Assembly: GCA_021199355.1 (NCBI GenBank)
Contig: JAJQIF010000009.1
Coordinates: 124,001-188,000 of the forward strand
Length of the DNA stretch: 64,000 nt
From: Oscillospiraceae bacterium
GTDB lineage: Bacteria > Bacillota > Clostridia > Oscillospirales > Ruminococcaceae
Reading direction: 5' to 3'
Shown here: positions 1 to 64,000 of the stretch, piece by piece
Layout of the letters: the number at the start of each line of letters is the position of its first letter
Position numbering within the stretch: the first letter of the stretch is position 1
Notes under the pieces: generated by a model
What the model was told of the DNA's origin: nothing
What the model saw: the letters and a program-made list of their open reading frames with translations, nothing else
Databases searched by the model: none
Translations under genes and position numbers: made by a program

Positions 1-1357
1 TGCCGGAAACATAGCTCATCCCGACGGCATTCACACCCATCAGAACATCGAACTGCCGTTTTGCGTAGACTTCGAATTCATGAGTGCCGCACAGCGTATC
101 GCATACGGCGAAAATCATTCCGTGCTTCATAAGCCCCATGTTGCTACCCCAGCCGTAGTCCCGTTCGTCCATAGCCGCCATATAGCCGCTACGGTCGGCG
201 AGCCACCTGAGCCGTTGAGCCTGACTTATAAACATGGATTTGAACGCCTCGGCGAGTTTGTCGTTTTCGGAAGCTCTTCCGCTTGTGAGATAAGCTAACG
301 CCCCGAGCCCTCCGATAGAGCCGACTCCAAACTCGGTTCTTGGGAAGTCGTAGACAAGAAGCTCTTTCGCTTTTTCAAGATACTTTTCGTCTCCCGTCGC
401 CGCGAACATCTCGGAATAAGCCCAGAAGCGATTGTCCTTGTCGCCGCCTTCGCCATAGCCGCCCGTTCCGCAACCCTCGGGGTTCCGGAAACCTATAAAC
501 TGCGGATTCTCGTCGAGCCATTTTAGCGAAAGCTTCGCCGCATCAAGCAATTTTTCAGCATATTCAGCGTCAAATTCTTTATAAACCCGATAACCCAAGG
601 CACAGACCGCCGCCAGATCGGCAGTAGCCATCGACGATATCGGCAGGAGATAGAGCGCTCCCATGTCCTTTTCCGGCATCACAAACCGTGCATGCTGAGC
701 AGTCGAAACCTTGTGATAGACCGCACCATCCGCCTTCTGCATCTTCATCAGCCAGTCGAGCTCATACTTCACCTCCGACAGGAAATCCGGCATGCCGTTT
801 CCGCTCTCGGGAATATTCAGGTCAAGATTCTTAAGCGCATTCGGATAGAGGATATAGGCATACAGAAGCTGAGCCGTCGCGCACGCTCCCGGCGTGACAT
901 ATCGCCCGTAATCCCCGGCATCGTGCCATCCGCCCGAAACGTCTTTCTTAACGGTATGGTCAAACCATTCTGATGCCGGAGAAGTGTGGCAAGCGCCGTG
1001 CGTGAATTTTCCCGCATTTTCCGGCTTCAGTTCGCATCCGCATCTGAAATAGTAGTAAGCCCGAACCAAATCCCGAAGCGTCTTGTCAAGTGCATGTCTG
1101 CCGATTTTAAACAGTGGGGAAGTCGCATCTCCCGCAACAATCCTGTATTCGCCCTCAGTCTCGAATTCAGAGAAATCTGCTTTCCAGACCATATCTCCCG
1201 AGTTCTCATCAAACCCGAACCTTGTGCACTTGCCCTCGAAAGCGACATTGCCGTCGGCATCAATCACTTTGAAAGTCTCCGCCTGAAAGGGCAGAACAGC
1301 AATTTTCTCGGCTTTCGGGAGATACCCCGCCTGATTAACGTGTATCATATCAGCCAT
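1..1357 (-). CDS. Glycoside hydrolase family 9 enzyme, C-terminus beyond window
   Basis: This frame is open from an ATG at 1357 to the window edge (about 452 codons, no stop), so the ORF track omits it. The N-terminus (HVNQAGYLPK...) is the Ig-like CelD_N domain that precedes many GH9 catalytic domains. The catalytic domain shows GGWHDAGDYGRY near residue 142, the GH9 motif carrying the catalytic base aspartates, then YELDWLMKMQ typical of the (alpha/alpha)6 barrel. The general-acid Glu lies beyond the edge. There is no signal peptide, so a cytoplasmic role on imported beta-glucan oligosaccharides is more likely than secretion (inference). Its ATG overlaps the stop of the aldo-keto reductase gene by 8 bp, implying translational coupling. 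Confidence 0.9.
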   Translation of the reverse strand, partial: MADMIHVNQAGYLPKAEKIAVLPFQAETFKVIDADGNVAFEGKCTRFGFDENSGDMVWKADFSEFETEGEYRIVAGDATSPLFKIGRHALDKTLRDLVRAYYYFRCGCELKPENAGKFTHGACHTSPASEWFDHTVKKDVSGGWHDAGDYGRYVTPGACATAQLLYAYILYPNALKNLDLNIPESGNGMPDFLSEVKYELDWLMKMQKADGAVYHKVSTAQHARFVMPEKDMGALYLLPISSMATADLAAVCALGYRVYKEFDAEYAEKLLDAAKLSLKWLDENPQFIGFRNPEGCGTGGYGEGGDKDNRFWAYSEMFAATGDEKYLEKAKELLVYDFPRTEFGVGSIGGLGALAYLTSGRASENDKLAEAFKSMFISQAQRLRWLADRSGYMAAMDERDYGWGSNMGLMKHGMIFAVCDTLCGTHEFEVYAKRQFDVLMGVNAVGMSYVSG

Positions 1358-2345
1358 TAAGTGCTTCCTCGATAGCCCTGTTCTCGTCCTCACTGAAATC
1401 GAGCTTGTCTATTGCCGCAATGTCTTCCTCGACTTGTGAGAACCTGCTTGCGCCGATGATGACGGTTGCAACGGCGGGATTCTTCAGAACCCATGAAAGT
1501 GCCATCTGCGACATGCTCTGTCCACGGTTTTCAGCAATTTCCGAAAGCTTGTTAAGCTTCACTATGGTTTTCTCATCAAGCTGTCTGCCGAGGTATGAAT
1601 CTCCCTTGCCGATTCTCGAATCAGCGGGGATATTTTTGTTGTACTTACCGCTCAGGAGTCCCTGCGAGAGGGGAGAATATACCGCAAGCCCGACGCCGTT
1701 TTCGATAGCCCACTTGTCGAGCCTGTCGTCTTCAATCCAGCGGTTAATCATCGAGTAGGAAATCTGGTTGACGATAAACGGTGTGCCGAGCTCTCTTAAT
1801 GCGGCTGTAATCTCTTCCGCCTGAGACCTTGAATAATTTGAGATGCCGGCATAGAGTGCCTTGCCATGCCTTACAGCCGTGTCGAGCGCCATCGCGGTCT
1901 CATAAACAGGCGTCTCCGGGTCGGGAACGTGGTGATAGTAGATGTCGACATATTCGAGCCCCATTCTCTTGAGGCTCTGGTCGAGCGAAGCCAGAAGATA
2001 TTTGCGGGAGCCGTTTCTGTCGCCGTAGGGTCCCGCCCACATCTCAAAGCCTGCCTTCGTTGCAACAACGATTTCGTCACGATGGGGCTTGAGATTGTTT
2101 GCATAAATCTTACCGAAGTTCTCCTCGGCTCTTCCGTTGTGAGGGTTTCCATAGTTATTCGCAAGGTCAAAATATGTAATTCCAAGGTCAAAAGCCCCGA
2201 GAGTAATCTCCTCCATCACGGAATAGGGGTTCTCGCCGCCGAAATTCCTCCAGAATCCAAGTGAAATCGCCGGAAGCTTCAAGCCGCTTTTACCGCACCT
2301 GCGGTAGGGCATATCGTCATATCTGTGTTCGTTTGGTGTGTACAT
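1350..2345 (-). CDS. gpr: Aldo-keto reductase, YghZ/Gpr (L-glyceraldehyde 3-phosphate reductase) type
   Basis: A 331-residue aldo-keto reductase closely resembling E. coli YghZ in length and in stretches such as YRRCGKSGL, FDLANNYG, KYLLASLDQSLKRMGLEYVDI and MALSWVLK. Expected catalytic residues are visible: Asp60, Tyr65, Lys97 and His139. The family reduces small aldehydes with NADPH; YghZ acts on L-glyceraldehyde 3-phosphate and methylglyoxal. An AAAGGAG site sits 7-8 bases before the ATG. It is the first gene of a two-gene unit with the GH9 enzyme, so its physiological substrate here could instead be a sugar derived from that pathway. Confidence 0.88.
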   Translation of the reverse strand: MYTPNEHRYDDMPYRRCGKSGLKLPAISLGFWRNFGGENPYSVMEEITLGAFDLGITYFDLANNYGNPHNGRAEENFGKIYANNLKPHRDEIVVATKAGFEMWAGPYGDRNGSRKYLLASLDQSLKRMGLEYVDIYYHHVPDPETPVYETAMALDTAVRHGKALYAGISNYSRSQAEEITAALRELGTPFIVNQISYSMINRWIEDDRLDKWAIENGVGLAVYSPLSQGLLSGKYNKNIPADSRIGKGDSYLGRQLDEKTIVKLNKLSEIAENRGQSMSQMALSWVLKNPAVATVIIGASRFSQVEEDIAAIDKLDFSEDENRAIEEALNG

Positions 2346-2520
2346 GTCTTGCTCCTTTCAATGCTCTTTTAAAAGTATAATAGCGTAACCAAAGATAAAT
2401 GTCAATGAGCATTTTTTGCAGGACTTGTTTGAATTTTCTCGGAAACGCATAAAAAAATAATGCCTGTTTCGAGCTTCACCGAAGTATCTAAAAAATCTTA
2501 CATAAAAATTTTTCTAAAAT

Positions 2521-2552
2521 ACCTTGACAGACAAGGTAACATGTGATATAAT
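2521..2552 (+). promoter_or_regulatory. Consensus promoter with PadR-type operator dyad
   Basis: TTGACA (2524-2529), 17 bp, TATAAT (2547-2552): a perfect vegetative promoter. The -35 box is embedded in a perfect inverted repeat, TACCTTG-N5-CAAGGTA (2520-2538). The ORF track starts translation inside this promoter, so that start is wrong. A dyad over the -35 directly before a padR gene suggests autorepression (inference). Confidence 0.85.
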
Positions 2553-2583
2553 GCAAACAGAAAGAGTAAAGGAGGCGGATAAA

Positions 2584-2949
2584 TTGTCGGTAGCATCTGA
2601 ACTTATAAGAGGACGGGTTGATGCCGTAATCCTTGCGAACCTCATGCAGGGCGACAGCTACGGTTACGAAATCAACAAGAGTATACTAAGAAAATCGTCC
2701 GGGATGTACGAGCTGAACGAAGCCACGCTCTACACCGCTTTCAAAAAGCTCCTCGACAGCGGCTATATCACCTCGTACTGGGGCGACAGCGAAACGGGAG
2801 CCAGAAGAAAATACTACCACATAACCCCGCTCGGCAGGGAAGCTTACTTCAGGATGACCGACGAGTGGGTCGAAGCCAAAAACATCATGGATAAAATCTT
2901 GTCCGTCAGCGGAGAGGGTTTCGAAAAAGACGAGGAGGCACAGCTATGA
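2584..2949 (+). CDS. PadR-family transcriptional regulator
   Basis: A 121-residue PadR-like winged-helix repressor. The core ILANLMQGDSYGYEINK...LNEATLYTAFKKLLDSGYITSYW...RRKYYHITPLGREAY is diagnostic: recognition helix ATLYTAFKKL and wing GARRKYYHIT. I place the start at TTG 2584 because GGAGG (2571-2575) lies 8 bases upstream and the track start overlaps the promoter. The stop overlaps the next ATG (ATGA), so regulator and membrane protein are translationally coupled. PadR genes commonly pair with HAAS-domain membrane proteins and DUF4097 proteins in Firmicutes; together they are thought to respond to envelope or drug stress, but the inducer is unknown. Confidence 0.9.
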   Translation: MSVASELIRGRVDAVILANLMQGDSYGYEINKSILRKSSGMYELNEATLYTAFKKLLDSGYITSYWGDSETGARRKYYHITPLGREAYFRMTDEWVEAKNIMDKILSVSGEGFEKDEEAQL

Positions 2950-3917
2950 GAGATAAAATTGAAGCATATATAGAAGAGCTCTTTTGGAAAGCTCCAAACA
3001 CTCCGCAGACCCGGGACCTGAAGGAAAAAATCCTCGGCAATACGCTCGAAAAATACGAAGATTTGCTTGCCGGCGGCATGGATGAAGATTCGGCTTACCG
3101 CTCCGCAATATCCGGCATCGGCGACGTCGACGAGCTTATAAAAGAGTATTCGGGCGACAGCGGAGAATTGATAAAAGTTGAATCGGCGGTTTCGAAGCCC
3201 GACCCGATAGTATCGAGCTATTCCGAGAAAAAGTCAATCCCGGACGAGGTTTCGGAAAAGTATTCAAAGCTTCGTTGGACATATGTGATAGCGGGCATCG
3301 TCCTCTACTTTGTAGGCATAATCTTCCCGGCGGAGTTCGAAGAGCTCGAAATCGGCAAGATAGAGATTGAATCCTTCGGAGTATCAGTCTTTCTCATCTT
3401 AGCCGCAATAGCAACCGGTCTCATAATCTACAGCACCTGCTTCAAAAAGCTTGCCGAGTTCTACGGTAATCCCGAGAAAGAGGAGAGTACCAGGCAAAGG
3501 GCAAAATTTCTGGCAGTCGGCGTTGGTCTTGTGATATCCTGCCTCGTTCCCGTGGCAATCTGCAGTGATTTGCAAGACGAGCTCAGAATCGACTGGCTTT
3601 TAAGCCTCGGGGTTATCATGATGCTTGCGATGCTTGTAGCGGCAGTCGGGGCATTCATCTGCCGGGCTTACGTCGGAAAGCCGATTGAAATCGAAACCTA
3701 TCAGAAGGAAAAAGCCGAATCGGAAAAAGCCAATAATCCCGCAACTTCGGCTGAAAAGCTCGTGAAAATAATAATGTGGTGCCTCATCCTTGCGATATAC
3801 ATCGTGATAAGTATAATCACCGGCGCATGGACTGTCACATGGGTAATATTCCTGATAGGCGCGGCATTAACCTACGTCCTGGACGCAATATTCGAGATCT
3901 ATAACTCAAAGAAATGA
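2946..3917 (+). CDS. HAAS-domain (DUF1700-like) multi-pass membrane protein
   Basis: A 323-residue protein with a soluble N-terminus (about 1-75: MRDKIEAYIEELFW...YEDLLAGGMDEDSAYRSAISGIGDVDELIKEY) matching the HAAS / permease-prefix fold that follows PadR genes. After it come about six hydrophobic segments (near 112-130, 144-164, 187-206, 215-240, 275-292, 295-312). The HAAS domain is thought to be the partner through which these membrane proteins act with the PadR regulator. It overlaps padR by 4 bp and is followed by the DUF4097 gene after 13 bp. Its biochemical activity is unknown. Confidence 0.75.
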   Translation: MRDKIEAYIEELFWKAPNTPQTRDLKEKILGNTLEKYEDLLAGGMDEDSAYRSAISGIGDVDELIKEYSGDSGELIKVESAVSKPDPIVSSYSEKKSIPDEVSEKYSKLRWTYVIAGIVLYFVGIIFPAEFEELEIGKIEIESFGVSVFLILAAIATGLIIYSTCFKKLAEFYGNPEKEESTRQRAKFLAVGVGLVISCLVPVAICSDLQDELRIDWLLSLGVIMMLAMLVAAVGAFICRAYVGKPIEIETYQKEKAESEKANNPATSAEKLVKIIMWCLILAIYIVISIITGAWTVTWVIFLIGAALTYVLDAIFEIYNSKK

Positions 3918-3930
3918 AAGGAGCACTAAC

Positions 3931-5004
3931 ATGACTAACAAAACCAACTCTATCATCAAAATAATCGCCGGAGCTGTAGCCGCAGTACTTCTTTTGGGAA
4001 TACTCGTAGTTCTCATCCAGATTAACGCGAGCCTCAAGGCTCAGGACGACACCTCCGTGGCTACCAGAGCTACCGATGATGACGTCGACATCGTAGTCGC
4101 TTACGATGACGAATCCGCTAATGGCGATGTTGATGAACCCGCAGTAACCACAGCGGCAGACTTAGGGACTCCCGAAGTCACCACTACGACGGCGGCGACC
4201 ACCGCAGAGCCTGAAACCACCACCGAAGCCACAACATCAGCGGCGGCAACCACTACAACAGCCCAGACCACCACAGCCGCAACCACAACCACAGCACCCA
4301 CTACATCAAACGCAACCTCATCTTCAAACAGCAATTATTCTTCCGCAACAGGCGACTTCACGATGGACACCTCCGGCATCACCGACATCGAAATCGACTG
4401 GCACTCGGGAAGCGTAACGGTTATCCCATATAGTGGCACCACCATTCAGGTCAGCGAGACAAGCTCGTCCACGATAAGCTCTTCGAATGTCCTCTACTAC
4501 ACCGTAAACAAGTACGGCGAGCTCAAGATTAACTTCATCAAAGCTAATAACTTTTCTTCGGCTGGTATCTCGAAAGACCTGACCGTCTATATTCCGACTT
4601 CGATGAGCCTTGACGAGCTTTCTATCGAAGCGACCTCGGCGAACATAGTAATCTCCGACGCACAGGGAACTCTTTCGGTCAGAGATTTAAGTGTCGAGAC
4701 CACCTCCGGCAATTCCACCATCAAGGGCATCACCGCCACCGAAATGAGCGCAGATGCCACCTCCGGTGCAATCTCTATCAGCTCATGCACTATTTCTCAG
4801 GAGCTCGATATCGAAATCACTTCCGGCAGTGCAACAATAGCCCTTCCGTCCGGCACCGGCTATACTCTTGAGTACGAAACCACCTCCGGCACAGTCACCG
4901 CAAGCGGTAGCTCTCTCAAGGGCGAAGGCAGAACCACAGTCGGCACCGGTAACCTGAAAATTGACGTCGAAACCACCTCCGGCAACGTCACCATCACAAA
5001 CTGA
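3931..5004 (+). CDS. Membrane-anchored DUF4097 beta-helix protein
   Basis: A 357-residue protein: one N-terminal transmembrane segment (about 10-33), a long Thr/Ala/Glu linker (about 60-135, TTTAATTAEPETTTEATT), then a DUF4097 'putative adhesin' region. The latter has recurring TSG units (TTSGNSTI, ATSGAISI, ITSGSATI, TTSGTVTA, TTSGNVTI) that would stack as a right-handed beta-helix outside the membrane. AAAGGAG lies 8 bases before the ATG. Third gene of the PadR operon. The family name does not prove adhesion; an envelope-stress sensor or scaffold role is equally possible. Confidence 0.8.
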   Translation: MTNKTNSIIKIIAGAVAAVLLLGILVVLIQINASLKAQDDTSVATRATDDDVDIVVAYDDESANGDVDEPAVTTAADLGTPEVTTTTAATTAEPETTTEATTSAAATTTTAQTTTAATTTTAPTTSNATSSSNSNYSSATGDFTMDTSGITDIEIDWHSGSVTVIPYSGTTIQVSETSSSTISSSNVLYYTVNKYGELKINFIKANNFSSAGISKDLTVYIPTSMSLDELSIEATSANIVISDAQGTLSVRDLSVETTSGNSTIKGITATEMSADATSGAISISSCTISQELDIEITSGSATIALPSGTGYTLEYETTSGTVTASGSSLKGEGRTTVGTGNLKIDVETTSGNVTITN

Positions 5005-5020
5005 TTGGAAAAGTTTATGT

Positions 5021-5052
5021 AAGTCCCTTCGGAATCCCGAGGGGACTTTATT
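5021..5052 (+). terminator. Intrinsic terminator after the PadR operon
   Basis: AAGTCCC...GGGACTT stem, extended inside by TCGG/CCGA, followed by TATTTT. It closes the PadR-HAAS-DUF4097 transcript before the efflux-adaptor gene. Confidence 0.75.
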
Positions 5053-5173
5053 TTGCCCGAAAATTTCTGATACCCGAAACTTTGCTATTGTAATTTCCCG
5101 AAAAATCTGCTATCATAATATAAGTGAAATTGTGCCGTCAGCCTTTTGCATTTTTTCGGAAGGAACCTTAGCT

Positions 5174-6178
5174 ATGAAAAAAAGAATTTTTGCCGTTCTG
5201 ACATCCGCCGTACTCATGTGCTCTCTTCTCTGCGCCTGCGGAGACGAAGCAACCGTCGATGATGAAATCTATATCCCCATCAATACCGGCTCTGTCAACT
5301 ATAATACCGCCGATGCCTATGTCGGAACGATTTTAGAGATCGTTACTCTCGACGGCACCGTCGACACTCCATACTATACCAATCTTTCCTTCTCGCTTGT
5401 CGGCGGAACCATTACCGAATTCAACGTCCACGAAGACCAGACGGTCAGCGAGGGCGACGTTCTTGTCCGCCTGAGCTCTGATGAGCTTGACGACGAAATC
5501 GAGGTTCAGAAAGTAGTTCTCGATTCTGCACAATCCACCTATGACGCTCTTGTAGCCGCCGGCGATGAGGACGAAGCCGCACTTGCGGCGATTGACCTCG
5601 CTATCGAGCAGGCTAATTACGACAACCTCGTCAAGCGCCTCGATTATCTCACGATAACCGCCCCCTGCGACGGCAAGATAACCTCCGTCGGCAACTACTG
5701 GGTCGGCGCAACCGTCTCAGCGAACTCTACAGTCTGCACTATTGTGGATTCTTCAAAAGTATATCTCACCGTAACCGATTCAAGAAACGAGCTTTCAAAC
5801 GTCAGCTTCGGCACCAAGGTTGACATAGCGCAGGGAACCCTCGTGGTAACCACAGGCAAGGTCATAGACACCATAACGACAACCTCATACGACCGTTTCA
5901 GCGGCGAATCAAACACCATCACAAGCTATGTTATACAGCCCGACGAGGATGTTGACTTCGAGGACTTCGGAACCATTCAGGTCACTTTCACGACCCTACG
6001 AAGAGACGACGCCGTAATCGTCCCGACCGATGCGGTCTTTGAAACCTCAGACGGCTATGCCGTGAATGTCCTGATATCCGGTACCAAGGTCCAGATGGAA
6101 GTCACCGTCGGCATCATTTCCGGCGACAAGACCGAGATTCTTTCGGGACTCGACGGCACCGAGACTATAATTCTTTAA
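5174..6178 (+). CDS. HlyD/RND-type efflux adaptor lipoprotein
   Basis: A 334-residue protein starting MKKRIFAVLTSAVLMCSLLCACGDE, a lipoprotein signal with lipobox LCAC. The ORF-track start (4961) lies inside the previous gene; the ATG at 5174 follows a GGAAGG site. Membrane-fusion features: a split lipoyl/barrel domain (VGGTITEFNVHEDQTVSEGDVLVRLSSDEL ... ITAPCDGKITSV) around a short helical hairpin (about residues 105-155), then a beta-barrel and a C-terminal segment. Such adaptors normally work with a MacB-type ABC exporter, but none is adjacent. tdk follows after 14 bp on the same strand. Substrate unknown. Confidence 0.78.
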   Translation: MKKRIFAVLTSAVLMCSLLCACGDEATVDDEIYIPINTGSVNYNTADAYVGTILEIVTLDGTVDTPYYTNLSFSLVGGTITEFNVHEDQTVSEGDVLVRLSSDELDDEIEVQKVVLDSAQSTYDALVAAGDEDEAALAAIDLAIEQANYDNLVKRLDYLTITAPCDGKITSVGNYWVGATVSANSTVCTIVDSSKVYLTVTDSRNELSNVSFGTKVDIAQGTLVVTTGKVIDTITTTSYDRFSGESNTITSYVIQPDEDVDFEDFGTIQVTFTTLRRDDAVIVPTDAVFETSDGYAVNVLISGTKVQMEVTVGIISGDKTEILSGLDGTETIIL

Positions 6179-6192
6179 AACAGGGGAGAAGT

Positions 6193-6756
6193 ATGGCAAA
6201 GCTTTATTTCCGCTACGGCGCGATGGGCAGTTCAAAAACCGCCAACGCCCTTATGGTAGCGTATAACTATTATGAAAGGGGAAAGCGCGCCCTTCTCGTC
6301 AAGCCTAAGCTTGACAATCGCGACGGCGAGGGCGTGATGGCTTCCCGGATCGGTCTCAACCAGAAGTGCGATTTCGTCGAAAATCTCGAGGCTATGCCAG
6401 AGGATGAAATCAAGTCTTACGACTGCGTCATTGTCGACGAAGCCCAATTTTGCACAAAAGAGCAGGTCGAGCTCTTCGTTCATATCGTCGATGATCTGGA
6501 AGTGCCCGTAATCTGCTATGGACTCCGGACCGACTTCCAGAGAAATCTCTTCCCAGGGAGCATGTGGCTTCTTGCGTGGGCTGATGTCATCGAGGAGATA
6601 AAGACCGTCTGCTGGTGCGGAAAAGCCGCCACCTGTAACGCTAGGTTCAACGAGCACGGTATGGTCACAGAAGGAGATCAGGTAGTTCTTGGCGCAAATG
6701 ATAATTATATCGCTCTGTGCAGAAAGCACCACAGGGAGAAGAAGCTTAAACCATAA
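6193..6756 (+). CDS. tdk: Thymidine kinase (type II)
   Basis: A 187-residue enzyme that phosphorylates thymidine with ATP in the pyrimidine salvage pathway. Visible motifs: P-loop YGAMGSSKTANAL near residue 8, DEAQF Walker B with the catalytic Glu near residue 82, the lasso/substrate segment, and zinc-binding cysteines (CWCGKAATC) with a C-terminal CRKHH. Length fits the TdK/TK1 family. GGGGAG precedes the ATG by 6 bases. It probably shares a transcript with the adaptor gene upstream. Confidence 0.95.
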   Translation: MAKLYFRYGAMGSSKTANALMVAYNYYERGKRALLVKPKLDNRDGEGVMASRIGLNQKCDFVENLEAMPEDEIKSYDCVIVDEAQFCTKEQVELFVHIVDDLEVPVICYGLRTDFQRNLFPGSMWLLAWADVIEEIKTVCWCGKAATCNARFNEHGMVTEGDQVVLGANDNYIALCRKHHREKKLKP

Positions 6757-6760
6757 TCAT

Positions 6761-6790
6761 GTAGGGGCGGATATTATCCGCCCGTTTTTG
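6761..6790 (+). repeat. Dispersed palindromic repeat (GGGCGGATAT type), copy 1
   Basis: GTAGGGGCGGATATTATCCGCCCG, with arms GGGCGGAT/ATCCGCCC, followed by TTTTTG. The same unit recurs at 9181, at 9225 (inverted) and at 62306, always between genes. Here it probably also acts as the tdk terminator. Confidence 0.85.
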
Positions 6791-6828
6791 TAATCGAAAT
6801 CAAAATATCATAAACCGGAGGAATCAAC

Positions 6829-9180
6829 ATGCCCTACTCTATCAGCATTTCCGATTATCCCGCACAGCTTCGCGTTCACCAAAAAAATCTCTTTTCGATT
6901 GAAATCCCCGACGGCAGAACTCACCCCGACTCGGGCGCAATACTTCCTCTCCCCGAAATAGAAGGGGATTTTTCCGAAATCGGCAAGCTCATATCCGAAA
7001 TGTTTGAATACACGAAGCACGACAGCGGCTTTGAGCTTAAGCTCAGGCTTTCGGACGGCGAGCATATTTACGGCTTGGGCGAGGACAACGATGTGGAGTT
7101 TGGCTCCCTCGACCGCAGAGGAACAATCCGAGACATGGTCACGGGTCAGAGGATAAGCAACAATTCTGTCACCGCCGAATATCCGATTCCCTTTATCCTT
7201 AGCAGCCGTGGCTATGGAATCTATCTCGACAACACATCAAATCTCGCCGTCGACATCGGATGCACGGTTCCCGACAAGCTGATTATCACAGCTCCCGACG
7301 GAGCCTGCAGGATTTATCTGATTCTCGGCAAGAATATCCCCGAGGTGGTCACTAAGTTCTCCGAAATCACCGGTCGCGCCAAGCTCCCGCCGCTGTGGGT
7401 TCTCGGCTACATGCAGAGCAAGTGCTCCTTCTGGAACTGGGAAGAGGTTGACGACGTCATCGCCACCTATAAGCACTTCGGAATCCCGCTTGATTCAATC
7501 GTCTTCGACTTCGACTGGGCACAGTATTTCAATAACTACAAGTGGGCGGACAGATGGGAAGGCAAGAGCCCCGAGAAGATAAGGGGATATCTTGAGAATG
7601 ACGGAATCCATTTCATGGCTTCGAACTCGGGACCGATGCTCAAGAGCGACAGCGATACTTTTGAGAGCGCAAAAGAAGTTGGGATTCTGGCATACGATAC
7701 CGACGGCAAACCCGTAATCTGCGGGCACTACAGCGGTCAGCTTATGGACTTCACCAATCCCGATATCGAAGAGTGGCTTTCTCCTCAGATTAAGCGCATC
7801 ATGGATGACGGCGTTGAGGGTTGGTGGCTCGATCTGACCGAGCCGGAAGGCGATGCAGAAAACACCGCCTATCACGCCGGCAGTCGCTCGGAAATCCATA
7901 ATATATTCAGTAACAACGTCACCAAGACCTACCACAGTATTGCAAAATCCCATTCGCCGAACAAGCGCAGTTTCGTCCTGACAAGAACCGGCACGGCGGG
8001 CATCCAACGCGAGCCCACAGCTCTCTGGACGGGCGATATATATTCGGAATACGGCACTCTTCGGGCGCACATTCCCAAAGCTCTCAACACCCAAATGAGC
8101 GGCATATCCATGTGGACATGCGACACCGGCGGCTTCATCTCGCCGACGAATAACGACGACTGCCCGTATAACCTTTATCATAACGACCGTACCGAGCATG
8201 CCGAGCTCTATGAAAGATGGATGCAGTTCGGTTGCTTTACGCCGATTTTCCGCTCTCACCACGCCGGCGGCGAAGCAGTGCCGTTCAGATACAACAAGCT
8301 CACCTTTGACGGCATGAGCCACTATATCAAGCTCCGCTACCGCCTGATTCCCTATATCTACTCGCTGTATTATGAGAACTACCTGACCGGCACGCCGATT
8401 ATGCGCCCGCTTTTCTGGCACTATCCGGGCGACGAGAAAGCCTATACAATCACCGATGAGTATCTCTTTGGCGAGAACCTGCTGATAGCTCCGGTTATCG
8501 AATCTAAGAAGAACACCCGCACCGTTTATCTTCCCGAGGGCAGGTGGTACGATTTCGATTACGATTACGTCTACGAGGGCGGCAGGGAATACAAGGTTTA
8601 TGCTCCGCAGAACCGCATTCCTGTTTTCGTGAAAGCGGGTGCAGTCATCCCGATGACCGACGACATCATGAACACCCGAGAGCTTGATTTCGGCAGGCTT
8701 GAAGCCGAGGTTTATCCCTCCGGCGGGTCGACGGCAAAAATCTATGCCGACGATGGTATTACCGACAACTACATTTCCGGCGAATACACCGTCACCGAAA
8801 TCACATGCGAGGAGGCAGTTGACAGCCTCAGAATCAGCCTTAGCCCGGATAACGACAAGTTCCCGCTTCGCGAGTTCATCGCCCATATCCACATGTCGAA
8901 AACTCCCGCAGATATCCGCCTCAACGGCGAAGGTGTAAATTGGGTGAACCGCTACACCTCGGTTACTCTCAGCGAGAACAGCACCGCCTATTTCGATGAG
9001 TTCAACCGGATTTTGCATGTGAAGATGTATCTCGGACCGGGTGAAAACCATCTCGATATCAAGCTTGATGAAACCCGAACCTACTCGGATTTCGAGCCTT
9101 ATTCAGATGACAAGAGCTTTGACCACCTCCCACACACCTACGGCTCGTATGTCGTCGCACCGTCAGAAGGACCAGTATGA
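6829..9180 (+). CDS. Glycoside hydrolase family 31 (alpha-glucosidase/alpha-xylosidase-like)
   Basis: A 783-residue GH31 enzyme that hydrolyses alpha-linked glycosides with retention. The N-terminal beta-sandwich is followed by the (beta/alpha)8 barrel: PPLWVLGYMQSKCSFWNWEEVDDV, catalytic nucleophile Asp335 in GWWLDLTEPEGD, acid/base Asp403 in ALWTGDIYSEY, and FTPIFRSHHAGGEAVPFRY near the +1 site. GGAGGA lies 7 bases before the ATG. There is no signal peptide, so it acts inside the cell on imported oligosaccharides (inference). It is flanked by palindromic repeats and stands alone. Alpha-xylosidase versus alpha-glucosidase specificity cannot be settled from the sequence. Confidence 0.92.
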   Translation: MPYSISISDYPAQLRVHQKNLFSIEIPDGRTHPDSGAILPLPEIEGDFSEIGKLISEMFEYTKHDSGFELKLRLSDGEHIYGLGEDNDVEFGSLDRRGTIRDMVTGQRISNNSVTAEYPIPFILSSRGYGIYLDNTSNLAVDIGCTVPDKLIITAPDGACRIYLILGKNIPEVVTKFSEITGRAKLPPLWVLGYMQSKCSFWNWEEVDDVIATYKHFGIPLDSIVFDFDWAQYFNNYKWADRWEGKSPEKIRGYLENDGIHFMASNSGPMLKSDSDTFESAKEVGILAYDTDGKPVICGHYSGQLMDFTNPDIEEWLSPQIKRIMDDGVEGWWLDLTEPEGDAENTAYHAGSRSEIHNIFSNNVTKTYHSIAKSHSPNKRSFVLTRTGTAGIQREPTALWTGDIYSEYGTLRAHIPKALNTQMSGISMWTCDTGGFISPTNNDDCPYNLYHNDRTEHAELYERWMQFGCFTPIFRSHHAGGEAVPFRYNKLTFDGMSHYIKLRYRLIPYIYSLYYENYLTGTPIMRPLFWHYPGDEKAYTITDEYLFGENLLIAPVIESKKNTRTVYLPEGRWYDFDYDYVYEGGREYKVYAPQNRIPVFVKAGAVIPMTDDIMNTRELDFGRLEAEVYPSGGSTAKIYADDGITDNYISGEYTVTEITCEEAVDSLRISLSPDNDKFPLREFIAHIHMSKTPADIRLNGEGVNWVNRYTSVTLSENSTAYFDEFNRILHVKMYLGPGENHLDIKLDETRTYSDFEPYSDDKSFDHLPHTYGSYVVAPSEGPV

Positions 9181-9248
9181 GTAGGGGCGGATATCATCCG
9201 CCCGAAAAGTTGTTGCCGAAAGTACGGGCGGATAATATCCGCCCCTAC
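9181..9248. repeat. Palindromic repeat, copies 2 and 3 in inverted orientation
   Basis: Copy 2 (9181-9204) abuts the GH31 stop codon, and copy 3 (9225-9248, CGGGCGGATAATATCCGCCCCTAC) lies 20 bp later in the opposite orientation. Each is itself a palindrome and together they can form one long hairpin. There is no gene between 9181 and 9376; the remainder holds the SDR promoter. Confidence 0.88.
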
Positions 9249-9286
9249 ATTAGCTCGATTTTACTCAAAATTTTCTCCATCCACCC

Positions 9287-9315
9287 TTGAAATCCCGTCT
9301 AAAGTATGCTATACT
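9287..9315 (+). promoter_or_regulatory. Promoter of the SDR gene
   Basis: TTGAAA, 17 bp, TATACT (9310-9315), about 60 bp before the ATG at 9377. Confidence 0.7.
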
Positions 9316-9376
9316 GTTAGCACGAACAAACTAAAAGTTTGTCAAAAGAAAATATATGTCAAAGGAGACATGGGAA

Positions 9377-10150
9377 ATGAAAAATTATTTTGACCTCACC
9401 GGCAACGTTGCTATAGTTACCGGTTGCTCAACAGGACTCGGTGTCCAGATGGCAAAGGCTCTTGCCAATCAGGGATGCAATATCGTCGTTCTGGCTCGCC
9501 GTCAGAAGCTCATCGACGAAGTTGCCGCTGATCTCACCAAAGAATACGGTGTAGAGACTTTGGCAGTTGCTTGCGACATCACTTCTACCGAGCAGGTTCA
9601 GGCTGCTGTAAAGGCTGCAATGGACAAGTTCGGACGCATCGACATCCTTATCAACAACGCAGGCACCGGCGGAGTTGCTCCCGCTGAGGACATCACCGAT
9701 GAAGTTCTCCTGAACGAAATCAATATCGACCTCGTCGGAACCTTCAAGATGGCTCGTGAAGTTGCCAAGAACGCAATGATTCCCGCAGGCTACGGCAGAA
9801 TCATCAACATCGCTTCCATGTACGGTCTCGTAGGAAACAAGATTGCTCCTGCGGCTCCCTATCATGCTGCAAAGGGCGGCGTTGTAAACCTCACAAGAGC
9901 TCTCGCTTGCGAGTGGGGCGACAAGGGCATCACCGTCAACACCATCTGCCCCGGCTACTTCGAGACTCCTCTTACCAAGGAGACCCTCCAGAGCGAATTC
10001 TTCCAGAACTATGCTCACACCATGATTCCCGAAGCGCGTTACGGCGTTGATGGCGAGCTTGACACTGCCGCAATCTTCTTCGCTTCTCCCGCTTCCACCT
10101 ATGTCAACGGTGCAGTTCTTCCCGTCGACGGCGGCTACACTTCTCTTTGA
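9377..10150 (+). CDS. SDR oxidoreductase, gluconate 5-dehydrogenase/KduD-like
   Basis: A 257-residue classical short-chain dehydrogenase. Motifs: cofactor glycine-rich loop TGCSTGLG, NNAG near residue 100, catalytic Ser (IASMYG), Tyr and Lys in YHAAKGG, and the PGYFETPLT loop. Sequence style resembles gluconate 5-dehydrogenases and 2-dehydro-3-deoxy-gluconate 5-dehydrogenase (KduD), which reduce keto-sugar acids. I use the ATG at 9377 because GGAG (9364-9367) is 9 bases upstream; the track start at 9356 overlaps that site. Single gene with its own promoter and terminator. Substrate assignment is inference. Confidence 0.82.
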   Translation: MKNYFDLTGNVAIVTGCSTGLGVQMAKALANQGCNIVVLARRQKLIDEVAADLTKEYGVETLAVACDITSTEQVQAAVKAAMDKFGRIDILINNAGTGGVAPAEDITDEVLLNEINIDLVGTFKMAREVAKNAMIPAGYGRIINIASMYGLVGNKIAPAAPYHAAKGGVVNLTRALACEWGDKGITVNTICPGYFETPLTKETLQSEFFQNYAHTMIPEARYGVDGELDTAAIFFASPASTYVNGAVLPVDGGYTSL

Positions 10151-10172
10151 TTTTTCGCAAAGAAATACAAAA

Positions 10173-10205
10173 CCCTCCCGTGGGCTTTCCTGCGGGAGGG
10201 ATTTT
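10173..10205. terminator. Bidirectional terminator between SDR and ABC importer
   Basis: CCCTCCCG...CGGGAGGG stem followed by ATTTTT on plus and by TTTTG on minus. It separates two convergent transcripts. Confidence 0.85.
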
Positions 10206-10775
10206 TCATATAGATATCGTAATATCAGCGAGCTCCAATGCTTCTCTGTCATGTGCCGAATAGATAACGGGAATAGAAAGGCTTCGTATGAACTTCATAA
10301 TCCTGTGCACTCTTTCGGGGTCAATGCCTGTGAACGGCTCGTCAAGGAGAATCAGCTTCTTGTCGCAGACTTCCGCAAATGCAAGACATCTCGCAAGCGA
10401 AACTCTTCGTTTCATGCCTCCCGATAGCTTGTCAATCGGTGAGTGCGTCTCGGCTTCGAGCTCGACAGCTTCGAGATATTTCGCCACATCGGTGTTCTTG
10501 GGAAGAACCGCCTCAAGCTGTCCCGTGACATCGAGGCAGGGGAGAAGCCTGTTCTCCTGAAACATGACGGCGATGTCTTCTGGCTTCGGAGCTTCAAGAG
10601 TGCCGCTTTGCGGCTTTTCAAGCCCCGCAATCAGCCGGAGAAGCGTCGTCTTTCCACGACCGGATTCCCCGGAAATCGCAGTGATGCCGCTGTCGGGCAG
10701 GTTGAGCGAGAAGCTCTCGAAAACTGGCTTTTCGCCGTAGCAAAATGTAAGATTCTTAATTTTCAGGACTGTCAC
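10206..10775 (-). CDS. ABC importer ATPase (SsuB/TauB type), short form
   Basis: A 189-residue ATP-binding subunit: Walker A GESGRGKTT, Q-loop MFQENRLLP, signature LSGGMKRR, Walker B LILLDEPF and H-loop SAHDREAL. It is shorter than the usual 240-260 residues, ending soon after the H-loop. Its start overlaps the permease gene by 20 bp. With the permease and lipoprotein genes it forms a complete importer of the nitrate/sulfonate/taurine (SsuABC) class; the real substrate is unknown. Confidence 0.9.
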   Translation of the reverse strand: MTVLKIKNLTFCYGEKPVFESFSLNLPDSGITAISGESGRGKTTLLRLIAGLEKPQSGTLEAPKPEDIAVMFQENRLLPCLDVTGQLEAVLPKNTDVAKYLEAVELEAETHSPIDKLSGGMKRRVSLARCLAFAEVCDKKLILLDEPFTGIDPERVHRIMKFIRSLSIPVIYSAHDREALELADITISI

Positions 10776-11526
10776 CGGCTTTCTTGTCTCTCAGAATGAG
10801 AAAAATGAGCTTTTCGAGTATCAGTGAAAGAAGCACAACCGTTATCGTCCACGCAAAGAGCGACGGCGTCTCGAGGTAAATCTTCGAGTAGTAAACCTGA
10901 GAGCCAACGGCGTTCTTCGGCAGGCAAAGCACCTCCGCCGCGACTCCCGACTTCCACGCCAGCCCGACGCAGTTGCGGATTCCGCCGATTAGATTAGGCT
11001 TCACAGAAGGCAGGTAAATTCTCCTGATTTTCGCCGTCCAATTCATACCGTAGCAGTCCGCCATCTCAAGAAGCTGTGGGTCGACAGACCTGATGCCGAC
11101 CACGACACTTTCCCACATGACCGGCATGACCATCAGCCCTGAAATCACTGCCGGAACTGCGCCTTTTCTCACCCAGAGGAGAACCAAGATTATAAAGCTC
11201 GCCACGGGAATCGCCCTGATGACCCGAAGGGCAGGGGAAACTATCATGTCGACTATCGAAAACCGGCATGTCAGCGCCGCCGAGAGTATTCCAAGTAGTC
11301 CGCCTAAGAAAGCTCCCACAAAAATCCTGAGTAAGCTCATGCCTGCGGCAATCCAGAAGTCGGATGTGACAACGAGCTCGCAGAACCGCTTCAGGACTGC
11401 AATCGGCGTGGGGATAAGAAGCTCCTGCCCGACGACTGTGGCGGCAATCTGCCAGACCGCAAGCCAGAAGACCGTCGGGAGGAGTATTCTTAAAACCCGA
11501 TTATTTCGCAAAGTAGAAGTCTTCAT
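10756..11526 (-). CDS. ABC importer permease (SsuC/TauC type)
   Basis: A 256-residue inner-membrane permease with about six transmembrane segments. It carries the EAA loop that contacts the ATPase (DCYGMNWTAKIRRIYLPSVKPNLIGG) and the family stretch ALRVIRAIPVASFIILVLLWV. The start overlaps the preceding lipoprotein gene by 26 bp, and the end overlaps the ATPase gene, so translation of the three is tightly coupled. Confidence 0.92.
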   Translation of the reverse strand: MKTSTLRNNRVLRILLPTVFWLAVWQIAATVVGQELLIPTPIAVLKRFCELVVTSDFWIAAGMSLLRIFVGAFLGGLLGILSAALTCRFSIVDMIVSPALRVIRAIPVASFIILVLLWVRKGAVPAVISGLMVMPVMWESVVVGIRSVDPQLLEMADCYGMNWTAKIRRIYLPSVKPNLIGGIRNCVGLAWKSGVAAEVLCLPKNAVGSQVYYSKIYLETPSLFAWTITVVLLSLILEKLIFLILRDKKAGDSPEN

Positions 11527-12475
11527 CGGGGATAGCTCCGCCTATAGACGAGGCGTTTGCATTATACAAAACTGTGTAATAAGGCTCGATGGTGCTCTTG
11601 ATTTCGTCACCTGTGATACAGCAAAGGTTGCAGTCGGGGATAGCCTTCTGGGCAACAGCCGCTTTCGCTACTATTCCGTAGGTTTCGCAAAGCTCTGCGG
11701 CATGCTCAATGTTCTCCTGAACGTTTTCGATTGATGCCGCATATTCTTCGAGGAAAGCCTCAACGGCCTCGGGATTCTCTTCTGCAAACTCAGTTCTTAC
11801 GACAACACAGCCCATCGTGAGCTCGCCCTCGTCGGTTACATTGTTCCACTCCTCGGTCATGTCAAGAGCGATTCTCAGGTCGGAATTCTGGATCATAACG
11901 CTTGTGACAGCTGGGACGGGGAGCATGCAGATTTCGGCTTCGCCTGTTGCCATCAATGTGACAAGTGCGTCCGAATCCATAAACTCGATGGTAACGTCGT
12001 TATCGGGGTCGATGCCGTTCTGGGTGAGGATATAGTCGAGGACATATTCGGGGTTTGCGCCCTGACCGGTGGCATAGATCGTCTTGCCCCGGAGGTCTTC
12101 AACGCTCTGGATGCCGTCGCCATTTTCGAGGATATAGAGAACGCCGTAGGTGTTGAGGGCGCAAATCTGGATAGCCCCGTCGGTCTTGTTGTAAAGATTC
12201 GCCGCAACGTTCGTGGCAACTGCCGCAATGTCATATTCACCGCTTGTGAGACCGGCGACAACGTCGTCATTTGCAGAGCTGACAGTGAAGTTGTATGAAT
12301 TGGTAGTTTCGCCGGCATCGTTTGCTTCCATAAGGTAAACTGCCCCGATTCCTGTGGGACCCGAAAGCACTGCGATATTTATTTCCATTCCGACCTCCTT
12401 GCCCGAGCACCCCGAGAGCGCAAGAGCAAGCATAAGTGCGGTTACAAGTGCGATAATTTTTTTAAGTTTAGACAT
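11501..12475 (-). CDS. ABC importer substrate-binding lipoprotein (NMT1/SsuA-like)
   Basis: A 324-residue lipoprotein with signal MSKLKKIIALVTALMLALALSGCSGKE (lipobox LSGC). The mature part has the NMT1/THI5-like periplasmic-binding fold: NIAVLSGPTGIGAVYLMEAND, DIAAVATNVAANLYNKTDG, RGKTIYATGQGANPEYVLDYIL. This family binds sulfonates, nitrate, thiamine precursors and similar small compounds; the ligand cannot be told. It follows the Crp/Fnr gene by 15 bp. Confidence 0.88.
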   Translation of the reverse strand: MSKLKKIIALVTALMLALALSGCSGKEVGMEINIAVLSGPTGIGAVYLMEANDAGETTNSYNFTVSSANDDVVAGLTSGEYDIAAVATNVAANLYNKTDGAIQICALNTYGVLYILENGDGIQSVEDLRGKTIYATGQGANPEYVLDYILTQNGIDPDNDVTIEFMDSDALVTLMATGEAEICMLPVPAVTSVMIQNSDLRIALDMTEEWNNVTDEGELTMGCVVVRTEFAEENPEAVEAFLEEYAASIENVQENIEHAAELCETYGIVAKAAVAQKAIPDCNLCCITGDEIKSTIEPYYTVLYNANASSIGGAIPDEDFYFAK

Positions 12476-12490
12476 AACGATTTCCTTTCT

Positions 12491-13144
12491 TTATGGCTGA
12501 GACAATTTTTCGGGGTCTAAGATTTCAACGCCGTTCCGGTCCTTTCGGATAACTCCCGCGTCCTCAAGCTTCGTGAGCTCACGATAAAGCGAAGCCCTCC
12601 CGATTCCGAGCCGACCTGCGATTTCGGAGAAGTTACAGCCGCTGACATATCCTCTGTCGTCGGCATTCTTCAGGAGAAACCTCGTAAGCCTTTTTTCACT
12701 GCTGATCTCTCCCAACGTGTCGACCTTCTCGGACAGGAATCGAATCCGGGCAGAAAGATACCGGATATAGTTCATCCTGATTCTCTCGTCACGGTTGATA
12801 AGCGCCAAGACTGATTCCTGACTGAAGTAGAACACCGTTGCGGCGGTTTTTGCCGTAAGGGTAGAGGCGTATTCAGGCTCGTTATTGAAGAGCGCCGCCG
12901 CTCCAAAGAGGCTTCCTCGCGATAGCTCGCTCACCGAAAGTCTGCCCTTTGTAACGGCAATCCTTCCCGAAAGCACCACTCCCAAGACCCTTTCGAACTT
13001 CTCCGGCGAGAAAATAACCTCGCCTTTCGGATAAACCTTCTCCCCGCAGGAAAACTCTCGGGTAATCCTAAGAATCTCCTCCTCAGAAATTCCCTCAAAA
13101 AGAAAAGTCGAGCTTAAGATATCCGCCATCTTCTTCCCAGTCAA
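12491..13144 (-). CDS. Crp/Fnr-family transcriptional regulator
   Basis: About 217 residues. The N-terminal cyclic-nucleotide-binding-like beta-roll (YPKGEVIFSPEKFERVLGVVLSGRIAV ... LSRGSLFGAAALF) is joined by a long dimerisation helix to a C-terminal winged helix (FSEIAGRLGIGRASLYRELTKLEDAGVI). No FNR-type cysteine quartet is visible, so a [4Fe-4S] oxygen sensor is unlikely. I choose the TTG at 13144, which has GGGGTGA just upstream, over the track's TTG at 13177, which lies in the operator. First gene of the operon with the SsuABC-type importer, which it probably regulates along with itself. Confidence 0.88.
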   Translation of the reverse strand: MTGKKMADILSSTFLFEGISEEEILRITREFSCGEKVYPKGEVIFSPEKFERVLGVVLSGRIAVTKGRLSVSELSRGSLFGAAALFNNEPEYASTLTAKTAATVFYFSQESVLALINRDERIRMNYIRYLSARIRFLSEKVDTLGEISSEKRLTRFLLKNADDRGYVSGCNFSEIAGRLGIGRASLYRELTKLEDAGVIRKDRNGVEILDPEKLSQP

Positions 13145-13158
13145 AAAATCACCCCGTT

Positions 13159-13216
13159 TTTGTCTCAAATGATACAAATACGAGGTGATTATATCACATA
13201 GCTTTCGCTATGTCAA
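13159..13216 (-). promoter_or_regulatory. Promoter of the Crp/Fnr-importer operon with two dyads
   Basis: On the minus strand: TTGACA (13211-13216), 17 bp, TATAAT (13188-13193). The spacer holds a perfect dyad ACATAGC-N4-GCTATGT (13196-13213). Immediately downstream, around +2 to +22, lies TTTGTnTCAnnTGAnACAAA (13159-13178), a near-perfect 20-bp dyad of the size and symmetry bound by Crp/Fnr dimers. Its downstream position predicts repression. Confidence 0.82.
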
Positions 13217-13219
13217 GAT

Positions 13220-15001
13220 TTATTTCCTATAGAACTCAGCCTGCTTATCAAACATCTCTGTATAGATGCCCTTTCTGGCATAGAGCTCATCGTGCGTGCC
13301 GTACTCCTCGACATGCCCGTTTTCAAACACAGCCACTTTATCGGCTAACTGAACCGCTGAAAGACGGTGGGTGATAAGAACAGCGCACTTGTCGGTGATG
13401 ATGTTGTGGAACTGGGTGTAAATCTCATATTCCGCATTCGGGTCGAGCGCGGCAGTAGGCTCATCAAGGATATAGATGTCTCTGTCGCTGTATACAGCCC
13501 TTGCAATCGAGATTCTCTGGAGCTCGCCGCCCGAGGGGTTAACTCCGTCCTCGTCAATCCACTTATCAATAGCTGAATCGTAGCCGTGCGGAAGCTTCTT
13601 GACAAAATCGGTAAGCCCGATTCTTTCGCAGACGTTATCAAGCTTCGCTTCATCAACATCTTTATCGAGCGCGATATTCTTCGAGAGCGGCAGATAGAAC
13701 TTCTCGAAGTCCTGGAACGCCGCCGAGAACATGTTCTGATACTCCCTGTAGTCATACTCGTTGATGTTCACGCCATCAAGGAGAATTTCGCCCTCAGTAG
13801 GGAAGTAGAGCCTTGAAAGAAGCTTGATGAAGGTTGACTTGCCCGAGCCGTTCTCTCCGACGATGCATAGTCTCTCGTCGCCGCGGATGGTGAGATTCAT
13901 GTTCTTAAGAGCATAGTTCTCGCTTCCCGGATACTTGAACGAGACGTTTCTGAACTCGATAGTTGAGTTCTTCCCGAAGCTCGGCTTACGGGTGCCGGAA
14001 GACTGCTGTTTCTGCGGAAGCTCGAAAAATTTCTTATACTCTTCGACCTCCATGCAGAGCCTCGACAGGCTCAGATAAGAATTAACGATGCTTCCGATGT
14101 TGCTTGAGAACTGATTTGCCGCACTGATATAGATGGACATTGTACCGATAGCCATCCTGCCCAGGAGCACCGAGATAATCGAGTACCCATAGATAACTCC
14201 GTCCTTGACGATGTTGACAATCGCTTGCAGGACTGTGGTCTTGCTCCAGTTGACAGTCTTCTCGTGCTCAAGAGCGTTGCCTGTTTTTCTGACATTCCTA
14301 AGATTGTCAAGTAACATATCGCTGATGTCAAAGAGTCTTATCTCTTTAGCATAGTTCGGGTTTTCAAGCTGATAGCTCGCGCCCCAGTAAACTCTCCAAT
14401 AATGATCCTGCTTCAAAGCTGTTTCGTGATTCTTTACGTTCAGTCTCTTTGTCAGAATCGAGTTGAGAAGCACAATAACGAGGATGAACACAAGCATCAA
14501 CGGATTTATGTAGGCGACTACCGACAGAATGACTATAAAGCTTATGACAGAAGAAAGAATCGAGTTCAAGCAGTCGACGACTCCAAAAACGTCATCCTGA
14601 GCTCTTGAGGCACGACTCCTTATGTCGAGAACCTTCGGCGATTCGAAGTATTCATAATCAATGTGACAGCTGTAGTCGTCAAATGCCACTTCTGCTTCGG
14701 TAAACAGCTCATGTCTGTGATTGTCGGCGATAGTCGTAATCAGTGCATTCGCGGAATTCTGCACAAACGGCGTTGCCACTAAGGTTGCCGCCAGAATGAC
14801 CACGGTTCTGATTTCTCCTGCCATCAGGTAGTTGATGATGAAGCCGGGGAGAAGGGTGTAGGACACGAGCGCCGCCGCATTTACGACCGACTTGAGAAGC
14901 GTCAGCATGATATATGGCAGGGCTCTGATGCCGCCGATGATATTAACAAGGGCGTAACGGGTGAGGTTGATAGTTTTTCTGAGTTCGTTAAAAAATTTCA
15001 T
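13220..15001 (-). CDS. ABC exporter half-transporter (peptide/lipid type)
   Basis: A 593-residue fused membrane-ATPase protein. About six transmembrane helices occupy residues 20-310, without a C39 peptidase domain. The ATPase has Walker A GENGSGKST, Q-loop AAFQDFEKF, signature NPSGGELQR, Walker B IYILDEPTAALD and H-loop LITHRLSAV. Homodimers of this type export peptides, often in bacteriocin or signalling-peptide loci of Clostridia. An AAAGGA site precedes the ATG. Upstream on the same strand is a 23-codon ORF with its own strong ribosome binding site, a candidate cargo peptide. Confidence 0.9.
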   Translation of the reverse strand: MKFFNELRKTINLTRYALVNIIGGIRALPYIMLTLLKSVVNAAALVSYTLLPGFIINYLMAGEIRTVVILAATLVATPFVQNSANALITTIADNHRHELFTEAEVAFDDYSCHIDYEYFESPKVLDIRSRASRAQDDVFGVVDCLNSILSSVISFIVILSVVAYINPLMLVFILVIVLLNSILTKRLNVKNHETALKQDHYWRVYWGASYQLENPNYAKEIRLFDISDMLLDNLRNVRKTGNALEHEKTVNWSKTTVLQAIVNIVKDGVIYGYSIISVLLGRMAIGTMSIYISAANQFSSNIGSIVNSYLSLSRLCMEVEEYKKFFELPQKQQSSGTRKPSFGKNSTIEFRNVSFKYPGSENYALKNMNLTIRGDERLCIVGENGSGKSTFIKLLSRLYFPTEGEILLDGVNINEYDYREYQNMFSAAFQDFEKFYLPLSKNIALDKDVDEAKLDNVCERIGLTDFVKKLPHGYDSAIDKWIDEDGVNPSGGELQRISIARAVYSDRDIYILDEPTAALDPNAEYEIYTQFHNIITDKCAVLITHRLSAVQLADKVAVFENGHVEEYGTHDELYARKGIYTEMFDKQAEFYRK

Positions 15002-15094
15002 TTCGAATTAGTCCTTTCATAAACAGATTCCCGAGTTGACAGCTTGCGTTCACTTGGCAAACCACCTGTAGACCTGTTTTTAAGGGGGCTAATC

Positions 15095-15139
15095 ACACAT
15101 CATTCGGGATAGCTAATGGTGAGAAGCACCCGGATGTGT
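15095..15139 (-). other. Hairpin over the end of the small peptide ORF
   Basis: ACACATC (minus strand) pairs with GATGTGT, with an inner CGGG/CCCG stem. It covers the last codons and stop of the small ORF. No U-tract follows, so it is more likely an mRNA stability or processing element separating peptide and exporter expression than a terminator. Confidence 0.5.
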
Positions 15140-15184
15140 TTTCGAAGAAGACGAACTTGTTCTGATTAATACTGCTTTTTTCAT
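15113..15184 (-). CDS. Candidate 23-residue exported or leader peptide
   Basis: A small ORF below the ORF-track size limit. AAAGGAG lies 8-9 bases before an ATG that opens 23 codons, beginning MKKAVLIRTSSSSSK and ending THPGASHH. It has a basic, hydrophobic N-terminus, five consecutive Ser codons and a His-His C-terminus. The ABC exporter begins 111 bp downstream on the same strand, with no promoter or terminator seen between. It could be a secreted or modified peptide carried by that exporter, or a regulatory leader peptide whose Ser/His codons control the overlapping hairpin. I do not recognise a family. Confidence 0.55.
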   Translation of the reverse strand: MKKAVLIRTSSSSSKTHPGASHH

Positions 15185-15210
15185 TAAAAAGACTCCTTTC
15201 GGTTTTCGCT

Positions 15211-15271
15211 CGGCTGAAAAATTTCAACCGTCACCTAAATAGTGTCAATTTTCGGGCAAAAAGTTTCACCG
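15211..15271 (-). promoter_or_regulatory. Two similar dyads upstream of the peptide ORF
   Basis: CGGCTGAAAAATTTCAACCG (15211-15230) is a near-perfect palindrome. CGGGCAAAAAGTTTCACCG (15253-15271) is a related site with its centre about 41-42 bp away, four helical turns. A TTGACA lies between them on the minus strand, but no convincing -10 could be fixed. The arrangement suggests cooperative binding by a regulator. Confidence 0.45.
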
Positions 15272-15318
15272 AAAGAAAAAATTTTACAGTAAGAGTGAAT
15301 TTGTGTATTATTGGCGAC

Positions 15319-15354
15319 AATAAAAACCGCATAACTGTGTATACAGCTATGCGG
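15319..15354 (-). terminator. Intrinsic terminator after the HigA-like gene
   Basis: On the minus strand CCGCATAGCTGT...ACAGTTATGCGG followed by TTTTTATT. It isolates the antitoxin gene from the peptide/exporter unit. Confidence 0.85.
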
Positions 15355-15362
15355 CTCGTTTG

Positions 15363-15659
15363 TTATGCCCTGTCAACGGGTACAAACTTGATTTCCATTC
15401 TCATTCCAAGCCCTTCTGCAAGCCTTTGAAGTGTTTTCAAGGAAGGGTTGCCCTTGCCTTGCTCAAGCTTACTGATGTCGCTTTGATTTATGCCGGTTCT
15501 CTTTGAAAGCTCCTGCTGTGTGATGCCTGAAACGCTACGGGCTTTTATCAAAGCTCTCTTGATTTCAAACTCCGATTCAAGAGCGTCATACTCCGCTTTG
15601 ATTTCGGGGTCTTCAAGCTGTTCGGCTAAAAAGTCTTTGTAGTTTGTATATTCACTCAT
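15363..15659 (-). CDS. HigA-like XRE-family antitoxin, orphan
   Basis: A 98-residue protein: an N-terminal helical arm (MSEYTNYKDFLAEQLEDPEIKAEYDALESEFEIKRALIKAR) followed by an XRE helix-turn-helix (ITQQELSKRTGINQSDISKLEQGKGNPSLKTLQRLAEGLGM). This is the layout of HigA-type antitoxins whose partner is a RelE-like HigB toxin. The toxin gene immediately upstream survives only as a C-terminal remnant overlapping by ATGA, so the antitoxin is now orphaned. The consensus promoter upstream still drives it, so it may persist as an autoregulated DNA-binding protein. Confidence 0.85.
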   Translation of the reverse strand: MSEYTNYKDFLAEQLEDPEIKAEYDALESEFEIKRALIKARSVSGITQQELSKRTGINQSDISKLEQGKGNPSLKTLQRLAEGLGMRMEIKFVPVDRA

Positions 15660-15811
15660 TTTAGATTCTCCTCTCTGTCTAAAAAATCTGCACGGTATTT
15701 CTTGGCTCGTTCAATTACATTTGCCGGTGTTTTCTGCGTTTTCTTCACAAAGCCATTTGTCAGTACTGCTTTGTCTCCATTGCCATCCTCACTTATTTGT
15801 TTTATCCCATA
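15656..15811 (-). pseudogene. Truncated RelE/HigB-type toxin remnant
   Basis: On the minus strand about 51 codons read ...DGNGDKAVLTNGFVKKTQKTP...IERAKKYRADFLDR..., the C-terminal half of a phage Gp49/HigB-like RelE toxin, ending in a TGA that overlaps the antitoxin ATG. A stop codon lies just upstream in frame, no start codon is available, and the roughly 60 N-terminal residues are missing. The promoter lies where they would be, so an internal deletion is the simplest explanation. Confidence 0.7.
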
Positions 15812-15813
15812 TC

Positions 15814-15842
15814 ATTATATCATCTGTCGTCCAATCTGTCAA
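15814..15842 (-). promoter_or_regulatory. Consensus promoter of the higBA remnant
   Basis: On the minus strand TTGACA (15837-15842), 17 bp, TATAAT (15814-15819). It lies back to back with the hydrogenase promoter. Confidence 0.8.
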
Positions 15843-15868
15843 CCTATCTTTTACAAATTATTTCGTCA

Positions 15869-15913
15869 ATTTGCAGTCCTGCCCTTGCAAATATTTAAAA
15901 ATAGTGTTATAAT
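15869..15913 (+). promoter_or_regulatory. Hydrogenase operon promoter with dyad over -35
   Basis: TTGCAA (15885-15890), 17 bp, TATAAT (15908-15913). A perfect inverted repeat ATTTGCA-N10-TGCAAAT (15869-15892) overlaps the -35 box, a likely operator. It does not resemble the Rex consensus. Confidence 0.72.
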
Positions 15914-15951
15914 ATTTGTCGAAATGTTTGTATGAAAGGAAGCGTGATAGC

Positions 15952-17787
15952 TTGTCAAGACTTGCACTAATGACTGAAAGTCGTGCGGAGACGGTTGTCG
16001 AGGGCATTTACAAGGACATGGAGCGGCGTATTGCCGCAAGTTCTTCGGATGTCTGTCCCGTCGACCTGACACTGGCTTTTCTTAGAATGTGCCACGCCCA
16101 GACCTGCGGCAAGTGCGTACCATGCAGAGTGGGACTTGCACAGTTGGGTAATTTATTGGAGGATGTCCTCAACGGAAGGGGAGACGACTCCACTCTTTCA
16201 AAAATCGAAAAACTGGCACATGTAATCGCCGAATCGGCTGACTGTGCCATAGGATTCGAGGCGGCAAAGATGGTTCTCAAGGGACTCGACGGTTTCCGTG
16301 AGGACTACATATCCCATATCGAGAAGCATCACTGCTTCGCCGGAACTCCGATGAGCATTCCTTGCGTCGGCAACTGCCCCGCAGGCGTCGACATCCCGGG
16401 CTATATCGCTCTCGTAGGCGAGGGAAGATATGCCGATGCCGTCAAGCTCATCAGAAAGGACAACCCGTTCCCGACCGCTTGCGCTCTTATCTGTGAGCAT
16501 CCCTGTGAGACAAGATGCCGCAGGACTCTTCTTGATGCGCCTGTCAATATCAGAGGTCTCAAGCGTGCGGCTGTTGAGGGAGCAGGAGTTGTTCCCGCAC
16601 CCGAATGCGCACCGTCCACAGGAAAGCGCGTTGCAATCGTCGGCGGCGGACCCTCCGGTCTTTCATGTGCTTATTATCTTCAGCTTATGGGTCACCAGTG
16701 CACCGTTTTCGAGGCGCACTCGAAGCTCGGCGGAATGCTTATCTATGGCATCCCCGCATACAGACTTCCCCGTGAGCGACTCCAGAGCGATATCGACTGC
16801 ATCCTCTCGACCGGCGTTGAGGTCAAGCTCAACACCAAGGTCGGCGAGGGCGAATACACAATGGAAAAGCTCCGTGAGGAGTATGACGCCGTATATATCG
16901 CAATCGGCGCGCATACCGACAAGAAGGTCGGAATCGAGGGCGAGGACGCCGAGGGCGTCTGGTCTGCGGTTTCCTTCCTCGGCGGAATCGGCGACGGAAA
17001 TATCCCCGACCTCACCGGTAAGAAGGTCTGCGTAATCGGTGGCGGCAATGTCGCCATGGACTGCACACGTTCCGCTATCAGATGCGGTGCCGAAAGCGTT
17101 TCAATCGTCTATCGTCGCCGTAAGGAGGACATGACCGCACTTCCCGAAGAGGTTGACGGTGCAATCGCCGAGGGCGCAATCATGGTTGATCTCCACGCTC
17201 CTCTCAAGATAGAGACTGATGAAAAAGGCAAGGTTGCGGCTCTCTGGGTTACTCCCTATATGCCCGGTCTTATAAAGGGCGGAAGAATGAATCCTTCTCC
17301 CTCGGGTCTTGAGGACAAGAGAATCCCCTGCGACGTAGTTCTCGTTGCAATCGGACAGGAAATCGACTTCTATAAGCTCGAATCCTCCGGAATCCCGGTT
17401 GTAAGAGGTGTTATCAAGGGCGATGACTGGACAGAGGTCGAGAATGCTCCCGGCGTATTTGCCGGAGGCGACTGCGTAACCGGACCGAAGACCGCGATAA
17501 GAGCTATCGCCGCCGGAAAGGTTGCCGCCGCAAATATCGACTACTACCTTGGTTATAACCATACAATCACCACCGACGTCGAAATTCCCGACCCGAATCT
17601 TACAGATCGTCCGTACTGCGGCAGAATCAACATGTCCGAGCGTGAGCCCGGTGAGCGCAGAAACGACTTCGAGCTGATGGAAATCAAGATGACCGAAAAG
17701 GAATCAATGCAGGAAGCATCAAGATGCCTCCGTTGCGACCACTTCGGTTGCGGAATCTTTAAGGGAGGGAGAAAGAAACAGTGGTAA
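15952..17787 (+). CDS. NuoF/GltD fusion: hydrogenase-associated diaphorase subunit
   Basis: About 611 residues. The N-terminus (about 25-125) matches the C-terminal iron-sulfur domain of NuoF/HydB: C52GKC55VPC58 with C98 completing a [4Fe-4S] site. The NuoF FMN/NADH domain is absent. The rest is GltD-like: Fer4_20 cysteines (CVGNCPAGVDIP, CALICEHPCETRCRR), an FAD loop VAIVGGGPSGLSCAYY, an NAD(P) loop VCVIGGGNVAMDC with VYRRRKEDMTALPEE, and a terminal CLRCD. It overlaps hydA by 7 bp, so it very likely passes electrons between NAD(P)H and the hydrogenase. The TTG at 15952 follows AAAGGAAG; the track start lies only a few bases after the -10 box. Confidence 0.88.
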   Translation: MSRLALMTESRAETVVEGIYKDMERRIAASSSDVCPVDLTLAFLRMCHAQTCGKCVPCRVGLAQLGNLLEDVLNGRGDDSTLSKIEKLAHVIAESADCAIGFEAAKMVLKGLDGFREDYISHIEKHHCFAGTPMSIPCVGNCPAGVDIPGYIALVGEGRYADAVKLIRKDNPFPTACALICEHPCETRCRRTLLDAPVNIRGLKRAAVEGAGVVPAPECAPSTGKRVAIVGGGPSGLSCAYYLQLMGHQCTVFEAHSKLGGMLIYGIPAYRLPRERLQSDIDCILSTGVEVKLNTKVGEGEYTMEKLREEYDAVYIAIGAHTDKKVGIEGEDAEGVWSAVSFLGGIGDGNIPDLTGKKVCVIGGGNVAMDCTRSAIRCGAESVSIVYRRRKEDMTALPEEVDGAIAEGAIMVDLHAPLKIETDEKGKVAALWVTPYMPGLIKGGRMNPSPSGLEDKRIPCDVVLVAIGQEIDFYKLESSGIPVVRGVIKGDDWTEVENAPGVFAGGDCVTGPKTAIRAIAAGKVAAANIDYYLGYNHTITTDVEIPDPNLTDRPYCGRINMSEREPGERRNDFELMEIKMTEKESMQEASRCLRCDHFGCGIFKGGRKKQW

Positions 17788-19565
17788 ACGTAACAATCAA
17801 CAACACCCCCGTTCAGGTTGAGGAAGGAACGTCGATACTCGATGCCGCCAAGGTTGCCGGCATAAATATCCCCACACTCTGCTTCCTCAAGGGCATAAAC
17901 GAAATCGGCGCCTGCCGTGCCTGCATCGTCGAGGTCGAGGGAATCGACCGCCTCGTAACCGCCTGCGACAATGTCGTCAGCGAGGGCATGGTAATCCATA
18001 CAGATACAACAAGAGTTAGAGAAGCAAGGAAGACCAACATCGAGCTCCTTCTTTCACAGCACAGAGTCAACTGTCCTTCCTGCTTCCGTAACAATAACTG
18101 CCAGCTCCAGAACGTCGCTTCGACTCTCCGTATAAGCGATTCTCTCAGCTTCAGGACCGAATATCCCGAAGATAAGTGGAACGACAAGCTCCCCATCATC
18201 CGTGATGAGAGCAAGTGCATCAAGTGCTATCGCTGCGTTCCCGTCTGCCAGAAGGTTCAGTCTCTCGGAATTTGGGACATGGTCGGAACCGGCGCACACA
18301 CAACCGTTGGCGTTTCCAACCACCGCAGTCTCGAGGAAGCCGATTGCGCTTTCTGCGGTCAGTGCATCACTCACTGCCCGACAAACGCACTTCACACCCG
18401 TGACGATACGGAAGCCATCATCGGCGTAAACGGCGTAATGGACGACAAGGACAAGATTACAGTCGTTCAGGTAGCACCTGCCGTAAGAGCCGCATGGGGC
18501 GAGGAGTTCGGAATTTCTCCCGAAGTCGCCACCGAAAAGCGCCTTGCCGCGGCATTAAGACGCGTCGGATTTGACTATGTCTTCGACACCAACTTCTCCG
18601 CCGACCTCACCATCATGGAGGAGGGCACCGAGTTCCTTGAGAGAATCAAGCACCCGGAGGGCAAGAAGTTCCCGATGTTCACATCCTGCTGTCCCGGTTG
18701 GGTCAGGTTCTTAAAGAGCCAGTACCCCGACATGGTCGATCAGCTTTCAACCGCAAAGTCTCCTCAGCAGATGTTCGGCGCAGTCACCAAGTCCTACTTC
18801 GCAGAGAAGCTTGGCGTTGCCCCCGAGAATATTGTCTGCGTCTCTATCATGCCCTGCACCGCAAAGAAGGCGGAGCTCGATATCCCGAGCATCAACGATG
18901 CCGCAGAGGGTTGCAAGGACGTTGACTTCTCGCTCACTACCCGTGAGATGTGTCGCATGATTAAGGCGGACCAGATTGACGTTGCGGCTCTTCCCAAAGA
19001 AGATTTCGATTCTCCTCTCGGAACCGGAACCGGTGCCGCAGTCATCTTCGGAACCACCGGCGGCGTTATGGAAGCGGCTCTCAGAACCTGCTACTATATC
19101 TTGACCGGCGAGAACCCGAATGCCGACGAGACATTCAAGGCGGTCCGTGCTCTCGGAAGCGACAAGCCTTGGACAGAGGCTGAATATAACGTAGGCGGAA
19201 TTACCGTTAAGGCGGCGGTCGTAAACGGTCTCGGAAACGCCCGCAGGCTCATCAGAGCCCTAAGACGTGGCGAGGTTGAATATCAGTTCGTCGAAGTCAT
19301 GGCTTGCCCGGGTGGATGCGTCGGAGGCGGCGGACAGCCGATTCACTATAACGAAGAGCGTGCCGCTGAACGTGGACAGGTTCTCTATAACTACGACAGC
19401 GCCAACACCCTCCGCTTCTCCCACGAGAACCCCGAAATCAAGGCTATTTATGCCGACTACTTGGGCGAGCCCTGCGGAGAGAAGTCGCACCACCTTCTTC
19501 ACACCGACCACCACGCTTGGGATATGCCCGAAGCCTCGGTCTATGACGAAGACGTTGTTCACTAA
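17781..19565 (+). CDS. hydA: [FeFe]-hydrogenase catalytic subunit, group A (M3-type)
   Basis: A 594-residue hydrogenase that reduces protons to H2 or oxidises H2. N-terminal [2Fe-2S] domain (C..GACRAC..TAC), a His-ligated cluster (HRVNCPSC...NNNC), two [4Fe-4S] clusters (CIKCYRCVPVC, CAFCGQCITHC), then the H-domain. H-cluster motifs are intact: L1 TSCCPGW (C303, C304), L2 MPCTAKK (C359), L3 MACPGGCVGGGG (C509, C513). The GTG start overlaps the diaphorase gene. No HydC-type subunit is adjacent, so the complex would have two subunits here. Maturases HydEFG are not in the window. Confidence 0.95.
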   Translation: MVNVTINNTPVQVEEGTSILDAAKVAGINIPTLCFLKGINEIGACRACIVEVEGIDRLVTACDNVVSEGMVIHTDTTRVREARKTNIELLLSQHRVNCPSCFRNNNCQLQNVASTLRISDSLSFRTEYPEDKWNDKLPIIRDESKCIKCYRCVPVCQKVQSLGIWDMVGTGAHTTVGVSNHRSLEEADCAFCGQCITHCPTNALHTRDDTEAIIGVNGVMDDKDKITVVQVAPAVRAAWGEEFGISPEVATEKRLAAALRRVGFDYVFDTNFSADLTIMEEGTEFLERIKHPEGKKFPMFTSCCPGWVRFLKSQYPDMVDQLSTAKSPQQMFGAVTKSYFAEKLGVAPENIVCVSIMPCTAKKAELDIPSINDAAEGCKDVDFSLTTREMCRMIKADQIDVAALPKEDFDSPLGTGTGAAVIFGTTGGVMEAALRTCYYILTGENPNADETFKAVRALGSDKPWTEAEYNVGGITVKAAVVNGLGNARRLIRALRRGEVEYQFVEVMACPGGCVGGGGQPIHYNEERAAERGQVLYNYDSANTLRFSHENPEIKAIYADYLGEPCGEKSHHLLHTDHHAWDMPEASVYDEDVVH

Positions 19566-19586
19566 TCCTAACAGACATAAAAAAAT

Positions 19587-19618
19587 TCCCGTGTTACTTA
19601 GAGTAGCACGGGATTTAT
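19587..19618. terminator. Bidirectional terminator between hydA and an araC gene
   Basis: TCCCGTGTTACT...AGTAGCACGGGA stem with TTTATTTTTG on plus and A-rich sequence on the left (U-tract on minus). It separates convergent genes. Confidence 0.85.
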
Positions 19619-19629
19619 TTTTGTTAAGT

Positions 19630-20520
19630 TCAAAGCGTATCCGGCGGAATCCTCTTGTTGTCGGGATCCTGATCTGTTGTACTCTTGCCGGAATTCTTAT
19701 CTGCGTATAAGTAGCGATACTCAGCCGGCGAAATCTTCTCCTGTCTCTTGAAGACAGCACAGAAGTAGCTGCAATCGTTGTAGCCGACGGCCTTGGAGAT
19801 ACTGTTGATGGAGAGCTTTGTGTCCATGAGAAGGTTCTTCGCCTCGAAGATTCTCTTCTTCGTCAGGTGCTCGAACGGTCTCATATTGAGCGTTTCGCGA
19901 AAGATGCGGCAGATATACTGCGGAGAGAGGTTGACGACCTTCGCCATGTCGTTAAGCGTAATGTCCTTCATGTAGTTCTGGTCGATATAGTCCATGATGA
20001 GCTTGATCTGATCCATGCGGTGGTTCTCTCTCGGAGAAACGGGGCAGGAGATGACCTTGTTGAGCTCGATAAGGAAGGAATAGATGAGCGAAGAATTGTG
20101 ATGCCCCGAGTGAATCTTTGTCGAGTGGATGGTCTTGAGCATCTTCTCCCAGATTCTCTCTACGGAAGAAAGGTCGCCGGTTCTGAAGACAACAGGCTTT
20201 GAGAGCCCGAGACTTTCGAGAATCGGTTCGCAAGCGGCACCCGAGAAGGAGACCCAGTGAGTTTCCAAGTCAACGCCTTCTTTTGCGAGATAATCGTGAG
20301 GATAGTGAGCGGGAAGGAAGAATCCGGAGTTTTCGGGAATTCTATATTCCTCGCCGTCGATTGTGAGGACGCCCTCACCCTTGGCTGTATATATAACCTG
20401 ATTGTAAACATGTCCGGTAGGTCTGACGCAATGCCTTTCGGGGTCTGTCGAGCCGACACCCGTCACATAAAGCGGCAGATTGACCTCGTCACCTAATAGT
20501 GCAAAATAAAATTCCTGCAA
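19630..20520 (-). CDS. AraC-family transcriptional regulator
   Basis: A 296-residue regulator. The N-terminal cupin-like AraC ligand domain (about 15-160) includes GHVYNQVIYTAKGEGVLTIDGEEYRIPENSGFFLPAHYPHDY. The C-terminal double helix-turn-helix (about 185-285) carries YMKDITLNDMAKVVNLSPQYICRIFRETLNMRPFEHLTKKRI...AVGYNDCSYFCAVFKRQEKISPAEYR. The TTG start is preceded by GGAGG. Such proteins usually sense a sugar or related metabolite; no target operon is adjacent, since it converges with hydA. Confidence 0.9.
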   Translation of the reverse strand: MQEFYFALLGDEVNLPLYVTGVGSTDPERHCVRPTGHVYNQVIYTAKGEGVLTIDGEEYRIPENSGFFLPAHYPHDYLAKEGVDLETHWVSFSGAACEPILESLGLSKPVVFRTGDLSSVERIWEKMLKTIHSTKIHSGHHNSSLIYSFLIELNKVISCPVSPRENHRMDQIKLIMDYIDQNYMKDITLNDMAKVVNLSPQYICRIFRETLNMRPFEHLTKKRIFEAKNLLMDTKLSINSISKAVGYNDCSYFCAVFKRQEKISPAEYRYLYADKNSGKSTTDQDPDNKRIPPDTL

Positions 20521-20566
20521 AGCTTATACCTCCAAATGCAAATTCATATTTTTTAGACATACCAAT

Positions 20567-20595
20567 AGGATATCACTATTTTCGACAAAAGTCAA
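20567..20595 (-). promoter_or_regulatory. Promoter of the first araC gene
   Basis: On the minus strand TTGACT (20590-20595), 17 bp, TATCCT (20567-20572). Confidence 0.6.
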
Positions 20596-20703
20596 TACGT
20601 TTTCATGGACTTTTTTCAGAAAAAACTTTGTCTAACCCCGCAAAACAAGCCATTTTATAAATTGGTTCAGCCTCGGGTTGAAATGTGAAAATATTGTATT
20701 ACG

Positions 20704-22617
20704 TCATTCCTGAATTTCAATCCATCTGTCCATAAGCTCGCTGAGTTCGTTTTTTCTGTCATCAAGAGATTGGCACAGCTCGGTCATTTTCTGATAGTCG
20801 GAGGCAACTTCGGGAGTGCAGATAAGCTCTTCCGTGTCGGCGATTTCTTTCTCGAGATTCGCAATGCTCTTCTCCAGATCCGCAAGCTCCTGCTTCTTTC
20901 TAACGTCTTCGGCACGCTGAGATTTGGTTCTGTATTGCTTCTTTTCAGCCGGAGTGGGTGAGGGGACAGCCACCTTTTCCGCTTCCTCCTTTTCAAGCTC
21001 CCGAGCTTTCAGATAATCGTCATAGTTGCCCTTGTATTCGTAAGCCTTGCCGTCGCGGATTTCTATGATTCTGTCGGCAATCTTGTTGAGTAAATACCTG
21101 TCGTGCGATACAAAGAGTATTGTCCCGGTGTACTCCTTCAGAGCATCCTCCAATACCTCTTTTGTCGAAATATCAAGGTGGTTTGTCGGCTCGTCAAGGA
21201 TAAGAAAGTTTCCTCGCTTCAAAGACATCAGAGCAAAGCTCAGCTTCGTTTTTTCGCCTCCGCTGATAACTCCGACCTCTTTGAAGACGTTTTCGCCCGT
21301 AAGAAGAACGCTTCCCAAGACGCTCCTGACTTCGTAGTCGGTCATTCTCGGATACCTGCGATGAATCTCCTCTATAACTGTGTTATTCGGGTTCAGATAT
21401 TCGTTTTTCTGGTCGTAGTAGGCGAGCTTTACGTTCTGCGCCCAGTTGATTCTGCCTTTTGAGTGGGAATTGATGCCCTGAACAGTTTTGAGAATGGTCG
21501 TTTTTCCCGTGCCGTTCTTTCCGATAATTCCGACCTTGTCGCCACGTCTCATATTGAGGGAAAAGCTCTCGAGGAGCGTTTTTCCGCCAACCGAGACGTC
21601 TATATTCTCCGCCGAAAATACCTCCTTCGGTGGCTCGATGTCATATTCGAGTTTTATCTTAGCCGATTTTTCGTACATTTTCGGCTTCTCGACGGCGTTA
21701 TCCACAATCCTGTCGAGCATGTGCTGTTTCGATTTCGCCGCCTTTGCGCTCGTCGCGCTGACACGGTTCTTGTCGATGAAAAATTGAAGCTCTTTTATCT
21801 TCTCCTGCTCAGCCTCGTAGAGCTTTTCCTGATGTAGATTATCTTCACGTTTTTGCTTGACATAAAAGCTGTAATTGCCGCTGTATGATTTGAGCTTGCC
21901 GTCCTCAATCTCGCAGATTCTCGTGCAGACCCTGTCCAAGAAATACCTGTTATGCGAAACTACAAGAATCGCACCCTTGTAATCTAAAAGATAATCCTCG
22001 AGCCATGTCATCGTGTCCAAGTCAAGATGGTTCGTCGGCTCGTCCAGGATAAGAAGTGACGGCGATTCCAAAAGCAGTTTAGCAAGCGACAGCCTTGTTC
22101 TCTCGCCGCCCGAAAGGGAATTGACCGACCTCGACAAATCCAGCCCCGAAAATCCCATGCCGTTCAAGACCGTTTTAATCTTCACGTCGATAAGATAGCC
22201 CTCGTTGTTCTCGAAGTGCGTGCTGATTCGGCTGTATTCCGATTCGGCTTTTTCTCGCTCACTGTCCGAAAGCTTGCCGGAAAGCGCATCCTCGAGCTCC
22301 GCTATTCTCTCATGCTCCCGGTCGAGCTCCGCAAACGGCTTCCGCATCTCTTCCGAAACAGAGCACTCCGTCGAAAGCCCGACGCCCTGCTCGAGGTATC
22401 CTATGCGGCAGTTGCCGGAAAAGCTCATCCTGCCGTCGTTTTCGGGTGACGGATCGTAGCCCAGATTCCCGGTGATGATCGAAAGAAGTGTGGTCTTTCC
22501 GCAACCGTTCCGACCGACAAGACCGATTCGCTCGCCCTCGTTTATCGTGAAATTGATATCCCGAAGAAGCGGCTCGCCGTTAAAGTATTTCCATATTTTT
22601 TCAAGAGAGCAAAGCAT
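20704..22617 (-). CDS. ABC-F family ATPase (Uup/YdiF-like ribosome-associated)
   Basis: A 637-residue protein with two ATPase cassettes and no membrane segments. Cassette 1: GRNGCGKTT, LSGGERTRLSLA, LLILDEPTNHLD. Cassette 2: GKNGTGKTT, ISGGEKTKLSFA, FLILDEPTNHLD. A charged linker joins them, and the C-terminal coiled coil (about 555-635) resembles the Uup DNA/RNA-binding tail. ABC-F proteins act on the ribosome, and some protect it from antibiotics; without a ligand-specific linker match I favour a housekeeping role. The ATG has AGAGGT just upstream. Confidence 0.9.
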   Translation of the reverse strand: MLCSLEKIWKYFNGEPLLRDINFTINEGERIGLVGRNGCGKTTLLSIITGNLGYDPSPENDGRMSFSGNCRIGYLEQGVGLSTECSVSEEMRKPFAELDREHERIAELEDALSGKLSDSEREKAESEYSRISTHFENNEGYLIDVKIKTVLNGMGFSGLDLSRSVNSLSGGERTRLSLAKLLLESPSLLILDEPTNHLDLDTMTWLEDYLLDYKGAILVVSHNRYFLDRVCTRICEIEDGKLKSYSGNYSFYVKQKREDNLHQEKLYEAEQEKIKELQFFIDKNRVSATSAKAAKSKQHMLDRIVDNAVEKPKMYEKSAKIKLEYDIEPPKEVFSAENIDVSVGGKTLLESFSLNMRRGDKVGIIGKNGTGKTTILKTVQGINSHSKGRINWAQNVKLAYYDQKNEYLNPNNTVIEEIHRRYPRMTDYEVRSVLGSVLLTGENVFKEVGVISGGEKTKLSFALMSLKRGNFLILDEPTNHLDISTKEVLEDALKEYTGTILFVSHDRYLLNKIADRIIEIRDGKAYEYKGNYDDYLKARELEKEEAEKVAVPSPTPAEKKQYRTKSQRAEDVRKKQELADLEKSIANLEKEIADTEELICTPEVASDYQKMTELCQSLDDRKNELSELMDRWIEIQE

Positions 22618-22766
22618 ATTTTTACCTCTGTATTTTTGATGAATTTTTGACTTTCAGTACTAAAGAATCGACTTGCATAGAGCGCTAAAAAGTGATAAAT
22701 TGGTACTTGTAAAACATTTACTCGGAATTCAACAATATATTTTGGTGTTTCCCCGTTCAAAAGAGA

Positions 22767-22806
22767 AAGCAAGGCAGTCCCAAAAGGGCTGCTTTGCTTT
22801 TTGTCT
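22767..22806. terminator. Terminator downstream of the second araC gene
   Basis: AAAGCAaGGCAGtCCC-AAAA-GGGCTGCtTTGCTTT stem followed by TTTGTC on plus and by TCTCTTTT on minus. The 22618-22815 gap otherwise holds only AT-rich sequence; no clear ABC-F promoter was identified. Confidence 0.75.
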
Positions 22807-22815
22807 TGGTTTCGT

Positions 22816-23691
22816 TCATTCAGCTGACTTTTCGCTGTCGTCTTCCTTAGCCTTCTTCGCCGGATTCATGAACGATTCGCGGTACTGCGTCGGCGGCATG
22901 CCCTCGAGCTCCTTGAATCGCCTGTTGAAGCTCCTGACGCTCGAAAATCCGCATTCATAAGCAATCTCCGACATCGGCTTTAGCGTGGAGATGAGCATCG
23001 TCTTCGCCATCGCGATTCTCTTGGTGCCTATGTAGTGGTTCAGGGTCATGTTGAAGTTCTTCGAGAAGACGCTCGAAACATAGCAGGGGACAATGTTGAG
23101 AGCCTTCGCAATGCTCTTGAGAGACAAATCAGAGGTGATGTTCTCGTCGACATACGCAAGCAACCTTCTGCAGACCTGATAGCTCGAGAGCCTGTCCTCT
23201 CTTTCCTCGAACTCGCCGCCCGAGTAAGCCGGCATCATTCCTGAAAGAAGCACCGAAAGAAGCCCCTTCACGACCGTCTTTCCGACGTTGTAGCTGTGGG
23301 AAAACTCGAGCAAATACGGAATCTGTGCCAGGGCAAAAGCCGGGCATCTTTCCTTGTCGAGAATTACAAACGGCGTCTTGGTGCTCTCAAAGAACGACAT
23401 GAAATCGAGAAGAAAGTCGGTCCCGAAAATAAACGTGCTCGTCGAGCCGGGGACGGTGTATTCCATCGTGTGAATGGTGTGCGGGCAGATAAGAATTCCG
23501 TTTCCGGCGCCGATGGTAAGCTCCCTGCCGTCGACCATGAACCTGACCTCGCCGCTTTCGACTATGTCAAGCTCCACCTGACTGTGAAGGTGCCCGCTCG
23601 TGCGCACATTTTCGCTACAGTAAGCGAAGATGCCGTATTTTGCAACCTGTTCGTTCCATTCCTCATATTTAAAATCCGCTGTGTCCTTCAT
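22816..23691 (-). CDS. AraC-family transcriptional regulator
   Basis: A 291-residue regulator with a cupin-type N-terminus (SGHLHSQVELDIVESGEVRFMVDGRELTIGAGNGILICPHTIHTMEY) and a C-terminal AraC DNA-binding domain (NITSDLSLKSIAKALNIVPCYVSSVFSKNFNMTLNHYIGTKRIAMAKTML...AYECGFSSVRSFNRRFKELEGMPPTQYR). The Lys/Glu-rich tail after the domain is atypical but short. It has its own promoter and terminator and no adjacent target gene, so it may act elsewhere. Confidence 0.9.
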   Translation of the reverse strand: MKDTADFKYEEWNEQVAKYGIFAYCSENVRTSGHLHSQVELDIVESGEVRFMVDGRELTIGAGNGILICPHTIHTMEYTVPGSTSTFIFGTDFLLDFMSFFESTKTPFVILDKERCPAFALAQIPYLLEFSHSYNVGKTVVKGLLSVLLSGMMPAYSGGEFEEREDRLSSYQVCRRLLAYVDENITSDLSLKSIAKALNIVPCYVSSVFSKNFNMTLNHYIGTKRIAMAKTMLISTLKPMSEIAYECGFSSVRSFNRRFKELEGMPPTQYRESFMNPAKKAKEDDSEKSAE

Positions 23692-23729
23692 AATATAATC
23701 GCTCCTTATTCGGGATCAAATCAAGCTCC

Positions 23730-23758
23730 ATTATAGCATACTTGCTTCCGACTTTCAA
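23730..23758 (-). promoter_or_regulatory. Promoter of the second araC gene
   Basis: On the minus strand TTGAAA (23753-23758), 17 bp, TATAAT (23730-23735). Confidence 0.75.
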
Positions 23759-23809
23759 GTGAGCTCGCCAAAATAATTCTAATATTCGTCCAATTCTTTT
23801 GGGACGTTC

Positions 23810-24469
23810 TTATAGCTGATTATCTGACAGTATTTCCTTGACTGCATCCATCAAGCCATAATACAAAAGAGAATCCTTTGTCCTTGCTTCGGGATGAGAA
23901 TACGATATAACAACGGATTTTCCGTCGAGAAAATACCATATTCCTCTCGTTGTCATTTTCCATTCCGGCTCACTCCCTCTGTAGCAATGTTTGATATAGG
24001 GACCGGACGTGCCGCAACAGATGACAATATTAGGTCTGTAGATGTCGAGTTGTGCCTGAATGACTTGACTGTATTTTTCTGCGGCTAGATAAATTTCATC
24101 TGTGTTTGCCGTGTGACCGCCGGAGGTCTTTTTGAGATTAATTGCGGCAATCTTTCTCAAAAAGGTTTTTCGCCGGTTTTCGTTGTCTTTTTCAAGCTCA
24201 CACCACGGAAGCTCAGCTTCCCACGACAAAATACCTTGCGTCCAACGAGCTATATTGTCCCACGTCTGAGGTCGACCGTACTCTTCCTCTTTCCTGACGA
24301 ATTCTCTTAAGTCCCAACCGGCACCGCCGTTGACCTCTTTCAGAATATACGCAATTTTGTATCTTGCGGATAAGTATTCCTGCTCGTCTACAACGCCATC
24401 AAGTATTACAGCGGGATTATTTTTCCTCAACTCATCAAACAAGACTTGCTCTTCATTTCTCATTGACAT
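23810..24469 (-). CDS. Uracil-DNA-glycosylase-fold-like protein, unknown function
   Basis: A 219-residue soluble protein that I do not recognise as a named family. The order of features recalls the UDG superfamily: YKIAYILKEVNGG near residue 33 (the N-terminal motif strand), IAAINLKKTSGG near 108, RPNIVICCGTSG near 145 and SYSHPEAR near 198 (the family's His-Pro motif). The catalytic motif is not classical, so DNA repair is not established. It lies 13 bp downstream of a small membrane-protein gene in the uxaC transcript, and base composition looks more AT-rich than the neighbours, hinting at later acquisition. Confidence 0.55.
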   Translation of the reverse strand: MSMRNEEQVLFDELRKNNPAVILDGVVDEQEYLSARYKIAYILKEVNGGAGWDLREFVRKEEEYGRPQTWDNIARWTQGILSWEAELPWCELEKDNENRRKTFLRKIAAINLKKTSGGHTANTDEIYLAAEKYSQVIQAQLDIYRPNIVICCGTSGPYIKHCYRGSEPEWKMTTRGIWYFLDGKSVVISYSHPEARTKDSLLYYGLMDAVKEILSDNQL

Positions 24470-24482
24470 ATTGAGACACCCC

Positions 24483-25232
24483 CTATATGAGTCTTTTCAA
24501 AAGATTGCCATTTCCAACCCTTCGCCCGTTTTTGTCGGTGGTAACGTTTCTTACAGAGTCAAACTGCCCTATGCGCCTTCCGCCAGCATCAGTAAGTGTC
24601 TGAGTCCCGTTTGGCATTGTTGAGATATAGTAAGTCTTTCCACCGGACGAAATGCGCTCTTTGGATTGCGACCTCTGAATTCGGCTCATCGACTGATTTG
24701 CCTTTGCGGCTTCCCGTGCTTGTCGTCCCCTTTCAGCCGTTGTCGACGGATTGCTTCTCATGTTTGATACCGGGCGTGTGTTGCTGATTGCGTTAGTGGC
24801 GGCTTTTCCCATTGCATATGATGCGGCAATGTCAACAGCCGCCTTTCCGGCGGCACTTCCACTGTTGGAGGCTTTTACGTTTGTCGGGGCGAAATTTTGT
24901 TGTTGAGCTATAGGCTTCCCATGGGCAGCCATATAGTTCCTATATGCTTTATTGCTCTCGTTCCACCATTCTGCTGTGTTTCCGTTTGCTTCTATTTCCT
25001 TCTCTACCTGTTCAAGATATTTCTTTTGCTTTCTTGATGTGGCAATCATTGCAATCGTAATGGCAAGCAAAGCAACGATTGCGATAGGCAGTGCAAATGC
25101 CAGTAGCAGAATTGCAACCATTTCTAGAAGGAACAACCACAAAATCCGACTTGTATATTTCTTATACTCCGGACTTGCTTGTGCAATTATTCTTGATTCC
25201 TTGTTCCACGGATTCTCTTTGTCCTTGCTCAT
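24483..25232 (-). CDS. Unknown membrane protein with Ser/Asn-rich tail
   Basis: A 249-residue protein without a recognised family. Residues about 28-65 form one long hydrophobic hairpin (ILWLFLLEMVAILLLAF...IAIVALLAITIAMIA), followed by a charged helix. A low-complexity region (about 115-200) is rich in Ala, Asn, Ser and Arg. The C-terminus has a short repeat-like beta module (KTYYISTMPNGTQTLTDAGGRRIGQF). The ATG overlaps the uxaC stop by 4 bp, so it is translationally coupled to uxaC although no role in uronate metabolism is apparent. Confidence 0.75.
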   Translation of the reverse strand: MSKDKENPWNKESRIIAQASPEYKKYTSRILWLFLLEMVAILLLAFALPIAIVALLAITIAMIATSRKQKKYLEQVEKEIEANGNTAEWWNESNKAYRNYMAAHGKPIAQQQNFAPTNVKASNSGSAAGKAAVDIAASYAMGKAATNAISNTRPVSNMRSNPSTTAERGRQAREAAKANQSMSRIQRSQSKERISSGGKTYYISTMPNGTQTLTDAGGRRIGQFDSVRNVTTDKNGRRVGNGNLLKRLI

Positions 25233-26641
25233 GCTTCTGTCTCCATCCCAAAATACTTAGCCGCATTCTTATAGCTTATGCCCTCGATGATATCCTTCAA
25301 AGCCTTCTCATCGCTCGGGTATTCTCCGCTTTCGACCCAGTCGCCGACTATGTCGCAGAGGATTCTTCTGAAATACTCGTGACGGGTGTAGGACAGGAAG
25401 CTTCTTGAGTCGGTGAGCATCCCGACGAAGTTGCCGAGGAGTGACAGGCTTGCCAGAGAGCGCATGTGAGCGTCCATGCCGACCTTCGAATCCTGGAACC
25501 ACCAAGCCGCACCGTGCTGAATCTTGCCGGCGGCTTCGGTGCCCTGAAAGCTTCCGATGATGGTGTCAATCATCGCGTTGTCGCCCGGATTGAGGGAATA
25601 AACGATAGTCTTCGGAAGCTTATTGTTCATGTCAAGCGCGTTCAGGAACCCCGCAAGCTCTTTTGAGTTGTCTTTCGTGAGAATGCAGTCGAAGCCGGTG
25701 TCGGCGCCGATGGAATTGAAGAGTCGGGTGTTGGCGCTTCTCTGAACTCCGAAGTGAAGCTGCATGACGATATTCTTCTCGGCATACTGCTCGCCGAGGT
25801 AGAGGAGAATTGCGGTCTTGTATTTGTCTGCTTCTTCCACTGTAGCCTTTCCGCCGTTCATGACTTTTTCGAAAATTGCCTCTACTTCGTCGTCTGTGGC
25901 GGGGGAGTAGACCATATAGTCGATTCCATGGTCTGTGGCAAGGCAACCGTGAGCGATGAAGTGGTCTAATCTCAGCCCCAGAGCCTTCTTGACATCCTCG
26001 GCGGTCTTTATATCAACTCCCGAAGCTTCGGCGAGAGCATGGATATATTCGCAGAAGCCCGCTTTTTCGATATTGACGGCTTTGTCGGGACGGAACGACG
26101 GGCAGACTTTTGTCTCAAAACTCTTCTCTGCCGCAATCTTCTCGTGCCACTCAAGGCTGTCAATCGGGTCGTCAGTGGTGCCAATCATCTTAACGTTCGA
26201 GCGAGAGATAATCCCTCTTGCACTCATATCGGGCTCTTTAAGCTTCTCGTTGCAGAGCTTATAAACTTCGGGAGCGGTCTCGGCGTTCAAGATTCCGTCA
26301 TAGCCGAAATAACGCTTCAGCTCAAGGTGTGTCCAGTGATACATCGGGTTTCCGATAGCCTTCGGAAGAGCCTCGGCGAATCGAAGGAACTTTGTGTAAT
26401 CGTCCGCATCTCCGGTAATTTCACTTTCGGGAGTGCCGTTCGAGCGAATCATACGCCACTTGTAGTGGTCGCCGCCGAGCCAGATTTCGGTTATGCTGTC
26501 GAAACGCTTATCCTCGTAAATCTCCTTCGGGCTGATGTGGCAGTGATAGTCGATAATCGGCATATTCTCGGCGTAAGTGTGGTAAAGATGCTTCGCCGTC
26601 TCGGAATGAAGCATGAAATCCTCGTTTATGAATGTATACAT
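25229..26641 (-). CDS. uxaC: Uronate (glucuronate/galacturonate) isomerase
   Basis: A 470-residue enzyme converting D-glucuronate to D-fructuronate and D-galacturonate to D-tagaturonate. The amidohydrolase-like metal site begins with MPIIDYHCHISPKEIYED; other family stretches are TEIWLGGDHYKWR, GTTDDPIDSLEWH, MQLHFGVQRSANTR and GMLTDSRSFLSYTRHEYFRRILC. I choose the ATG at 26641, which follows GGAGGAT; the track start at 26713 is upstream of the promoter's -35 box. The other uronate genes (uxaA/B, kdgK, kdgA) are not here, though the SDR near 9.4 kb could belong to the same metabolism. Confidence 0.95.
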   Translation of the reverse strand: MYTFINEDFMLHSETAKHLYHTYAENMPIIDYHCHISPKEIYEDKRFDSITEIWLGGDHYKWRMIRSNGTPESEITGDADDYTKFLRFAEALPKAIGNPMYHWTHLELKRYFGYDGILNAETAPEVYKLCNEKLKEPDMSARGIISRSNVKMIGTTDDPIDSLEWHEKIAAEKSFETKVCPSFRPDKAVNIEKAGFCEYIHALAEASGVDIKTAEDVKKALGLRLDHFIAHGCLATDHGIDYMVYSPATDDEVEAIFEKVMNGGKATVEEADKYKTAILLYLGEQYAEKNIVMQLHFGVQRSANTRLFNSIGADTGFDCILTKDNSKELAGFLNALDMNNKLPKTIVYSLNPGDNAMIDTIIGSFQGTEAAGKIQHGAAWWFQDSKVGMDAHMRSLASLSLLGNFVGMLTDSRSFLSYTRHEYFRRILCDIVGDWVESGEYPSDEKALKDIIEGISYKNAAKYFGMETEA

Positions 26642-26671
26642 ATAGGAAATCCTCCGTGTCTTTTTTAGATT

Positions 26672-26700
26672 ATTATACAACAACGTTTGCGCTCTTTCAA
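26672..26700 (-). promoter_or_regulatory. Promoter of uxaC
   Basis: On the minus strand TTGAAA (26695-26700), 17 bp, TATAAT (26672-26677), divergent from the radC promoter about 20 bp away. Confidence 0.8.
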
Positions 26701-26720
26701 TAGTCGTGAACAAAAAATAG

Positions 26721-26749
26721 TAGACAAAACCCGGGAAATGCTTTATAAT
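26721..26749 (+). promoter_or_regulatory. Promoter of radC
   Basis: TAGACA (26721-26726), 17 bp, TATAAT (26744-26749). The ORF-track start of radC at 26749 falls on the -10 box, which excludes it. Confidence 0.78.
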
Positions 26750-26775
26750 TGAGAATAGAAACGGGGGGATTAAAC

Positions 26776-27480
26776 ATGGCAGAAAATATTCACGCAGGGC
26801 ACCGCCAAAGGCTCAAGGACATCTTCGCTTCCGACGGCATAACAGCATTAACGGACGCAAGAGCTCTTGAGATGCTTCTCTTCTACGTTATTCCGAGATC
26901 CGACACCTATCCGCTTGCGTGCCGGCTTGTCGATACGTTCGGGAGCCTTCGCGCCGTTCTTTCGGCAACTCCCGAGGAGCTTCGCGAGGTCAACGGCTTC
27001 GGCGACAGTGCGGTTTTGTTCCTTGACTTTGTTCATCAGCTTTGCGAGCGTCTTGCCGAGGACGAAATGCGCCAGTACCAGACTCCCGAGGAGATGAAAT
27101 ACAATTCGCCCGACGACCTGTGCAGATACTTCCGGGACAAGCTTTCCCGCTGTCCTGTCGAGCAGGCGTGGCTCGTTTGCTTCGATGATGAGATGTATCT
27201 CAGGCACGCCTATCTTCTGGGAGAAGGGAGCGCCACCAAGGTCGTTTTCAATCCCCAGAACATCATAAAGTTCGTAAAAGATTCCGGTTGCAAAGTTTGC
27301 GCCATCGGGCATAATCACCCTGTTGACTGCTCCGAGCCGTCCGACCTTGACAGAGCTTCAACCATACAGCTAAAAGCGATGCTCAAGCAGGAGGGGATAA
27401 CCCTTATGGAGCATGTTGTTGTCGGCAACGACGGCACATCCTGCATCATTGCCGAGGAAATCGAGCAGATGCTCCGCTGA
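26776..27480 (+). CDS. radC: RadC/MPN (JAMM) domain protein
   Basis: A 234-residue RadC-family protein. Residues about 1-85 hold the helix-hairpin-helix region (LEMLLFYVIPRSDTYPLACRLVDTFGSLRAVLSATPEELREVNGFGDSA). The C-terminal MPN domain bears the JAMM metal signature H179NH181P...PSDLD. It is divergent from typical RadC (HNHPSG) but the metal residues are kept. The ATG at 26776 has GGGGGGA 5-6 bases before it. The role of RadC in DNA repair is disputed; a link to mobile elements is common, but none is adjacent. Confidence 0.88.
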   Translation: MAENIHAGHRQRLKDIFASDGITALTDARALEMLLFYVIPRSDTYPLACRLVDTFGSLRAVLSATPEELREVNGFGDSAVLFLDFVHQLCERLAEDEMRQYQTPEEMKYNSPDDLCRYFRDKLSRCPVEQAWLVCFDDEMYLRHAYLLGEGSATKVVFNPQNIIKFVKDSGCKVCAIGHNHPVDCSEPSDLDRASTIQLKAMLKQEGITLMEHVVVGNDGTSCIIAEEIEQMLR

Positions 27481-27497
27481 AATGCCTTCTAAACCCC

Positions 27498-27525
27498 AAG
27501 CCCGAGCTTTTCGGGCTTCTTTTTT
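27498..27525 (+). terminator. Intrinsic terminator after radC
   Basis: AAGCCCGA-gcttt-TCGGGCTT followed by CTTTTTTT. Confidence 0.9.
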
Positions 27526-27553
27526 TCGGAAAAATACGAAAAACTAAAAATTT

Positions 27554-27586
27554 AGTATTGACAAACTTATACTAATAGTGTAGAAT
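27554..27586 (+). promoter_or_regulatory. BlaI-type promoter and operator
   Basis: TTGACA (27558-27563), 17 bp, TAGAAT (27581-27586). TAGTAT-N9-ATACTA (27554-27574) spans the -35 and spacer, and a further GTATAC-centred site lies downstream near 27600. AT-rich TAGTA/TACTA dyads suit BlaI/MecI repressors, so autoregulation is likely. Confidence 0.65.
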
Positions 27587-27637
27587 ATAAGCGTAGAGTA
27601 TACTACAACTTTAGAATAAATCGAAGGAGAAATTACT

Positions 27638-27994
27638 ATGATCAAACTTACCGACGCCGAGCTCAGGGTTATGAATGTCATCTGGCACGACGGCGACTGC
27701 TCCGCCAAGCATATTGCCGATGTTCTTGCTGAAACTGTCGGCTGGCATGTCAACACCACCTATACCATCATCCACAAGTGCATCGAAAAGGGCGCTATCG
27801 AGCGGGAAGACCCGAAGTTCATCTGCCACGCCAAGGTCTCGAAGGAAGAAGCTCAGGCTGACATGACCGAGGATCTCGTCAATAAGCTCTACGACGGCTC
27901 GAAGAACAGCCTCTTCGCGGCACTTCTCGGGAAAGACACCCTCAGCGACGAACAAATCGCAAAGCTCCGCCGAATTGTCGCGGAAATGGAGTAA
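27638..27994 (+). CDS. BlaI/MecI-family repressor
   Basis: A 118-residue winged-helix repressor: LTDAELRVMNVIWHDGDCSAKHIADVLAE...WHVNTTYTIIHKCIEKGAIERE is the N-terminal DNA-binding half, and the C-terminal half (about 80-118) is the dimerisation helix pair. In known systems the repressor is cleaved after its membrane partner senses a beta-lactam. GAAGGAG lies 8 bases before the ATG. The partner M56 gene starts 3 bp after the stop. No beta-lactamase or penicillin-binding protein gene is in the operon, so the inducer may be something else. Confidence 0.93.
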   Translation: MIKLTDAELRVMNVIWHDGDCSAKHIADVLAETVGWHVNTTYTIIHKCIEKGAIEREDPKFICHAKVSKEEAQADMTEDLVNKLYDGSKNSLFAALLGKDTLSDEQIAKLRRIVAEME

Positions 27995-27997
27995 GCA

Positions 27998-29425
27998 GTG
28001 ACCCTCACTCTTCTTGAAATGACCCTGACGGGCGGGATAATGATTCTTCTCGTCCTTCTCATCCGTGCAATATTCCTCAATCGTCTTCCGAAAACCGCAT
28101 TTATTGTAATGTGGGCGGTGGTTCTCATCCGTCTTCTGGTTCCCGTCAGCTTCGTGGGGCTTTTCAGCTCAGCCGAGGTCGACGCTTCCGCTGTTGAGAG
28201 CATCTTCGTCGAAGAAGCTGTAGCCTCGCCGAACATCACAGATGTTAAAGAAACCTACACTTTCGAGGACGTCGTCGCCATTGCCGAAGCATCGAAGCAG
28301 GCAAGCGCCTTCCGCATAGTCTGGCTCACCGGCGCAATAATCTGCGCCATAGTCCTCGCTACTCTATACATACTCAATATCCGAAGCTTCAACCGTTCCG
28401 AAAACTTGGAATCAGATTTCATCTCCGCATTTCAGAGCTCCAACAAGCTGAGGCGCACCGTTACGGTGAAGCTCAGTGACAAGACGACAACTCCATTAAC
28501 CTATGGTATACTTCACCCGGTGATTTTATTGCCGGCAGGCATGGATTTAAGCGACGAGAAACAACTCCGCTATGTCCTCCTGCACGAGTACATCCACATC
28601 CGCAAGCTCGACAACCTCCTCAAGGGCATCTCGAGTGCGGCGGTGTGCATCCATTGGTTCAACCCACTTGTGTGGGTTATGAACAGATTCCTCTCGAGAG
28701 ATATCGAGCTACGGTGCGATGAAGCTTTGCTCAAACAATGCGACTCTGATTGCAGAGCCGACTATGCCCTGACGCTTATAGACCTCGAAGACAAGCGCCG
28801 TGGCTATGCTTTCGTAACTGCCTTCGCAAAAGAGCCTTCCGAGGAGCGCGTCAGAGCAATTATGAAGTTCAAGCCCGCTTCTGTCTGTAGCATAGCGATT
28901 GCCGCAGTCCTTATTATAGTAATAGTCGCCCTTGCCTTTACAGGACAGATAGGCACTAAAACTCCTTCTGACGAAATAACCAATGCGGAAATCGTCTCGC
29001 TTCTTGACGACTATTTCGACTGGGTATACTTCACGAAGTTCTCGGCTCCGGATGTTGACCAGACTGACAGTTACACTGTAGCAGGAACGACCTATTACCG
29101 TGTTCTGGATGAAGATTTCGACACTTGGGGCGAAGTGGTTGATTACGCCTCGGGCATCTTCTGCGGGGAGATGTCGGCATACGAGGACAGCGGCGAATGG
29201 TCAGGTTATCTCGAAGTTGATGGCGTCAGCTATAACCGCAACGTCACCAGCCCAAACGGCTCATACCCATACACCGACGAATACACCTACGAAATTCTTA
29301 AGAACGCCGACGGCAGAGCCCTCATCAGCATCGACAACCCGAGCCTGACAGGGGAGAACTCCTTCCACAACGTCCTGACCTTCTCACTGACCGAGAACGG
29401 CTGGCGCATCGGCGACGACTACTAA
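27998..29425 (+). CDS. BlaR1/MecR1-like M56 metallopeptidase sensor A
   Basis: A 475-residue membrane protease-sensor. N-terminal transmembrane segments (about 5-27, 31-50, 104-124) lead to the M56 zinc motif H196EYIH200 in YVLLHEYIHIRKLDNLLKG with downstream ELRCDEALL. Another transmembrane segment (about 298-318) precedes an extracellular C-terminal domain of about 145 residues. That domain is not the penicillin-binding domain of BlaR1. It resembles the next gene's lipoprotein, sharing EI(V)ALL/SLLD, FDTWGE/FETWDEW, TYEIL(K/E)NADG and LTE/DNGWR. The GTG start follows GGAG. Confidence 0.9.
   Translation: MTLTLLEMTLTGGIMILLVLLIRAIFLNRLPKTAFIVMWAVVLIRLLVPVSFVGLFSSAEVDASAVESIFVEEAVASPNITDVKETYTFEDVVAIAEASKQASAFRIVWLTGAIICAIVLATLYILNIRSFNRSENLESDFISAFQSSNKLRRTVTVKLSDKTTTPLTYGILHPVILLPAGMDLSDEKQLRYVLLHEYIHIRKLDNLLKGISSAAVCIHWFNPLVWVMNRFLSRDIELRCDEALLKQCDSDCRADYALTLIDLEDKRRGYAFVTAFAKEPSEERVRAIMKFKPASVCSIAIAAVLIIVIVALAFTGQIGTKTPSDEITNAEIVSLLDDYFDWVYFTKFSAPDVDQTDSYTVAGTTYYRVLDEDFDTWGEVVDYASGIFCGEMSAYEDSGEWSGYLEVDGVSYNRNVTSPNGSYPYTDEYTYEILKNADGRALISIDNPSLTGENSFHNVLTFSLTENGWRIGDDY
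28403..28485 (+). repeat. Near-identical block shared by the two M56 genes
   Basis: 83 bp here match 30413-30495 with only two differences, and a second conserved block follows further downstream. Sequence outside these blocks is much more diverged, which suggests gene conversion or a recent duplication under uneven selection. Confidence 0.85.
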
Positions 29426-29443
29426 AAGAAAGAAGGAATCATT

Positions 29444-29989
29444 ATGAAGAAACTGTTTTGCATCCTCCTGAGCCTCACCCTGCTCCTGACTCTCTGTTCC
29501 TGTGGTGCAACCGAAGAAGCTATCGACGACGAAGAAGTAATCGTCGAAGACGGTACTATCACCGACGAAGAGATAGTCGCTTTGATAGATGGTGATATCC
29601 AGATTGGCAAATATCTTTCAGTTGAACCTCCGACTTACGACTGGGAAAATTCGATAGACGGTAAATACGATTGGTTTCCTGTCGTTAAAGAAGGCTTTGA
29701 AACCTGGGATGAATGGGAAGCATATATCTACTCTGTTTATAGCGGCGAAAAAGCCGAATATGCCCTCAGTGATGAATCATTCGCTGATATTGATGGCAAG
29801 CTATATTGCACCGGTTTTGCGGGAGCCTACGTTCTGACTGATGACTATGTCTATGAAGTCTTGGAAAATGCAGACGGCACAGCAAAAGTCAAAATCACAA
29901 ACCCTGATGTCTGGGGAGAATCCGCAAGGGAATACACCCTCGTTATGACCCTCACCGACGACGGCTGGCGTGTTAGTAGTCAAGAATAA
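29444..29989 (+). CDS. Lipoprotein homologous to the M56 sensor's C-terminal domain
   Basis: A 181-residue lipoprotein with signal MKKLFCILLSLTLLLTLCSCGAT (lipobox LCSC) and an acidic stretch (EEAIDDEEVIVEDGTITDEEI). The mature domain (about 45-181) parallels the C-terminus of the M56 protein upstream: FETWDEWEAYIYSVYSG, DDYVYEVLENADGTAKVKITNP, YTLVMTLTDDGWRV. It may be an IseA-like fold, but I am not certain. A free copy of a sensor domain, surface-anchored between two sensors, could act as ligand-binding partner or decoy. Confidence 0.8.
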   Translation: MKKLFCILLSLTLLLTLCSCGATEEAIDDEEVIVEDGTITDEEIVALIDGDIQIGKYLSVEPPTYDWENSIDGKYDWFPVVKEGFETWDEWEAYIYSVYSGEKAEYALSDESFADIDGKLYCTGFAGAYVLTDDYVYEVLENADGTAKVKITNPDVWGESAREYTLVMTLTDDGWRVSSQE

Positions 29990-30004
29990 AGGAGAAACAA
30001 ATTT

Positions 30005-31738
30005 ATGGCAACCCTACTTGAAATGACCCTGACGGGCGGTGTGCTGATACTTTTAGTCCTGCTACTGCGGGCAATATTCCTGAACCGCCTGCCGAAAACG
30101 GCGTTTATCGTGATGTGGGCAGTGGTGCTCCTGCGGCTCCTGCTCCCTGTGAGCTTTTTCGGGACGACTGCGACTGAAACTGCCTCCGAAGCTCCCGAAG
30201 TCTACACTCTCGAAGCTGTTACACCCACGGAAGAGACCGAAGTCAGGGAAGTTATAACCCTCAACAGCTATAACTCCTCAACCGAGCCCACAGCCGAGAC
30301 CGCCGAGCGGGCAGACCTATTCGGAATCATCTGGCTTATTGGGGCGATAGTCTGCGCCGTTGCGCTTGCGCTCTCGTATATCCTGAGCATCCGCCGCTTC
30401 AATAAATCCGAGAACTTGGAATCAGATTTTATCTCCGCATTTCAGAGCTCCAACAAGCTGAGGCGCACCGTTACGGTCAAGCTCAGTGACAAGACCAACA
30501 CGCCCCTGACATACGGCATAATTCACCCCGTAATTCTCTTGCCGATGAGCATGGACTTGTCCGACCAAAAGCAACTGAAATACGTCCTTATGCACGAATA
30601 CATCCACATCCGCAAGCTTGACAACCTCCTGAAAGGCATCTCGAGTGCGGCGGTGTGCGTCCATTGGTTCAACCCACTCGTCTGGGTGATGAATAAATTT
30701 TTATCGAGAGATATCGAGCTTAGGTGCGATGAAGCCTTGCTTCGCCAGTGTTCCGGAGACTGCCGGGCAGACTACGCGCTGACGCTTATAGACCTCGAAG
30801 ACCAAAGAAGAGGCTACGCTCCCGCCACCACGGCATTTGCGATGCGAGCCTCAGAAGAAAGGATAGTGGCGATAATGAAATATCGCAAGCTCACCCCGTC
30901 GTCAATTTTAGCGATGATACTCTGCATAGCTCTTCTCTGCACGGCACTCGTCGGTTGCGGAGCAGTGGGGAAGACGGAATCGGGGACTATTGACTATACG
31001 GAAGACGAAGCCTCTGACAGCATTGTGGTACTCTCTGAGACTACGGAAGTCACCCATTCCGACAAAATCCATACTCTTGAAGAAGCTCTTTCCTCAACAA
31101 TCAGCGTTGAAGGCTTTATCGCTGAAGGTTACGAAGGCGGCGTGACTGACTATACTTTCAGGAGCGTTGAGTATACCGATACTCTACCCGACGGTATGTA
31201 CATCTCCGACGGCGTAATTTATAACGCTGATGGTGAGGAAGTCGGCAGTCTCGCAGGACAGCTTGGTTATGAAGACATGGTAATCGACGGCACCGGCGAA
31301 GCGGCTGACGGCTTCACATTCGTAGTGATAGATTTCGACATGACGAATGTTTTGGAACAGTGGCACTCCGATGACAGCTTGCAGATCGTCTGCCTGGAGC
31401 TTTATCCGCTCTTTGTCGGAATGTCTGAAACGTCAGAAAATTACTTCTATCAGTATTATCCCATATACGACAACGCAGCTCGGGTGTATGAATATCATCT
31501 GACAAGCGAAACCGTGGTAAACTACGATGAAGTTGTGGCAGATGCCGCCGCAAAGGGTTATGAGATCCCGGAGTATACTGTTTACTCCTACACGCCGTTT
31601 GACGAGGGAATGACCTGCAACATAAGACTGATATACCTTATCGGAGATGGAGCTATGGATATGTCGCTGTATCTGGGATTACAAGAGTTCTCGGGCACTC
31701 TGCATACCATCGGACAATCATATGTCAAGCTCAATTAA
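30005..31738 (+). CDS. BlaR1/MecR1-like M56 metallopeptidase sensor B
   Basis: A 577-residue paralogue of sensor A. The N-terminal half is closely similar (LEMTLTGG..LLVLLLRAIFLNRLPKTAFIVMWAVVLLRLLLPVSF) and the zinc motif H197EYIH201 is kept. After about residue 300 it has a hydrophobic segment ending in a Cys (SSILAMILCIALLCTALVGCG), then a different extracellular domain of about 250 acidic residues with no recognised family. So the cytosolic protease is conserved while the sensing domain differs. It ends the operon; terminator-like hairpins follow. Confidence 0.88.
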   Translation: MATLLEMTLTGGVLILLVLLLRAIFLNRLPKTAFIVMWAVVLLRLLLPVSFFGTTATETASEAPEVYTLEAVTPTEETEVREVITLNSYNSSTEPTAETAERADLFGIIWLIGAIVCAVALALSYILSIRRFNKSENLESDFISAFQSSNKLRRTVTVKLSDKTNTPLTYGIIHPVILLPMSMDLSDQKQLKYVLMHEYIHIRKLDNLLKGISSAAVCVHWFNPLVWVMNKFLSRDIELRCDEALLRQCSGDCRADYALTLIDLEDQRRGYAPATTAFAMRASEERIVAIMKYRKLTPSSILAMILCIALLCTALVGCGAVGKTESGTIDYTEDEASDSIVVLSETTEVTHSDKIHTLEEALSSTISVEGFIAEGYEGGVTDYTFRSVEYTDTLPDGMYISDGVIYNADGEEVGSLAGQLGYEDMVIDGTGEAADGFTFVVIDFDMTNVLEQWHSDDSLQIVCLELYPLFVGMSETSENYFYQYYPIYDNAARVYEYHLTSETVVNYDEVVADAAAKGYEIPEYTVYSYTPFDEGMTCNIRLIYLIGDGAMDMSLYLGLQEFSGTLHTIGQSYVKLN

Positions 31739-31895
31739 TGTTAATTTGCACAATCTGAAGCTTTTGAAAAGTCTGAATCCCGTTGATTTTCACAAAGTTG
31801 TGATTTTTCTTGAAAAATCGTGTAACCTTTCGGCTTAAAAAAGCGTCTTTAATAGTGAAAGCCCCCAAAAAGGAGAAATATATCTTATACCGCAG

Positions 31896-31925
31896 GTTCC
31901 GGCATGGGGCGACCCGTGCCGGAAC
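31896..31925 (+). other. Strong hairpin in the 31.7-32.1 kb gap
   Basis: GTTCCGGCA...TGCCGGAAC with an inner GGG/CCC. It lies in the 368-bp stretch between the M56 operon and cotJA, which holds no credible gene. It lacks a U-tract; purpose unknown. Confidence 0.6.
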
Positions 31926-31968
31926 GTACCTCTTTGCAAATACTTCCTTCACGTTTTGCCACCCACCA

Positions 31969-32005
31969 CCGCCCACCCGGGCGGACGGCTCGGGCGGCTT
32001 TTTTT
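31969..32005 (+). terminator. Terminator before cotJA
   Basis: CCGCCC...GGGCGG stem followed by CTTTTTTT, with a competing inner hairpin CCGCCC-acc-CGGGCGG. Confidence 0.7.
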
Positions 32006-32049
32006 GCGCTTGCAAAAGCGCATCTCAGTAACATCATTTCACCTTGTCT

Positions 32050-32057
32050 CATACTAT
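32050..32057 (+). promoter_or_regulatory. Possible sigma-E-type -10 element for cotJ
   Basis: CATACTAT resembles the sporulation sigma-E -10 (CATACA-T). The -35 region is weak. cotJ operons are sigma-E controlled in Bacillus, so the position about 50 bp before cotJA is sensible. Confidence 0.35.
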
Positions 32058-32106
32058 AAACAGAGGCTCGCCTTTGCGGGCTTCAATAAGAATAAGGAGA
32101 TACAAG

Positions 32107-32334
32107 ATGAAACTTACGAATATACTCAACGCAACTGATTGCTGTGATGCTTCCGACAGCCCGTCTCTTGACTGCAAACAGCCGACGACGTCTCTGCCCG
32201 CAAGCACGCCCATCGGGATGCTCTATGTGCCTTATCAGTCGTGGCAGAAGGTCTATGAGCCGCAGGTCGGACTGCCTCGGGGCACCATCTTTGAAGAGCT
32301 TGACAAGCCGTTTATAGGGGAGAGAACGATATGA
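32107..32334 (+). CDS. cotJA: Spore coat-associated protein CotJA
   Basis: A 75-residue protein ending GMLYVPYQSWQKVYEPQVGLPRGTIFEELDKPF, the signature of CotJA. The ATG at 32107 has AAGGAG 7 bases upstream; the track's longer frame is not supported. It overlaps cotJB by 4 bp. CotJA is needed for CotJC incorporation into the spore coat in Bacillus, so this marks the organism as a potential spore former. Confidence 0.92.
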   Translation: MKLTNILNATDCCDASDSPSLDCKQPTTSLPASTPIGMLYVPYQSWQKVYEPQVGLPRGTIFEELDKPFIGERTI

Positions 32335-32591
32335 GTAATACTAATCCTTTGAAGTATGTACAGCAGTACTCGTTCGCAGTCTTAGAGGCACAGCTTTTCC
32401 TCGACTCTCATCCGAACTGCGCCGATGCTCTTGCATACTACAACAAGTACAAGAAGCTTTATGAAGAAGCAAAAGCCGATTACGAGGCGACCTATGGACC
32501 TTTGACCGCCGATTCAAGTGCAAACGACGAATGCTGGCAGTGGGTAAAGGCTCCGTGGCCTTGGGAACTTTCCGCAAATGAGGAGGTGTGA
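32331..32591 (+). CDS. cotJB: Spore coat protein CotJB
   Basis: An 86-residue CotJB protein: QQYSFAVLEAQLFLDSHPNCADALAYYNKYKKLYEEAKADYEATYGPLT ... CWQWVKAPWPWE. It is translationally coupled to cotJA (ATGA) and followed by cotJC after 3 bp. It probably helps assemble CotJC in the forespore coat. Confidence 0.93.
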   Translation: MSNTNPLKYVQQYSFAVLEAQLFLDSHPNCADALAYYNKYKKLYEEAKADYEATYGPLTADSSANDECWQWVKAPWPWELSANEEV

Positions 32592-32594
32592 GAT

Positions 32595-33191
32595 ATGTGG
32601 CAATATGAAAAGAAACTGCAATATCCCGTCAAGATAGCGAACCCTGACCCCGCGGCGGCGAAGATAATCATCTCGCAGTTCGGCGGACCTGACGGCGAGC
32701 TCAACGCCTCGATGCGCTACCTCTCCCAAAGATACACCGCACCCTGCCCGGAGGTCAAGGCTATTCTTAACGATATAGGCACCGAAGAACTGGGTCATAT
32801 GGAAATGATCTGCGCCATCATCTATCAGCTCACGAAGAACCTCACCCCGAAGGAAATCAAGGAGTCCGGCTTCGACACCTATTTCGTCGACCACACGACG
32901 GGGCTCTATCCGATAGCCGCTTCCGGAACGCCTTTCTCGGCGGAGCTCTTCCAGTCGACCGGCGACCCGATTGCCGACCTGTCTGAAGACCTGGCGGCTG
33001 AGCAGAAGGCTCGTCTGACCTACGACAATATCCTAAGGCTCGTCGACGACCCTGATGTAAGAGACGTAATCAAGTTCCTCCGTCAGCGTGAGATAGTCCA
33101 CTTCCAGCGCTTCGGCGAAGCGATGCGCCTCGTCACCGATCAGCTTGACTCGAAGAACTTCTACGCTTTCAACCCGAGCTTTGACAAATAA
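32595..33191 (+). CDS. cotJC: Spore coat manganese catalase CotJC
   Basis: A 198-residue dimanganese catalase-like protein with the ferritin-type four-helix fold: MRYLSQRYTAPCPEVKAILNDIGTEELGHMEMICAI supplies the first Glu/Glu/His metal ligands, and ALAAEQKARLTYDNILRL...IKFLRQREIVHFQRFGEAM (reading DLAAEQKAR) supplies the second set. It destroys H2O2 at the spore surface. GGAGG lies before the ATG. Confidence 0.94.
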   Translation: MWQYEKKLQYPVKIANPDPAAAKIIISQFGGPDGELNASMRYLSQRYTAPCPEVKAILNDIGTEELGHMEMICAIIYQLTKNLTPKEIKESGFDTYFVDHTTGLYPIAASGTPFSAELFQSTGDPIADLSEDLAAEQKARLTYDNILRLVDDPDVRDVIKFLRQREIVHFQRFGEAMRLVTDQLDSKNFYAFNPSFDK

Positions 33192-33192
33192 A

Positions 33193-33262
33193 CTCGAAAA
33201 GTGAACTTTTCGAGGAAAAAAGCTTCGCTTTTTTCGCCTAATCTCCACTGCTTGCAGTGGAG
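33193..33262 (+). repeat. Three consecutive perfect hairpins after cotJC
   Basis: CTCGAAAAG-tgaa-CTTTTCGAG (33193-33214), GAAAAAAGC-ttc-GCTTTTTTC (33215-33235) and CTCCACTGC-tt-GCAGTGGAG (33243-33262) follow the cotJC stop with almost no gap. The first two together may terminate transcription; three in series looks like a repeat-element remnant. Confidence 0.75.
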
Positions 33263-33333
33263 GTTAGGTTTCGACAGACTTCTTATTTAGCTTAGACTAA
33301 AATTACTTTGACTAAGCGAAAGGAAGTATCAGT

Positions 33334-34992
33334 ATGAAGCTCATGGAATCAGTAAAAGCCGTCCCGAAAACGAATGTAATCAAAGTCGCAAAGCCAATTT
33401 TCAGCTTTCTTGCGGGAGCCGTTCTCGCAGGCTCGGAGGTTTTGGGAGAAGACTCGGTGCTATGCGCCGCATTGATCGCCGCCCTGCCACCTGTTTGTGG
33501 CTTCTCGGCACTGTTGGGAGCACTCATAACGGCAATATTCACGGAAATCACTGCAGGCAAGGTGGCATCCCTCGCTTCTGCGATAATCGTCCTTCTGACC
33601 CGATTACTCTTTGAAGGGACAAGCCGCAGGCGGTATCCAATCATAGTCTCAATAGTTGCGGCAGTGTCATATCTCGGCTGTGCTGTATTCGCAGGTGCCA
33701 CTGCGGAAGCAAGCTTTGCCTACTACATAAGAATCATCGCAGTAAGCGCAATACTTTGTGCCTGTACATATCTCACAACAACGGTATTCAAAACCGGCAT
33801 CCGAGCCGCAACTAAGCCTCAGCTTCTTGCGCTCTTCGCTTTCGCTGTGGTGATAGCTTCTTCCTATCACCTTGGCGAGATTTTAAGCTTTCTTGTATGC
33901 GTTATATGTGTATTTAGGCTCACACGCAAGAATGAAGTTCTTTCGTCAGCCGCTCGTTCAGCTTCCCTTAAACTAAGCTTTCTTGAAGGCGCACTTGCGC
34001 ATTTTCCGAAGTTCGTGACACCGGGTTCGGGCGAGCACGACTTCGGAAACATGGTTGAACTTCTCGCACTCACTGAAAGCGACCTCGGAAAATCGCTTAT
34101 ACTTGAGAAGAGCAATCCAAAAGTCTCCCGTTTGTCCGAAATCCTCTCGAAGAAAATTTCCGCCGAAGTTACCGTTGTCCCGATTCCCGACGATGCCGTC
34201 AAGCTATACCTCCCGAAAAGTGCACGGATATCCGAAAACGCCATTATTTCAGCCGCCGAAAAAGCCGGAATGAGGAGCGACGTCGAGCTTTTCAGAAGCG
34301 AGAATAACAGCCATATCCGTTTTACACTGACTCCCAAGCCCAAGTGGCACTTCGACGCCGGAATCTGTCAGATGTCTGCGAATTCGAAAGAGCTTGGCGA
34401 CGGCATCTGCGGCGACTGTGCCGAAGTCTGGAATCACGGGGTTTATAGCTATCTTATCCTCTCAGATGGGATGGGTACCGGAAGTGACGCGAGAACAGTT
34501 GCGAAAAACCTTATCAGAGCATTCAAGAACCTCACCGAGGCGGGCTACTCCCTCGAATCGTCGCTTCGCCTTTCGTCCGAATATGTCCGCTCCTGTCAGC
34601 CGGACGAGTCCTTTGCGACTCTTGATATTCTCTCGGCGAACCTGATGACCGGCGAGGTGAACATAGTCAAATGTGGGGCGGGGAAGAGCTATATTCTCCG
34701 TGACGGCGGTATCACTCCGATACCGCAGGGCGGCTATCCAATCGGCATTTTGGAGGAAATCAGCCTCACGAGCACCCGCATAGCTCCGTCGGACGAGCTT
34801 TCGCTTCTCATGATGACCGACGGTGCAGACGGCATGGGAATAGAGAAGCTTGCGGAGATTTCACTTGATTCCGCCAACCTGTCAACCGACGACCTGGCGG
34901 CTCTGGTGACAAGCGAAGCACACAAGAGTCAGAAAGAAAATTATTGCGATGATATTACAGTAGCCTCAATCCGGATATCAAAAATACGATAA
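33334..34992 (+). CDS. spoIIE: SpoIIE-family PP2C phosphatase (short form)
   Basis: A 552-residue protein with a hydrophobic N-terminus (about ten membrane segments to residue 205), a middle regulatory region, and a C-terminal PP2C domain. Phosphatase motifs: ILSDGMGTGSDA (metal Asp378), KCGAGKSYILRDGG, LLMMTDGADG and DDITVASIRI. SpoIIE dephosphorylates SpoIIAA to activate the forespore sigma-F and helps place the polar septum. Bacillus SpoIIE is about 825 residues; the shortening is in the middle region, as often in Clostridia. AAAGGAAG precedes the ATG. Confidence 0.92.
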   Translation: MKLMESVKAVPKTNVIKVAKPIFSFLAGAVLAGSEVLGEDSVLCAALIAALPPVCGFSALLGALITAIFTEITAGKVASLASAIIVLLTRLLFEGTSRRRYPIIVSIVAAVSYLGCAVFAGATAEASFAYYIRIIAVSAILCACTYLTTTVFKTGIRAATKPQLLALFAFAVVIASSYHLGEILSFLVCVICVFRLTRKNEVLSSAARSASLKLSFLEGALAHFPKFVTPGSGEHDFGNMVELLALTESDLGKSLILEKSNPKVSRLSEILSKKISAEVTVVPIPDDAVKLYLPKSARISENAIISAAEKAGMRSDVELFRSENNSHIRFTLTPKPKWHFDAGICQMSANSKELGDGICGDCAEVWNHGVYSYLILSDGMGTGSDARTVAKNLIRAFKNLTEAGYSLESSLRLSSEYVRSCQPDESFATLDILSANLMTGEVNIVKCGAGKSYILRDGGITPIPQGGYPIGILEEISLTSTRIAPSDELSLLMMTDGADGMGIEKLAEISLDSANLSTDDLAALVTSEAHKSQKENYCDDITVASIRISKIR

Positions 34993-35062
34993 AATCTTTT
35001 GTAAAGTTTGCACAAAAAAAGCCGTTGAAAAATGTTAAAAACGTCAAATTGGTCTAAACTCC

Positions 35063-35091
35063 TTGCAATATCCGTCAAAGCTTGGTATAAT
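35063..35091 (+). promoter_or_regulatory. Promoter of the glycogen operon
   Basis: TTGCAA (35063-35068), 17 bp, TATAAT (35086-35091), followed by a ~95-base leader before glgB with no recognised riboswitch. Confidence 0.78.
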
Positions 35092-35189
35092 GAATCCATA
35101 AGCGAGTAAACGGAATAGGTGCCGCCTCGCTGAATGAAAAAATATTAGTTTTCCACAACTTTTCACTTTAAGAAAGAAGGGGTATAGAT

Positions 35190-37139
35190 ATGAACAGCGT
35201 TAAACAGGCGGAGATGGTCTATGACGTGGATGCGGCAGTCGCAAGCTTCCTTGACGGCAAAAACTACGATTGCGCCGACTTCCTGGGTGCTCACAAAAGG
35301 GACGAAGGCGGCTATATTTTCCGTGTCTGGGCTCCTCGCGCCAAGCGTGTCTCGCTCGTTGGTGACTTCAACGGATGGGACGAAAATGCCAACCCGTGCC
35401 ACAAAATCACCGGCGGCATCTGGGAATGCACTGCGCAGGCACTCGATACATATTCGACCTACAAGTATTTCGTCGAAGGCGCAGACGGTTCAAGAAGAAT
35501 GAAAGCCGATCCCTACGGCGTCCACATGGAAACGCCTCCGGGAACCGCAACGAAGATTTTCGATATCGGTGACTACAAGTGGAGCGATACCGCTTGGATG
35601 AACAAGCGCAAGCGCTCAACTCCCTATGACAAGCCGATGAATATTTATGAAGTCAACCTCGGCTCGTGGAAGAAATATCCCGACGGTAACGTCTACAGCT
35701 ACGAAAAAGCGGCGGATGAGCTCATCCCTTATCTGAAAGAGATGAACTACACTCATGTCGAGTTCATGCCGCTCACCGAGTACCCCTACGAGGGCTCATG
35801 GGGTTATCAGGTTATGGGCTACTTTGCTCCGACTTCCCGTTTTGGCACTCCCGAGGGCTTCATGAAGATGGTTGACAAATTCCATCAGGCGGGAATCGCC
35901 GTTATCCTCGACTGGGTTCCGGCTCACTTCCCGAAGGACGGCGCAGGACTCTTTGAGTTCGACGGCTCGCCCTGCTACGAATATGCCGACCCCCTTAAGA
36001 TGGAGCACAAGGCTTGGGGAACAAGAGTCTTTGACTTCGGTCGTCCCGAGGTCCGTTCGTTCCTCATTTCGAGCGCACTCTTCTGGCTTGAAAAATACCA
36101 TGTCGATGGTTTAAGAGTCGATGCGGTTGCGTCGATGCTCTATCTCGACTATGACAGACAGGGTGGCGAGTGGAGACCGAACAAATTCGGCGGACACGAG
36201 AATCTCGAAGCTGTGGAATTTCTGCAGATGCTCAACACCGCAGTCTTCTCAAGATGCCCGAACGCCATAATGATTGCCGAAGAATCTACAGCATGGGCTA
36301 ACGTCACAAAGCCGGTCGACATGAACGGCTTGGGCTTCAACTTCAAGTGGAACATGGGCTGGATGAACGACATGATGCACTATATGTCTCTCGACCCCTA
36401 TTTCCGCAAGTTCAACCACGACAAGCTCACGTTCTCGTTCTTCTATGCGTTTTCCGAGAACTTCATCTTGCCGATTTCGCATGACGAGGTCGTCCATGGC
36501 AAGCACTCACTTGTCGACAAGATGCCGGGTGATTCCGACTCAAAGCTTGCAAACGACAGAGCGTTCCTCGGATATATGATGGCTCACCCCGGCAAGAAGC
36601 TCCTCTTCATGGGAAGCGAGTTTGCGCAGTTCCGTGAGTGGGATTACAGTAACGAGCTCGAGTGGTTCATGCCCGAGAAGTTCGAGGCTCACCGTGATTT
36701 CCAGAGCTATGTCAAGAATCTGAATCAATTCTATCTTGATAACCCGCCGATGTGGCAGGAGGATTACTCGTGGAAGGGCTTCAGCTGGATTTCGGCTGAT
36801 GACAACGAGCAGAGCGTAATAGTCTTCAGAAGAATCGACAAGGCGGGGAAGGAAATTGTGGTCGTCTGCAACTTCGTTCCCGTCGAGAGAAAGGGCTATC
36901 GCTTCGGCGTCCCCTACAGAGGAACCTACACCGAGGTTATGAACTCGGCATCAAAGAACGGTTCGCCCTATCTTAACGGCACCGTCAAGTCGGAAAATAT
37001 TCCGTCCCACGGAATGGAGCAGTCGATAGCCGTCGATATTCCTCCGATGTCGGTAATGTATTTCAAAGTCAGAAAATACGGTGGCAGAAAAGCCACCAAG
37101 GCGATAGAGGAACAGTCGCCGGAGAATGCTGACAAATAA
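35190..37139 (+). CDS. glgB: 1,4-alpha-glucan branching enzyme
   Basis: A 649-residue GH13 enzyme that introduces alpha-1,6 branches into glycogen. A CBM48 domain (about 25-125, [27 protein letters not shown]) precedes the barrel: [21 protein letters not shown], nucleophile Asp311 in [11 protein letters not shown], acid Glu364 in IAEESTAW and transition-state Asp in [10 protein letters not shown]. The C-terminal beta domain ends near residue 630. First gene of glgB-glgC-glgD-glgA, all in the same direction and closely spaced. Confidence 0.96.
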
Positions 37140-37177
37140 TAGAGCGTTTTCAATCAAAATCTGAAAGGAAGAGTGTA

Positions 37178-38380
37178 ATGTACAACAAAAAAGAATGCGT
37201 TGCGATGCTTTTGGCAGGCGGACAGGGATCAAGACTGTACGCACTGACAAAGAACGTAGCCAAGCCCGCCGTACCCTATGGAGGCAAGTACAGAATCATC
37301 GATTTCCCGCTGTCAAACTGTGTCAATTCCGGTATCGACACAGTGGGTGTATTGACCCAGTATCAGCCGCTCGTTCTGAACGACTATATCGGCAACGGAC
37401 AGGCATGGAACCTTGACCGAATCCACGGAGGTGTGCATATCCTGCCGCCCTATCAGTCAAGCTCCGGTGCGCAATGGTATGAAGGCACAGCCAATGCCAT
37501 CTACCAGAACCTGTCGTTTATCGACAGATACGATCCCGAGTATGTCGTAATCCTTTCGGGCGACCACATCTACAAGATGGATTACTCGAAAATGCTCAAT
37601 TTCCACAAGGAAAAGAACGCCGTCTGCACAATCGCAGTACTCGACGTTGAATACGAGGAAGCATCCCGCTTCGGAATCATGTCGGTCGACGAGGACAACG
37701 CAATCACCAAGTTCGTGGAAAAGCCCAAGGCGCCCGAGAGCACGCTCGCATCCATGGGTATCTACATATTCTCATATCCGACCCTCAAGAAGTATCTCAC
37801 CGAAAACGAGATGGACGAAACCGCCACCAAGGACTTCGGCAAGAACATCATTCCCGCACTCCTTGAGAACAAGGAAAGGCTTTATGCCTACAGATTCGAG
37901 GGCTACTGGAAGGATGTCGGAACGATAGACAGCCTTTGGGAAGCAAATATGGACCTTCTCAGCCCGACCGTGTCTCTCGACCTCTATGACCCGAGCTGGA
38001 AGATTTACTCGAACAACGACTCCCGTGCACCTCATATCATCGGCAAGAACGCAAAGATTCAGAATTCAATGGTAACCACCGGCTGTGTTATCGACGGTGC
38101 GGTTGAGTTCTCGATGATTTCCGGCGGCGTCACCATCGAGGAGGGCGCGGTCGTAACCGATTCGATTCTTATGCCCGGCGCAACCGTTAAGAAGGGCGCA
38201 ATAGTCGAGTATTCGATTGTCGGCGAGTCAAGCGTTATCGAGTCGGGTGCGCATATCGGCGCAAGACCCGAGACGGTAGAGAACAAGGACGAGTGGGGCG
38301 TAGCGGTTGTCGGTCACGACGTAACCGTTAGCTCAGGCTCCGTTGTCAAGCCCAAAGAGATAATCTCTGCCGATATGTAA
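37178..38380 (+). CDS. glgC: Glucose-1-phosphate adenylyltransferase
   Basis: A 400-residue enzyme making ADP-glucose from ATP and glucose-1-phosphate, the committed step of glycogen synthesis. Motifs: [55 protein letters not shown] and [16 protein letters not shown]. The C-terminal left-handed beta-helix has hexapeptide repeats (about 285-380). GAAAGGAAG precedes the ATG. It partners with GlgD, 13 bp downstream. Confidence 0.96.
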
Positions 38381-38393
38381 GGAGGAAGCCGAA

Positions 38394-39521
38394 ATGAGCT
38401 ATAATATGACAAATGTATTGGGCATTATCTTCGCAAATTCCCATGATGAGGCTTTGCCCGAGCTTGCATCAAACCGCACGATGGCATCCGTGCCCTTCGG
38501 TGGAAGATTCCGCCTTATCGACTTCCAGCTTTCGAGCATGGTCAATTCCGGAATGTCGACCGTCGGAATCATCACAAAGTCTAACTATGAGTCGCTTCTT
38601 GACCATATCGGTTCGGCAAGATATTGGGACCTCGCTCGCTCCTACGGCGGTCTTACAATCCTTCCGCCTTACGGAAATATCGACTCCGGCTTGTATGTCG
38701 GAAAGCTTGAAGCCTTAAGAGGCGCTCTCGGCTACATCAAGAAGACCGGCTGTGAGTATGTAATACTCGCCGACGGCAACGTCGTTCTCAATGCCGATTA
38801 CTCGAAGATTATCGAAGAGCATATCGAAACCGGTGCCGACATCACCTGTGTAGCATCCACCGGCAACTATTCCGCTTCCGAAACCGCCGACGCTGTCGCT
38901 TTCGAGACAGATTCGACAGGTAGAGTCAAGGAGACAATCCTTAACGCCGCCAAGGCAGGAAAGTACACCTTGGGTCTTAATATCAACATACTTTCGACGG
39001 CACTCTTGGAGAGCCTCGTTATGGATCTTACGCCGAGAGGAAAGAACGTATTCGACCGTGATGTCCTGCAGGCTAAGGCAGGCAAGCTCAACATCCGTGT
39101 TCACGAATATACCGGCTACTACAGCAGAATTCACGATTTCGAAAGTTACTTCACCGAGAACATGAAGCTCCTCGACCCTGATAATCTCGGCAAGCTCATC
39201 CTGAAGAAGAGACCCATCTATACCAAGGTTCGCGACGACGCACCTTCGAAGTACGGTCTTGACAGCGCTGTCAACAATTCTCTCGTAGCCGACGGATGCG
39301 TTATCGACGGTGTTGTCGAGGATTCAATCCTCTTCAGAGGCGTAAAGGTTGCCAAGGGCGCGGTTGTCAAGAACTGCATCCTCATGCAGGACACCTCAAT
39401 CGGAAAGTCAACCATCATCTCCAACATCATTACCGATAAGGACGTTGTAATCGGCGACGAGTTAAGAATCTCATCCGCCGTCGGAAGTCCTCTCTATATC
39501 GGCAAGAAGCGTGTTCTTTGA
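38394..39521 (+). CDS. glgD: GlgD, non-catalytic/regulatory subunit of ADP-glucose pyrophosphorylase
   Basis: A 375-residue paralogue of GlgC typical of Firmicutes. It keeps the overall fold (PFGGRFRLIDFQLSSMVNSG, YVILADGNVVLNADYSKI, C-terminal hexapeptide helix) but the N-terminal nucleotide loop is degenerate: the GGQGSRL motif is replaced by ANSHDEALPELASNRT. It therefore probably boosts GlgC in a heterotetramer instead of catalysing (established for Bacillus and clostridial GlgCD). GGAGG lies before the ATG. Confidence 0.94.
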   Translation: MSYNMTNVLGIIFANSHDEALPELASNRTMASVPFGGRFRLIDFQLSSMVNSGMSTVGIITKSNYESLLDHIGSARYWDLARSYGGLTILPPYGNIDSGLYVGKLEALRGALGYIKKTGCEYVILADGNVVLNADYSKIIEEHIETGADITCVASTGNYSASETADAVAFETDSTGRVKETILNAAKAGKYTLGLNINILSTALLESLVMDLTPRGKNVFDRDVLQAKAGKLNIRVHEYTGYYSRIHDFESYFTENMKLLDPDNLGKLILKKRPIYTKVRDDAPSKYGLDSAVNNSLVADGCVIDGVVEDSILFRGVKVAKGAVVKNCILMQDTSIGKSTIISNIITDKDVVIGDELRISSAVGSPLYIGKKRVL

Positions 39522-39547
39522 TTAACATCGAAGGGAAGTGTGATTCA

Positions 39548-40969
39548 GTGAAAATTCTATACTGTGCAAGTGAAGCGCTCCCATATGTGGCATCCGGCGG
39601 TCTCGCCGATGTTGCGGGCTCCCTTCCAAAGGCACTTTGCGAAGCAGGACAGGACTGCAGAGTGGTTCTCCCTCTCTACGGCACCATCAAGCAGGAGCTT
39701 CGTGACAGCCTCGAGTATGTGACAAACTTCTTCGTCCCCGTATCGTGGAGAAGCCAGTATTGCGGCGTCTTCAAGGGCGTTTCGGCGGGAGTTACATATT
39801 ATCTTCTTGATAACGAGTACTACTTCAAGCGTGGCACCATTTACGGTCACTATGACGACGCCGAGAGATTCGCATTCTTCGCAAGAGCGATTCTCGAGCT
39901 CATCAAGCATATCGACTTCAAGCCGGATATCCTCAACTGCAACGACTGGCAGACAGCTCTGACCCCTGTTTATTATAACCTCTTCTACAAGGGCGAAGAG
40001 GGGATGGGCAACATCAAGACGGTGTTCACCATCCACAACATCCAGTATCAGGGCAAGTACGGCATGGAGCTCTGCTCCGATCTCCTCGGAATCCCTGATT
40101 ATGCAAGAGGAATCCTCGAGTACGACAACTGCTGTAACTTCATGAAGGGCGCTTTCGAGGTTTCGGACAAGATTACAACCGTTTCCCCGACCTATGCGTG
40201 GGAAATCCTCAACCCCTACTTCTCGCACGGTCTCGATCCCGTTCTCTGGAGCAAGCAGTATAAATTGACCGGCTTCCTGAACGGAATCGACCAGGATGTC
40301 TATAACCCCGAAACCGACCCGGCGCTTGCGGCTAACTACAGCGTAAACGATAAGTCCGGCAAGGCTATCTGCAAGAAGTCGGTTCTTGAGGAATTCGGTC
40401 TTCCCGACGGCAAGGAGCCTGTAATGGGCATCGTCACAAGACTTGTCTCCCACAAGGGCGTCGACCTCATAAAGAGAGTTTTCGAGGATATGGTTCACCT
40501 CGGCTACAAGTTCGTAATCCTCGGCTCGGGCGAGAAGCAGTACGAAGACTTCTTCCGCGAGATGGCATACAGATATCCCGACAGAGTGGGCGTCAAGATC
40601 GGCTTCATCCCGGATGTTGCACACAGAATCTATGCCGGTGCCGATATGTTCCTGATGCCGTCCCAGAGCGAGCCCTGCGGCTTGGCTCAGATGGTGGCAT
40701 TACGCTATGGCACAATCCCGATAGTCCGTGAAACCGGAGGACTGAAGGACTCTATCGTCGACTGTGGCGGTCCCGGCGGCAACGGCTTCACATTCAAGAC
40801 CTACAACGCTCACGACATGCTCGACGCAACGGTTCGTGCACGAGCCTATTACGATCAGAGAATGCAGTGGGGCAAGCTAACTTCTCATGCAATGCGTGAA
40901 GATTTCAGTTGGGCTCGCTCGGCTGAGCTCTACATGGGTCTCTACAGAGAGCTTGTTGGCGACATTTAA
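39548..40969 (+). CDS. glgA: Glycogen synthase (ADP-glucose, GT5)
   Basis: A 473-residue GT-B enzyme extending alpha-1,4-glucan chains with ADP-glucose. Motifs: N-terminal KILYCASEALPYVASGGLADVAGSLPKAL (KxGGL-type loop reads ASGGL), NCNDWQTAL, TVFTIHNIQYQGKYG, and C-terminal PSQSEPCGLAQMVALRYGTIPIVRETGGLKDSI. The GTG at 39548 follows GAAGGGAAG; the track's TTG start adds nine residues not expected in the family. Last gene of the glycogen operon. Confidence 0.95.
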   Translation: MKILYCASEALPYVASGGLADVAGSLPKALCEAGQDCRVVLPLYGTIKQELRDSLEYVTNFFVPVSWRSQYCGVFKGVSAGVTYYLLDNEYYFKRGTIYGHYDDAERFAFFARAILELIKHIDFKPDILNCNDWQTALTPVYYNLFYKGEEGMGNIKTVFTIHNIQYQGKYGMELCSDLLGIPDYARGILEYDNCCNFMKGAFEVSDKITTVSPTYAWEILNPYFSHGLDPVLWSKQYKLTGFLNGIDQDVYNPETDPALAANYSVNDKSGKAICKKSVLEEFGLPDGKEPVMGIVTRLVSHKGVDLIKRVFEDMVHLGYKFVILGSGEKQYEDFFREMAYRYPDRVGVKIGFIPDVAHRIYAGADMFLMPSQSEPCGLAQMVALRYGTIPIVRETGGLKDSIVDCGGPGGNGFTFKTYNAHDMLDATVRARAYYDQRMQWGKLTSHAMREDFSWARSAELYMGLYRELVGDI

Positions 40970-40984
40970 GCCAAAACAGATAAT

Positions 40985-41015
40985 AAAATCCTCACCAATC
41001 GGTGGGGATTTTGTT
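40985..41015 (+). terminator. Terminator of the glycogen operon
   Basis: AAAATCCTCACC-aatc-GGTGGGGATTTT followed by GTTG. Confidence 0.82.
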
Positions 41016-41043
41016 GCATATGACCACGGCTTTGAAATAACAG

Positions 41044-41072
41044 TTGCAAACTGTGTGAAAAGGTGATAAAAT
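41044..41072 (+). promoter_or_regulatory. Promoter of trkA
   Basis: TTGCAA (41044-41049), 17 bp, TAAAAT (41067-41072). Confidence 0.65.
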
Positions 41073-41120
41073 AGTGTTGAAATCCGCCGAGCCTTGGCGG
41101 GGAAGGGAATATCGAGCAAA

Positions 41121-42479
41121 ATGAAAATTACTGTTGCGGGATGCGGAAAAATCGGAATGGAGATTGTTGCGGCGTTGGCGGCTGAGGGTCATGATGTCGT
41201 TGCGGTCGATATTGATGCAGACGTAATAAACCTTATAACCAACGTCCACGATGTCATGGGCGTTATCGGCAATGCTTCCGACTATGAAACCCTTGTCGAG
41301 GCGAACGTCGAGAAAGCCGACATATTCGTCGCCTGCATGGATTCCGATGAGCAGAACATGCTCGCATGCTTCCTCGCAAAGAAGATGGGCGCCGAGAATA
41401 CCATCGCCCGTATCAGAAACCCCGAATATAACGACAACAGCCTCGGCTTTTTAAGAAAGAATCTTGAGCTTTCGCTTGCTCTTAATCCCGAGCTCCTGAC
41501 GGCTCAGGAAATGTACAATATCCTGAAGTTCCCTTCGGCGGTCAGAATCGAAAGCTTTTCGAAGAGAAATCTCGAAATGATTGAAATAATCATCCCGCAG
41601 GACAGCGAGCTCGACGGAATGAATCTTATAAAGATGCGTGAAAAATATAATGCCAACTTCCTCGTCTGCTGTGTACAGAGAAGCGGAAGCGTCTATATCC
41701 CCGGCGGTGCATTCGAGCTTAAGGCAGGGGATAAAATCGGCATCACGGCATCTCTTCCCGAAATGTCGAAGCTGCTTAAGATGCTCGGCGTCCTCAAGAA
41801 AAAGGCAAAGCACACGATGATTCTTGGCGGAAGCAAAATCGCATTTTATCTTGCCGCACTGATAAACCGAAGTGGCGGTTATGCCAAGATTATAGATAAA
41901 AACAAGGCTCGTTGCGAAGAGCTCGCCGGAATTCTTCCGAACACGTCAATCATCTACGGCGACGGCATGCAACAGGAGCTCCTCCTTGAGGAGGGAATCG
42001 AAAGCTCCGATGCTTTCGTCTCGCTCACAGGCTTTGACGAAGAAAATATCCTGACGGCAATTTTCGCCTCGATGCAGAATGTTCCGAAGGTTATTGCCAA
42101 GGTCAACCGCGATGAGCTTGTCGAGATGGCGACCAAGATAGGCGTCGAGTGCGTAGTTTCACCGAAGGACATAACCTCATCCGTAGTTGTAAAATACGCC
42201 AGAGCCCTCGAGAACAGCGTCGGCTCATCCGTTGAGACGCTCTATAAGCTGATGGATGGCAAGGTCGAAGCGCTCGAGTTTTTGGTGAATTCCGAATCCA
42301 AGCTCACCGGAATCCCGCTTAAGAGCCTCGAGCTCAAGAAGGGAATCCTTGTTGCCGGTATCATGCGTGGCAGAAAGACGATAATCCCGTCCGGCAACGA
42401 CGTGATATCCGTCGGTGACAGGGTAGTGGTCATCTCCGGCAATCTCGGCTTGAGTGACTTGGTGGATATTTTAGCATAA
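41121..42479 (+). CDS. trkA: Trk potassium uptake regulatory subunit TrkA
   Basis: A 452-residue cytoplasmic gating protein with two RCK units. Each has a Rossmann NAD-binding loop (KITVAGCGKIGMEIVAAL at 1; TMILGGSKIAFYLAAL near 233) followed by a RCK_C/TrkA_C domain (about 140-215 and 370-450). It binds TrkH and controls K+ uptake in response to nucleotides. The ATG at 41121 directly begins the first Rossmann strand; the track's earlier start adds nine residues. trkH follows, separated by a palindromic repeat. Confidence 0.95.
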   Translation: MKITVAGCGKIGMEIVAALAAEGHDVVAVDIDADVINLITNVHDVMGVIGNASDYETLVEANVEKADIFVACMDSDEQNMLACFLAKKMGAENTIARIRNPEYNDNSLGFLRKNLELSLALNPELLTAQEMYNILKFPSAVRIESFSKRNLEMIEIIIPQDSELDGMNLIKMREKYNANFLVCCVQRSGSVYIPGGAFELKAGDKIGITASLPEMSKLLKMLGVLKKKAKHTMILGGSKIAFYLAALINRSGGYAKIIDKNKARCEELAGILPNTSIIYGDGMQQELLLEEGIESSDAFVSLTGFDEENILTAIFASMQNVPKVIAKVNRDELVEMATKIGVECVVSPKDITSSVVVKYARALENSVGSSVETLYKLMDGKVEALEFLVNSESKLTGIPLKSLELKKGILVAGIMRGRKTIIPSGNDVISVGDRVVVISGNLGLSDLVDILA

Positions 42480-42500
42480 GTTTTGACTGAACGTAAATAG

Positions 42501-42563
42501 CCTTCCCTGAAAGGGGAGGGGGACCGCCGGCGAAGCCGGTGGTGGAGGGGTTTCCCGGGAAGG
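42501..42563 (+). repeat. 63-bp palindromic repeat element between trkA and trkH
   Basis: The element has 7-bp terminal inverted repeats (CCTTCCC/GGGAAGG) and an internal hairpin ACCGCCGGC-gaa-GCCGGTGGT. It is GC-rich and coding-neutral, MITE- or REP-like. The trkH ribosome binding site overlaps its right end, and the ORF track's longer trkH N-terminus is translated repeat. Confidence 0.75.
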
Positions 42564-42571
42564 CAACTTAT

Positions 42572-44023
42572 ATGAATCGCAGAATGGTTTTCTATGTAGC
42601 GGGACAGATGGTTTTGGTGGAAGCAGTTTTAATGCTTCTGCCTCTTATTGTTTCCGCAATCTATATGGAAACATGCGCTTTCGCATTTATAGCGTCAATA
42701 CTCATAGCTCTCGTCCTCGGCGAAGCTATGGTTCTTATATTCAAGCCGTCGAATAAAGTCATCTACTCAAAAGAAGGATTCATAATAACGGCACTTTCCT
42801 GGGTGTTGCTTTCATTGGTTGGCTGTCTTCCGTTCGTAATCAGCCGGGAAATCCCGAATTTCGTCGACGCTTTCTTTGAAACGGTCAGCGGCTTCACGAC
42901 GACCGGTGCATCAATTCTCACGAGCTACGACGGCATGAGCCACGGTATCATGTTCTGGCGAAGCTTCACTCACTGGGTCGGCGGTATGGGAGTTCTGGTC
43001 CTGGTAATGGCGGTATCGCCGACCTCGACAGACCGCTCCATGCACATTCTCCGTGCCGAAATGCCCGGACCGATTGTCGGAAAGCTCGTCCCCCGTGTCC
43101 GTCAGACGGCAAAGATTTTGTATCTTATATATGTCGGGCTCACGGTTCTTGAAATAGGCTTCCTCAGCCTCGGGGGCTTAAGCCTCTATGAAAGCTGTAT
43201 CTATGCCTTCGGCAGTGCCGGTACCGGCGGCTTCGGCATCATGTCCGACAGCCTTGCAAGCTATAGCCCGTATATTCAGTGGGTAATAACTATTTTCCTC
43301 GTTCTTTTCGCAACGAACTTCAATGTCTATTTCCTCTTGCTTATGCGCAAGTTCAAGGCGGCATTCAAGTCGGAGGAGCTCTGGACATATTTCGGCATAA
43401 TCATAGTTGCGATTACAGTGGTTTCCATCTCCATATATCCCTTGTATGACGGCTTGGGCGAGACCATAAGAACAGCGGCGTTTCAGGTAATGTCGATTCT
43501 TTCGACAACCGGCTTTGCGACGGCTGATTTCAATCTTTGGTCGCCCGTGGCGAAGGCTGTGCTTCTGGTTCTCATGCTTATAGGCGGCTGTGCAGGCTCC
43601 ACTGCCGGCGGACTCAAGATTTCCCGTGTCGTAACCCTCTTCAAATCCGTCAAGCGTGAGCTCTACAGGATGATTCACCCGCACTCGGTCGGAGCCGTAA
43701 AATTGGACGGCAAAACCCTCGATGACGGCACCATCAAGGGCATCGGCACCTACTTCTCACTGTATGTCTTCATCATGATAGCGGCGTTCTTGGCGATTTC
43801 GTTTGAACCCTTGAGCTTTGAGGCAAAAGCGTCCTCTGTCATTGCCTGCTTCAACAATATCGGTCCCGGCTTCGCAGAAGTCGGACCTATGGGTAGCTAC
43901 GCCGACTACTCAGCTTTCTCGAAAATCGTTTTATCTATAACCATGCTTTTAGGCAGACTTGAAATATATCCTCTTCTCTTCATCCTGATGCCTTCGCTCT
44001 GGAAGAGAAAGAGCAACGCATAA
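42572..44023 (+). CDS. trkH: Trk potassium transporter, membrane subunit TrkH
   Basis: A 483-residue channel-like K+ transporter with four M1-P-M2 repeats and about ten to twelve membrane helices. Selectivity-filter loops are visible: ETVSGFTTTGASIL, FGSAGTGGFGIM, LSTTGFATADF and NNIGPGFAEVG. The GGxxGSTAGGLKISR segment (GGCAGSTAGGLKI) is a TrkH hallmark. The ATG at 42572 is used since upstream codons belong to the repeat. It pairs with TrkA. Confidence 0.95.
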   Translation: MNRRMVFYVAGQMVLVEAVLMLLPLIVSAIYMETCAFAFIASILIALVLGEAMVLIFKPSNKVIYSKEGFIITALSWVLLSLVGCLPFVISREIPNFVDAFFETVSGFTTTGASILTSYDGMSHGIMFWRSFTHWVGGMGVLVLVMAVSPTSTDRSMHILRAEMPGPIVGKLVPRVRQTAKILYLIYVGLTVLEIGFLSLGGLSLYESCIYAFGSAGTGGFGIMSDSLASYSPYIQWVITIFLVLFATNFNVYFLLLMRKFKAAFKSEELWTYFGIIIVAITVVSISIYPLYDGLGETIRTAAFQVMSILSTTGFATADFNLWSPVAKAVLLVLMLIGGCAGSTAGGLKISRVVTLFKSVKRELYRMIHPHSVGAVKLDGKTLDDGTIKGIGTYFSLYVFIMIAAFLAISFEPLSFEAKASSVIACFNNIGPGFAEVGPMGSYADYSAFSKIVLSITMLLGRLEIYPLLFILMPSLWKRKSNA

Positions 44024-44042
44024 TAAACCACCCGGAGACAAT

Positions 44043-44897
44043 ATGACCAGAGATCTTTCAAACCCAACCGTAATAAAAGAAATCCTCAGCCGCCACGGCT
44101 TCACCTTCTCGAAAAAATTAGGGCAGAACTTTCTTATCGATCCGACCGTCTGCCCCAGAATCGCCGAGGCGGGGAATGCCCGTGAAGGATATGGCATAAT
44201 CGAAATCGGTGCCGGAATGGGCGTCCTGACGGTTGAGCTATCGAAGCGTGCCGACAAAGTCGTCGCCATCGAAGTCGACCACCGGCTTATCGAAGTTCTG
44301 CATGAAACCCTTGCGGATTGCCATAATGTAAAAGTAATCGAAGCCGATGTTTTGAAGCTTGATTTAAACAAGCTCATCGAAGAAGAATTTGCGGGACTCA
44401 AAATTGCTGTCTGTTCGAACCTGCCGTACTATATCACCTCGCCGATTCTGATGAAGCTTTTTGAGTCTAGGCTTCCCATCGAATCAATAACCGCTCTCGT
44501 CCAGAAAGAGGCGGGCGTCCGTCTCTGTGCGCCTGTCGGAACCCGTGAAGCCGGAGCTGTGACGGTCGCGGCAAGCTACTATTCCGAGGGCAAGGTTCTC
44601 TTTAACGTTTCAAGAGGCTGTTTCATGCCGAGCCCGAACGTCGACAGCTGTGTTGTCAGATTCGACATGCGAAAGACCCTTCCGGAAGTAAAGAGCGAAG
44701 ATTTCTTATTCAAAATGGTCAGAGGCATGTTCACCCAGAGAAGAAAAACCACACTCAACGCCATCTGTGGCTCTCTCGGGATGGATAAGGTAATAGTCAC
44801 AAATGCCATGAACGAGGCGGGGATAGCCCTCAATTCAAGACCCGAACAGCTCAGCATGGACGAGCTGATAGCTCTTGCAGACAAACTCTACAGATAA
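44043..44897 (+). CDS. rsmA: 16S rRNA dimethyladenosine transferase RsmA/KsgA
   Basis: A 284-residue SAM-dependent enzyme dimethylating A1518/A1519 of 16S rRNA during small-subunit maturation. Motifs: FSKKLGQNFLIDP, SAM motif EIGAGMGVLTVELS, the acidic EVDHRLIEVL, and catalytic NLPYYITSPILMK. The C-terminal helical domain carries QRRKTTLNAI. The start lies 19 bp after trkH. Confidence 0.96.
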   Translation: MTRDLSNPTVIKEILSRHGFTFSKKLGQNFLIDPTVCPRIAEAGNAREGYGIIEIGAGMGVLTVELSKRADKVVAIEVDHRLIEVLHETLADCHNVKVIEADVLKLDLNKLIEEEFAGLKIAVCSNLPYYITSPILMKLFESRLPIESITALVQKEAGVRLCAPVGTREAGAVTVAASYYSEGKVLFNVSRGCFMPSPNVDSCVVRFDMRKTLPEVKSEDFLFKMVRGMFTQRRKTTLNAICGSLGMDKVIVTNAMNEAGIALNSRPEQLSMDELIALADKLYR

Positions 44898-44902
44898 AAA
44901 AA

Positions 44903-44932
44903 CAGCCGACCGATAAGGTCGACTGAATTTTA
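44903..44932. terminator. Bidirectional terminator between rsmA and rpmB
   Basis: CAGCCGACC-gataa-GGTCGACTG with AATTTTATTT on plus and TTTTTTT on minus. Confidence 0.82.
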
Positions 44933-44958
44933 TTTGTGTGGTTACGATTCTGAGTCTA

Positions 44959-45144
44959 TCACGCACGGGTTACTTTTCCGGATCTTAAGCACCTCGAGCA
45001 GACATACATATGGCAGGGAGTACCGTTCTTGATAGCCTTTACTCTCATGATGTTCGGCTTCCAAGTTCTGTTGGTGCTTCTCATAGAGTGAGATACCTTA
45101 TTTCCGAAAGTAACACCCTTACCGCAAATTTCACACTTTGCCAT
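44959..45144 (-). CDS. rpmB: 50S ribosomal protein L28
   Basis: A 61-residue L28: MAKCEICGKGVTFGNKVSHSMRSTNRTWKPNIMRVK...YVCSRCLRSGKVTRA. Two CxxC pairs (CEIC, CSRC) show the zinc-binding form. AAGGAGG precedes the ATG. It has its own promoter 90 bp upstream. Confidence 0.97.
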   Translation of the reverse strand: MAKCEICGKGVTFGNKVSHSMRSTNRTWKPNIMRVKAIKNGTPCHMYVCSRCLRSGKVTRA

Positions 45145-45234
45145 TGGGCTGCACCTCCTTCTTCAAGCTTCTGAGAGAGCCACAAGACGTGCCGACTCAA
45201 TCAGCGTAGTTATAGTCATAATTCAACGTCATCT

Positions 45235-45263
45235 ATCATATCAAATTTCCGCGACAAATGCAA
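45235..45263 (-). promoter_or_regulatory. Promoter of rpmB
   Basis: On the minus strand TTGCAT (45258-45263), 17 bp, TATGAT (45235-45240). The 45145-45456 gap holds this and the divergent M50 promoter, and nothing else I can support. Confidence 0.7.
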
Positions 45264-45375
45264 GTGTTTTTTGAAATATTTTTTTCGTAGCCGCAAAAAC
45301 CGCCTGATTTGTTGCCCGAATGTGTCAAAACTCTTAAATTTTCACGTCGAAAGCATTAATGTGGGCAAAGATTAC

Positions 45376-45404
45376 TTGAAATTTTCACATAAATGGTGTA
45401 TGAT
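45376..45404 (+). promoter_or_regulatory. Promoter of the M50-scpAB operon
   Basis: TTGAAA (45376-45381), 17 bp, TATGAT (45399-45404), about 50 bp before the GTG. Confidence 0.68.
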
Positions 45405-45456
45405 TAGACTGCGTGAATTTTGACGACCGCAAAATAACGAAAAGGAGCCAGATCAG

Positions 45457-46155
45457 GTGTCGATACTCTCTTACCTTAACGACCCTCAGCAGCTTATAAT
45501 TCTTGTCGGAATCAGACTGCTTATCATATTTACAATTCTCCCTGTCCACGAATATGCTCATGCCTATGCCGCCCACAAGATGGGCGACGAAACCGCATAT
45601 ATGAACGGCAGAATGACGCTGAACCCGTTGTCGCATCTCGATATTTTCGGAGCCATCTTTCTTCTGCTTTTTGGCTTCGGTTGGGCAAAGCCGGTTCCCG
45701 TCAATCCGAGAAACTTCCGTGATTACAAAAAGGGAACCGCTATAACAGCCGCCGCAGGACCCCTTTCGAATCTTCTCTGCGCCGCAATAGGAATGTTCTT
45801 CTTAAGAATCATAAATTACATTCCCGTTTGCATTGCAATTACCGAGACGACCTATAATATTCTTTATTACGTCTTCCTTGCGGTTTACTATTTCGTAACT
45901 GTGAATCTTTCGCTCGCGATATTCAACCTGATTCCTATCCCGCCTCTTGACGGTTCCCGGATTCTGAGTGCATACGCTCCCTATAAAGTCAATGCGTGGC
46001 TTGCAAGATATCAGAGATATATCTACATCGGCTTTTTGATTTTGCTCTTCCTGGGAGTTCTTTCAACACCGATGAACTGGCTCATAAACATCTTCTATAA
46101 GGGACTTTACTACCTCTTCTTCTGGGTAGAACTGATTATGAAAGCGATATTTTAA
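45457..46155 (+). CDS. Site-2-protease-family (M50) membrane metalloprotease
   Basis: A 232-residue intramembrane zinc protease with about six helices. Metal motif LPVHEYAHAYAAHKMGD (HExxH) in helix 1 and NLIPIPPLDGSRIL (third ligand Asp) near residue 163. This short rhomboid-like S2P subfamily lacks PDZ domains and is commonly next to scpA in Clostridia. GGAGCC precedes the GTG. Substrate unknown. scpA follows after 3 bp. Confidence 0.92.
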   Translation: MSILSYLNDPQQLIILVGIRLLIIFTILPVHEYAHAYAAHKMGDETAYMNGRMTLNPLSHLDIFGAIFLLLFGFGWAKPVPVNPRNFRDYKKGTAITAAAGPLSNLLCAAIGMFFLRIINYIPVCIAITETTYNILYYVFLAVYYFVTVNLSLAIFNLIPIPPLDGSRILSAYAPYKVNAWLARYQRYIYIGFLILLFLGVLSTPMNWLINIFYKGLYYLFFWVELIMKAIF

Positions 46156-46158
46156 CAT

Positions 46159-46896
46159 ATGGGAACGGCTGTAGCAGGCAAAAGCGACGTTGTATACAGG
46201 CTCGAGGGCTTTGAGGGACCGCTTGATTTACTTCTCTTCCTCATTTCAAAGCACAAGCTGAGCATCGCCGATATCGAGATTTCGGCACTCCTTGACCAAT
46301 ATCTTGACTATATCGACGGTATCGAAGACTATGATTTTGAATATGCCGGAGATTTCCTCGAGATGGCGGCAAGGCTCATCTTAATAAAAACTCTCTATCT
46401 GCTCCCGAAGCACGAAGAGGCGATTGAGCTCAAACAGGAACTTGAGGGCAAGCTGACCCAGTATTCCGTCTGCAAACAGGCGGCGGAGAAGCTGTCACTC
46501 CTATATGTCGGCGACAAGGTCTTCGCAAGCAATCCGACGCTCCCCGAGCTCCCGAAAACCTATGTCGGTCACTGCGACCCTCAGGCACTTCTGGATGCCT
46601 ACATCGGCATCTTCGACAAGAAGATGCGTGAGCGACCGGTTGAAGCGTCCGTCTTCAAGCCGCTTGTCTCACATCGTGTCGTGTCCGTCTCGACAGGAAT
46701 AGTTTCCGTCCTGAAGAGGCTCTACAAGTCCGGAACCTGCCCGGTGTCGGTTCTGCTCGACGGAATCGACGGGAAATCGGAAAAGATAGCGGCTTTCTTG
46801 GCGGTTCTGGAGCTCGCCAAGTCGGGCAGAGTGAGCCTTAATGACGACAACACCGAGATAACTCTCAACAGGAGGAAGCATGAAAGTGGAATATAA
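46159..46896 (+). CDS. scpA: Segregation and condensation protein ScpA
   Basis: A 245-residue kleisin that bridges SMC heads in the SMC-ScpAB condensin. N-terminal FEGPLDLLLFLISKHKLSIADIEIS and FLEMAARLILIKTLYLLP are the SMC-neck and ScpB-contact regions; the C-terminal winged helix (about 180-240) contacts the SMC cap. It overlaps scpB by 17 bp. Confidence 0.95.
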   Translation: MGTAVAGKSDVVYRLEGFEGPLDLLLFLISKHKLSIADIEISALLDQYLDYIDGIEDYDFEYAGDFLEMAARLILIKTLYLLPKHEEAIELKQELEGKLTQYSVCKQAAEKLSLLYVGDKVFASNPTLPELPKTYVGHCDPQALLDAYIGIFDKKMRERPVEASVFKPLVSHRVVSVSTGIVSVLKRLYKSGTCPVSVLLDGIDGKSEKIAAFLAVLELAKSGRVSLNDDNTEITLNRRKHESGI

Positions 46897-47443
46897 TGAA
46901 AAGCTCTCGGCGCTCGAAGCGATATTATTCGCCTTGGGCGAGCCGGTGGAGGACGAAAAGCTTGCTTTGTCCGCAGGAATAGAGCAGAGCGAGCTCGACA
47001 GCTTCATAAATCTTCTGAACGACAGATATTCCGAGTCGGGCTCGTCTCTTGAAGTGATAAAGTTAGATTCTTCAAGGCAACTCGTGACGAAGAAAGAATT
47101 TGCGCCCTACATCTCTGCGGCTGTCCGCTCGAAGAGAAGCTCGGCACTCTCTCAGGCGGCTCTCGAGGTTCTGACTATTGTCGCCTATAACCAGCCTGTC
47201 ACCCGAAGCTTTATCGACGATGTAAGAGGAGTAGACAGCTCGGGAGTTGTCAATAATCTTTTAGAGAAAGAGCTTATCGCTGAAGCGGGACGTCTCGACA
47301 TTCCCGGAAAGCCGGTTCTTTTCAAGACGACAGAGAACTTCCTTCGATGCTTCGGAATCTCAAACCTGGGCGAGCTTCCGCCTTTGCCGTCGGATGAAGG
47401 GCAGATAAGCATAGATGAAATCGAGAACGAGCAAGCAGAATAA
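46880..47443 (+). CDS. scpB: Segregation and condensation protein ScpB
   Basis: A 187-residue winged-helix partner of ScpA. Motifs: LSALEAILFALGEPVEDEKLA, SQAALEVLTIVAYNQPVTRSFIDDVRGVDSSGVVNNLLEKELI and GKPVLFKTTENFLRCFGI. AGGAGG inside the end of scpA precedes the ATG, giving coupled translation and balanced complex assembly. Confidence 0.95.
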   Translation: MKVEYNEKLSALEAILFALGEPVEDEKLALSAGIEQSELDSFINLLNDRYSESGSSLEVIKLDSSRQLVTKKEFAPYISAAVRSKRSSALSQAALEVLTIVAYNQPVTRSFIDDVRGVDSSGVVNNLLEKELIAEAGRLDIPGKPVLFKTTENFLRCFGISNLGELPPLPSDEGQISIDEIENEQAE

Positions 47444-47484
47444 TCGACTGGAGGCGAAGCACTATAGTAATATTTCTTACGATA

Positions 47485-48252
47485 TTGAAAATCATAGGCA
47501 TAGTGCTTCTCGCTCTGCTTTTACTGATTTTCATATTAACACTGTTTTCGGTCAAGGTTTACGTCAGCTTCGACAAAAAAAGCGTCAGGCTCTCGGTCAA
47601 GTATCTTTGGTTGAAGGTTTATAGCCTTGACACCTCCGAGAAGAAAGAGGACAAGCCGAAAGACGAGCCCAAGTCTTCTGATGAGAAGCCTGAGCCCGAA
47701 CCCGAGCCTGAAAAGCCCGAAATCGTAATAAGCGAGATTTCTGAAGTCACGGAGGAGCCAAAGCCTGAATCCGAACCCGAACCGGAGAAACCTGCGGAGA
47801 AGCAGGAAGAGCCCGAAGAGGATAAGAAATCGGGCAGTTCTCTTCTTGACAAGTGGAATGTGATAAAAGTTTATCTTCCGAAGGTCAAAACGGCACTCAA
47901 GAAGCTTCTCAAGCTCATCAAAATCAATGATCTGGAGCTTCACCTGACTGTCGGCGGCGAGGATGCCGCTACAGCCGGAACGAATTTCGGCAAAATAAAC
48001 GCTGTTTTCTATAATGCGCTTGCGCTGATATGCTGTCTTTTCAGTGTGAAAATCAAGAAAACCGAAATCAAATGCGATTATGAAAATAAAACCTTCGATG
48101 CAGAGGGAAGCCTTTTAATCAAGGCAAGGGTCCTGTCTATATTGGCGTTAGCCGTGTATATACTTATAAACTATCTTAAAGTAAAATCAGCTCTCGATAA
48201 GCTCCCGAAAGCCGAGCCCGAGAGTAATTCCGAGAAAGAAGGATTAACATGA
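47485..48252 (+). CDS. DUF2953 membrane protein
   Basis: A roughly 255-residue protein: one N-terminal transmembrane helix (IIGIVLLALLLLIFILTLFSV), a DUF2953 start (KVYVSFDKKSVRLSVKYLWLKVY), a Pro/Glu/Lys-rich linker (about 55-115), then the DUF2953 core (LHLTVGGEDAATAGTNFGKINAVFYNAL...IKKTEIKCDYENKTFDAEGSLLIK). It overlaps ytfJ by 4 bp, the usual DUF2953-YtfJ pairing in spore formers. The start is unclear: the only good Shine-Dalgarno (GGAGG, 47450-47454) lies about 30 bases before the TTG at 47485 but 9 before an in-frame ATA at 47464. Confidence 0.82.
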   Translation: MKIIGIVLLALLLLIFILTLFSVKVYVSFDKKSVRLSVKYLWLKVYSLDTSEKKEDKPKDEPKSSDEKPEPEPEPEKPEIVISEISEVTEEPKPESEPEPEKPAEKQEEPEEDKKSGSSLLDKWNVIKVYLPKVKTALKKLLKLIKINDLELHLTVGGEDAATAGTNFGKINAVFYNALALICCLFSVKIKKTEIKCDYENKTFDAEGSLLIKARVLSILALAVYILINYLKVKSALDKLPKAEPESNSEKEGLT

Positions 48253-48677
48253 ACGAAAAAAAAAGCAATCTTGAAGGTCTCGTCCAGACCGCAATCGAGA
48301 AAATCAAGGAGGTCGTCGACGTCGACACCGTTGTCGGAAGCCCGATAACCGTCCCGAACGGAACCACGATTATCCCCGTTTCCAAGGTTTCGGTCGGCTT
48401 CGGCTCCGGCGGTTCCGATATTCCCGCCAAGAGCGAAAAGGACCTCTTCGGTGGCGGAATGGGCGGCGGAGTAACCGTTACGCCTCTTGCATTCATCACA
48501 ATCGCTCCCGACGGCTCGACAAAGCTCTTACAGCTCACCGTCAACGCTCCCAAGGAGAATGCGGCACTTGCCACAATCCCCGACGTTATCGACAAGGTCG
48601 TCAGCTTCCTTGACAAGAACAAGAAGGTGGAAGTTGTATGCAACGACTCTGACGAAGACGAAGAAACGGGCGAATAA
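48249..48677 (+). CDS. ytfJ: YtfJ/GerW family sporulation protein
   Basis: A 142-residue protein with the GerW signature: VVGSPITVPNGTTIIPVSKVSVGFGSGGSD...GGGMGGGVTVTPLAFITI. In Bacillus it is made under sigma-F and required for germination. Conserved in spore formers and typically coupled to DUF2953, as here. Confidence 0.92.
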   Translation: MNEKKSNLEGLVQTAIEKIKEVVDVDTVVGSPITVPNGTTIIPVSKVSVGFGSGGSDIPAKSEKDLFGGGMGGGVTVTPLAFITIAPDGSTKLLQLTVNAPKENAALATIPDVIDKVVSFLDKNKKVEVVCNDSDEDEETGE

Positions 48678-48751
48678 TTTTTGATGTATGTCCACAAACT
48701 AATCGTATCAAACAGTTGCTTTCGCAACCGGAAAGGAATACGAAAAAGTTT

Positions 48752-49639
48752 ATGGATAAATATACAATCAAGCGGGTTGCCGTCTGCATGATATGTCTTG
48801 TTGTGATGGCATCCTGCATCTGCATAAGGTCGCGTAGCGCCTCGTCACAGGCAAGCTCAGACGTTTTGTCGGCATCCGTCCGTTCCGAGCCCCAGATAGC
48901 GGCAAGGGCGGCGGTGGTTGTCGAGTATGAAACCGGCAGGGTTCTCTATGAGAAAAACGCCGATCTTGAGCTCCCGATGGCAAGCACGACGAAGATAATG
49001 ACAACCCTTCTGACGCTCGAATCGGGCGACATCGACGATTGGTTCACGGTCGACAGCGAGGCAATCAAGGTTGAGGGCTCGTCGATGGGGTTAAGTGAGG
49101 GCAAGATAGTCACAAAGAGGATACTCTCGTATGGCATGATGCTTCCGAGCGGCAACGATGCAGCAAATGCAGCCGCAGTGGCGGTTGCGGGGAGCATTGA
49201 AGACTTTGTCGACCTTATGAACGAAAAAGCCGAAAACTTCGGGTTGACGAATACCCACTTTGTCACGCCATCGGGACTTGACGACTATACCGACGAGCAC
49301 TATTCGACTGCTCTCGACATGGCGAATCTGACGAGGCTTGCTCTTTCGAACGAAACATTCAGAGAAATCTGCGGGACGAAATCCATCTGCCTCGAGTTCG
49401 GCGACGGTGAGAGCTTCTGGCTTTCAAATTCGAATAAGCTCCTGAGCTCCTGTGACGGCGTTATAGGTGTGAAGACAGGCTTTACCGATAAGGCGGGAAG
49501 ATGCCTTGTTTCCGCATGCGAGCGTGACGGAGTAACGCTTATTTGTGTGACATTAAGCGACCCGAACGACTGGTACGACCACACAAACCTTTATGATTAC
49601 TGCTTCTCGATGGTAGGAGCAGTAACGCATATCGGCTGA
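48752..49639 (+). CDS. D-alanyl-D-alanine carboxypeptidase (DacF/PBP5-like, S11)
   Basis: A 295-residue serine peptidase trimming peptidoglycan stem peptides. N-terminal export signal or anchor (YTIKRVAVCMICLVVMASCICI). Active-site triad motifs: SxxK in MASTTKIMTT, SGN in LPSGNDAANA, KTG in GVKTGFTDKAG. The PBP5 C-terminal beta domain and amphipathic anchor are absent, so it is the short form. It lies in a sporulation-flavoured cluster (DUF2953, ytfJ), so a DacF-like cortex role is plausible. Confidence 0.9.
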   Translation: MDKYTIKRVAVCMICLVVMASCICIRSRSASSQASSDVLSASVRSEPQIAARAAVVVEYETGRVLYEKNADLELPMASTTKIMTTLLTLESGDIDDWFTVDSEAIKVEGSSMGLSEGKIVTKRILSYGMMLPSGNDAANAAAVAVAGSIEDFVDLMNEKAENFGLTNTHFVTPSGLDDYTDEHYSTALDMANLTRLALSNETFREICGTKSICLEFGDGESFWLSNSNKLLSSCDGVIGVKTGFTDKAGRCLVSACERDGVTLICVTLSDPNDWYDHTNLYDYCFSMVGAVTHIG

Positions 49640-49666
49640 AATATACAAAAATATGACGGTGATATA

Positions 49667-50440
49667 ATGACGGAAAGAATACAGAAAATCATCTCCGACT
49701 GCGGAGTCACCTCCCGAAGGAAAGCAGAGGCAATGATTTCCGAGGGCAGAGTCAAGGTGAACGGCAGACCCTGCAAGCTTGGCGACAAAGCAGACCCTAA
49801 AAAGGATATAATCAGCATAGACGGCATAAATCTTCCAACAGACGAGAAGAAAAATAACGTCTATATCATGCTGAATAAGCCCCGAGGATACGTCACGACG
49901 ATGAGCGACGACAGGGGCAGAAGATGCGTAACGGAGCTTCTTGAGGGTGTTGAAGAAAGAGTATATCCCATCGGCAGGCTTGACATGAATTCCGAAGGGC
50001 TTCTTCTTTTCACAAACGACGGTGCAATGGCAAACGCCATCATGCACCCGAGCTGTCACATCTCAAAGACATATCGGGTAACGGTCAGACCGGACATCAC
50101 CGAGGAACAGCTTGTCGAGCTCTCCGAGGGCGTAGTCCTCGATGACGGCAAGAAAACTCTTCCCGCGACAGTTCTCGTTCTCACAAAGGAAGAGGGCAGG
50201 GTGGTTCTCCAGATAACCATCCGTGAGGGCAGAAACCGCCAGATAAGGCGCATGTGCAACGCCGTCGGGCTCGAGGTCGCAAGACTCAAGAGAACCGCTG
50301 TCGGACCTATAAAGCTTGGAATGCTGAAGCCGGGCGACTATCGGGAGTTGACACCGGCAGAGCTTACGGCATTAAGAAATGCTATTCAAAAGGGAAGCAC
50401 GTCTTCCCAAAATAATAAATATCGAGGCAAGAGAAAATGA
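49667..50440 (+). CDS. rluB: 23S rRNA pseudouridine synthase (RluB/RsuA family)
   Basis: A 257-residue enzyme: an N-terminal S4 RNA-binding domain (ERIQKIISDCGVTSRRKAEAMISEGRVKVNGRP) followed by the catalytic domain with GRLDMNSEGLLLFTNDG (catalytic Asp) and EGRNRQIRRMCNAVGLEVARLKR. RluB (position 2605) is likelier than RsuA by length and linkage to scpAB, which is standard in Firmicutes. It overlaps pncB by 4 bp. Confidence 0.9.
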   Translation: MTERIQKIISDCGVTSRRKAEAMISEGRVKVNGRPCKLGDKADPKKDIISIDGINLPTDEKKNNVYIMLNKPRGYVTTMSDDRGRRCVTELLEGVEERVYPIGRLDMNSEGLLLFTNDGAMANAIMHPSCHISKTYRVTVRPDITEEQLVELSEGVVLDDGKKTLPATVLVLTKEEGRVVLQITIREGRNRQIRRMCNAVGLEVARLKRTAVGPIKLGMLKPGDYRELTPAELTALRNAIQKGSTSSQNNKYRGKRK

Positions 50441-51891
50441 ACAACGTAAATTACACAATGCTTTTTGACTACTACGAGCTGACAATGGGCAACGGCTACT
50501 TCGAAAAAGGGCTGATGGACAGGGTCTGCTATTTCGACCTCTTCTACAGAAGAGTTCCCGGCGACGGCGGCTATGTTATCGCGGCTGGACTCGAGCAGGC
50601 AATCGACTACATAAAGAACCTGCACTTTGACGATAAGGATATCGAATATCTCAGATCCAAGAACCAGTTTTCCGAAGACTTTTTGGAGTACTTGAAGAGC
50701 TTCAAGTTCACCGGCGATGTCTGGGCGGTTCCCGAGGGCACAGTGGTCTTCCCGAACGAGCCGATAATGACAATCAGGGCTCCCGCAATTCAGGCTCAGC
50801 TTCTTGAGACGTTTTTGCTCCTCACAATCAACCACCAGTCGCTCATCGCCACCAAGGCTAACAGAATCGTCCGTGCCGCCGAGGGCAGAGTAATCGCCGA
50901 GTTCGGTTCACGCCGTGCCCACGGTCCCGATGCGGCAGTTCTCGGAGCAAGAGCCGCTTATATCGGCGGAGCGGCGGCAACGGCATGCGCTCTTACGGAC
51001 GAAGAGTTCGGCGTCCCGGCAACCGGAACCATGGCTCACTCGTGGGTTCAGATGTTTGACACCGAGTACGAAGCCTTCAAGGCTTATTGCGAGGTCTATC
51101 CCGACAACGCAACGCTTCTTGTAGATACCTATAACGTCCTCAAGAGCGGCGTTCCGAACGCAATCAAGGCTTTCGACGAGGTTCTCAAGCCCCTTGGCAA
51201 GCGTCCCAAGGGCATAAGAATCGACTCGGGAGATATAACCTATCTTTCCCAGAAGGCGAGAAAGATGCTCGACGATGCCGGATATCCCGACTGCAAGATT
51301 ACAGCTTCGAACTCCCTCGATGAGTATCTCATCCGTGATATGCTTTTGCAGGGGGCGAAGGTCGATTCCTTTGGTGTTGGCGAAAGGCTCATCACCTCGA
51401 AGCCCTCGTCCGTCCTTGACGGCGTATATAAGCTCGTCGCATTTGAAGACGAGAACGGCAACGTCATCCCGAAGATAAAGATTTCCGAAAACGTCCAGAA
51501 GATTACGACTCCTCACTTCAAGAAGCTTTATCGCCTCTATGACAACGAAAACGGTAAGGCGATTGCGGACTATCTCTGCCTGCATGACGAAGCGGTCAAC
51601 GACATGGAGCCGCTCGAAATCTTCGACCCCGACTATACATGGAAGCGCAGAACTCTTGAGAACTACACTGCCCGTGAGCTTCTTGTGCCAATCTTCAAGA
51701 ATGGTGAGTGCGTTTACAACATGCCGACTTTAAGCGAGAGCAGGAACCACTGCATCCGCGAAATCGCCACAATGTGGGATTCCGTTCTCAGGTTTGAAAA
51801 CCCGCATGTACACTATGTCGACCTTTCGCAGAAGCTCTGGGATATCAAGCAGGAGCTTCTTAACGAGCACTCGCACCACTTCTCGAAATGA
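50437..51891 (+). CDS. pncB: Nicotinate phosphoribosyltransferase
   Basis: A 484-residue NAD-salvage enzyme condensing nicotinate and PRPP. Motifs: DYYELTMGNGYFEKG, VIAAGLEQAIDYI, EFGSRRAHGPDAAVLGARAAYIGGAAAT, GTMAHSWVQMF (the phosphorylated His), LVDTYNVLKSGVPNAI and IRIDSGDITYLSQKARKMLD. Length fits the long bacterial form. Start overlaps rluB and end overlaps the next membrane-protein gene. Confidence 0.95.
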   Translation: MNNVNYTMLFDYYELTMGNGYFEKGLMDRVCYFDLFYRRVPGDGGYVIAAGLEQAIDYIKNLHFDDKDIEYLRSKNQFSEDFLEYLKSFKFTGDVWAVPEGTVVFPNEPIMTIRAPAIQAQLLETFLLLTINHQSLIATKANRIVRAAEGRVIAEFGSRRAHGPDAAVLGARAAYIGGAAATACALTDEEFGVPATGTMAHSWVQMFDTEYEAFKAYCEVYPDNATLLVDTYNVLKSGVPNAIKAFDEVLKPLGKRPKGIRIDSGDITYLSQKARKMLDDAGYPDCKITASNSLDEYLIRDMLLQGAKVDSFGVGERLITSKPSSVLDGVYKLVAFEDENGNVIPKIKISENVQKITTPHFKKLYRLYDNENGKAIADYLCLHDEAVNDMEPLEIFDPDYTWKRRTLENYTARELLVPIFKNGECVYNMPTLSESRNHCIREIATMWDSVLRFENPHVHYVDLSQKLWDIKQELLNEHSHHFSK

Positions 51892-52430
51892 GAAAGACAG
51901 CCTTCAACGTCGCATTCGGCGGGATAGTTTCGGCACTCTGCCTTGTACTTGAATTTTCGGTCGGATTTCTTCCGATATTTCTGTATGTTTTCCCGATGAT
52001 ATGCTCAATACTCATGTATATCCTCTATACCGAATGCGGCTTGAAAACGAGCCTTTGCGCCTATGTCGGGGTGTCTGTCCTTTCGCTGTTCATGTGCCCC
52101 GACAAGGAAGCGGCGATGATGTTCGTCATGTTCTTCGGCTACTATCCGATACTTCGGGTCTACATACAGAAGCTAAAGCCGAAGGTCCTGAAAACTCTTC
52201 TCAAGTTCGCGACCTTCAACGTCGCAATGATTCTTGCATATCTCATCATAATCTTCGTCTTCGGCATCACCAAAACGGACATGATGGGTGGGCTTTCGTG
52301 GTTCTGGATTCTGTTGTTGGCAGTAGGTAATGTTGTATTTGCGATGTTCGATATACTCCTTGACCGGCTTCTCTATATCTATGAGAAGAAGCTGAGGCAC
52401 AAGCTTTTCGGACACGGAAAACGGCGGTAG
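51888..52430 (+). CDS. Small integral membrane protein, possibly ECF S-component-like
   Basis: A 180-residue protein with about five to six hydrophobic segments (8-30, 35-52, 56-75, 82-96, 110-132, 140-160) and a basic C-terminal tail. The N-terminal pattern (AFNVAFGGIVSALCLVLEF) recalls vitamin ECF transporter S-components, and coupling to pncB (ATGA) would suit a nicotinate-related uptake role, but no ligand motif is recognisable. Treat the function as unknown. Confidence 0.7.
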   Translation: MRKTAFNVAFGGIVSALCLVLEFSVGFLPIFLYVFPMICSILMYILYTECGLKTSLCAYVGVSVLSLFMCPDKEAAMMFVMFFGYYPILRVYIQKLKPKVLKTLLKFATFNVAMILAYLIIIFVFGITKTDMMGGLSWFWILLLAVGNVVFAMFDILLDRLLYIYEKKLRHKLFGHGKRR

Positions 52431-52438
52431 GATTTTCT

Positions 52439-53143
52439 ATGAAAAACATCTTCCAAAACAAAAAGGCAATCAAAATCGCGGCTGTTGTCATACTCGTCAT
52501 AGTCATGGTGGGTCTGACAATAGCCGGAATTCCGCTTGTGAAATTGCTTTCAACCGACGAGGGCAGGGAAGCCCTTCAGGCTATAGTTGACAGCAACGTC
52601 GTCCTGGGCGTCATTGTTTACCTTCTTTTGCAGATGCTTCAGGTGGTCGTCGCCCTCATCCCGGGCGGAGTTATCCAGATCCTCGGCGGAGTTCTCTTCG
52701 GAAACTTCTGGGGAACGGTTCTCTGCTTCTTGGGAGTGTTCTTGGGTTCAGTTGTTGTATTCATGACTGTGAGAAAATTCGGCATGCCGGTGGTTGAAGC
52801 CTTCGTCGACGGCAAGGGCATCAAGCGGTTCGAATTCTTAAACGACGATAAGAAGCTTGAGGCGACCGTCTTTATCCTCTTCCTGATTCCGGGCATGCCC
52901 AAGGATGCCCTGACCTATATTGTGCCCCTCACGAAGATTAAGCCGTCCCGGTTCTTCTTCCTCTCGATGCTCGCAAGGACTCCTGCGATAATCCTCTCGA
53001 CTGTTTTCGGTGCAAGCCTTAGCGACGGCAACCTTATCGCGGCGATTATATTGTTCGCAGTTGTGGCGGTTCTGGGACTGGTGGGGATAATCTTCAAGGA
53101 CAAAATAATCGACAAGCTCAGGCGCAAAAAAGAAGACGTCTGA
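52439..53143 (+). CDS. TVP38/TMEM64 family membrane protein
   Basis: A 234-residue DedA-superfamily protein. Family motifs: GGVIQILGGVLFGNFWGTVLCFLGVFLGSVVVF with the re-entrant-loop Gly/Pro pattern, and FLIPGMPKDALTYIVPLTKIKPSRFFFLSMLARTPAIILSTVFGA (F..R.PG-type). Such proteins are implicated in lipid scrambling across the membrane; the substrate here is unknown. Nine bp after the preceding gene; last of the long operon. Confidence 0.88.
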   Translation: MKNIFQNKKAIKIAAVVILVIVMVGLTIAGIPLVKLLSTDEGREALQAIVDSNVVLGVIVYLLLQMLQVVVALIPGGVIQILGGVLFGNFWGTVLCFLGVFLGSVVVFMTVRKFGMPVVEAFVDGKGIKRFEFLNDDKKLEATVFILFLIPGMPKDALTYIVPLTKIKPSRFFFLSMLARTPAIILSTVFGASLSDGNLIAAIILFAVVAVLGLVGIIFKDKIIDKLRRKKEDV

Positions 53144-53169
53144 ATTTGAAAAAATCCCGAAGAAAACGC

Positions 53170-53198
53170 TTGACATTTGCCTTTTCTTATGCTATAAT
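53170..53198 (+). promoter_or_regulatory. Promoter of the tRNA pair
   Basis: TTGACA (53170-53175), 17 bp, TATAAT (53193-53198), about 45 bp before tRNA-Gly. Confidence 0.88.
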
Positions 53199-53242
53199 AT
53201 CGTTCGTTGCTGAGAAGTGAGCTTCCCGGCGACGGATAACCT

Positions 53243-53316
<74 letters not shown>

Positions 53317-53324
53317 TTTTTTAT

Positions 53325-53401
53325 GCGTCCTTAGCTCAGCTGGATAGAGCAACTGCCTTCTAAGCCGTAGGCCACAGGTTCGAATCCTGTAGGACGCGCC
53401 A
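53325..53401 (+). tRNA. tRNA-Arg (TCT)
   Basis: GCGTCCT/AGGACGC acceptor stem, D-stem GCTC/GAGC, anticodon loop CTTCTAA (anticodon TCT), T-arm ACAGG-TTCGAAT-CCTGT, and encoded CCA. The anticodon stem ACTGC/GCCGT has a T-C mismatch at its middle pair where ACGGC would pair fully. Confidence 0.94.
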
Positions 53402-53441
53402 ACAATGAAACGCCGAAAGGCGTTTTTTTGTTGGCGCGTCC
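53392..53441 (+). repeat. 14-bp inverted repeat of the tRNA-Arg 3' end around the terminator
   Basis: GGACGCGCCAACAA (53392-53405, last part of tRNA-Arg plus CCA) is mirrored exactly by TTGTTGGCGCGTCC (53428-53441) across the terminator hairpin, extending it to one long stem. Confidence 0.85.
53408..53429 (+). terminator. tRNA operon terminator
   Basis: AAACGCC-gaaa-GGCGTTT followed by TTTTTG. Confidence 0.9.
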
Positions 53442-53570
53442 GTGGATGCGGCCATATAACTCCTCCATGTCAAACCATTTTGACACCGAAAAATCCCGAA
53501 AGTAAAGACAAATTGATAGAAAAAATCCCGAAAATCGCTTATAATAAGCCTATAGAAAGGGAGTGCTCGC

Positions 53571-54230
53571 ATGAACATCGGAACCAAAATCAAAAACGCA
53601 AGACTGGCGGCTGGGCTTACTCAGGAACAGGTGGCTGAAGCCCTTGGGGTCAGTCGGCAAACCGTCTCCAACTGGGAGAACGGAAAAACCTACCCCGACA
53701 TAATTAGTGTCGTCAAAATGAGTGACCTCTATCACGTCACCCTCGACCATCTTTTGAAGGATGAATCTCCCGTGACAGAATACCTCGAATACCTCGAAGA
53801 AAGCACCGACACCGTAAAAAGCAAGCGAAATATCGGTAAGCTGATAATCATCGCTACGTATCTCATAATATATGCAATAGCAATGATATTTTTCTGGTGT
53901 GTAGCAGATAGATCGGATGCTATGGGCTACTATCTGATTGTTATCGGTCTTGTCCTGCCAATCACCACTTTCGTGCTCTCGATTCTCATCGGCATAAACG
54001 ACTACTGGGGCAGATGGAAATGGCTGTCAGCAGTCATCTTCGGCGTGATGTACACCCTCGCCGAATACGCCACCTTCAAGCTCGCCAACACCATTGCTTT
54101 CGGCAGCTTCAATCTCCCGAACTTGACATTGTGGCTCATCGGTGCTATAATCTCCCTCGCCGGTCTCGGAATCGGGACTTTGGTCAAAAGACACATAAGA
54201 AAGAAGAGAATGAAATGCACGAACTCCTGA
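53571..54230 (+). CDS. XRE-family regulator with membrane-bound C-terminus
   Basis: A 219-residue protein. Residues 1-62 form a classical XRE helix-turn-helix (IGTKIKNARLAAGLTQEQVAEALGVSRQTVSNWENGKTYPDIISVVKMSDLYHVTLDHLLK). After a linker there are four transmembrane segments (about 88-107, 115-136, 148-168, 180-203) and a basic tail. Membrane-tethered XRE regulators of this type are common in Clostridia and may sense envelope state. A TATAAT lies near 53541 but the -35 is unclear. It overlaps the NUDIX gene by 16 bp. Confidence 0.88.
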   Translation: MNIGTKIKNARLAAGLTQEQVAEALGVSRQTVSNWENGKTYPDIISVVKMSDLYHVTLDHLLKDESPVTEYLEYLEESTDTVKSKRNIGKLIIIATYLIIYAIAMIFFWCVADRSDAMGYYLIVIGLVLPITTFVLSILIGINDYWGRWKWLSAVIFGVMYTLAEYATFKLANTIAFGSFNLPNLTLWLIGAIISLAGLGIGTLVKRHIRKKRMKCTNS

Positions 54231-54742
54231 ATATCGAGCTCCGGGACACCGAGTGGGAATACACCTACACCGACCACGACAGAAATATTGCCCGGGCAAT
54301 AGTCTTTGACGATGAGGGCAAATTCTATTTCGTAAACACGCATCGTGACGATGCCTTTGGTAAGTGCTCCTATATAGAAACCTCCGGCGGAGGAGTGGAG
54401 CTGGGAGAAGACCTCGAAGAGGCAATCAAGCGCGAGCTTAGCGAAGAGCTCGGCGTGACAGTAGAGATAATCTGCAAGCTCGGAGTGGTCAGCGACTACT
54501 ATAACCTCATCCACCGCCACAATATCAATAACTACTTTCTGTGCAAAATAACCTCCTTCGGTGAAAAGCACCTCATGCCCGACGAAATAAACGATTTTCA
54601 TCTCACCACCGCAAAGCTTACATATGACGAAGCAGTTGCCGAATATGAGAAAGCCGAAGAGCACAAGCTCGGAAGACTTGTCTCCGCAAGGGAACTCCCG
54701 ATTCTCAGGTATGCCAAAGAAATAATGGACGAATTATCATAA
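54215..54742 (+). CDS. NUDIX hydrolase
   Basis: A 175-residue NUDIX protein with a complete box, GGGVELGEDLEEAIKRELSEELGV (GX5EX7REXXEEXGX). The family hydrolyses nucleoside diphosphates linked to another moiety. The true start is the ATG at 54215 (MHELLNIELRD); the track's longer version is translated out of frame from the XRE gene. Coupled to the XRE gene by overlap. Substrate unknown. Confidence 0.9.
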   Translation: MHELLNIELRDTEWEYTYTDHDRNIARAIVFDDEGKFYFVNTHRDDAFGKCSYIETSGGGVELGEDLEEAIKRELSEELGVTVEIICKLGVVSDYYNLIHRHNINNYFLCKITSFGEKHLMPDEINDFHLTTAKLTYDEAVAEYEKAEEHKLGRLVSARELPILRYAKEIMDELS

Positions 54743-54743
54743 A

Positions 54744-54775
54744 AAATCAGCCGGCACAAACCGGCTGATTTGTTT
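54744..54775. terminator. Bidirectional terminator between NUDIX and M16C genes
   Basis: AAATCAGCCGG-cacaaa-CCGGCTGATTT, with TGTTTTAT on plus and TTTATGAT on minus. Confidence 0.88.
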
Positions 54776-54784
54776 TATGTGGGA

Positions 54785-57655
54785 TTAAAGGGTTTCGACG
54801 CTGTCGAGCTCTTCACATTCGTCAAGCTGTTTCTTCGAGCCGACGATACAGATGCCGCCGTCGCAGATGACCTTGTCGATGTTGTATGAAAGCTCCGTTA
54901 GCTTCTCGGGTGTTGCACCGATGAGCTCGTGGTACTTCTCATTGACGCGCTCGGGAGTGATGCCCGTGAAGTATCTGTTGTCGGAGATAACGCCCTTCAT
55001 GCTCGGAGTGGTGAGCTGGAACATGTCCGAAACACTGCCGATGATGAAGCCGGTGAGGTCGTCGTTATTCTTGAGGAAATCTCTTAAGAACTCACCGCTC
55101 TTCTTGAAGTAGCCAAGCGAACGGTTTGCACTCGGGTCACGATAGGAGTGGCAGGTTATATATCCCGAATCCCTTACGACGAAGCCGGTGCCATAGGCGC
55201 CGCCCTGAACTCTGATGACGTTCCAGAGGTAGCCATATGTCAGGATTCTTGCCGCAACGCTGTATTCTCCGGTGACCTTCTCGCCGAGAGCCGCGACACT
55301 GCTTCCCATAGCCGCAAAGGCGATTTCAGTGGGAACCGCAATGCCCTCTTTCTTGACGCCAAACGGCTTGAGGTCTGCCTTACTTGCGGACTTTCCGACA
55401 GCGGGGAGGGTGGAGCTGACGCAGTCAACAACCGTCTCAGCGGCTTTTGCCATCTCTCCGGTGATGCTTACAATAGCTCTGTCGGAGCCGAGAACTTTGT
55501 TCTTGACGCTTCCAAGAGCAGAGAGAAGTGACTTGCTTTCGCTTTCAAACTCGCCGAGGGTCTTGTAGTAGCTGATGCCGGAGGTGTACTCACCGACAAC
55601 GCCTGCGGGCGAAATCTGGGCATTGACTCTGCCCAGAGCCGCCGAGTTTCCTCTCATAAGAATGCTCTGGAAGACGTCTGTCTTCTCCTGCCTGAGAATC
55701 TCCATAACGGAGGTCTCACTATCGAGCTTGGTTTCCGAAAGAATCTCGCAGACGAGCTTCGTAGCGTCTTCGAGCTTGGTCTCAAGAGCCGAGAAGGAAA
55801 CGACAAACTTGACGTCATAATTGTCAGCAGACGGATAAGCCGAAACCTTCGCACCGAAGCTTCCGCAATAGAAGTTGAGAAGCGTCTGGAGCTTTTCGGC
55901 TGAGTGCGACTTGGTGTCGAGCTTTCCGAGTAACGAGCAAAGAAGCGAAGCCGCAGAGAGCTCTTTTTCACTCAGGTCGGTAGCGTCGAAATAGAGATTT
56001 GTATAGACGATTCCGGAAGTATTCAGCTTGTGCAGGAGCACCTTCATGCCGCCGATTTCAGCCTCTTCCATCGGGAACTTCTCCGGCTCATCGGGGAGAT
56101 CCGAGAGCTTGAGCATCGGGAGCGTTGCCAGATTCTCGGGAGTATCCTCGCGGTGTTGCCATGCCTCAAGCTTCTTCTGCTTTTCGATAAGAGCCTCACG
56201 CTCTTCGGAAGTCCATGATTTTTCTTCTCTCTTAAGCCTTGCCTGTTCCTTTTCAGCGGTTGTTTCGGCATAGGTATGCGAGGGCTTAAGGACAACTTTG
56301 CAGGTGTGCTTGTTGTCAAGAAGAACGTCTCGGATGAGCTGTTCGAAGTAGCCTTCGTCAGCCTTCTTCTTCAGATTCTCGAACATGTCGCCGACAACAA
56401 GCTTGGTTGCCGGGTCGCCGCCATAGAGCCAGGTGCCAAGAGCGGTGAGCCCGAATACAAGACCCTTCGGTCCGTAGTTCTTCTCACGGAGCTTGAATTC
56501 AAGGTTCGCCATCGAGGACTCAAGCTGTTCGCGGTCAACGCCGTTATCGGCAATACCGGTAAGAGTGTCACGGACGAGCTTCTCGACCTTGTCTTTATTC
56601 TCATCCTTAAGATTTCTTATTTCAATAACTGCATAAGGCTGTAAAATTCCGTCGGAGATTCTGAATATAACGTCCTCGGCAAGACCTTCCGAGAGAATCG
56701 CTCTGCTCAAGGGCGAGTGGTTTGTTCCCGCAAGAACTTCCGCCAGAACATCCATAGCGATGAGCTTCTCGTACTCGTCGTAGGTTCCGATAACGTTGCC
56801 ATAGGCAAGCCTTGTGTGACCTTCGAGCTCTTCGGAGGGTGAAAGGCCATACACATACTCGAGAACGCCGCCGTCAATCGGCTTCTGCATATCTATCGGC
56901 GGAATCTCTGGAGCGGCATCGTAGTGACTGAGATACTCGTCGTCGATGATGCCGAGTGTAGTGTCGATGTCAACACTTCCGTCGATGAAGATATAGGAAT
57001 TCGACGGGTCATAATACTTCTTGTGGTTTGCGATGAACATCTCATAAGTGAGGTCGGGGATGCTCGCCGGTGCGCCGCCCGAATTATGCTTGTAGCAGTT
57101 GTCGGGGAAGAGCCCCTGCATGACAGCTTCTTCAAGAATGTCGTCCGGGTCGGAGGTTGCGCCCTTCATCTCGTTGAAGACAACACCCTTGTAGCTGACG
57201 GTGCCGTCCTCGGCAAATTCGTGGTGCCAGCCCTCCTGATAGAAAATCTCCGGCTTGGAATAAATAAGCGGATGGAAAACGGCATCGAGGTAAACCCTCA
57301 TAAGGTTTATGAAGTCCTGATTGTTCTTACTCGAAACGGGATAAACCGTCTTGTCGGGATAGGTCATGGCGTTGAGGAAGGTGTTCATCGAGTTTTTAAG
57401 AAGCTCGACAAACGGCTCCTTGACGGGGTAACGGTCGGAACCGTTAAGAACCGAGTGCTCAAGAATGTGGAACACACCGGTGTCGTTCTCCGGCAGGGTC
57501 TTGAATGCGATGCCAAAGGTCTTGTTGTCGTCCTCGCGCTCAATCCAGATAAGTCGTGCGCCCGACTTAACGTGCTTCATTTCGTGGAGCTTCGCGTCGA
57601 TTTCGGAGAGCTCTCTGACTCTCGTTTCGGCAAAGCCGTGGAATAATTCTGACAT
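54785..57655 (-). CDS. M16C zinc metallopeptidase (presequence-protease family)
   Basis: A 956-residue cytoplasmic peptidase of the PreP/falcilysin group with four tandem M16 half-domains forming a closed chamber. The inverted zinc motif H63ILEH67 with downstream NEMKGA region is intact, and VKEPFVELLKNSMNTFLNAMTYPDKTVYPVSS is typical of the family. A helical hairpin (near 480-520) links the halves. It degrades short unstructured peptides. AGGAGG precedes the ATG. The promoter contains an 11-bp dyad. Confidence 0.94.
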   Translation of the reverse strand: MSELFHGFAETRVRELSEIDAKLHEMKHVKSGARLIWIEREDDNKTFGIAFKTLPENDTGVFHILEHSVLNGSDRYPVKEPFVELLKNSMNTFLNAMTYPDKTVYPVSSKNNQDFINLMRVYLDAVFHPLIYSKPEIFYQEGWHHEFAEDGTVSYKGVVFNEMKGATSDPDDILEEAVMQGLFPDNCYKHNSGGAPASIPDLTYEMFIANHKKYYDPSNSYIFIDGSVDIDTTLGIIDDEYLSHYDAAPEIPPIDMQKPIDGGVLEYVYGLSPSEELEGHTRLAYGNVIGTYDEYEKLIAMDVLAEVLAGTNHSPLSRAILSEGLAEDVIFRISDGILQPYAVIEIRNLKDENKDKVEKLVRDTLTGIADNGVDREQLESSMANLEFKLREKNYGPKGLVFGLTALGTWLYGGDPATKLVVGDMFENLKKKADEGYFEQLIRDVLLDNKHTCKVVLKPSHTYAETTAEKEQARLKREEKSWTSEEREALIEKQKKLEAWQHREDTPENLATLPMLKLSDLPDEPEKFPMEEAEIGGMKVLLHKLNTSGIVYTNLYFDATDLSEKELSAASLLCSLLGKLDTKSHSAEKLQTLLNFYCGSFGAKVSAYPSADNYDVKFVVSFSALETKLEDATKLVCEILSETKLDSETSVMEILRQEKTDVFQSILMRGNSAALGRVNAQISPAGVVGEYTSGISYYKTLGEFESESKSLLSALGSVKNKVLGSDRAIVSITGEMAKAAETVVDCVSSTLPAVGKSASKADLKPFGVKKEGIAVPTEIAFAAMGSSVAALGEKVTGEYSVAARILTYGYLWNVIRVQGGAYGTGFVVRDSGYITCHSYRDPSANRSLGYFKKSGEFLRDFLKNNDDLTGFIIGSVSDMFQLTTPSMKGVISDNRYFTGITPERVNEKYHELIGATPEKLTELSYNIDKVICDGGICIVGSKKQLDECEELDSVETL

Positions 57656-57674
57656 TTATTAACCTCCTATATGT

Positions 57675-57740
57675 AATCGTTATTGTAGGCTTTAAAAATT
57701 TACCAATAACGATTATACACCTTTTCGTGTCTAAAAGCAA
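57675..57740 (-). promoter_or_regulatory. Promoter of the M16C gene with inverted repeat
   Basis: On the minus strand TTGCTT (57735-57740), 17 bp, TATAAT (57712-57717). A perfect 11-bp inverted repeat, AATCGTTATTG-N18-CAATAACGATT (57675-57714), starts at the -10 and runs downstream, a possible operator. Confidence 0.65.
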
Positions 57741-57833
57741 GCCGCGGCGGTCAAATAATTCGATTTTACAGTGGAAACTTGCGCTGATTTGTGCTATACT
57801 GTATTTAATTTCAATGCGAAAGGGGACAGGCAA

Positions 57834-58580
57834 GTGACAGAATCGGAAAAAGAAAGATTTGCGAAGCTTCTTGAGCGCCCCAAAGAAGAGCTTTTAATAT
57901 CCGCAGGTGTCGGGACTCTTTCCGAAAAGTATCTCCACGCGGTCCTGAAATATTATCATGAGCCCGACCCCGACTATCACGAGGTGGGTATCGGCAAATT
58001 CACTGCAGACATCTGCCGCGACAAGGACATAATCGAAATCCAGACCCGGGCTCTGAAACGCCTTCGGGAAAAGCTTGAGTATTACATATCCGAGGGCTAC
58101 TATACCACCGTCGTCTATCCGATTCCGCATAAAAAGTGGATTTCGTGGCTCGACCCGAAAACCGGTGAGCTCACCCCGAAACGCCGCTCTCCGAAAACCG
58201 GCACGGCTTTTGATTGCATCTATGAGCTCTATAACATAAAAGACTATCTCTCGAGCGGCAAGGTGCAGGTAATTCTCGAGCTGATAGACGTCTGGGACAT
58301 CAAGAACCAAGATGGCTACGGCAAGGGAAAGAAGCACCGCGCCACCCGCAACGACCGTATGCCGCTCGAGCTCTATGACGAGATTTTTTTAAGCGAGCCC
58401 ACAGACTACCGCATTTTCCTTCCCGAAGCCCTGCCTGATACATTCACCCGCAAGGACTATTCAAAGCTTACGAGGCTTGACGGCGTGGTGCTTTACGGAG
58501 CACTCAAGATACTTGAAGAGATGGGGCTCATCAATTTCGAAGGCAAAGAGGGCAAAAAGTTTATCTATACGAAGGGATGA
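57834..58580 (+). CDS. Unknown protein with nuclease-like N-terminus and winged-helix tail
   Basis: A 248-residue protein starting at GTG 57834 after AAAGGGGA. The N-terminal half reads YHEVGIGKFTADICRDKDIIEIQTRALKRLREKLEYYISEGYYTTVVYPIP; the spacing Glu...Asp-x8-Glu-x-Gln is reminiscent of a PD-(D/E)XK nuclease core, with a conserved-looking WISWLDPKTGELTPKRRSPKTG loop. The C-terminus (about 190-248) looks like a winged helix (TRKDYSKLTRLDGVVLYGALKILEEMGLI). Family name unknown to me; nuclease activity is inference. The LysR gene follows after 4 bp. Confidence 0.75.
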   Translation: MTESEKERFAKLLERPKEELLISAGVGTLSEKYLHAVLKYYHEPDPDYHEVGIGKFTADICRDKDIIEIQTRALKRLREKLEYYISEGYYTTVVYPIPHKKWISWLDPKTGELTPKRRSPKTGTAFDCIYELYNIKDYLSSGKVQVILELIDVWDIKNQDGYGKGKKHRATRNDRMPLELYDEIFLSEPTDYRIFLPEALPDTFTRKDYSKLTRLDGVVLYGALKILEEMGLINFEGKEGKKFIYTKG

Positions 58581-58584
58581 TAAC

Positions 58585-59511
58585 ATGACAATCCAACAGC
58601 TTAAGTATGCAATCACAATCTCCGAAACCGGCTCTTTCAACAAAGCCGCCGAGGTTTTATACATCGCCCAGCCGTCCCTGACAAGCTCGATGCAGGAGCT
58701 CGAGAAGGAGCTCGGCATCACCATTTTCTATCGCTCGGGCAGGGGAGTGAGCCTCACAAACGACGGCGCGGAGTTTTTGCCCTATGCCAGACAGCTCTAC
58801 AATCAATATGAATCCCTTGTCGAGAAATACGGCAACCAGAGCTATAAAAAGAAGTTCGGAGTTTCCACTCAGCACTATTCCTTCGCCGTAAAAGCCTTTG
58901 TCGAGCTCGTCAAGCACTACGACTCCGCAGAATACGAGTTCGCCATCCGCGAGACCAAGACGAGGGACGTTATCTCCGATGTTACCACCATGAAAAGTGA
59001 GATAGGAATCCTCTACTTATGTGACTTCAATCTTGCCGCAATCGGCAAGATTCTCAAGAGCAACAATCTCGAATTTCACCACCTCATCGAGTGCGCCCCT
59101 TATGTCTATCTCTGGAAGGGGCATCCCCTCGCAAATAACGAATCAATCGGCTTCGAGGAACTAAAAGATTATCCCTGCCTTTCCTTTGAGCAGGGCGACA
59201 CAGGCTCTTTCTACTTTGCCGAGGAAATCCTCAGCACCTCGGAATATGCCTACACGATAAAAGCCAACGACCGTGCAACCATGCTCAACCTGATGGTGGG
59301 ACTGAACGGCTATACTCTCTGTAGCGGCATAATCTGCAAAGAGCTCAACGGAAGCGACTATATGGCGATTCCGTTCAGAACTGAAGATGAATCGGGCAGC
59401 CGCATGGAAATCGGCTATATCACCAAGAAGAATATGCAACTGAGCTCTGTCGGTCAGAGATATATTGATGAGATACAAAATTATCTCGGACAAAATCACA
59501 GTGAAAAATAA
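58585..59511 (+). CDS. LysR-family transcriptional regulator
   Basis: A 308-residue LysR protein: N-terminal winged helix MTIQQLKYAITISETGSFNKAAEVLYIAQPSLTSSMQELEKELGITIFYRSGRGVSLTNDG, then a substrate-binding domain (about 92-300). The ATG at 58585 follows AAGGGATGA; the track start lies deep in the previous gene. It is directly upstream of a methionine-type importer, and may control it, since no S-box or T-box leader is seen there. Confidence 0.92.
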   Translation: MTIQQLKYAITISETGSFNKAAEVLYIAQPSLTSSMQELEKELGITIFYRSGRGVSLTNDGAEFLPYARQLYNQYESLVEKYGNQSYKKKFGVSTQHYSFAVKAFVELVKHYDSAEYEFAIRETKTRDVISDVTTMKSEIGILYLCDFNLAAIGKILKSNNLEFHHLIECAPYVYLWKGHPLANNESIGFEELKDYPCLSFEQGDTGSFYFAEEILSTSEYAYTIKANDRATMLNLMVGLNGYTLCSGIICKELNGSDYMAIPFRTEDESGSRMEIGYITKKNMQLSSVGQRYIDEIQNYLGQNHSEK

Positions 59512-59555
59512 AACCCTATAGGTAAAATCTATAACCCGCTATTCAAACGACGTAT

Positions 59556-59584
59556 TAGACAAATCTGTCGGAAGGGTGTAGAAT
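59556..59584 (+). promoter_or_regulatory. Promoter of the metQ-type gene
   Basis: TAGACA (59556-59561), 17 bp, TAGAAT (59579-59584). The upstream CTATAGG/TCTATAACC region could bind the LysR regulator. Confidence 0.55.
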
Positions 59585-59644
59585 AGGGAACATCAAAACC
59601 GAACCGATTCAAGGTTGGTTCGCATAGAAAGGAAATCACACACT

Positions 59645-60502
59645 ATGAAAAATTTCAAGAGATTTATATCGCTTCTTTTGTGCGCAGTTCTCTCGCTCAC
59701 ACTTCTGACCGCTTGCGGCGACACCGATGACGTTATAACCATCGCAGTCCCGAACGACACCACCAACGAGGCAAGAGCCCTCCTTCTCCTCGAAGAGCTC
59801 GGCTACATAACCCTCAAGGATGGCGCAGGAATCACCGCAACCGTTGCCGACATCGAGGACAACCCCTACGGCATCGAATTCAACGAAGTTGAAGCCGCAC
59901 AGCTCCCGAATGTTTTGCAGGATGTTGACTATGCAATCATCAACTCGAACTACGCAATCGAAGCCGGTCTCAACCCTGTTGAGGATTCGCTTGCAATGGA
60001 AGGCTCATCCTCTGCATACAGCAATGTTCTTGTTGTAAAGGAAGGCAACGAGGAAACCGACAAGATCAAGGCTCTTCAGGCGGCGCTCGAAAGCCAGCAG
60101 GTTGCAGACTTCATCGCTTCAAGCTATGACGGAGCAGTCGTAAGCACCGTTGACAACCCCGGCGACGGCTATGATGAGACCGTTGACTATGATGCACTCG
60201 CAGGCACCACCATCACCGTTGCAGCTTCTCCCACTCCTCACGCAGAGATTCTTGCAGTAGCAAAGGAAATCCTCGCCGCAAAGGACATCACCCTCGACAT
60301 CATCGAGTACACCGATTATGTTGTTCCGAACAACGTCGTTGAGAGTGGCGAGATTGACGCCAACTACTTCCAGCACACTCCTTACCTTGATGACTTCAAC
60401 GAGCAGAACGGCACACATCTTGTTGCTGTTTCTCCTATCCATGTTGAGCCGATGGGTCTCTACGGAGGCAAGCAGGATTCTCTCGATGCCATCACCGAGT
60501 AA
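59645..60502 (+). CDS. metQ: MetQ-family substrate-binding lipoprotein
   Basis: A 285-residue lipoprotein (signal MKNFKRFISLLLCAVLSLTLLTACGD, lipobox LTAC). Mature NlpA/MetQ features: ITIAVPNDTTNEARALLLLEELGYI, an internal duplication (TITVAASPTPHAEILAVAKEILAAKDITLDIIEYTDYVVPN), DANYFQHTPYLDDFNEQNGTHLVAVSPIHVEPMGLYGGK. The family binds methionine; here the first-domain segment is a second partial copy, an unusual two-start layout. GAAAGGAA precedes the ATG. Confidence 0.85.
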   Translation: MKNFKRFISLLLCAVLSLTLLTACGDTDDVITIAVPNDTTNEARALLLLEELGYITLKDGAGITATVADIEDNPYGIEFNEVEAAQLPNVLQDVDYAIINSNYAIEAGLNPVEDSLAMEGSSSAYSNVLVVKEGNEETDKIKALQAALESQQVADFIASSYDGAVVSTVDNPGDGYDETVDYDALAGTTITVAASPTPHAEILAVAKEILAAKDITLDIIEYTDYVVPNNVVESGEIDANYFQHTPYLDDFNEQNGTHLVAVSPIHVEPMGLYGGKQDSLDAITE

Positions 60503-60529
60503 TATCTATACCTAACTTAAACCCCAGAG

Positions 60530-60560
60530 AATACGCCGAATAACACTCGGCGTATTTTCG
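60530..60560 (+). terminator. Hairpin between metQ and metN
   Basis: AATACGCCGA-ataacac-TCGGCGTATT followed by TTCG. It should reduce read-through so the binding protein is made in excess over the transporter. Confidence 0.7.
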
Positions 60561-60584
60561 GGTTGAACCATATAAGGAGATAAA

Positions 60585-61595
60585 ATGATAGAAATCAAGA
60601 ATCTGTCGAAGACATTTACCACGAAATCGGGCGATGTCGAGGCACTCAAAAACATCTCCCTCACCATTCCCGACGGCGAAATCTACGGAATCATCGGCAT
60701 GAGCGGTGCGGGAAAGAGCACACTCGTCCGATGTATAAACATGCTCGAACGTCCGACCGAGGGAAGCGTTCTTATTGACGGCGTAAATCTCAGTGAGCTT
60801 TCCGAGGCTCAGCTCAGGCAGGAGCGTCAAAAGATAACGATGATTTTTCAGGATTTCAACCTTCTTATGCAACGTAATTGCCTGAAAAACGTCTGCTTTC
60901 CGCTTGAACTGGCGGGAGTGAAGAAGTCGGAAGCCGTCAAAAGAGCCACCGAGCTTCTTGATATCGTCGGTCTTGCCGACAAGGCTAAGAACTATCCCGC
61001 ACAGCTTTCCGGCGGTCAGCAGCAGCGTGTCGCAATCGCGAGAGCCCTTGCAACCCATCCGAAGATTCTTCTTTGCGACGAGGCTACGAGCGCCCTCGAC
61101 CCCCAGACAACCCACTCGATTCTTTCGCTTATCCGCGACGTAAGGGACAGGCTCGGGCTCACGGTCATAGTCATAACCCACCAGATGAGCGTAGTTGAAG
61201 AGATCTGCGGAAGAGTCGCGATTCTCAACGGCGGAGAAGTCGCCGAGGAGGGACCCGTAAACGAGGTCTTCTCGGCTCCCAAGTCGGAAGCCGCCAAGCG
61301 TTTGGTTTACCCGGACGGCTATTCCGAGACTTTGGTTCCTACTCCCGGCGAACACTTTATCCGTGTAGTTTATAACGGCGCAGAGGTCAGCAAGACGCCT
61401 CTTATTGCCCAGATGGCGATGGACAAAAACATCCCGGCAAGCATTCGTTCCGCCTCCACCCGAAGCATCGGCGGCAAAGCCTACGGCAACATGCTCCTGA
61501 GCGTCACCGGCGACGAAGCCCTTGCAAACGAAGCCATCAGCTACCTAAGAAAAATCCCCGACATTATCGCAGAGGAGGTAAGACCAAATGCTTGA
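60585..61595 (+). CDS. metN: Methionine ABC importer ATPase
   Basis: A 336-residue ATPase: Walker A GMSGAGKST, Q-loop IFQDFNLL, signature LSGGQQQRVAIARAL, Walker B LLCDEATSALD, H-loop ITHQMSVV. The C-terminal NIL/ACT-like domain (about 255-336) is the regulatory site where cytoplasmic methionine inhibits transport. AAGGAG precedes the ATG. It overlaps metI by 8 bp. Confidence 0.94.
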   Translation: MIEIKNLSKTFTTKSGDVEALKNISLTIPDGEIYGIIGMSGAGKSTLVRCINMLERPTEGSVLIDGVNLSELSEAQLRQERQKITMIFQDFNLLMQRNCLKNVCFPLELAGVKKSEAVKRATELLDIVGLADKAKNYPAQLSGGQQQRVAIARALATHPKILLCDEATSALDPQTTHSILSLIRDVRDRLGLTVIVITHQMSVVEEICGRVAILNGGEVAEEGPVNEVFSAPKSEAAKRLVYPDGYSETLVPTPGEHFIRVVYNGAEVSKTPLIAQMAMDKNIPASIRSASTRSIGGKAYGNMLLSVTGDEALANEAISYLRKIPDIIAEEVRPNA

Positions 61596-62292
61596 ATTTT
61601 TCAGCTCTGAGGAAGTCCAGAAGACTATTGAAATATTCGTCAACGAGTTCCCGATGGCAATATGGGAGACAATTTATGTCACCGTTGTTTCAACCTTCTT
61701 TGCAGTTCTGATCGGTCTGCCTCTCGGAGTAATCCTTGTGGCAGGGGACAAGAAGATTCTGAAAATCCCTTCCGGTTTTCTCCACGTCCTGAACGTAATA
61801 ATAAATCTGTTGCGCTCAATACCGTTCCTTATTCTTATGATAATGGTATTTCCGTTGACAAGACTGATTGTGGGAACTGTAGTAGGAACCGTAGCGTCCA
61901 TTGTTCCTCTCGTAATCGCCGCATTTCCGTTTATCGCAAGACTTGTTGAGACGAGCCTGAGAGAGCTCGACCCGAACATCATCGAAATGGCACAGAGCAT
62001 GGGTGCAAAACCGATTCAGATTATCGTCAAAGTAATGATTCCCGAAAGTATCCCTTCGCTTCTTTCCAACCTCACGACGGCAATGACCACAATCCTCGGC
62101 TATTCAGCAATGAGCGGCATCATCGGTGGCGGCGGTCTCGGCAAGATAGCCATCAACTACGGCTACTATCGCTATCGCTATCTGGTAATGCTACTTGCTG
62201 TAATCTTCCTGATTCTTCTTGTTCAGATAATCCAGACGGTAGGTACACACCTTTCGACGAGACTTGACCGAAGACCAAGAGACAGAGCGTAA
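61588..62292 (+). CDS. metI: Methionine ABC importer permease
   Basis: A 234-residue permease with five to six membrane helices: ETIYVTVVSTFFAVLIGLPLGVIL, NLLRSIPFLILMIMVFPLTRLIVG and the EAA loop EMAQSMGAKPIQIIVKVMIPESIPSLL. Ends at a palindromic repeat serving as terminator. Confidence 0.94.
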   Translation: MLEFFSSEEVQKTIEIFVNEFPMAIWETIYVTVVSTFFAVLIGLPLGVILVAGDKKILKIPSGFLHVLNVIINLLRSIPFLILMIMVFPLTRLIVGTVVGTVASIVPLVIAAFPFIARLVETSLRELDPNIIEMAQSMGAKPIQIIVKVMIPESIPSLLSNLTTAMTTILGYSAMSGIIGGGGLGKIAINYGYYRYRYLVMLLAVIFLILLVQIIQTVGTHLSTRLDRRPRDRA

Positions 62293-62305
62293 ATTGTACA
62301 AAACT

Positions 62306-62337
62306 GTAGGGGCGGATATCATCCGCCCGTCTTTTTT
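62306..62337 (+). repeat. Palindromic repeat (GGGCGGATAT type), copy 4
   Basis: GTAGGGGCGGATATCATCCGCCCG followed by TCTTTTTT, identical in sequence to copy 2. Here it doubles as the terminator of metI. Confidence 0.88.
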
Positions 62338-62387
62338 GCGGAGACAATTCTCCGTGAAAAATTTATTCAAAAATCCGTATTTGCCTA

Positions 62388-62440
62388 TTGACAACGTAAC
62401 AATGTTATGTTACAATAAGTGCGTAACATAACATTGTTAC
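62388..62440 (+). promoter_or_regulatory. yhbD promoter with large perfect operator dyad
   Basis: TTGACA (62388-62393), 17 bp, TACAAT (62411-62416). GTAACAATGTTATGTTAC (62396-62413) fills the spacer and -10; its exact reverse complement lies at 62423-62440, 9 bp away. Each 18-bp arm is itself near-palindromic (GTAAC...GTTAC), so two regulator dimers could bind either side of the start site. Confidence 0.88.
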
Positions 62441-62460
62441 GAAAAAGCACCGTTTCATCC

Positions 62461-62510
62461 GAAGCCTTGGAAGCTTAAAGCCGCTTTTTCCACTTGGCGG
62501 CTTAGGCTTC
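62461..62510 (+). other. Nested hairpin in the yhbD leader
   Basis: GAAGCC...GGCTTC encloses AAGCCGC...GCGGCTT, leaving the ribosome binding site exposed downstream. Possibly an mRNA-stabilising 5' structure. Confidence 0.5.
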
Positions 62511-62538
62511 TCAGGTAATAAAGAGAGGTAGTGATAAT

Positions 62539-62940
62539 TTGAGTGGTTTGATTTCCAAAAAAGAGCTTCTGAACAAGTACAATATTTCCTATGGCACCCT
62601 TTACCGCTGGAAGCGGATGGGGTTGATACCTGATGACTGGCTTGTCAAGAAGTCCACCTACACAGGGCAGGAGACATTTTTCGATGAGGAGCAAATCTGT
62701 GAGCGTATCGAGGCGATAATCGCCCGCAAGGATCAGGTTCCGCTTGAACAGATTGCGCGTGAGCTTCAGGGCAAAACCGAGCATGAGGCGAAGCTCATCA
62801 TCAATTCGAAGCACTGGTCAAAAGAGATAAATATATCCGATTTGGTTTCAGTCATCGTTAAGATAGGCAGTGATGAGAGAGATCTGACGGAGATTATCTC
62901 AGGCAACAACACAGTAATAAATAAATCTCAGGAGGAATAG
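62539..62940 (+). CDS. yhbD: YhbD-like DUF4004 protein with MerR-like helix-turn-helix
   Basis: A 133-residue protein. The N-terminus (ISKKELLNKYNISYGTLYRWKRMGLIPDDWLVKKSTYTGQETFFDEEQICERIEAI) is a MerR-like winged helix; the rest is helical. This matches B. subtilis YhbD, which also precedes bactofilin genes (yhbE, yhbF). The TTG start follows GAGAGGTAGTGA. It probably binds the large dyad in its own promoter (inference). Bactofilin follows after 4 bp. Confidence 0.82.
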   Translation: MSGLISKKELLNKYNISYGTLYRWKRMGLIPDDWLVKKSTYTGQETFFDEEQICERIEAIIARKDQVPLEQIARELQGKTEHEAKLIINSKHWSKEINISDLVSVIVKIGSDERDLTEIISGNNTVINKSQEE

Positions 62941-62944
62941 TATA

Positions 62945-63607
62945 ATGGCAGATTCAGTACATATCAGTGGCGCAGGCAATGTCGGCGGCGGAGAATATGA
63001 AAACATAAGCATAAGCGGTTCGGGTGAGGTGACATCAGATGTCAAGTGCCAGAGTCTCAAGAGTGCCGGCTCGGTGCATATTGCGGGTTCTGTAGAATGT
63101 TCAGGTGAATTCAAAATCGCTGGTTCTGTTCTGGTTGACGGCGACATAAAATGCGGAAGCTGTCATCTTGCCGGTTCCGCAAAAGTTAAAAGCATAGAAG
63201 CCAATGGAGAATTGTGGTTCGCCGGTTCAGTCATTGCAGACGGCAATGTTTCGGGCGAGAAAGTCATTATCGATGGTGTGGCAAATGTCAATGGACTTAT
63301 TAACGGTGACGAAATAAGAATCGCATTTGATGGTGATGGTGTCAAAGCCAATGAAATCGGTGGTGGAACTATCAAAATAGCTCCCAAAAAAGAAAAGAAA
63401 GCATATTGGTTCGGCAAAAAGAAAATAAAGCGTTCAGAAATCGGCACTATCGAGGGCGATGAGATAAGAATTGAGCTTGTCAAAGCTGATGTAGTCCGTG
63501 GCGCTAATGTAACGATAGGCGACGGTTGTGAGATTGGAAAGGTGGAATACTCAGAAAGTCTTGAAATCTCCGAAAACGCCCATGTCGATTACCAAGTGAA
63601 AATCTGA
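62945..63607 (+). CDS. Bactofilin-family polymer-forming protein (YhbE/F-like)
   Basis: A 220-residue Gly/Ser-rich beta-helix protein made of short repeats (SGSGEVTSDVKC, AGSVHIAGSVEC, AGSVLVDGDIKC, AGSVIADGNVSG) with an inserted basic segment (PKKEKKAYWFGKKKIKRSE). Bactofilins polymerise without nucleotide into scaffolds involved in cell shape or motility. It is longer than minimal bactofilins, resembling fused or extended Bacillus YhbE/YhbF forms. AGGAGGA precedes the ATG. Confidence 0.88.
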   Translation: MADSVHISGAGNVGGGEYENISISGSGEVTSDVKCQSLKSAGSVHIAGSVECSGEFKIAGSVLVDGDIKCGSCHLAGSAKVKSIEANGELWFAGSVIADGNVSGEKVIIDGVANVNGLINGDEIRIAFDGDGVKANEIGGGTIKIAPKKEKKAYWFGKKKIKRSEIGTIEGDEIRIELVKADVVRGANVTIGDGCEIGKVEYSESLEISENAHVDYQVKI

Positions 63608-63691
63608 GCTAAGCTTTTTATGCAAATCGCCCCAATGATGACTAACAAAACTCGCTTTCTTTCGTCTAAAGGGCGAAAATTCAAAAAAGCG

Positions 63692-63719
63692 TTGACAAAA
63701 AGATTTTTATGAGTATAAT
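63692..63719 (+). promoter_or_regulatory. Promoter of glnN
   Basis: TTGACA (63692-63697), 16 bp, TATAAT (63714-63719). It gives a leader of about 125 bases before glnN. Confidence 0.82.
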
Positions 63720-63730
63720 GTAACGCATAA

Positions 63731-63786
63731 GGCAAAGACGTCTTTGAGAACCCCGTATTGGGATGTTCCCAAGGACGCCTTTTTTG
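63731..63786 (+). promoter_or_regulatory. Attenuator leader of glnN
   Basis: GACGTCTTTGaGAAC can pair with GTTCcCAAGGACGCC, followed by TTTTTT: a terminator inside the leader. The 5' part can instead form the hairpin AAAG-ACGT-CTTT, which would break the terminator. This implies conditional read-through. It may be an ANTAR-type or other nitrogen-responsive leader, but the hexaloop expected for ANTAR targets is not clear. Confidence 0.7.
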
Positions 63787-63850
63787 TTAATCGGGACCCG
63801 ATGCAACCATCAGTATTGTATCCCGAAAATATTTAAAAGGAGCATTTCAT

Positions 63851-64000
63851 ATGAAAAAGATACCCGAGTATTTTGGATGTATGGTATTTGATGACCGCGA
63901 GATGAAGGCAAGACTCTCGTCAAAGGTCTACAATTCCTTGAACAAGACCATCGTCGAGAATGCAAGACTTGACATTGAGGTCGCCGATGCTGTAGCACAG
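63851..64000 (+). CDS. glnN: Type III glutamine synthetase GlnN, N-terminus only
   Basis: The first 50 codons run off the window: MKKIPEYFGCMVFDDREMKARLSSKVYNSLNKTIVEN..., the characteristic start of GSIII enzymes (about 700 residues) common in Clostridia and Bacteroidetes. It makes glutamine from glutamate, ammonia and ATP. AAGGAG precedes the ATG by 8 bases. The active site lies outside the window. Confidence 0.88.
   Translation, partial: MKKIPEYFGCMVFDDREMKARLSSKVYNSLNKTIVENARLDIEVADAVAQ

Follow-up and report, generated by a model that had tools for sequence, protein, structure and literature searches.

A conserved 23-codon leader ORF with a predicted hairpin switch upstream of an ABC exporter gene of gut Oscillospiraceae

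To our knowledge, very few ABC drug exporters have been found to possess a leader-ORF switch; the best case is bmrB of Bacillus subtilis. There, a leader ORF senses ribosome-targeting antibiotics for the ABC multidrug exporter bmrCD; BmrB comprises 53-54 codons and transcription is terminated inside the ORF (PMC4191407). The locus described here lies in a 64,000-nucleotide stretch of DNA, which was analysed as a whole (the window), and shares with bmrB a short leader ORF before an ABC exporter, hairpins over the 3' end of this ORF, an alternative pairing and the translation of the leader ORF as the proposed sensor (PMC4191407). It differs from BmrB in its length of 23 codons, in having no terminator and in burying the Shine-Dalgarno sequence (SD) of the exporter instead; furthermore, one half-transporter takes the place of the BmrCD pair and no sequence relation to BmrB was seen. 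With ErmBL and ErmCL it has in common a leader ORF, a hairpin (1:2) at the end of this ORF, a second hairpin that hides the SD and an alternative 2:3 pair (PMC9178857). In contrast to the erm attenuators, however, the main gene here is an exporter and not an rRNA methylase, and the switch is deduced from energies only. MsrDL and MefAL are likewise very short leader ORFs before a resistance gene and sense a stall, stop-codon stalling included, but they act transcriptionally via an intrinsic terminator and serve an ABC-F or MFS target rather than an ABC exporter (PMC10314930). The exporter-bearing leaders contain neither the macrolide arrest motif +x+ (PMC10314930) nor any other recognised arrest motif. 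Finally, a small ORF adjoining an ABC exporter is reminiscent of half-size peptide exporters with their small precursor peptides; unlike in those systems, there is no peptidase domain, processing motif or modification enzyme here, and the conservation is that of an RNA. A literature search for a leader-ORF exporter switch in this gut Oscillospiraceae group returned no description.

The original prediction, made from the letters of the window, described an AAAGGAG and an ATG that open a short ORF at 15113-15184 (minus strand), followed on the same strand by an ABC exporter. Coordinates and description hold, and the exporter (13220-15001) starts 111 nt past the stop of the ORF. The elements of the locus, ordered along the minus strand, are as follows.

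15324-15357, minus strand: intrinsic terminator of the upstream antitoxin transcript (15-pair stem, T-rich tail, z = -5.7)
15211-15230, minus strand: 5'-leader stem-loop CGGTTGA...TCAGCCG upstream of the leader SD, kept in relatives with changing sequence
15193-15199, minus strand: leader SD AAAGGAG, invariant in 11 genomes
15113-15184, minus strand: leader ORF, 23 codons and TAG, MKKAVLIRTSSSSSKTHPGASHH, with frame, start and stop intact in 11 genomes
15095-15139, minus strand: hairpin A, ACACATC-CGGG / CCCG-AAT-GATGTGT, with 98.6-100% of cells paired and an A-U to G-C double change in three species
15104-15108, minus strand: switch strand CCCGA, partner of CCGGG in the ORF or of TCGGG, invariant in 11 genomes
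15006-15094, minus strand: hairpin B, GATTAG..CC...GG.CTAATT, predicted in 11/11 sequences from past the stop to sequester the exporter SD, its upper stem variable and covarying
15030-15034, minus strand: TCGGG, the alternative and perfectly matching partner of CCCGA, engaged in GU-rich pairs within hairpin B, invariant in 11 genomes
15012-15018, minus strand: exporter SD GAAAGGA in the base of hairpin B, invariant and paired in the predicted folds
13220-15001, minus strand: half-size ABC exporter, ABCB/MsbA-like according to Pfam, NCBIfam and PDB relatives, 593 aa, no C39 domain

The terminator that had been placed between the antitoxin gene and the ORF (15319-15354) proved to be real, with its stem as listed above, and behind it the ORF shares a transcription unit of its own with the exporter, as originally proposed. 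From the two dyads noticed ahead of the ORF, the proximal one (15211-15230) is kept though its sequence shifts: 84% of the cells are paired among 8 distinct sequences, compared with 20-48% when slid, and two pairs have changed on both sides, the shuffle control not being decisive. The distal dyad (~15260), in contrast, is not conserved in relatives. Further upstream, the antitoxin is intact and follows a RelE/HigB-like toxin gene of which just the last 40 codons are left (15659-15778, minus strand); this remnant is 82% identical to the intact copy of genome G001, and a full toxin is found in G030, G006, G009 and G001.

As a check on the ORF, conservation of its frame next to the exporter and the balance of synonymous and non-synonymous change had been suggested, with stops or frameshifts in homologous loci counting against it. 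Frame, SD, ATG and TAG are intact in 11 species, and no disrupted frame occurs among the 11 sequences. Since the neighbouring genes crp and sbp have diverged at synonymous sites by ~0.35-1.7 per site in most pairs of these species, the intact frame exceeds what is expected by chance. The sole length difference among the 11 ORFs is 6 nt, i.e. two whole codons (MKKAVLIRTSSSSSKTHPGASHH versus MKTKTSVKINISSLNSSTHPGASHH). For codons 1-15, which lie outside hairpin A, a pN/pS of 0.48 was obtained in the exporter-bearing species, a value indicative of mild purifying selection; it would suit an ORF that is translated and only weakly constrained in its N-terminal half, as expected of a leader peptide. 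Within the peptide codons 6-15 are variable, residue 20 is Ala, Thr or Val, and a scan of the 23 residues against Pfam and NCBIfam gave no match. The 23-codon gene is real, and it looks like a conserved regulatory micro-ORF rather than an exported peptide.

The variable part contains a serine run (codons 10-14), in which every sequence retains three to five serines. This feature would suit an amino-acid-starvation attenuator with a stall at the serine run that is not drug-induced, but both the identity of the codons and the number of serines vary, a ribosome halted there would reach no further than the lower stem of hairpin A, and the downstream gene is neither an amino-acid biosynthesis gene nor an obvious serine transporter. 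We regard starvation control as very improbable.

Leader peptide and DNA motif occur with one copy each in 11/31 genomes of the genus, always at the same syntenic locus. Searches with a degenerate pattern and the covariance model R1 in 397 genomes of the family, with R1 in 394 genomes of the order, and in viral contigs, phage and plasmid records yielded, apart from the copy in the window itself, nothing but short matches due to chance; the family and order samples were drawn evenly and hence hold few members of the genus. In public records the same exporter appears at 88-98% identity in MAGs filed under the names Ruminococcus sp. or Oscillospiraceae bacterium, and leaders of the same type were looked for before 45-49%-identical exporters and found in none. 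Downstream of the exporter, a Crp/Fnr-family regulator gene (12491-13177, minus strand), whose promoter at 13188-13216 is a perfect 12/12 sigma-70 match, is present at the same locus in exactly the 11 leader-bearing genomes. Because the dS values of exporter and antitoxin among G000, G030 and G006 (0.07-0.21) are lower than that of sbp (0.55-0.71), the identity among these genomes and G024 may stem partly from exchange of an antitoxin-leader-exporter block. The leader of G006 (L002) is a mosaic, with an ORF identical to that of G000 and an apical stem of hairpin B identical to that of G025, which suggests recombination inside the element.

Hairpin A, which includes the stop, is made up of the last eight leader codons and the 23 nt after them, with the end of the ORF in its loop. 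The strongest conservation covers these eight codons, the stop and ~35 nt beyond, and it sets in again with TCGGGAA...GAAAGGACTAATTC immediately ahead of the exporter start. Neither TCTCACCATTAGCTA nor TAG...CCC varies, and TCT CAC CAT TAG CTA is unchanged even at synonymous positions. As the conservation thus includes synonymous sites and non-coding sites past the stop, the constraint acts at the RNA level. In the combined structure (A3, 10 distinct sequences) 94% of the cells are paired, compared with at most 40.5% when the partners are slid, and double-sided changes were counted for 6 pairs (17/500 shuffles) and 10 cells (0/500 shuffles). One of them, the A-U to G-C double change in three exporter-less species, joins a Thr codon of the ORF to its partner past the stop; coding and non-coding sequence therefore co-evolve, and the hairpin that had been drawn across the stop codon is real, with one covarying pair. 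The fold of the single sequence is only moderately better than those of its shuffles (z = -1.87, 10/200). The clamp of hairpin B forms in 11/11 sequences folded from just past the stop and in 9/11 folded as whole element, where G024 takes another fold and G025 forms only the inner SD pairs. Covariation is uninformative about the base of hairpin B and about the CCCGA:TCGGG pair, as both are invariant.

A riboswitch-like RNA that binds a ligand or a protein and occludes the exporter SD, with the overlapping ORF merely aiding the folding, would agree with the predicted SD occlusion and with the loop of hairpin A, TCTCACCATTAGCTA, which is invariant and has no predicted partner. The Rfam covariance-model scan, however, gave no family above threshold (only rliA, 19 bits versus a gathering score of 50), and the ORF keeps SD, start and frame and changes its length by two whole codons, all of which is needless for a riboswitch. 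We consider this explanation unlikely.

The original prediction had preferred a minimal peptide/exporter system, in which the product of the ORF would be a signal, a toxin or a modified peptide of small size that is secreted through the ABC protein next to it. One part of it stands, namely the conserved frame beside an exporter in a common transcription unit, but the secreted peptide itself found no support. The residues that are conserved are those that double as RNA structure, and the conservation extends past the stop to the exporter SD, whereas codons 6-15 and Ala-20 of the peptide vary. The 23 residues contain neither a double-glycine nor a Sec leader, nor any GG-type site with a plausible core behind it. 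A modification enzyme is not encoded next to the ORF, as already noted in the prediction. The exporter matches ABC_tran in Pfam (2e-27) and best MsbA in NCBIfam (7e-70, below that family's cut-off); no specific family cut-off is passed, and its relatives in the PDB are P-glycoprotein and MsbA. The ABC ATPase is present, but Pfam gives ABC_tran-type matches only and no C39 leader-peptidase domain, so that the assignment as 'peptide-type' is not established. In G009 the exporter is frameshifted, possibly by an assembly error. In favour of a secreted peptide, a 48%-identical exporter of another genome (L022) sits directly behind a Cys/Ser/Thr-rich ORF of 55 aa (L022:2710-2877, plus strand, MNFEKSTNGELYELMGSSCTGHCSNADISKGVYSSALTNGGSCATASTCNNASPA) which looks like a RiPP-like precursor. 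Altogether, a secreted peptide is quite improbable in our estimation, also in view of those genomes that have kept the ORF but lost the exporter.

These are G001, G019 and G027 (L009, L010 and L011), in which the leader is followed by the first exporter codons, a short remnant and a stop just before a relic of the exporter C-terminus (AEFY); other exporter copies in these genomes are only paralogs of at most 36% identity. Co-occurrence of peptide and exporter fails here, and the survival of the leader after exporter loss counts against a dedicated peptide-exporter pair. Between the three species the dS of crp is 0.39-0.66 and the leader core is nearly unchanged; the changes in the leader peptide are mostly amino-acid changes. 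In these genomes the leader may have lost its exporter only recently or may serve some other function, and neither the attenuator nor the exported-peptide model fully explains its retention. That it forms a functional module of its own, which would act as a free-standing RNA or peptide regulator or would control the remnant micro-gene, seems unlikely to us. The remnant ORF after the leader (25-26 codons, MIYF/S..GL...EQEP(L/I)LDGLMG; MIYFYGLTSPAIATYEQEPLLDGLMG in G001) is open in all three species, and G001 and G019 differ in its last 12 codons mainly at synonymous positions.

A leader-peptide attenuator, which had been named as the main alternative, fits the locus better. Because no terminator-like site was found on the minus strand between leader and exporter (15112 to 15001) and the SD is occluded, attenuation would be translational rather than transcriptional, and a transcriptional attenuator of the BmrB or MsrDL type was rejected. 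We thus regard the ORF as the likely regulatory leader (uORF) of a ribosome-mediated translational attenuator for the ABC exporter, in which the hairpin switch would hide the exporter SD, probably as a means to switch on the exporter when a ribosome stalls. In the exporter-bearing species, forcing of CCCGA:TCGGG costs 6.5-14.0 kcal/mol with hairpin A free and 0-4.3 kcal/mol when the ribosome edge lies on the stop or slightly beyond it, the ribosome footprint being assumed at +15 nt. In the three exporter-less species the cost is still 4.3-8.9 kcal/mol when hairpin A is masked. On the basis of these costs the modelled switch is erm-like in design in the exporter-bearing species and appears weaker where the exporter was lost. 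In nearest-neighbour folding the open state is equal to or above the closed state, the latter being more stable in most sequences, and with hairpin A blocked the open state is 2.2-4.3 kcal/mol worse in G002, G025, G029 and G009. A simulated ribosome block, scanned with the full 5' leader, gave no uniform, clean opening of the exporter SD, and the switch is consequently argued from the CCCGA:TCGGG energies only.

With normal or absent leader translation, hairpins A and B would form and the exporter would stay silent. A ribosome stalled near HPGA, with the P-site at about Gly-19/Ala-20 and its leading edge at about the stop, would mask the 5' arm of hairpin A; CCCGA could then pair with TCGGG, whereby the GATTAG:CTAATT clamp would be lost and the exporter SD would open. 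By analogy with BmrB/BmrCD, the most plausible class of trigger would be a compound that inhibits translation and serves as a substrate of the exporter. Readthrough of the TAG to the next in-frame TAG (LSRMMCD or LPRMMRD) and reinitiation at ATGATG, each of which would melt the base of hairpin B, were also considered; the amino acids of the readthrough segment change, and nothing spoke in favour of either.

Taken at the level of sequence, a conserved leader ORF with a bipartite RNA switch before an ABC exporter is a known kind of regulation in a new lineage. A locus that looks like a peptide gene beside its exporter may turn out to be an RNA switch, a point to bear in mind when genomes are mined for secreted peptides. 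Should the switch be confirmed, whatever induces the leader would tell what the exporter removes and thereby provide a direct experimental handle on the exporter.
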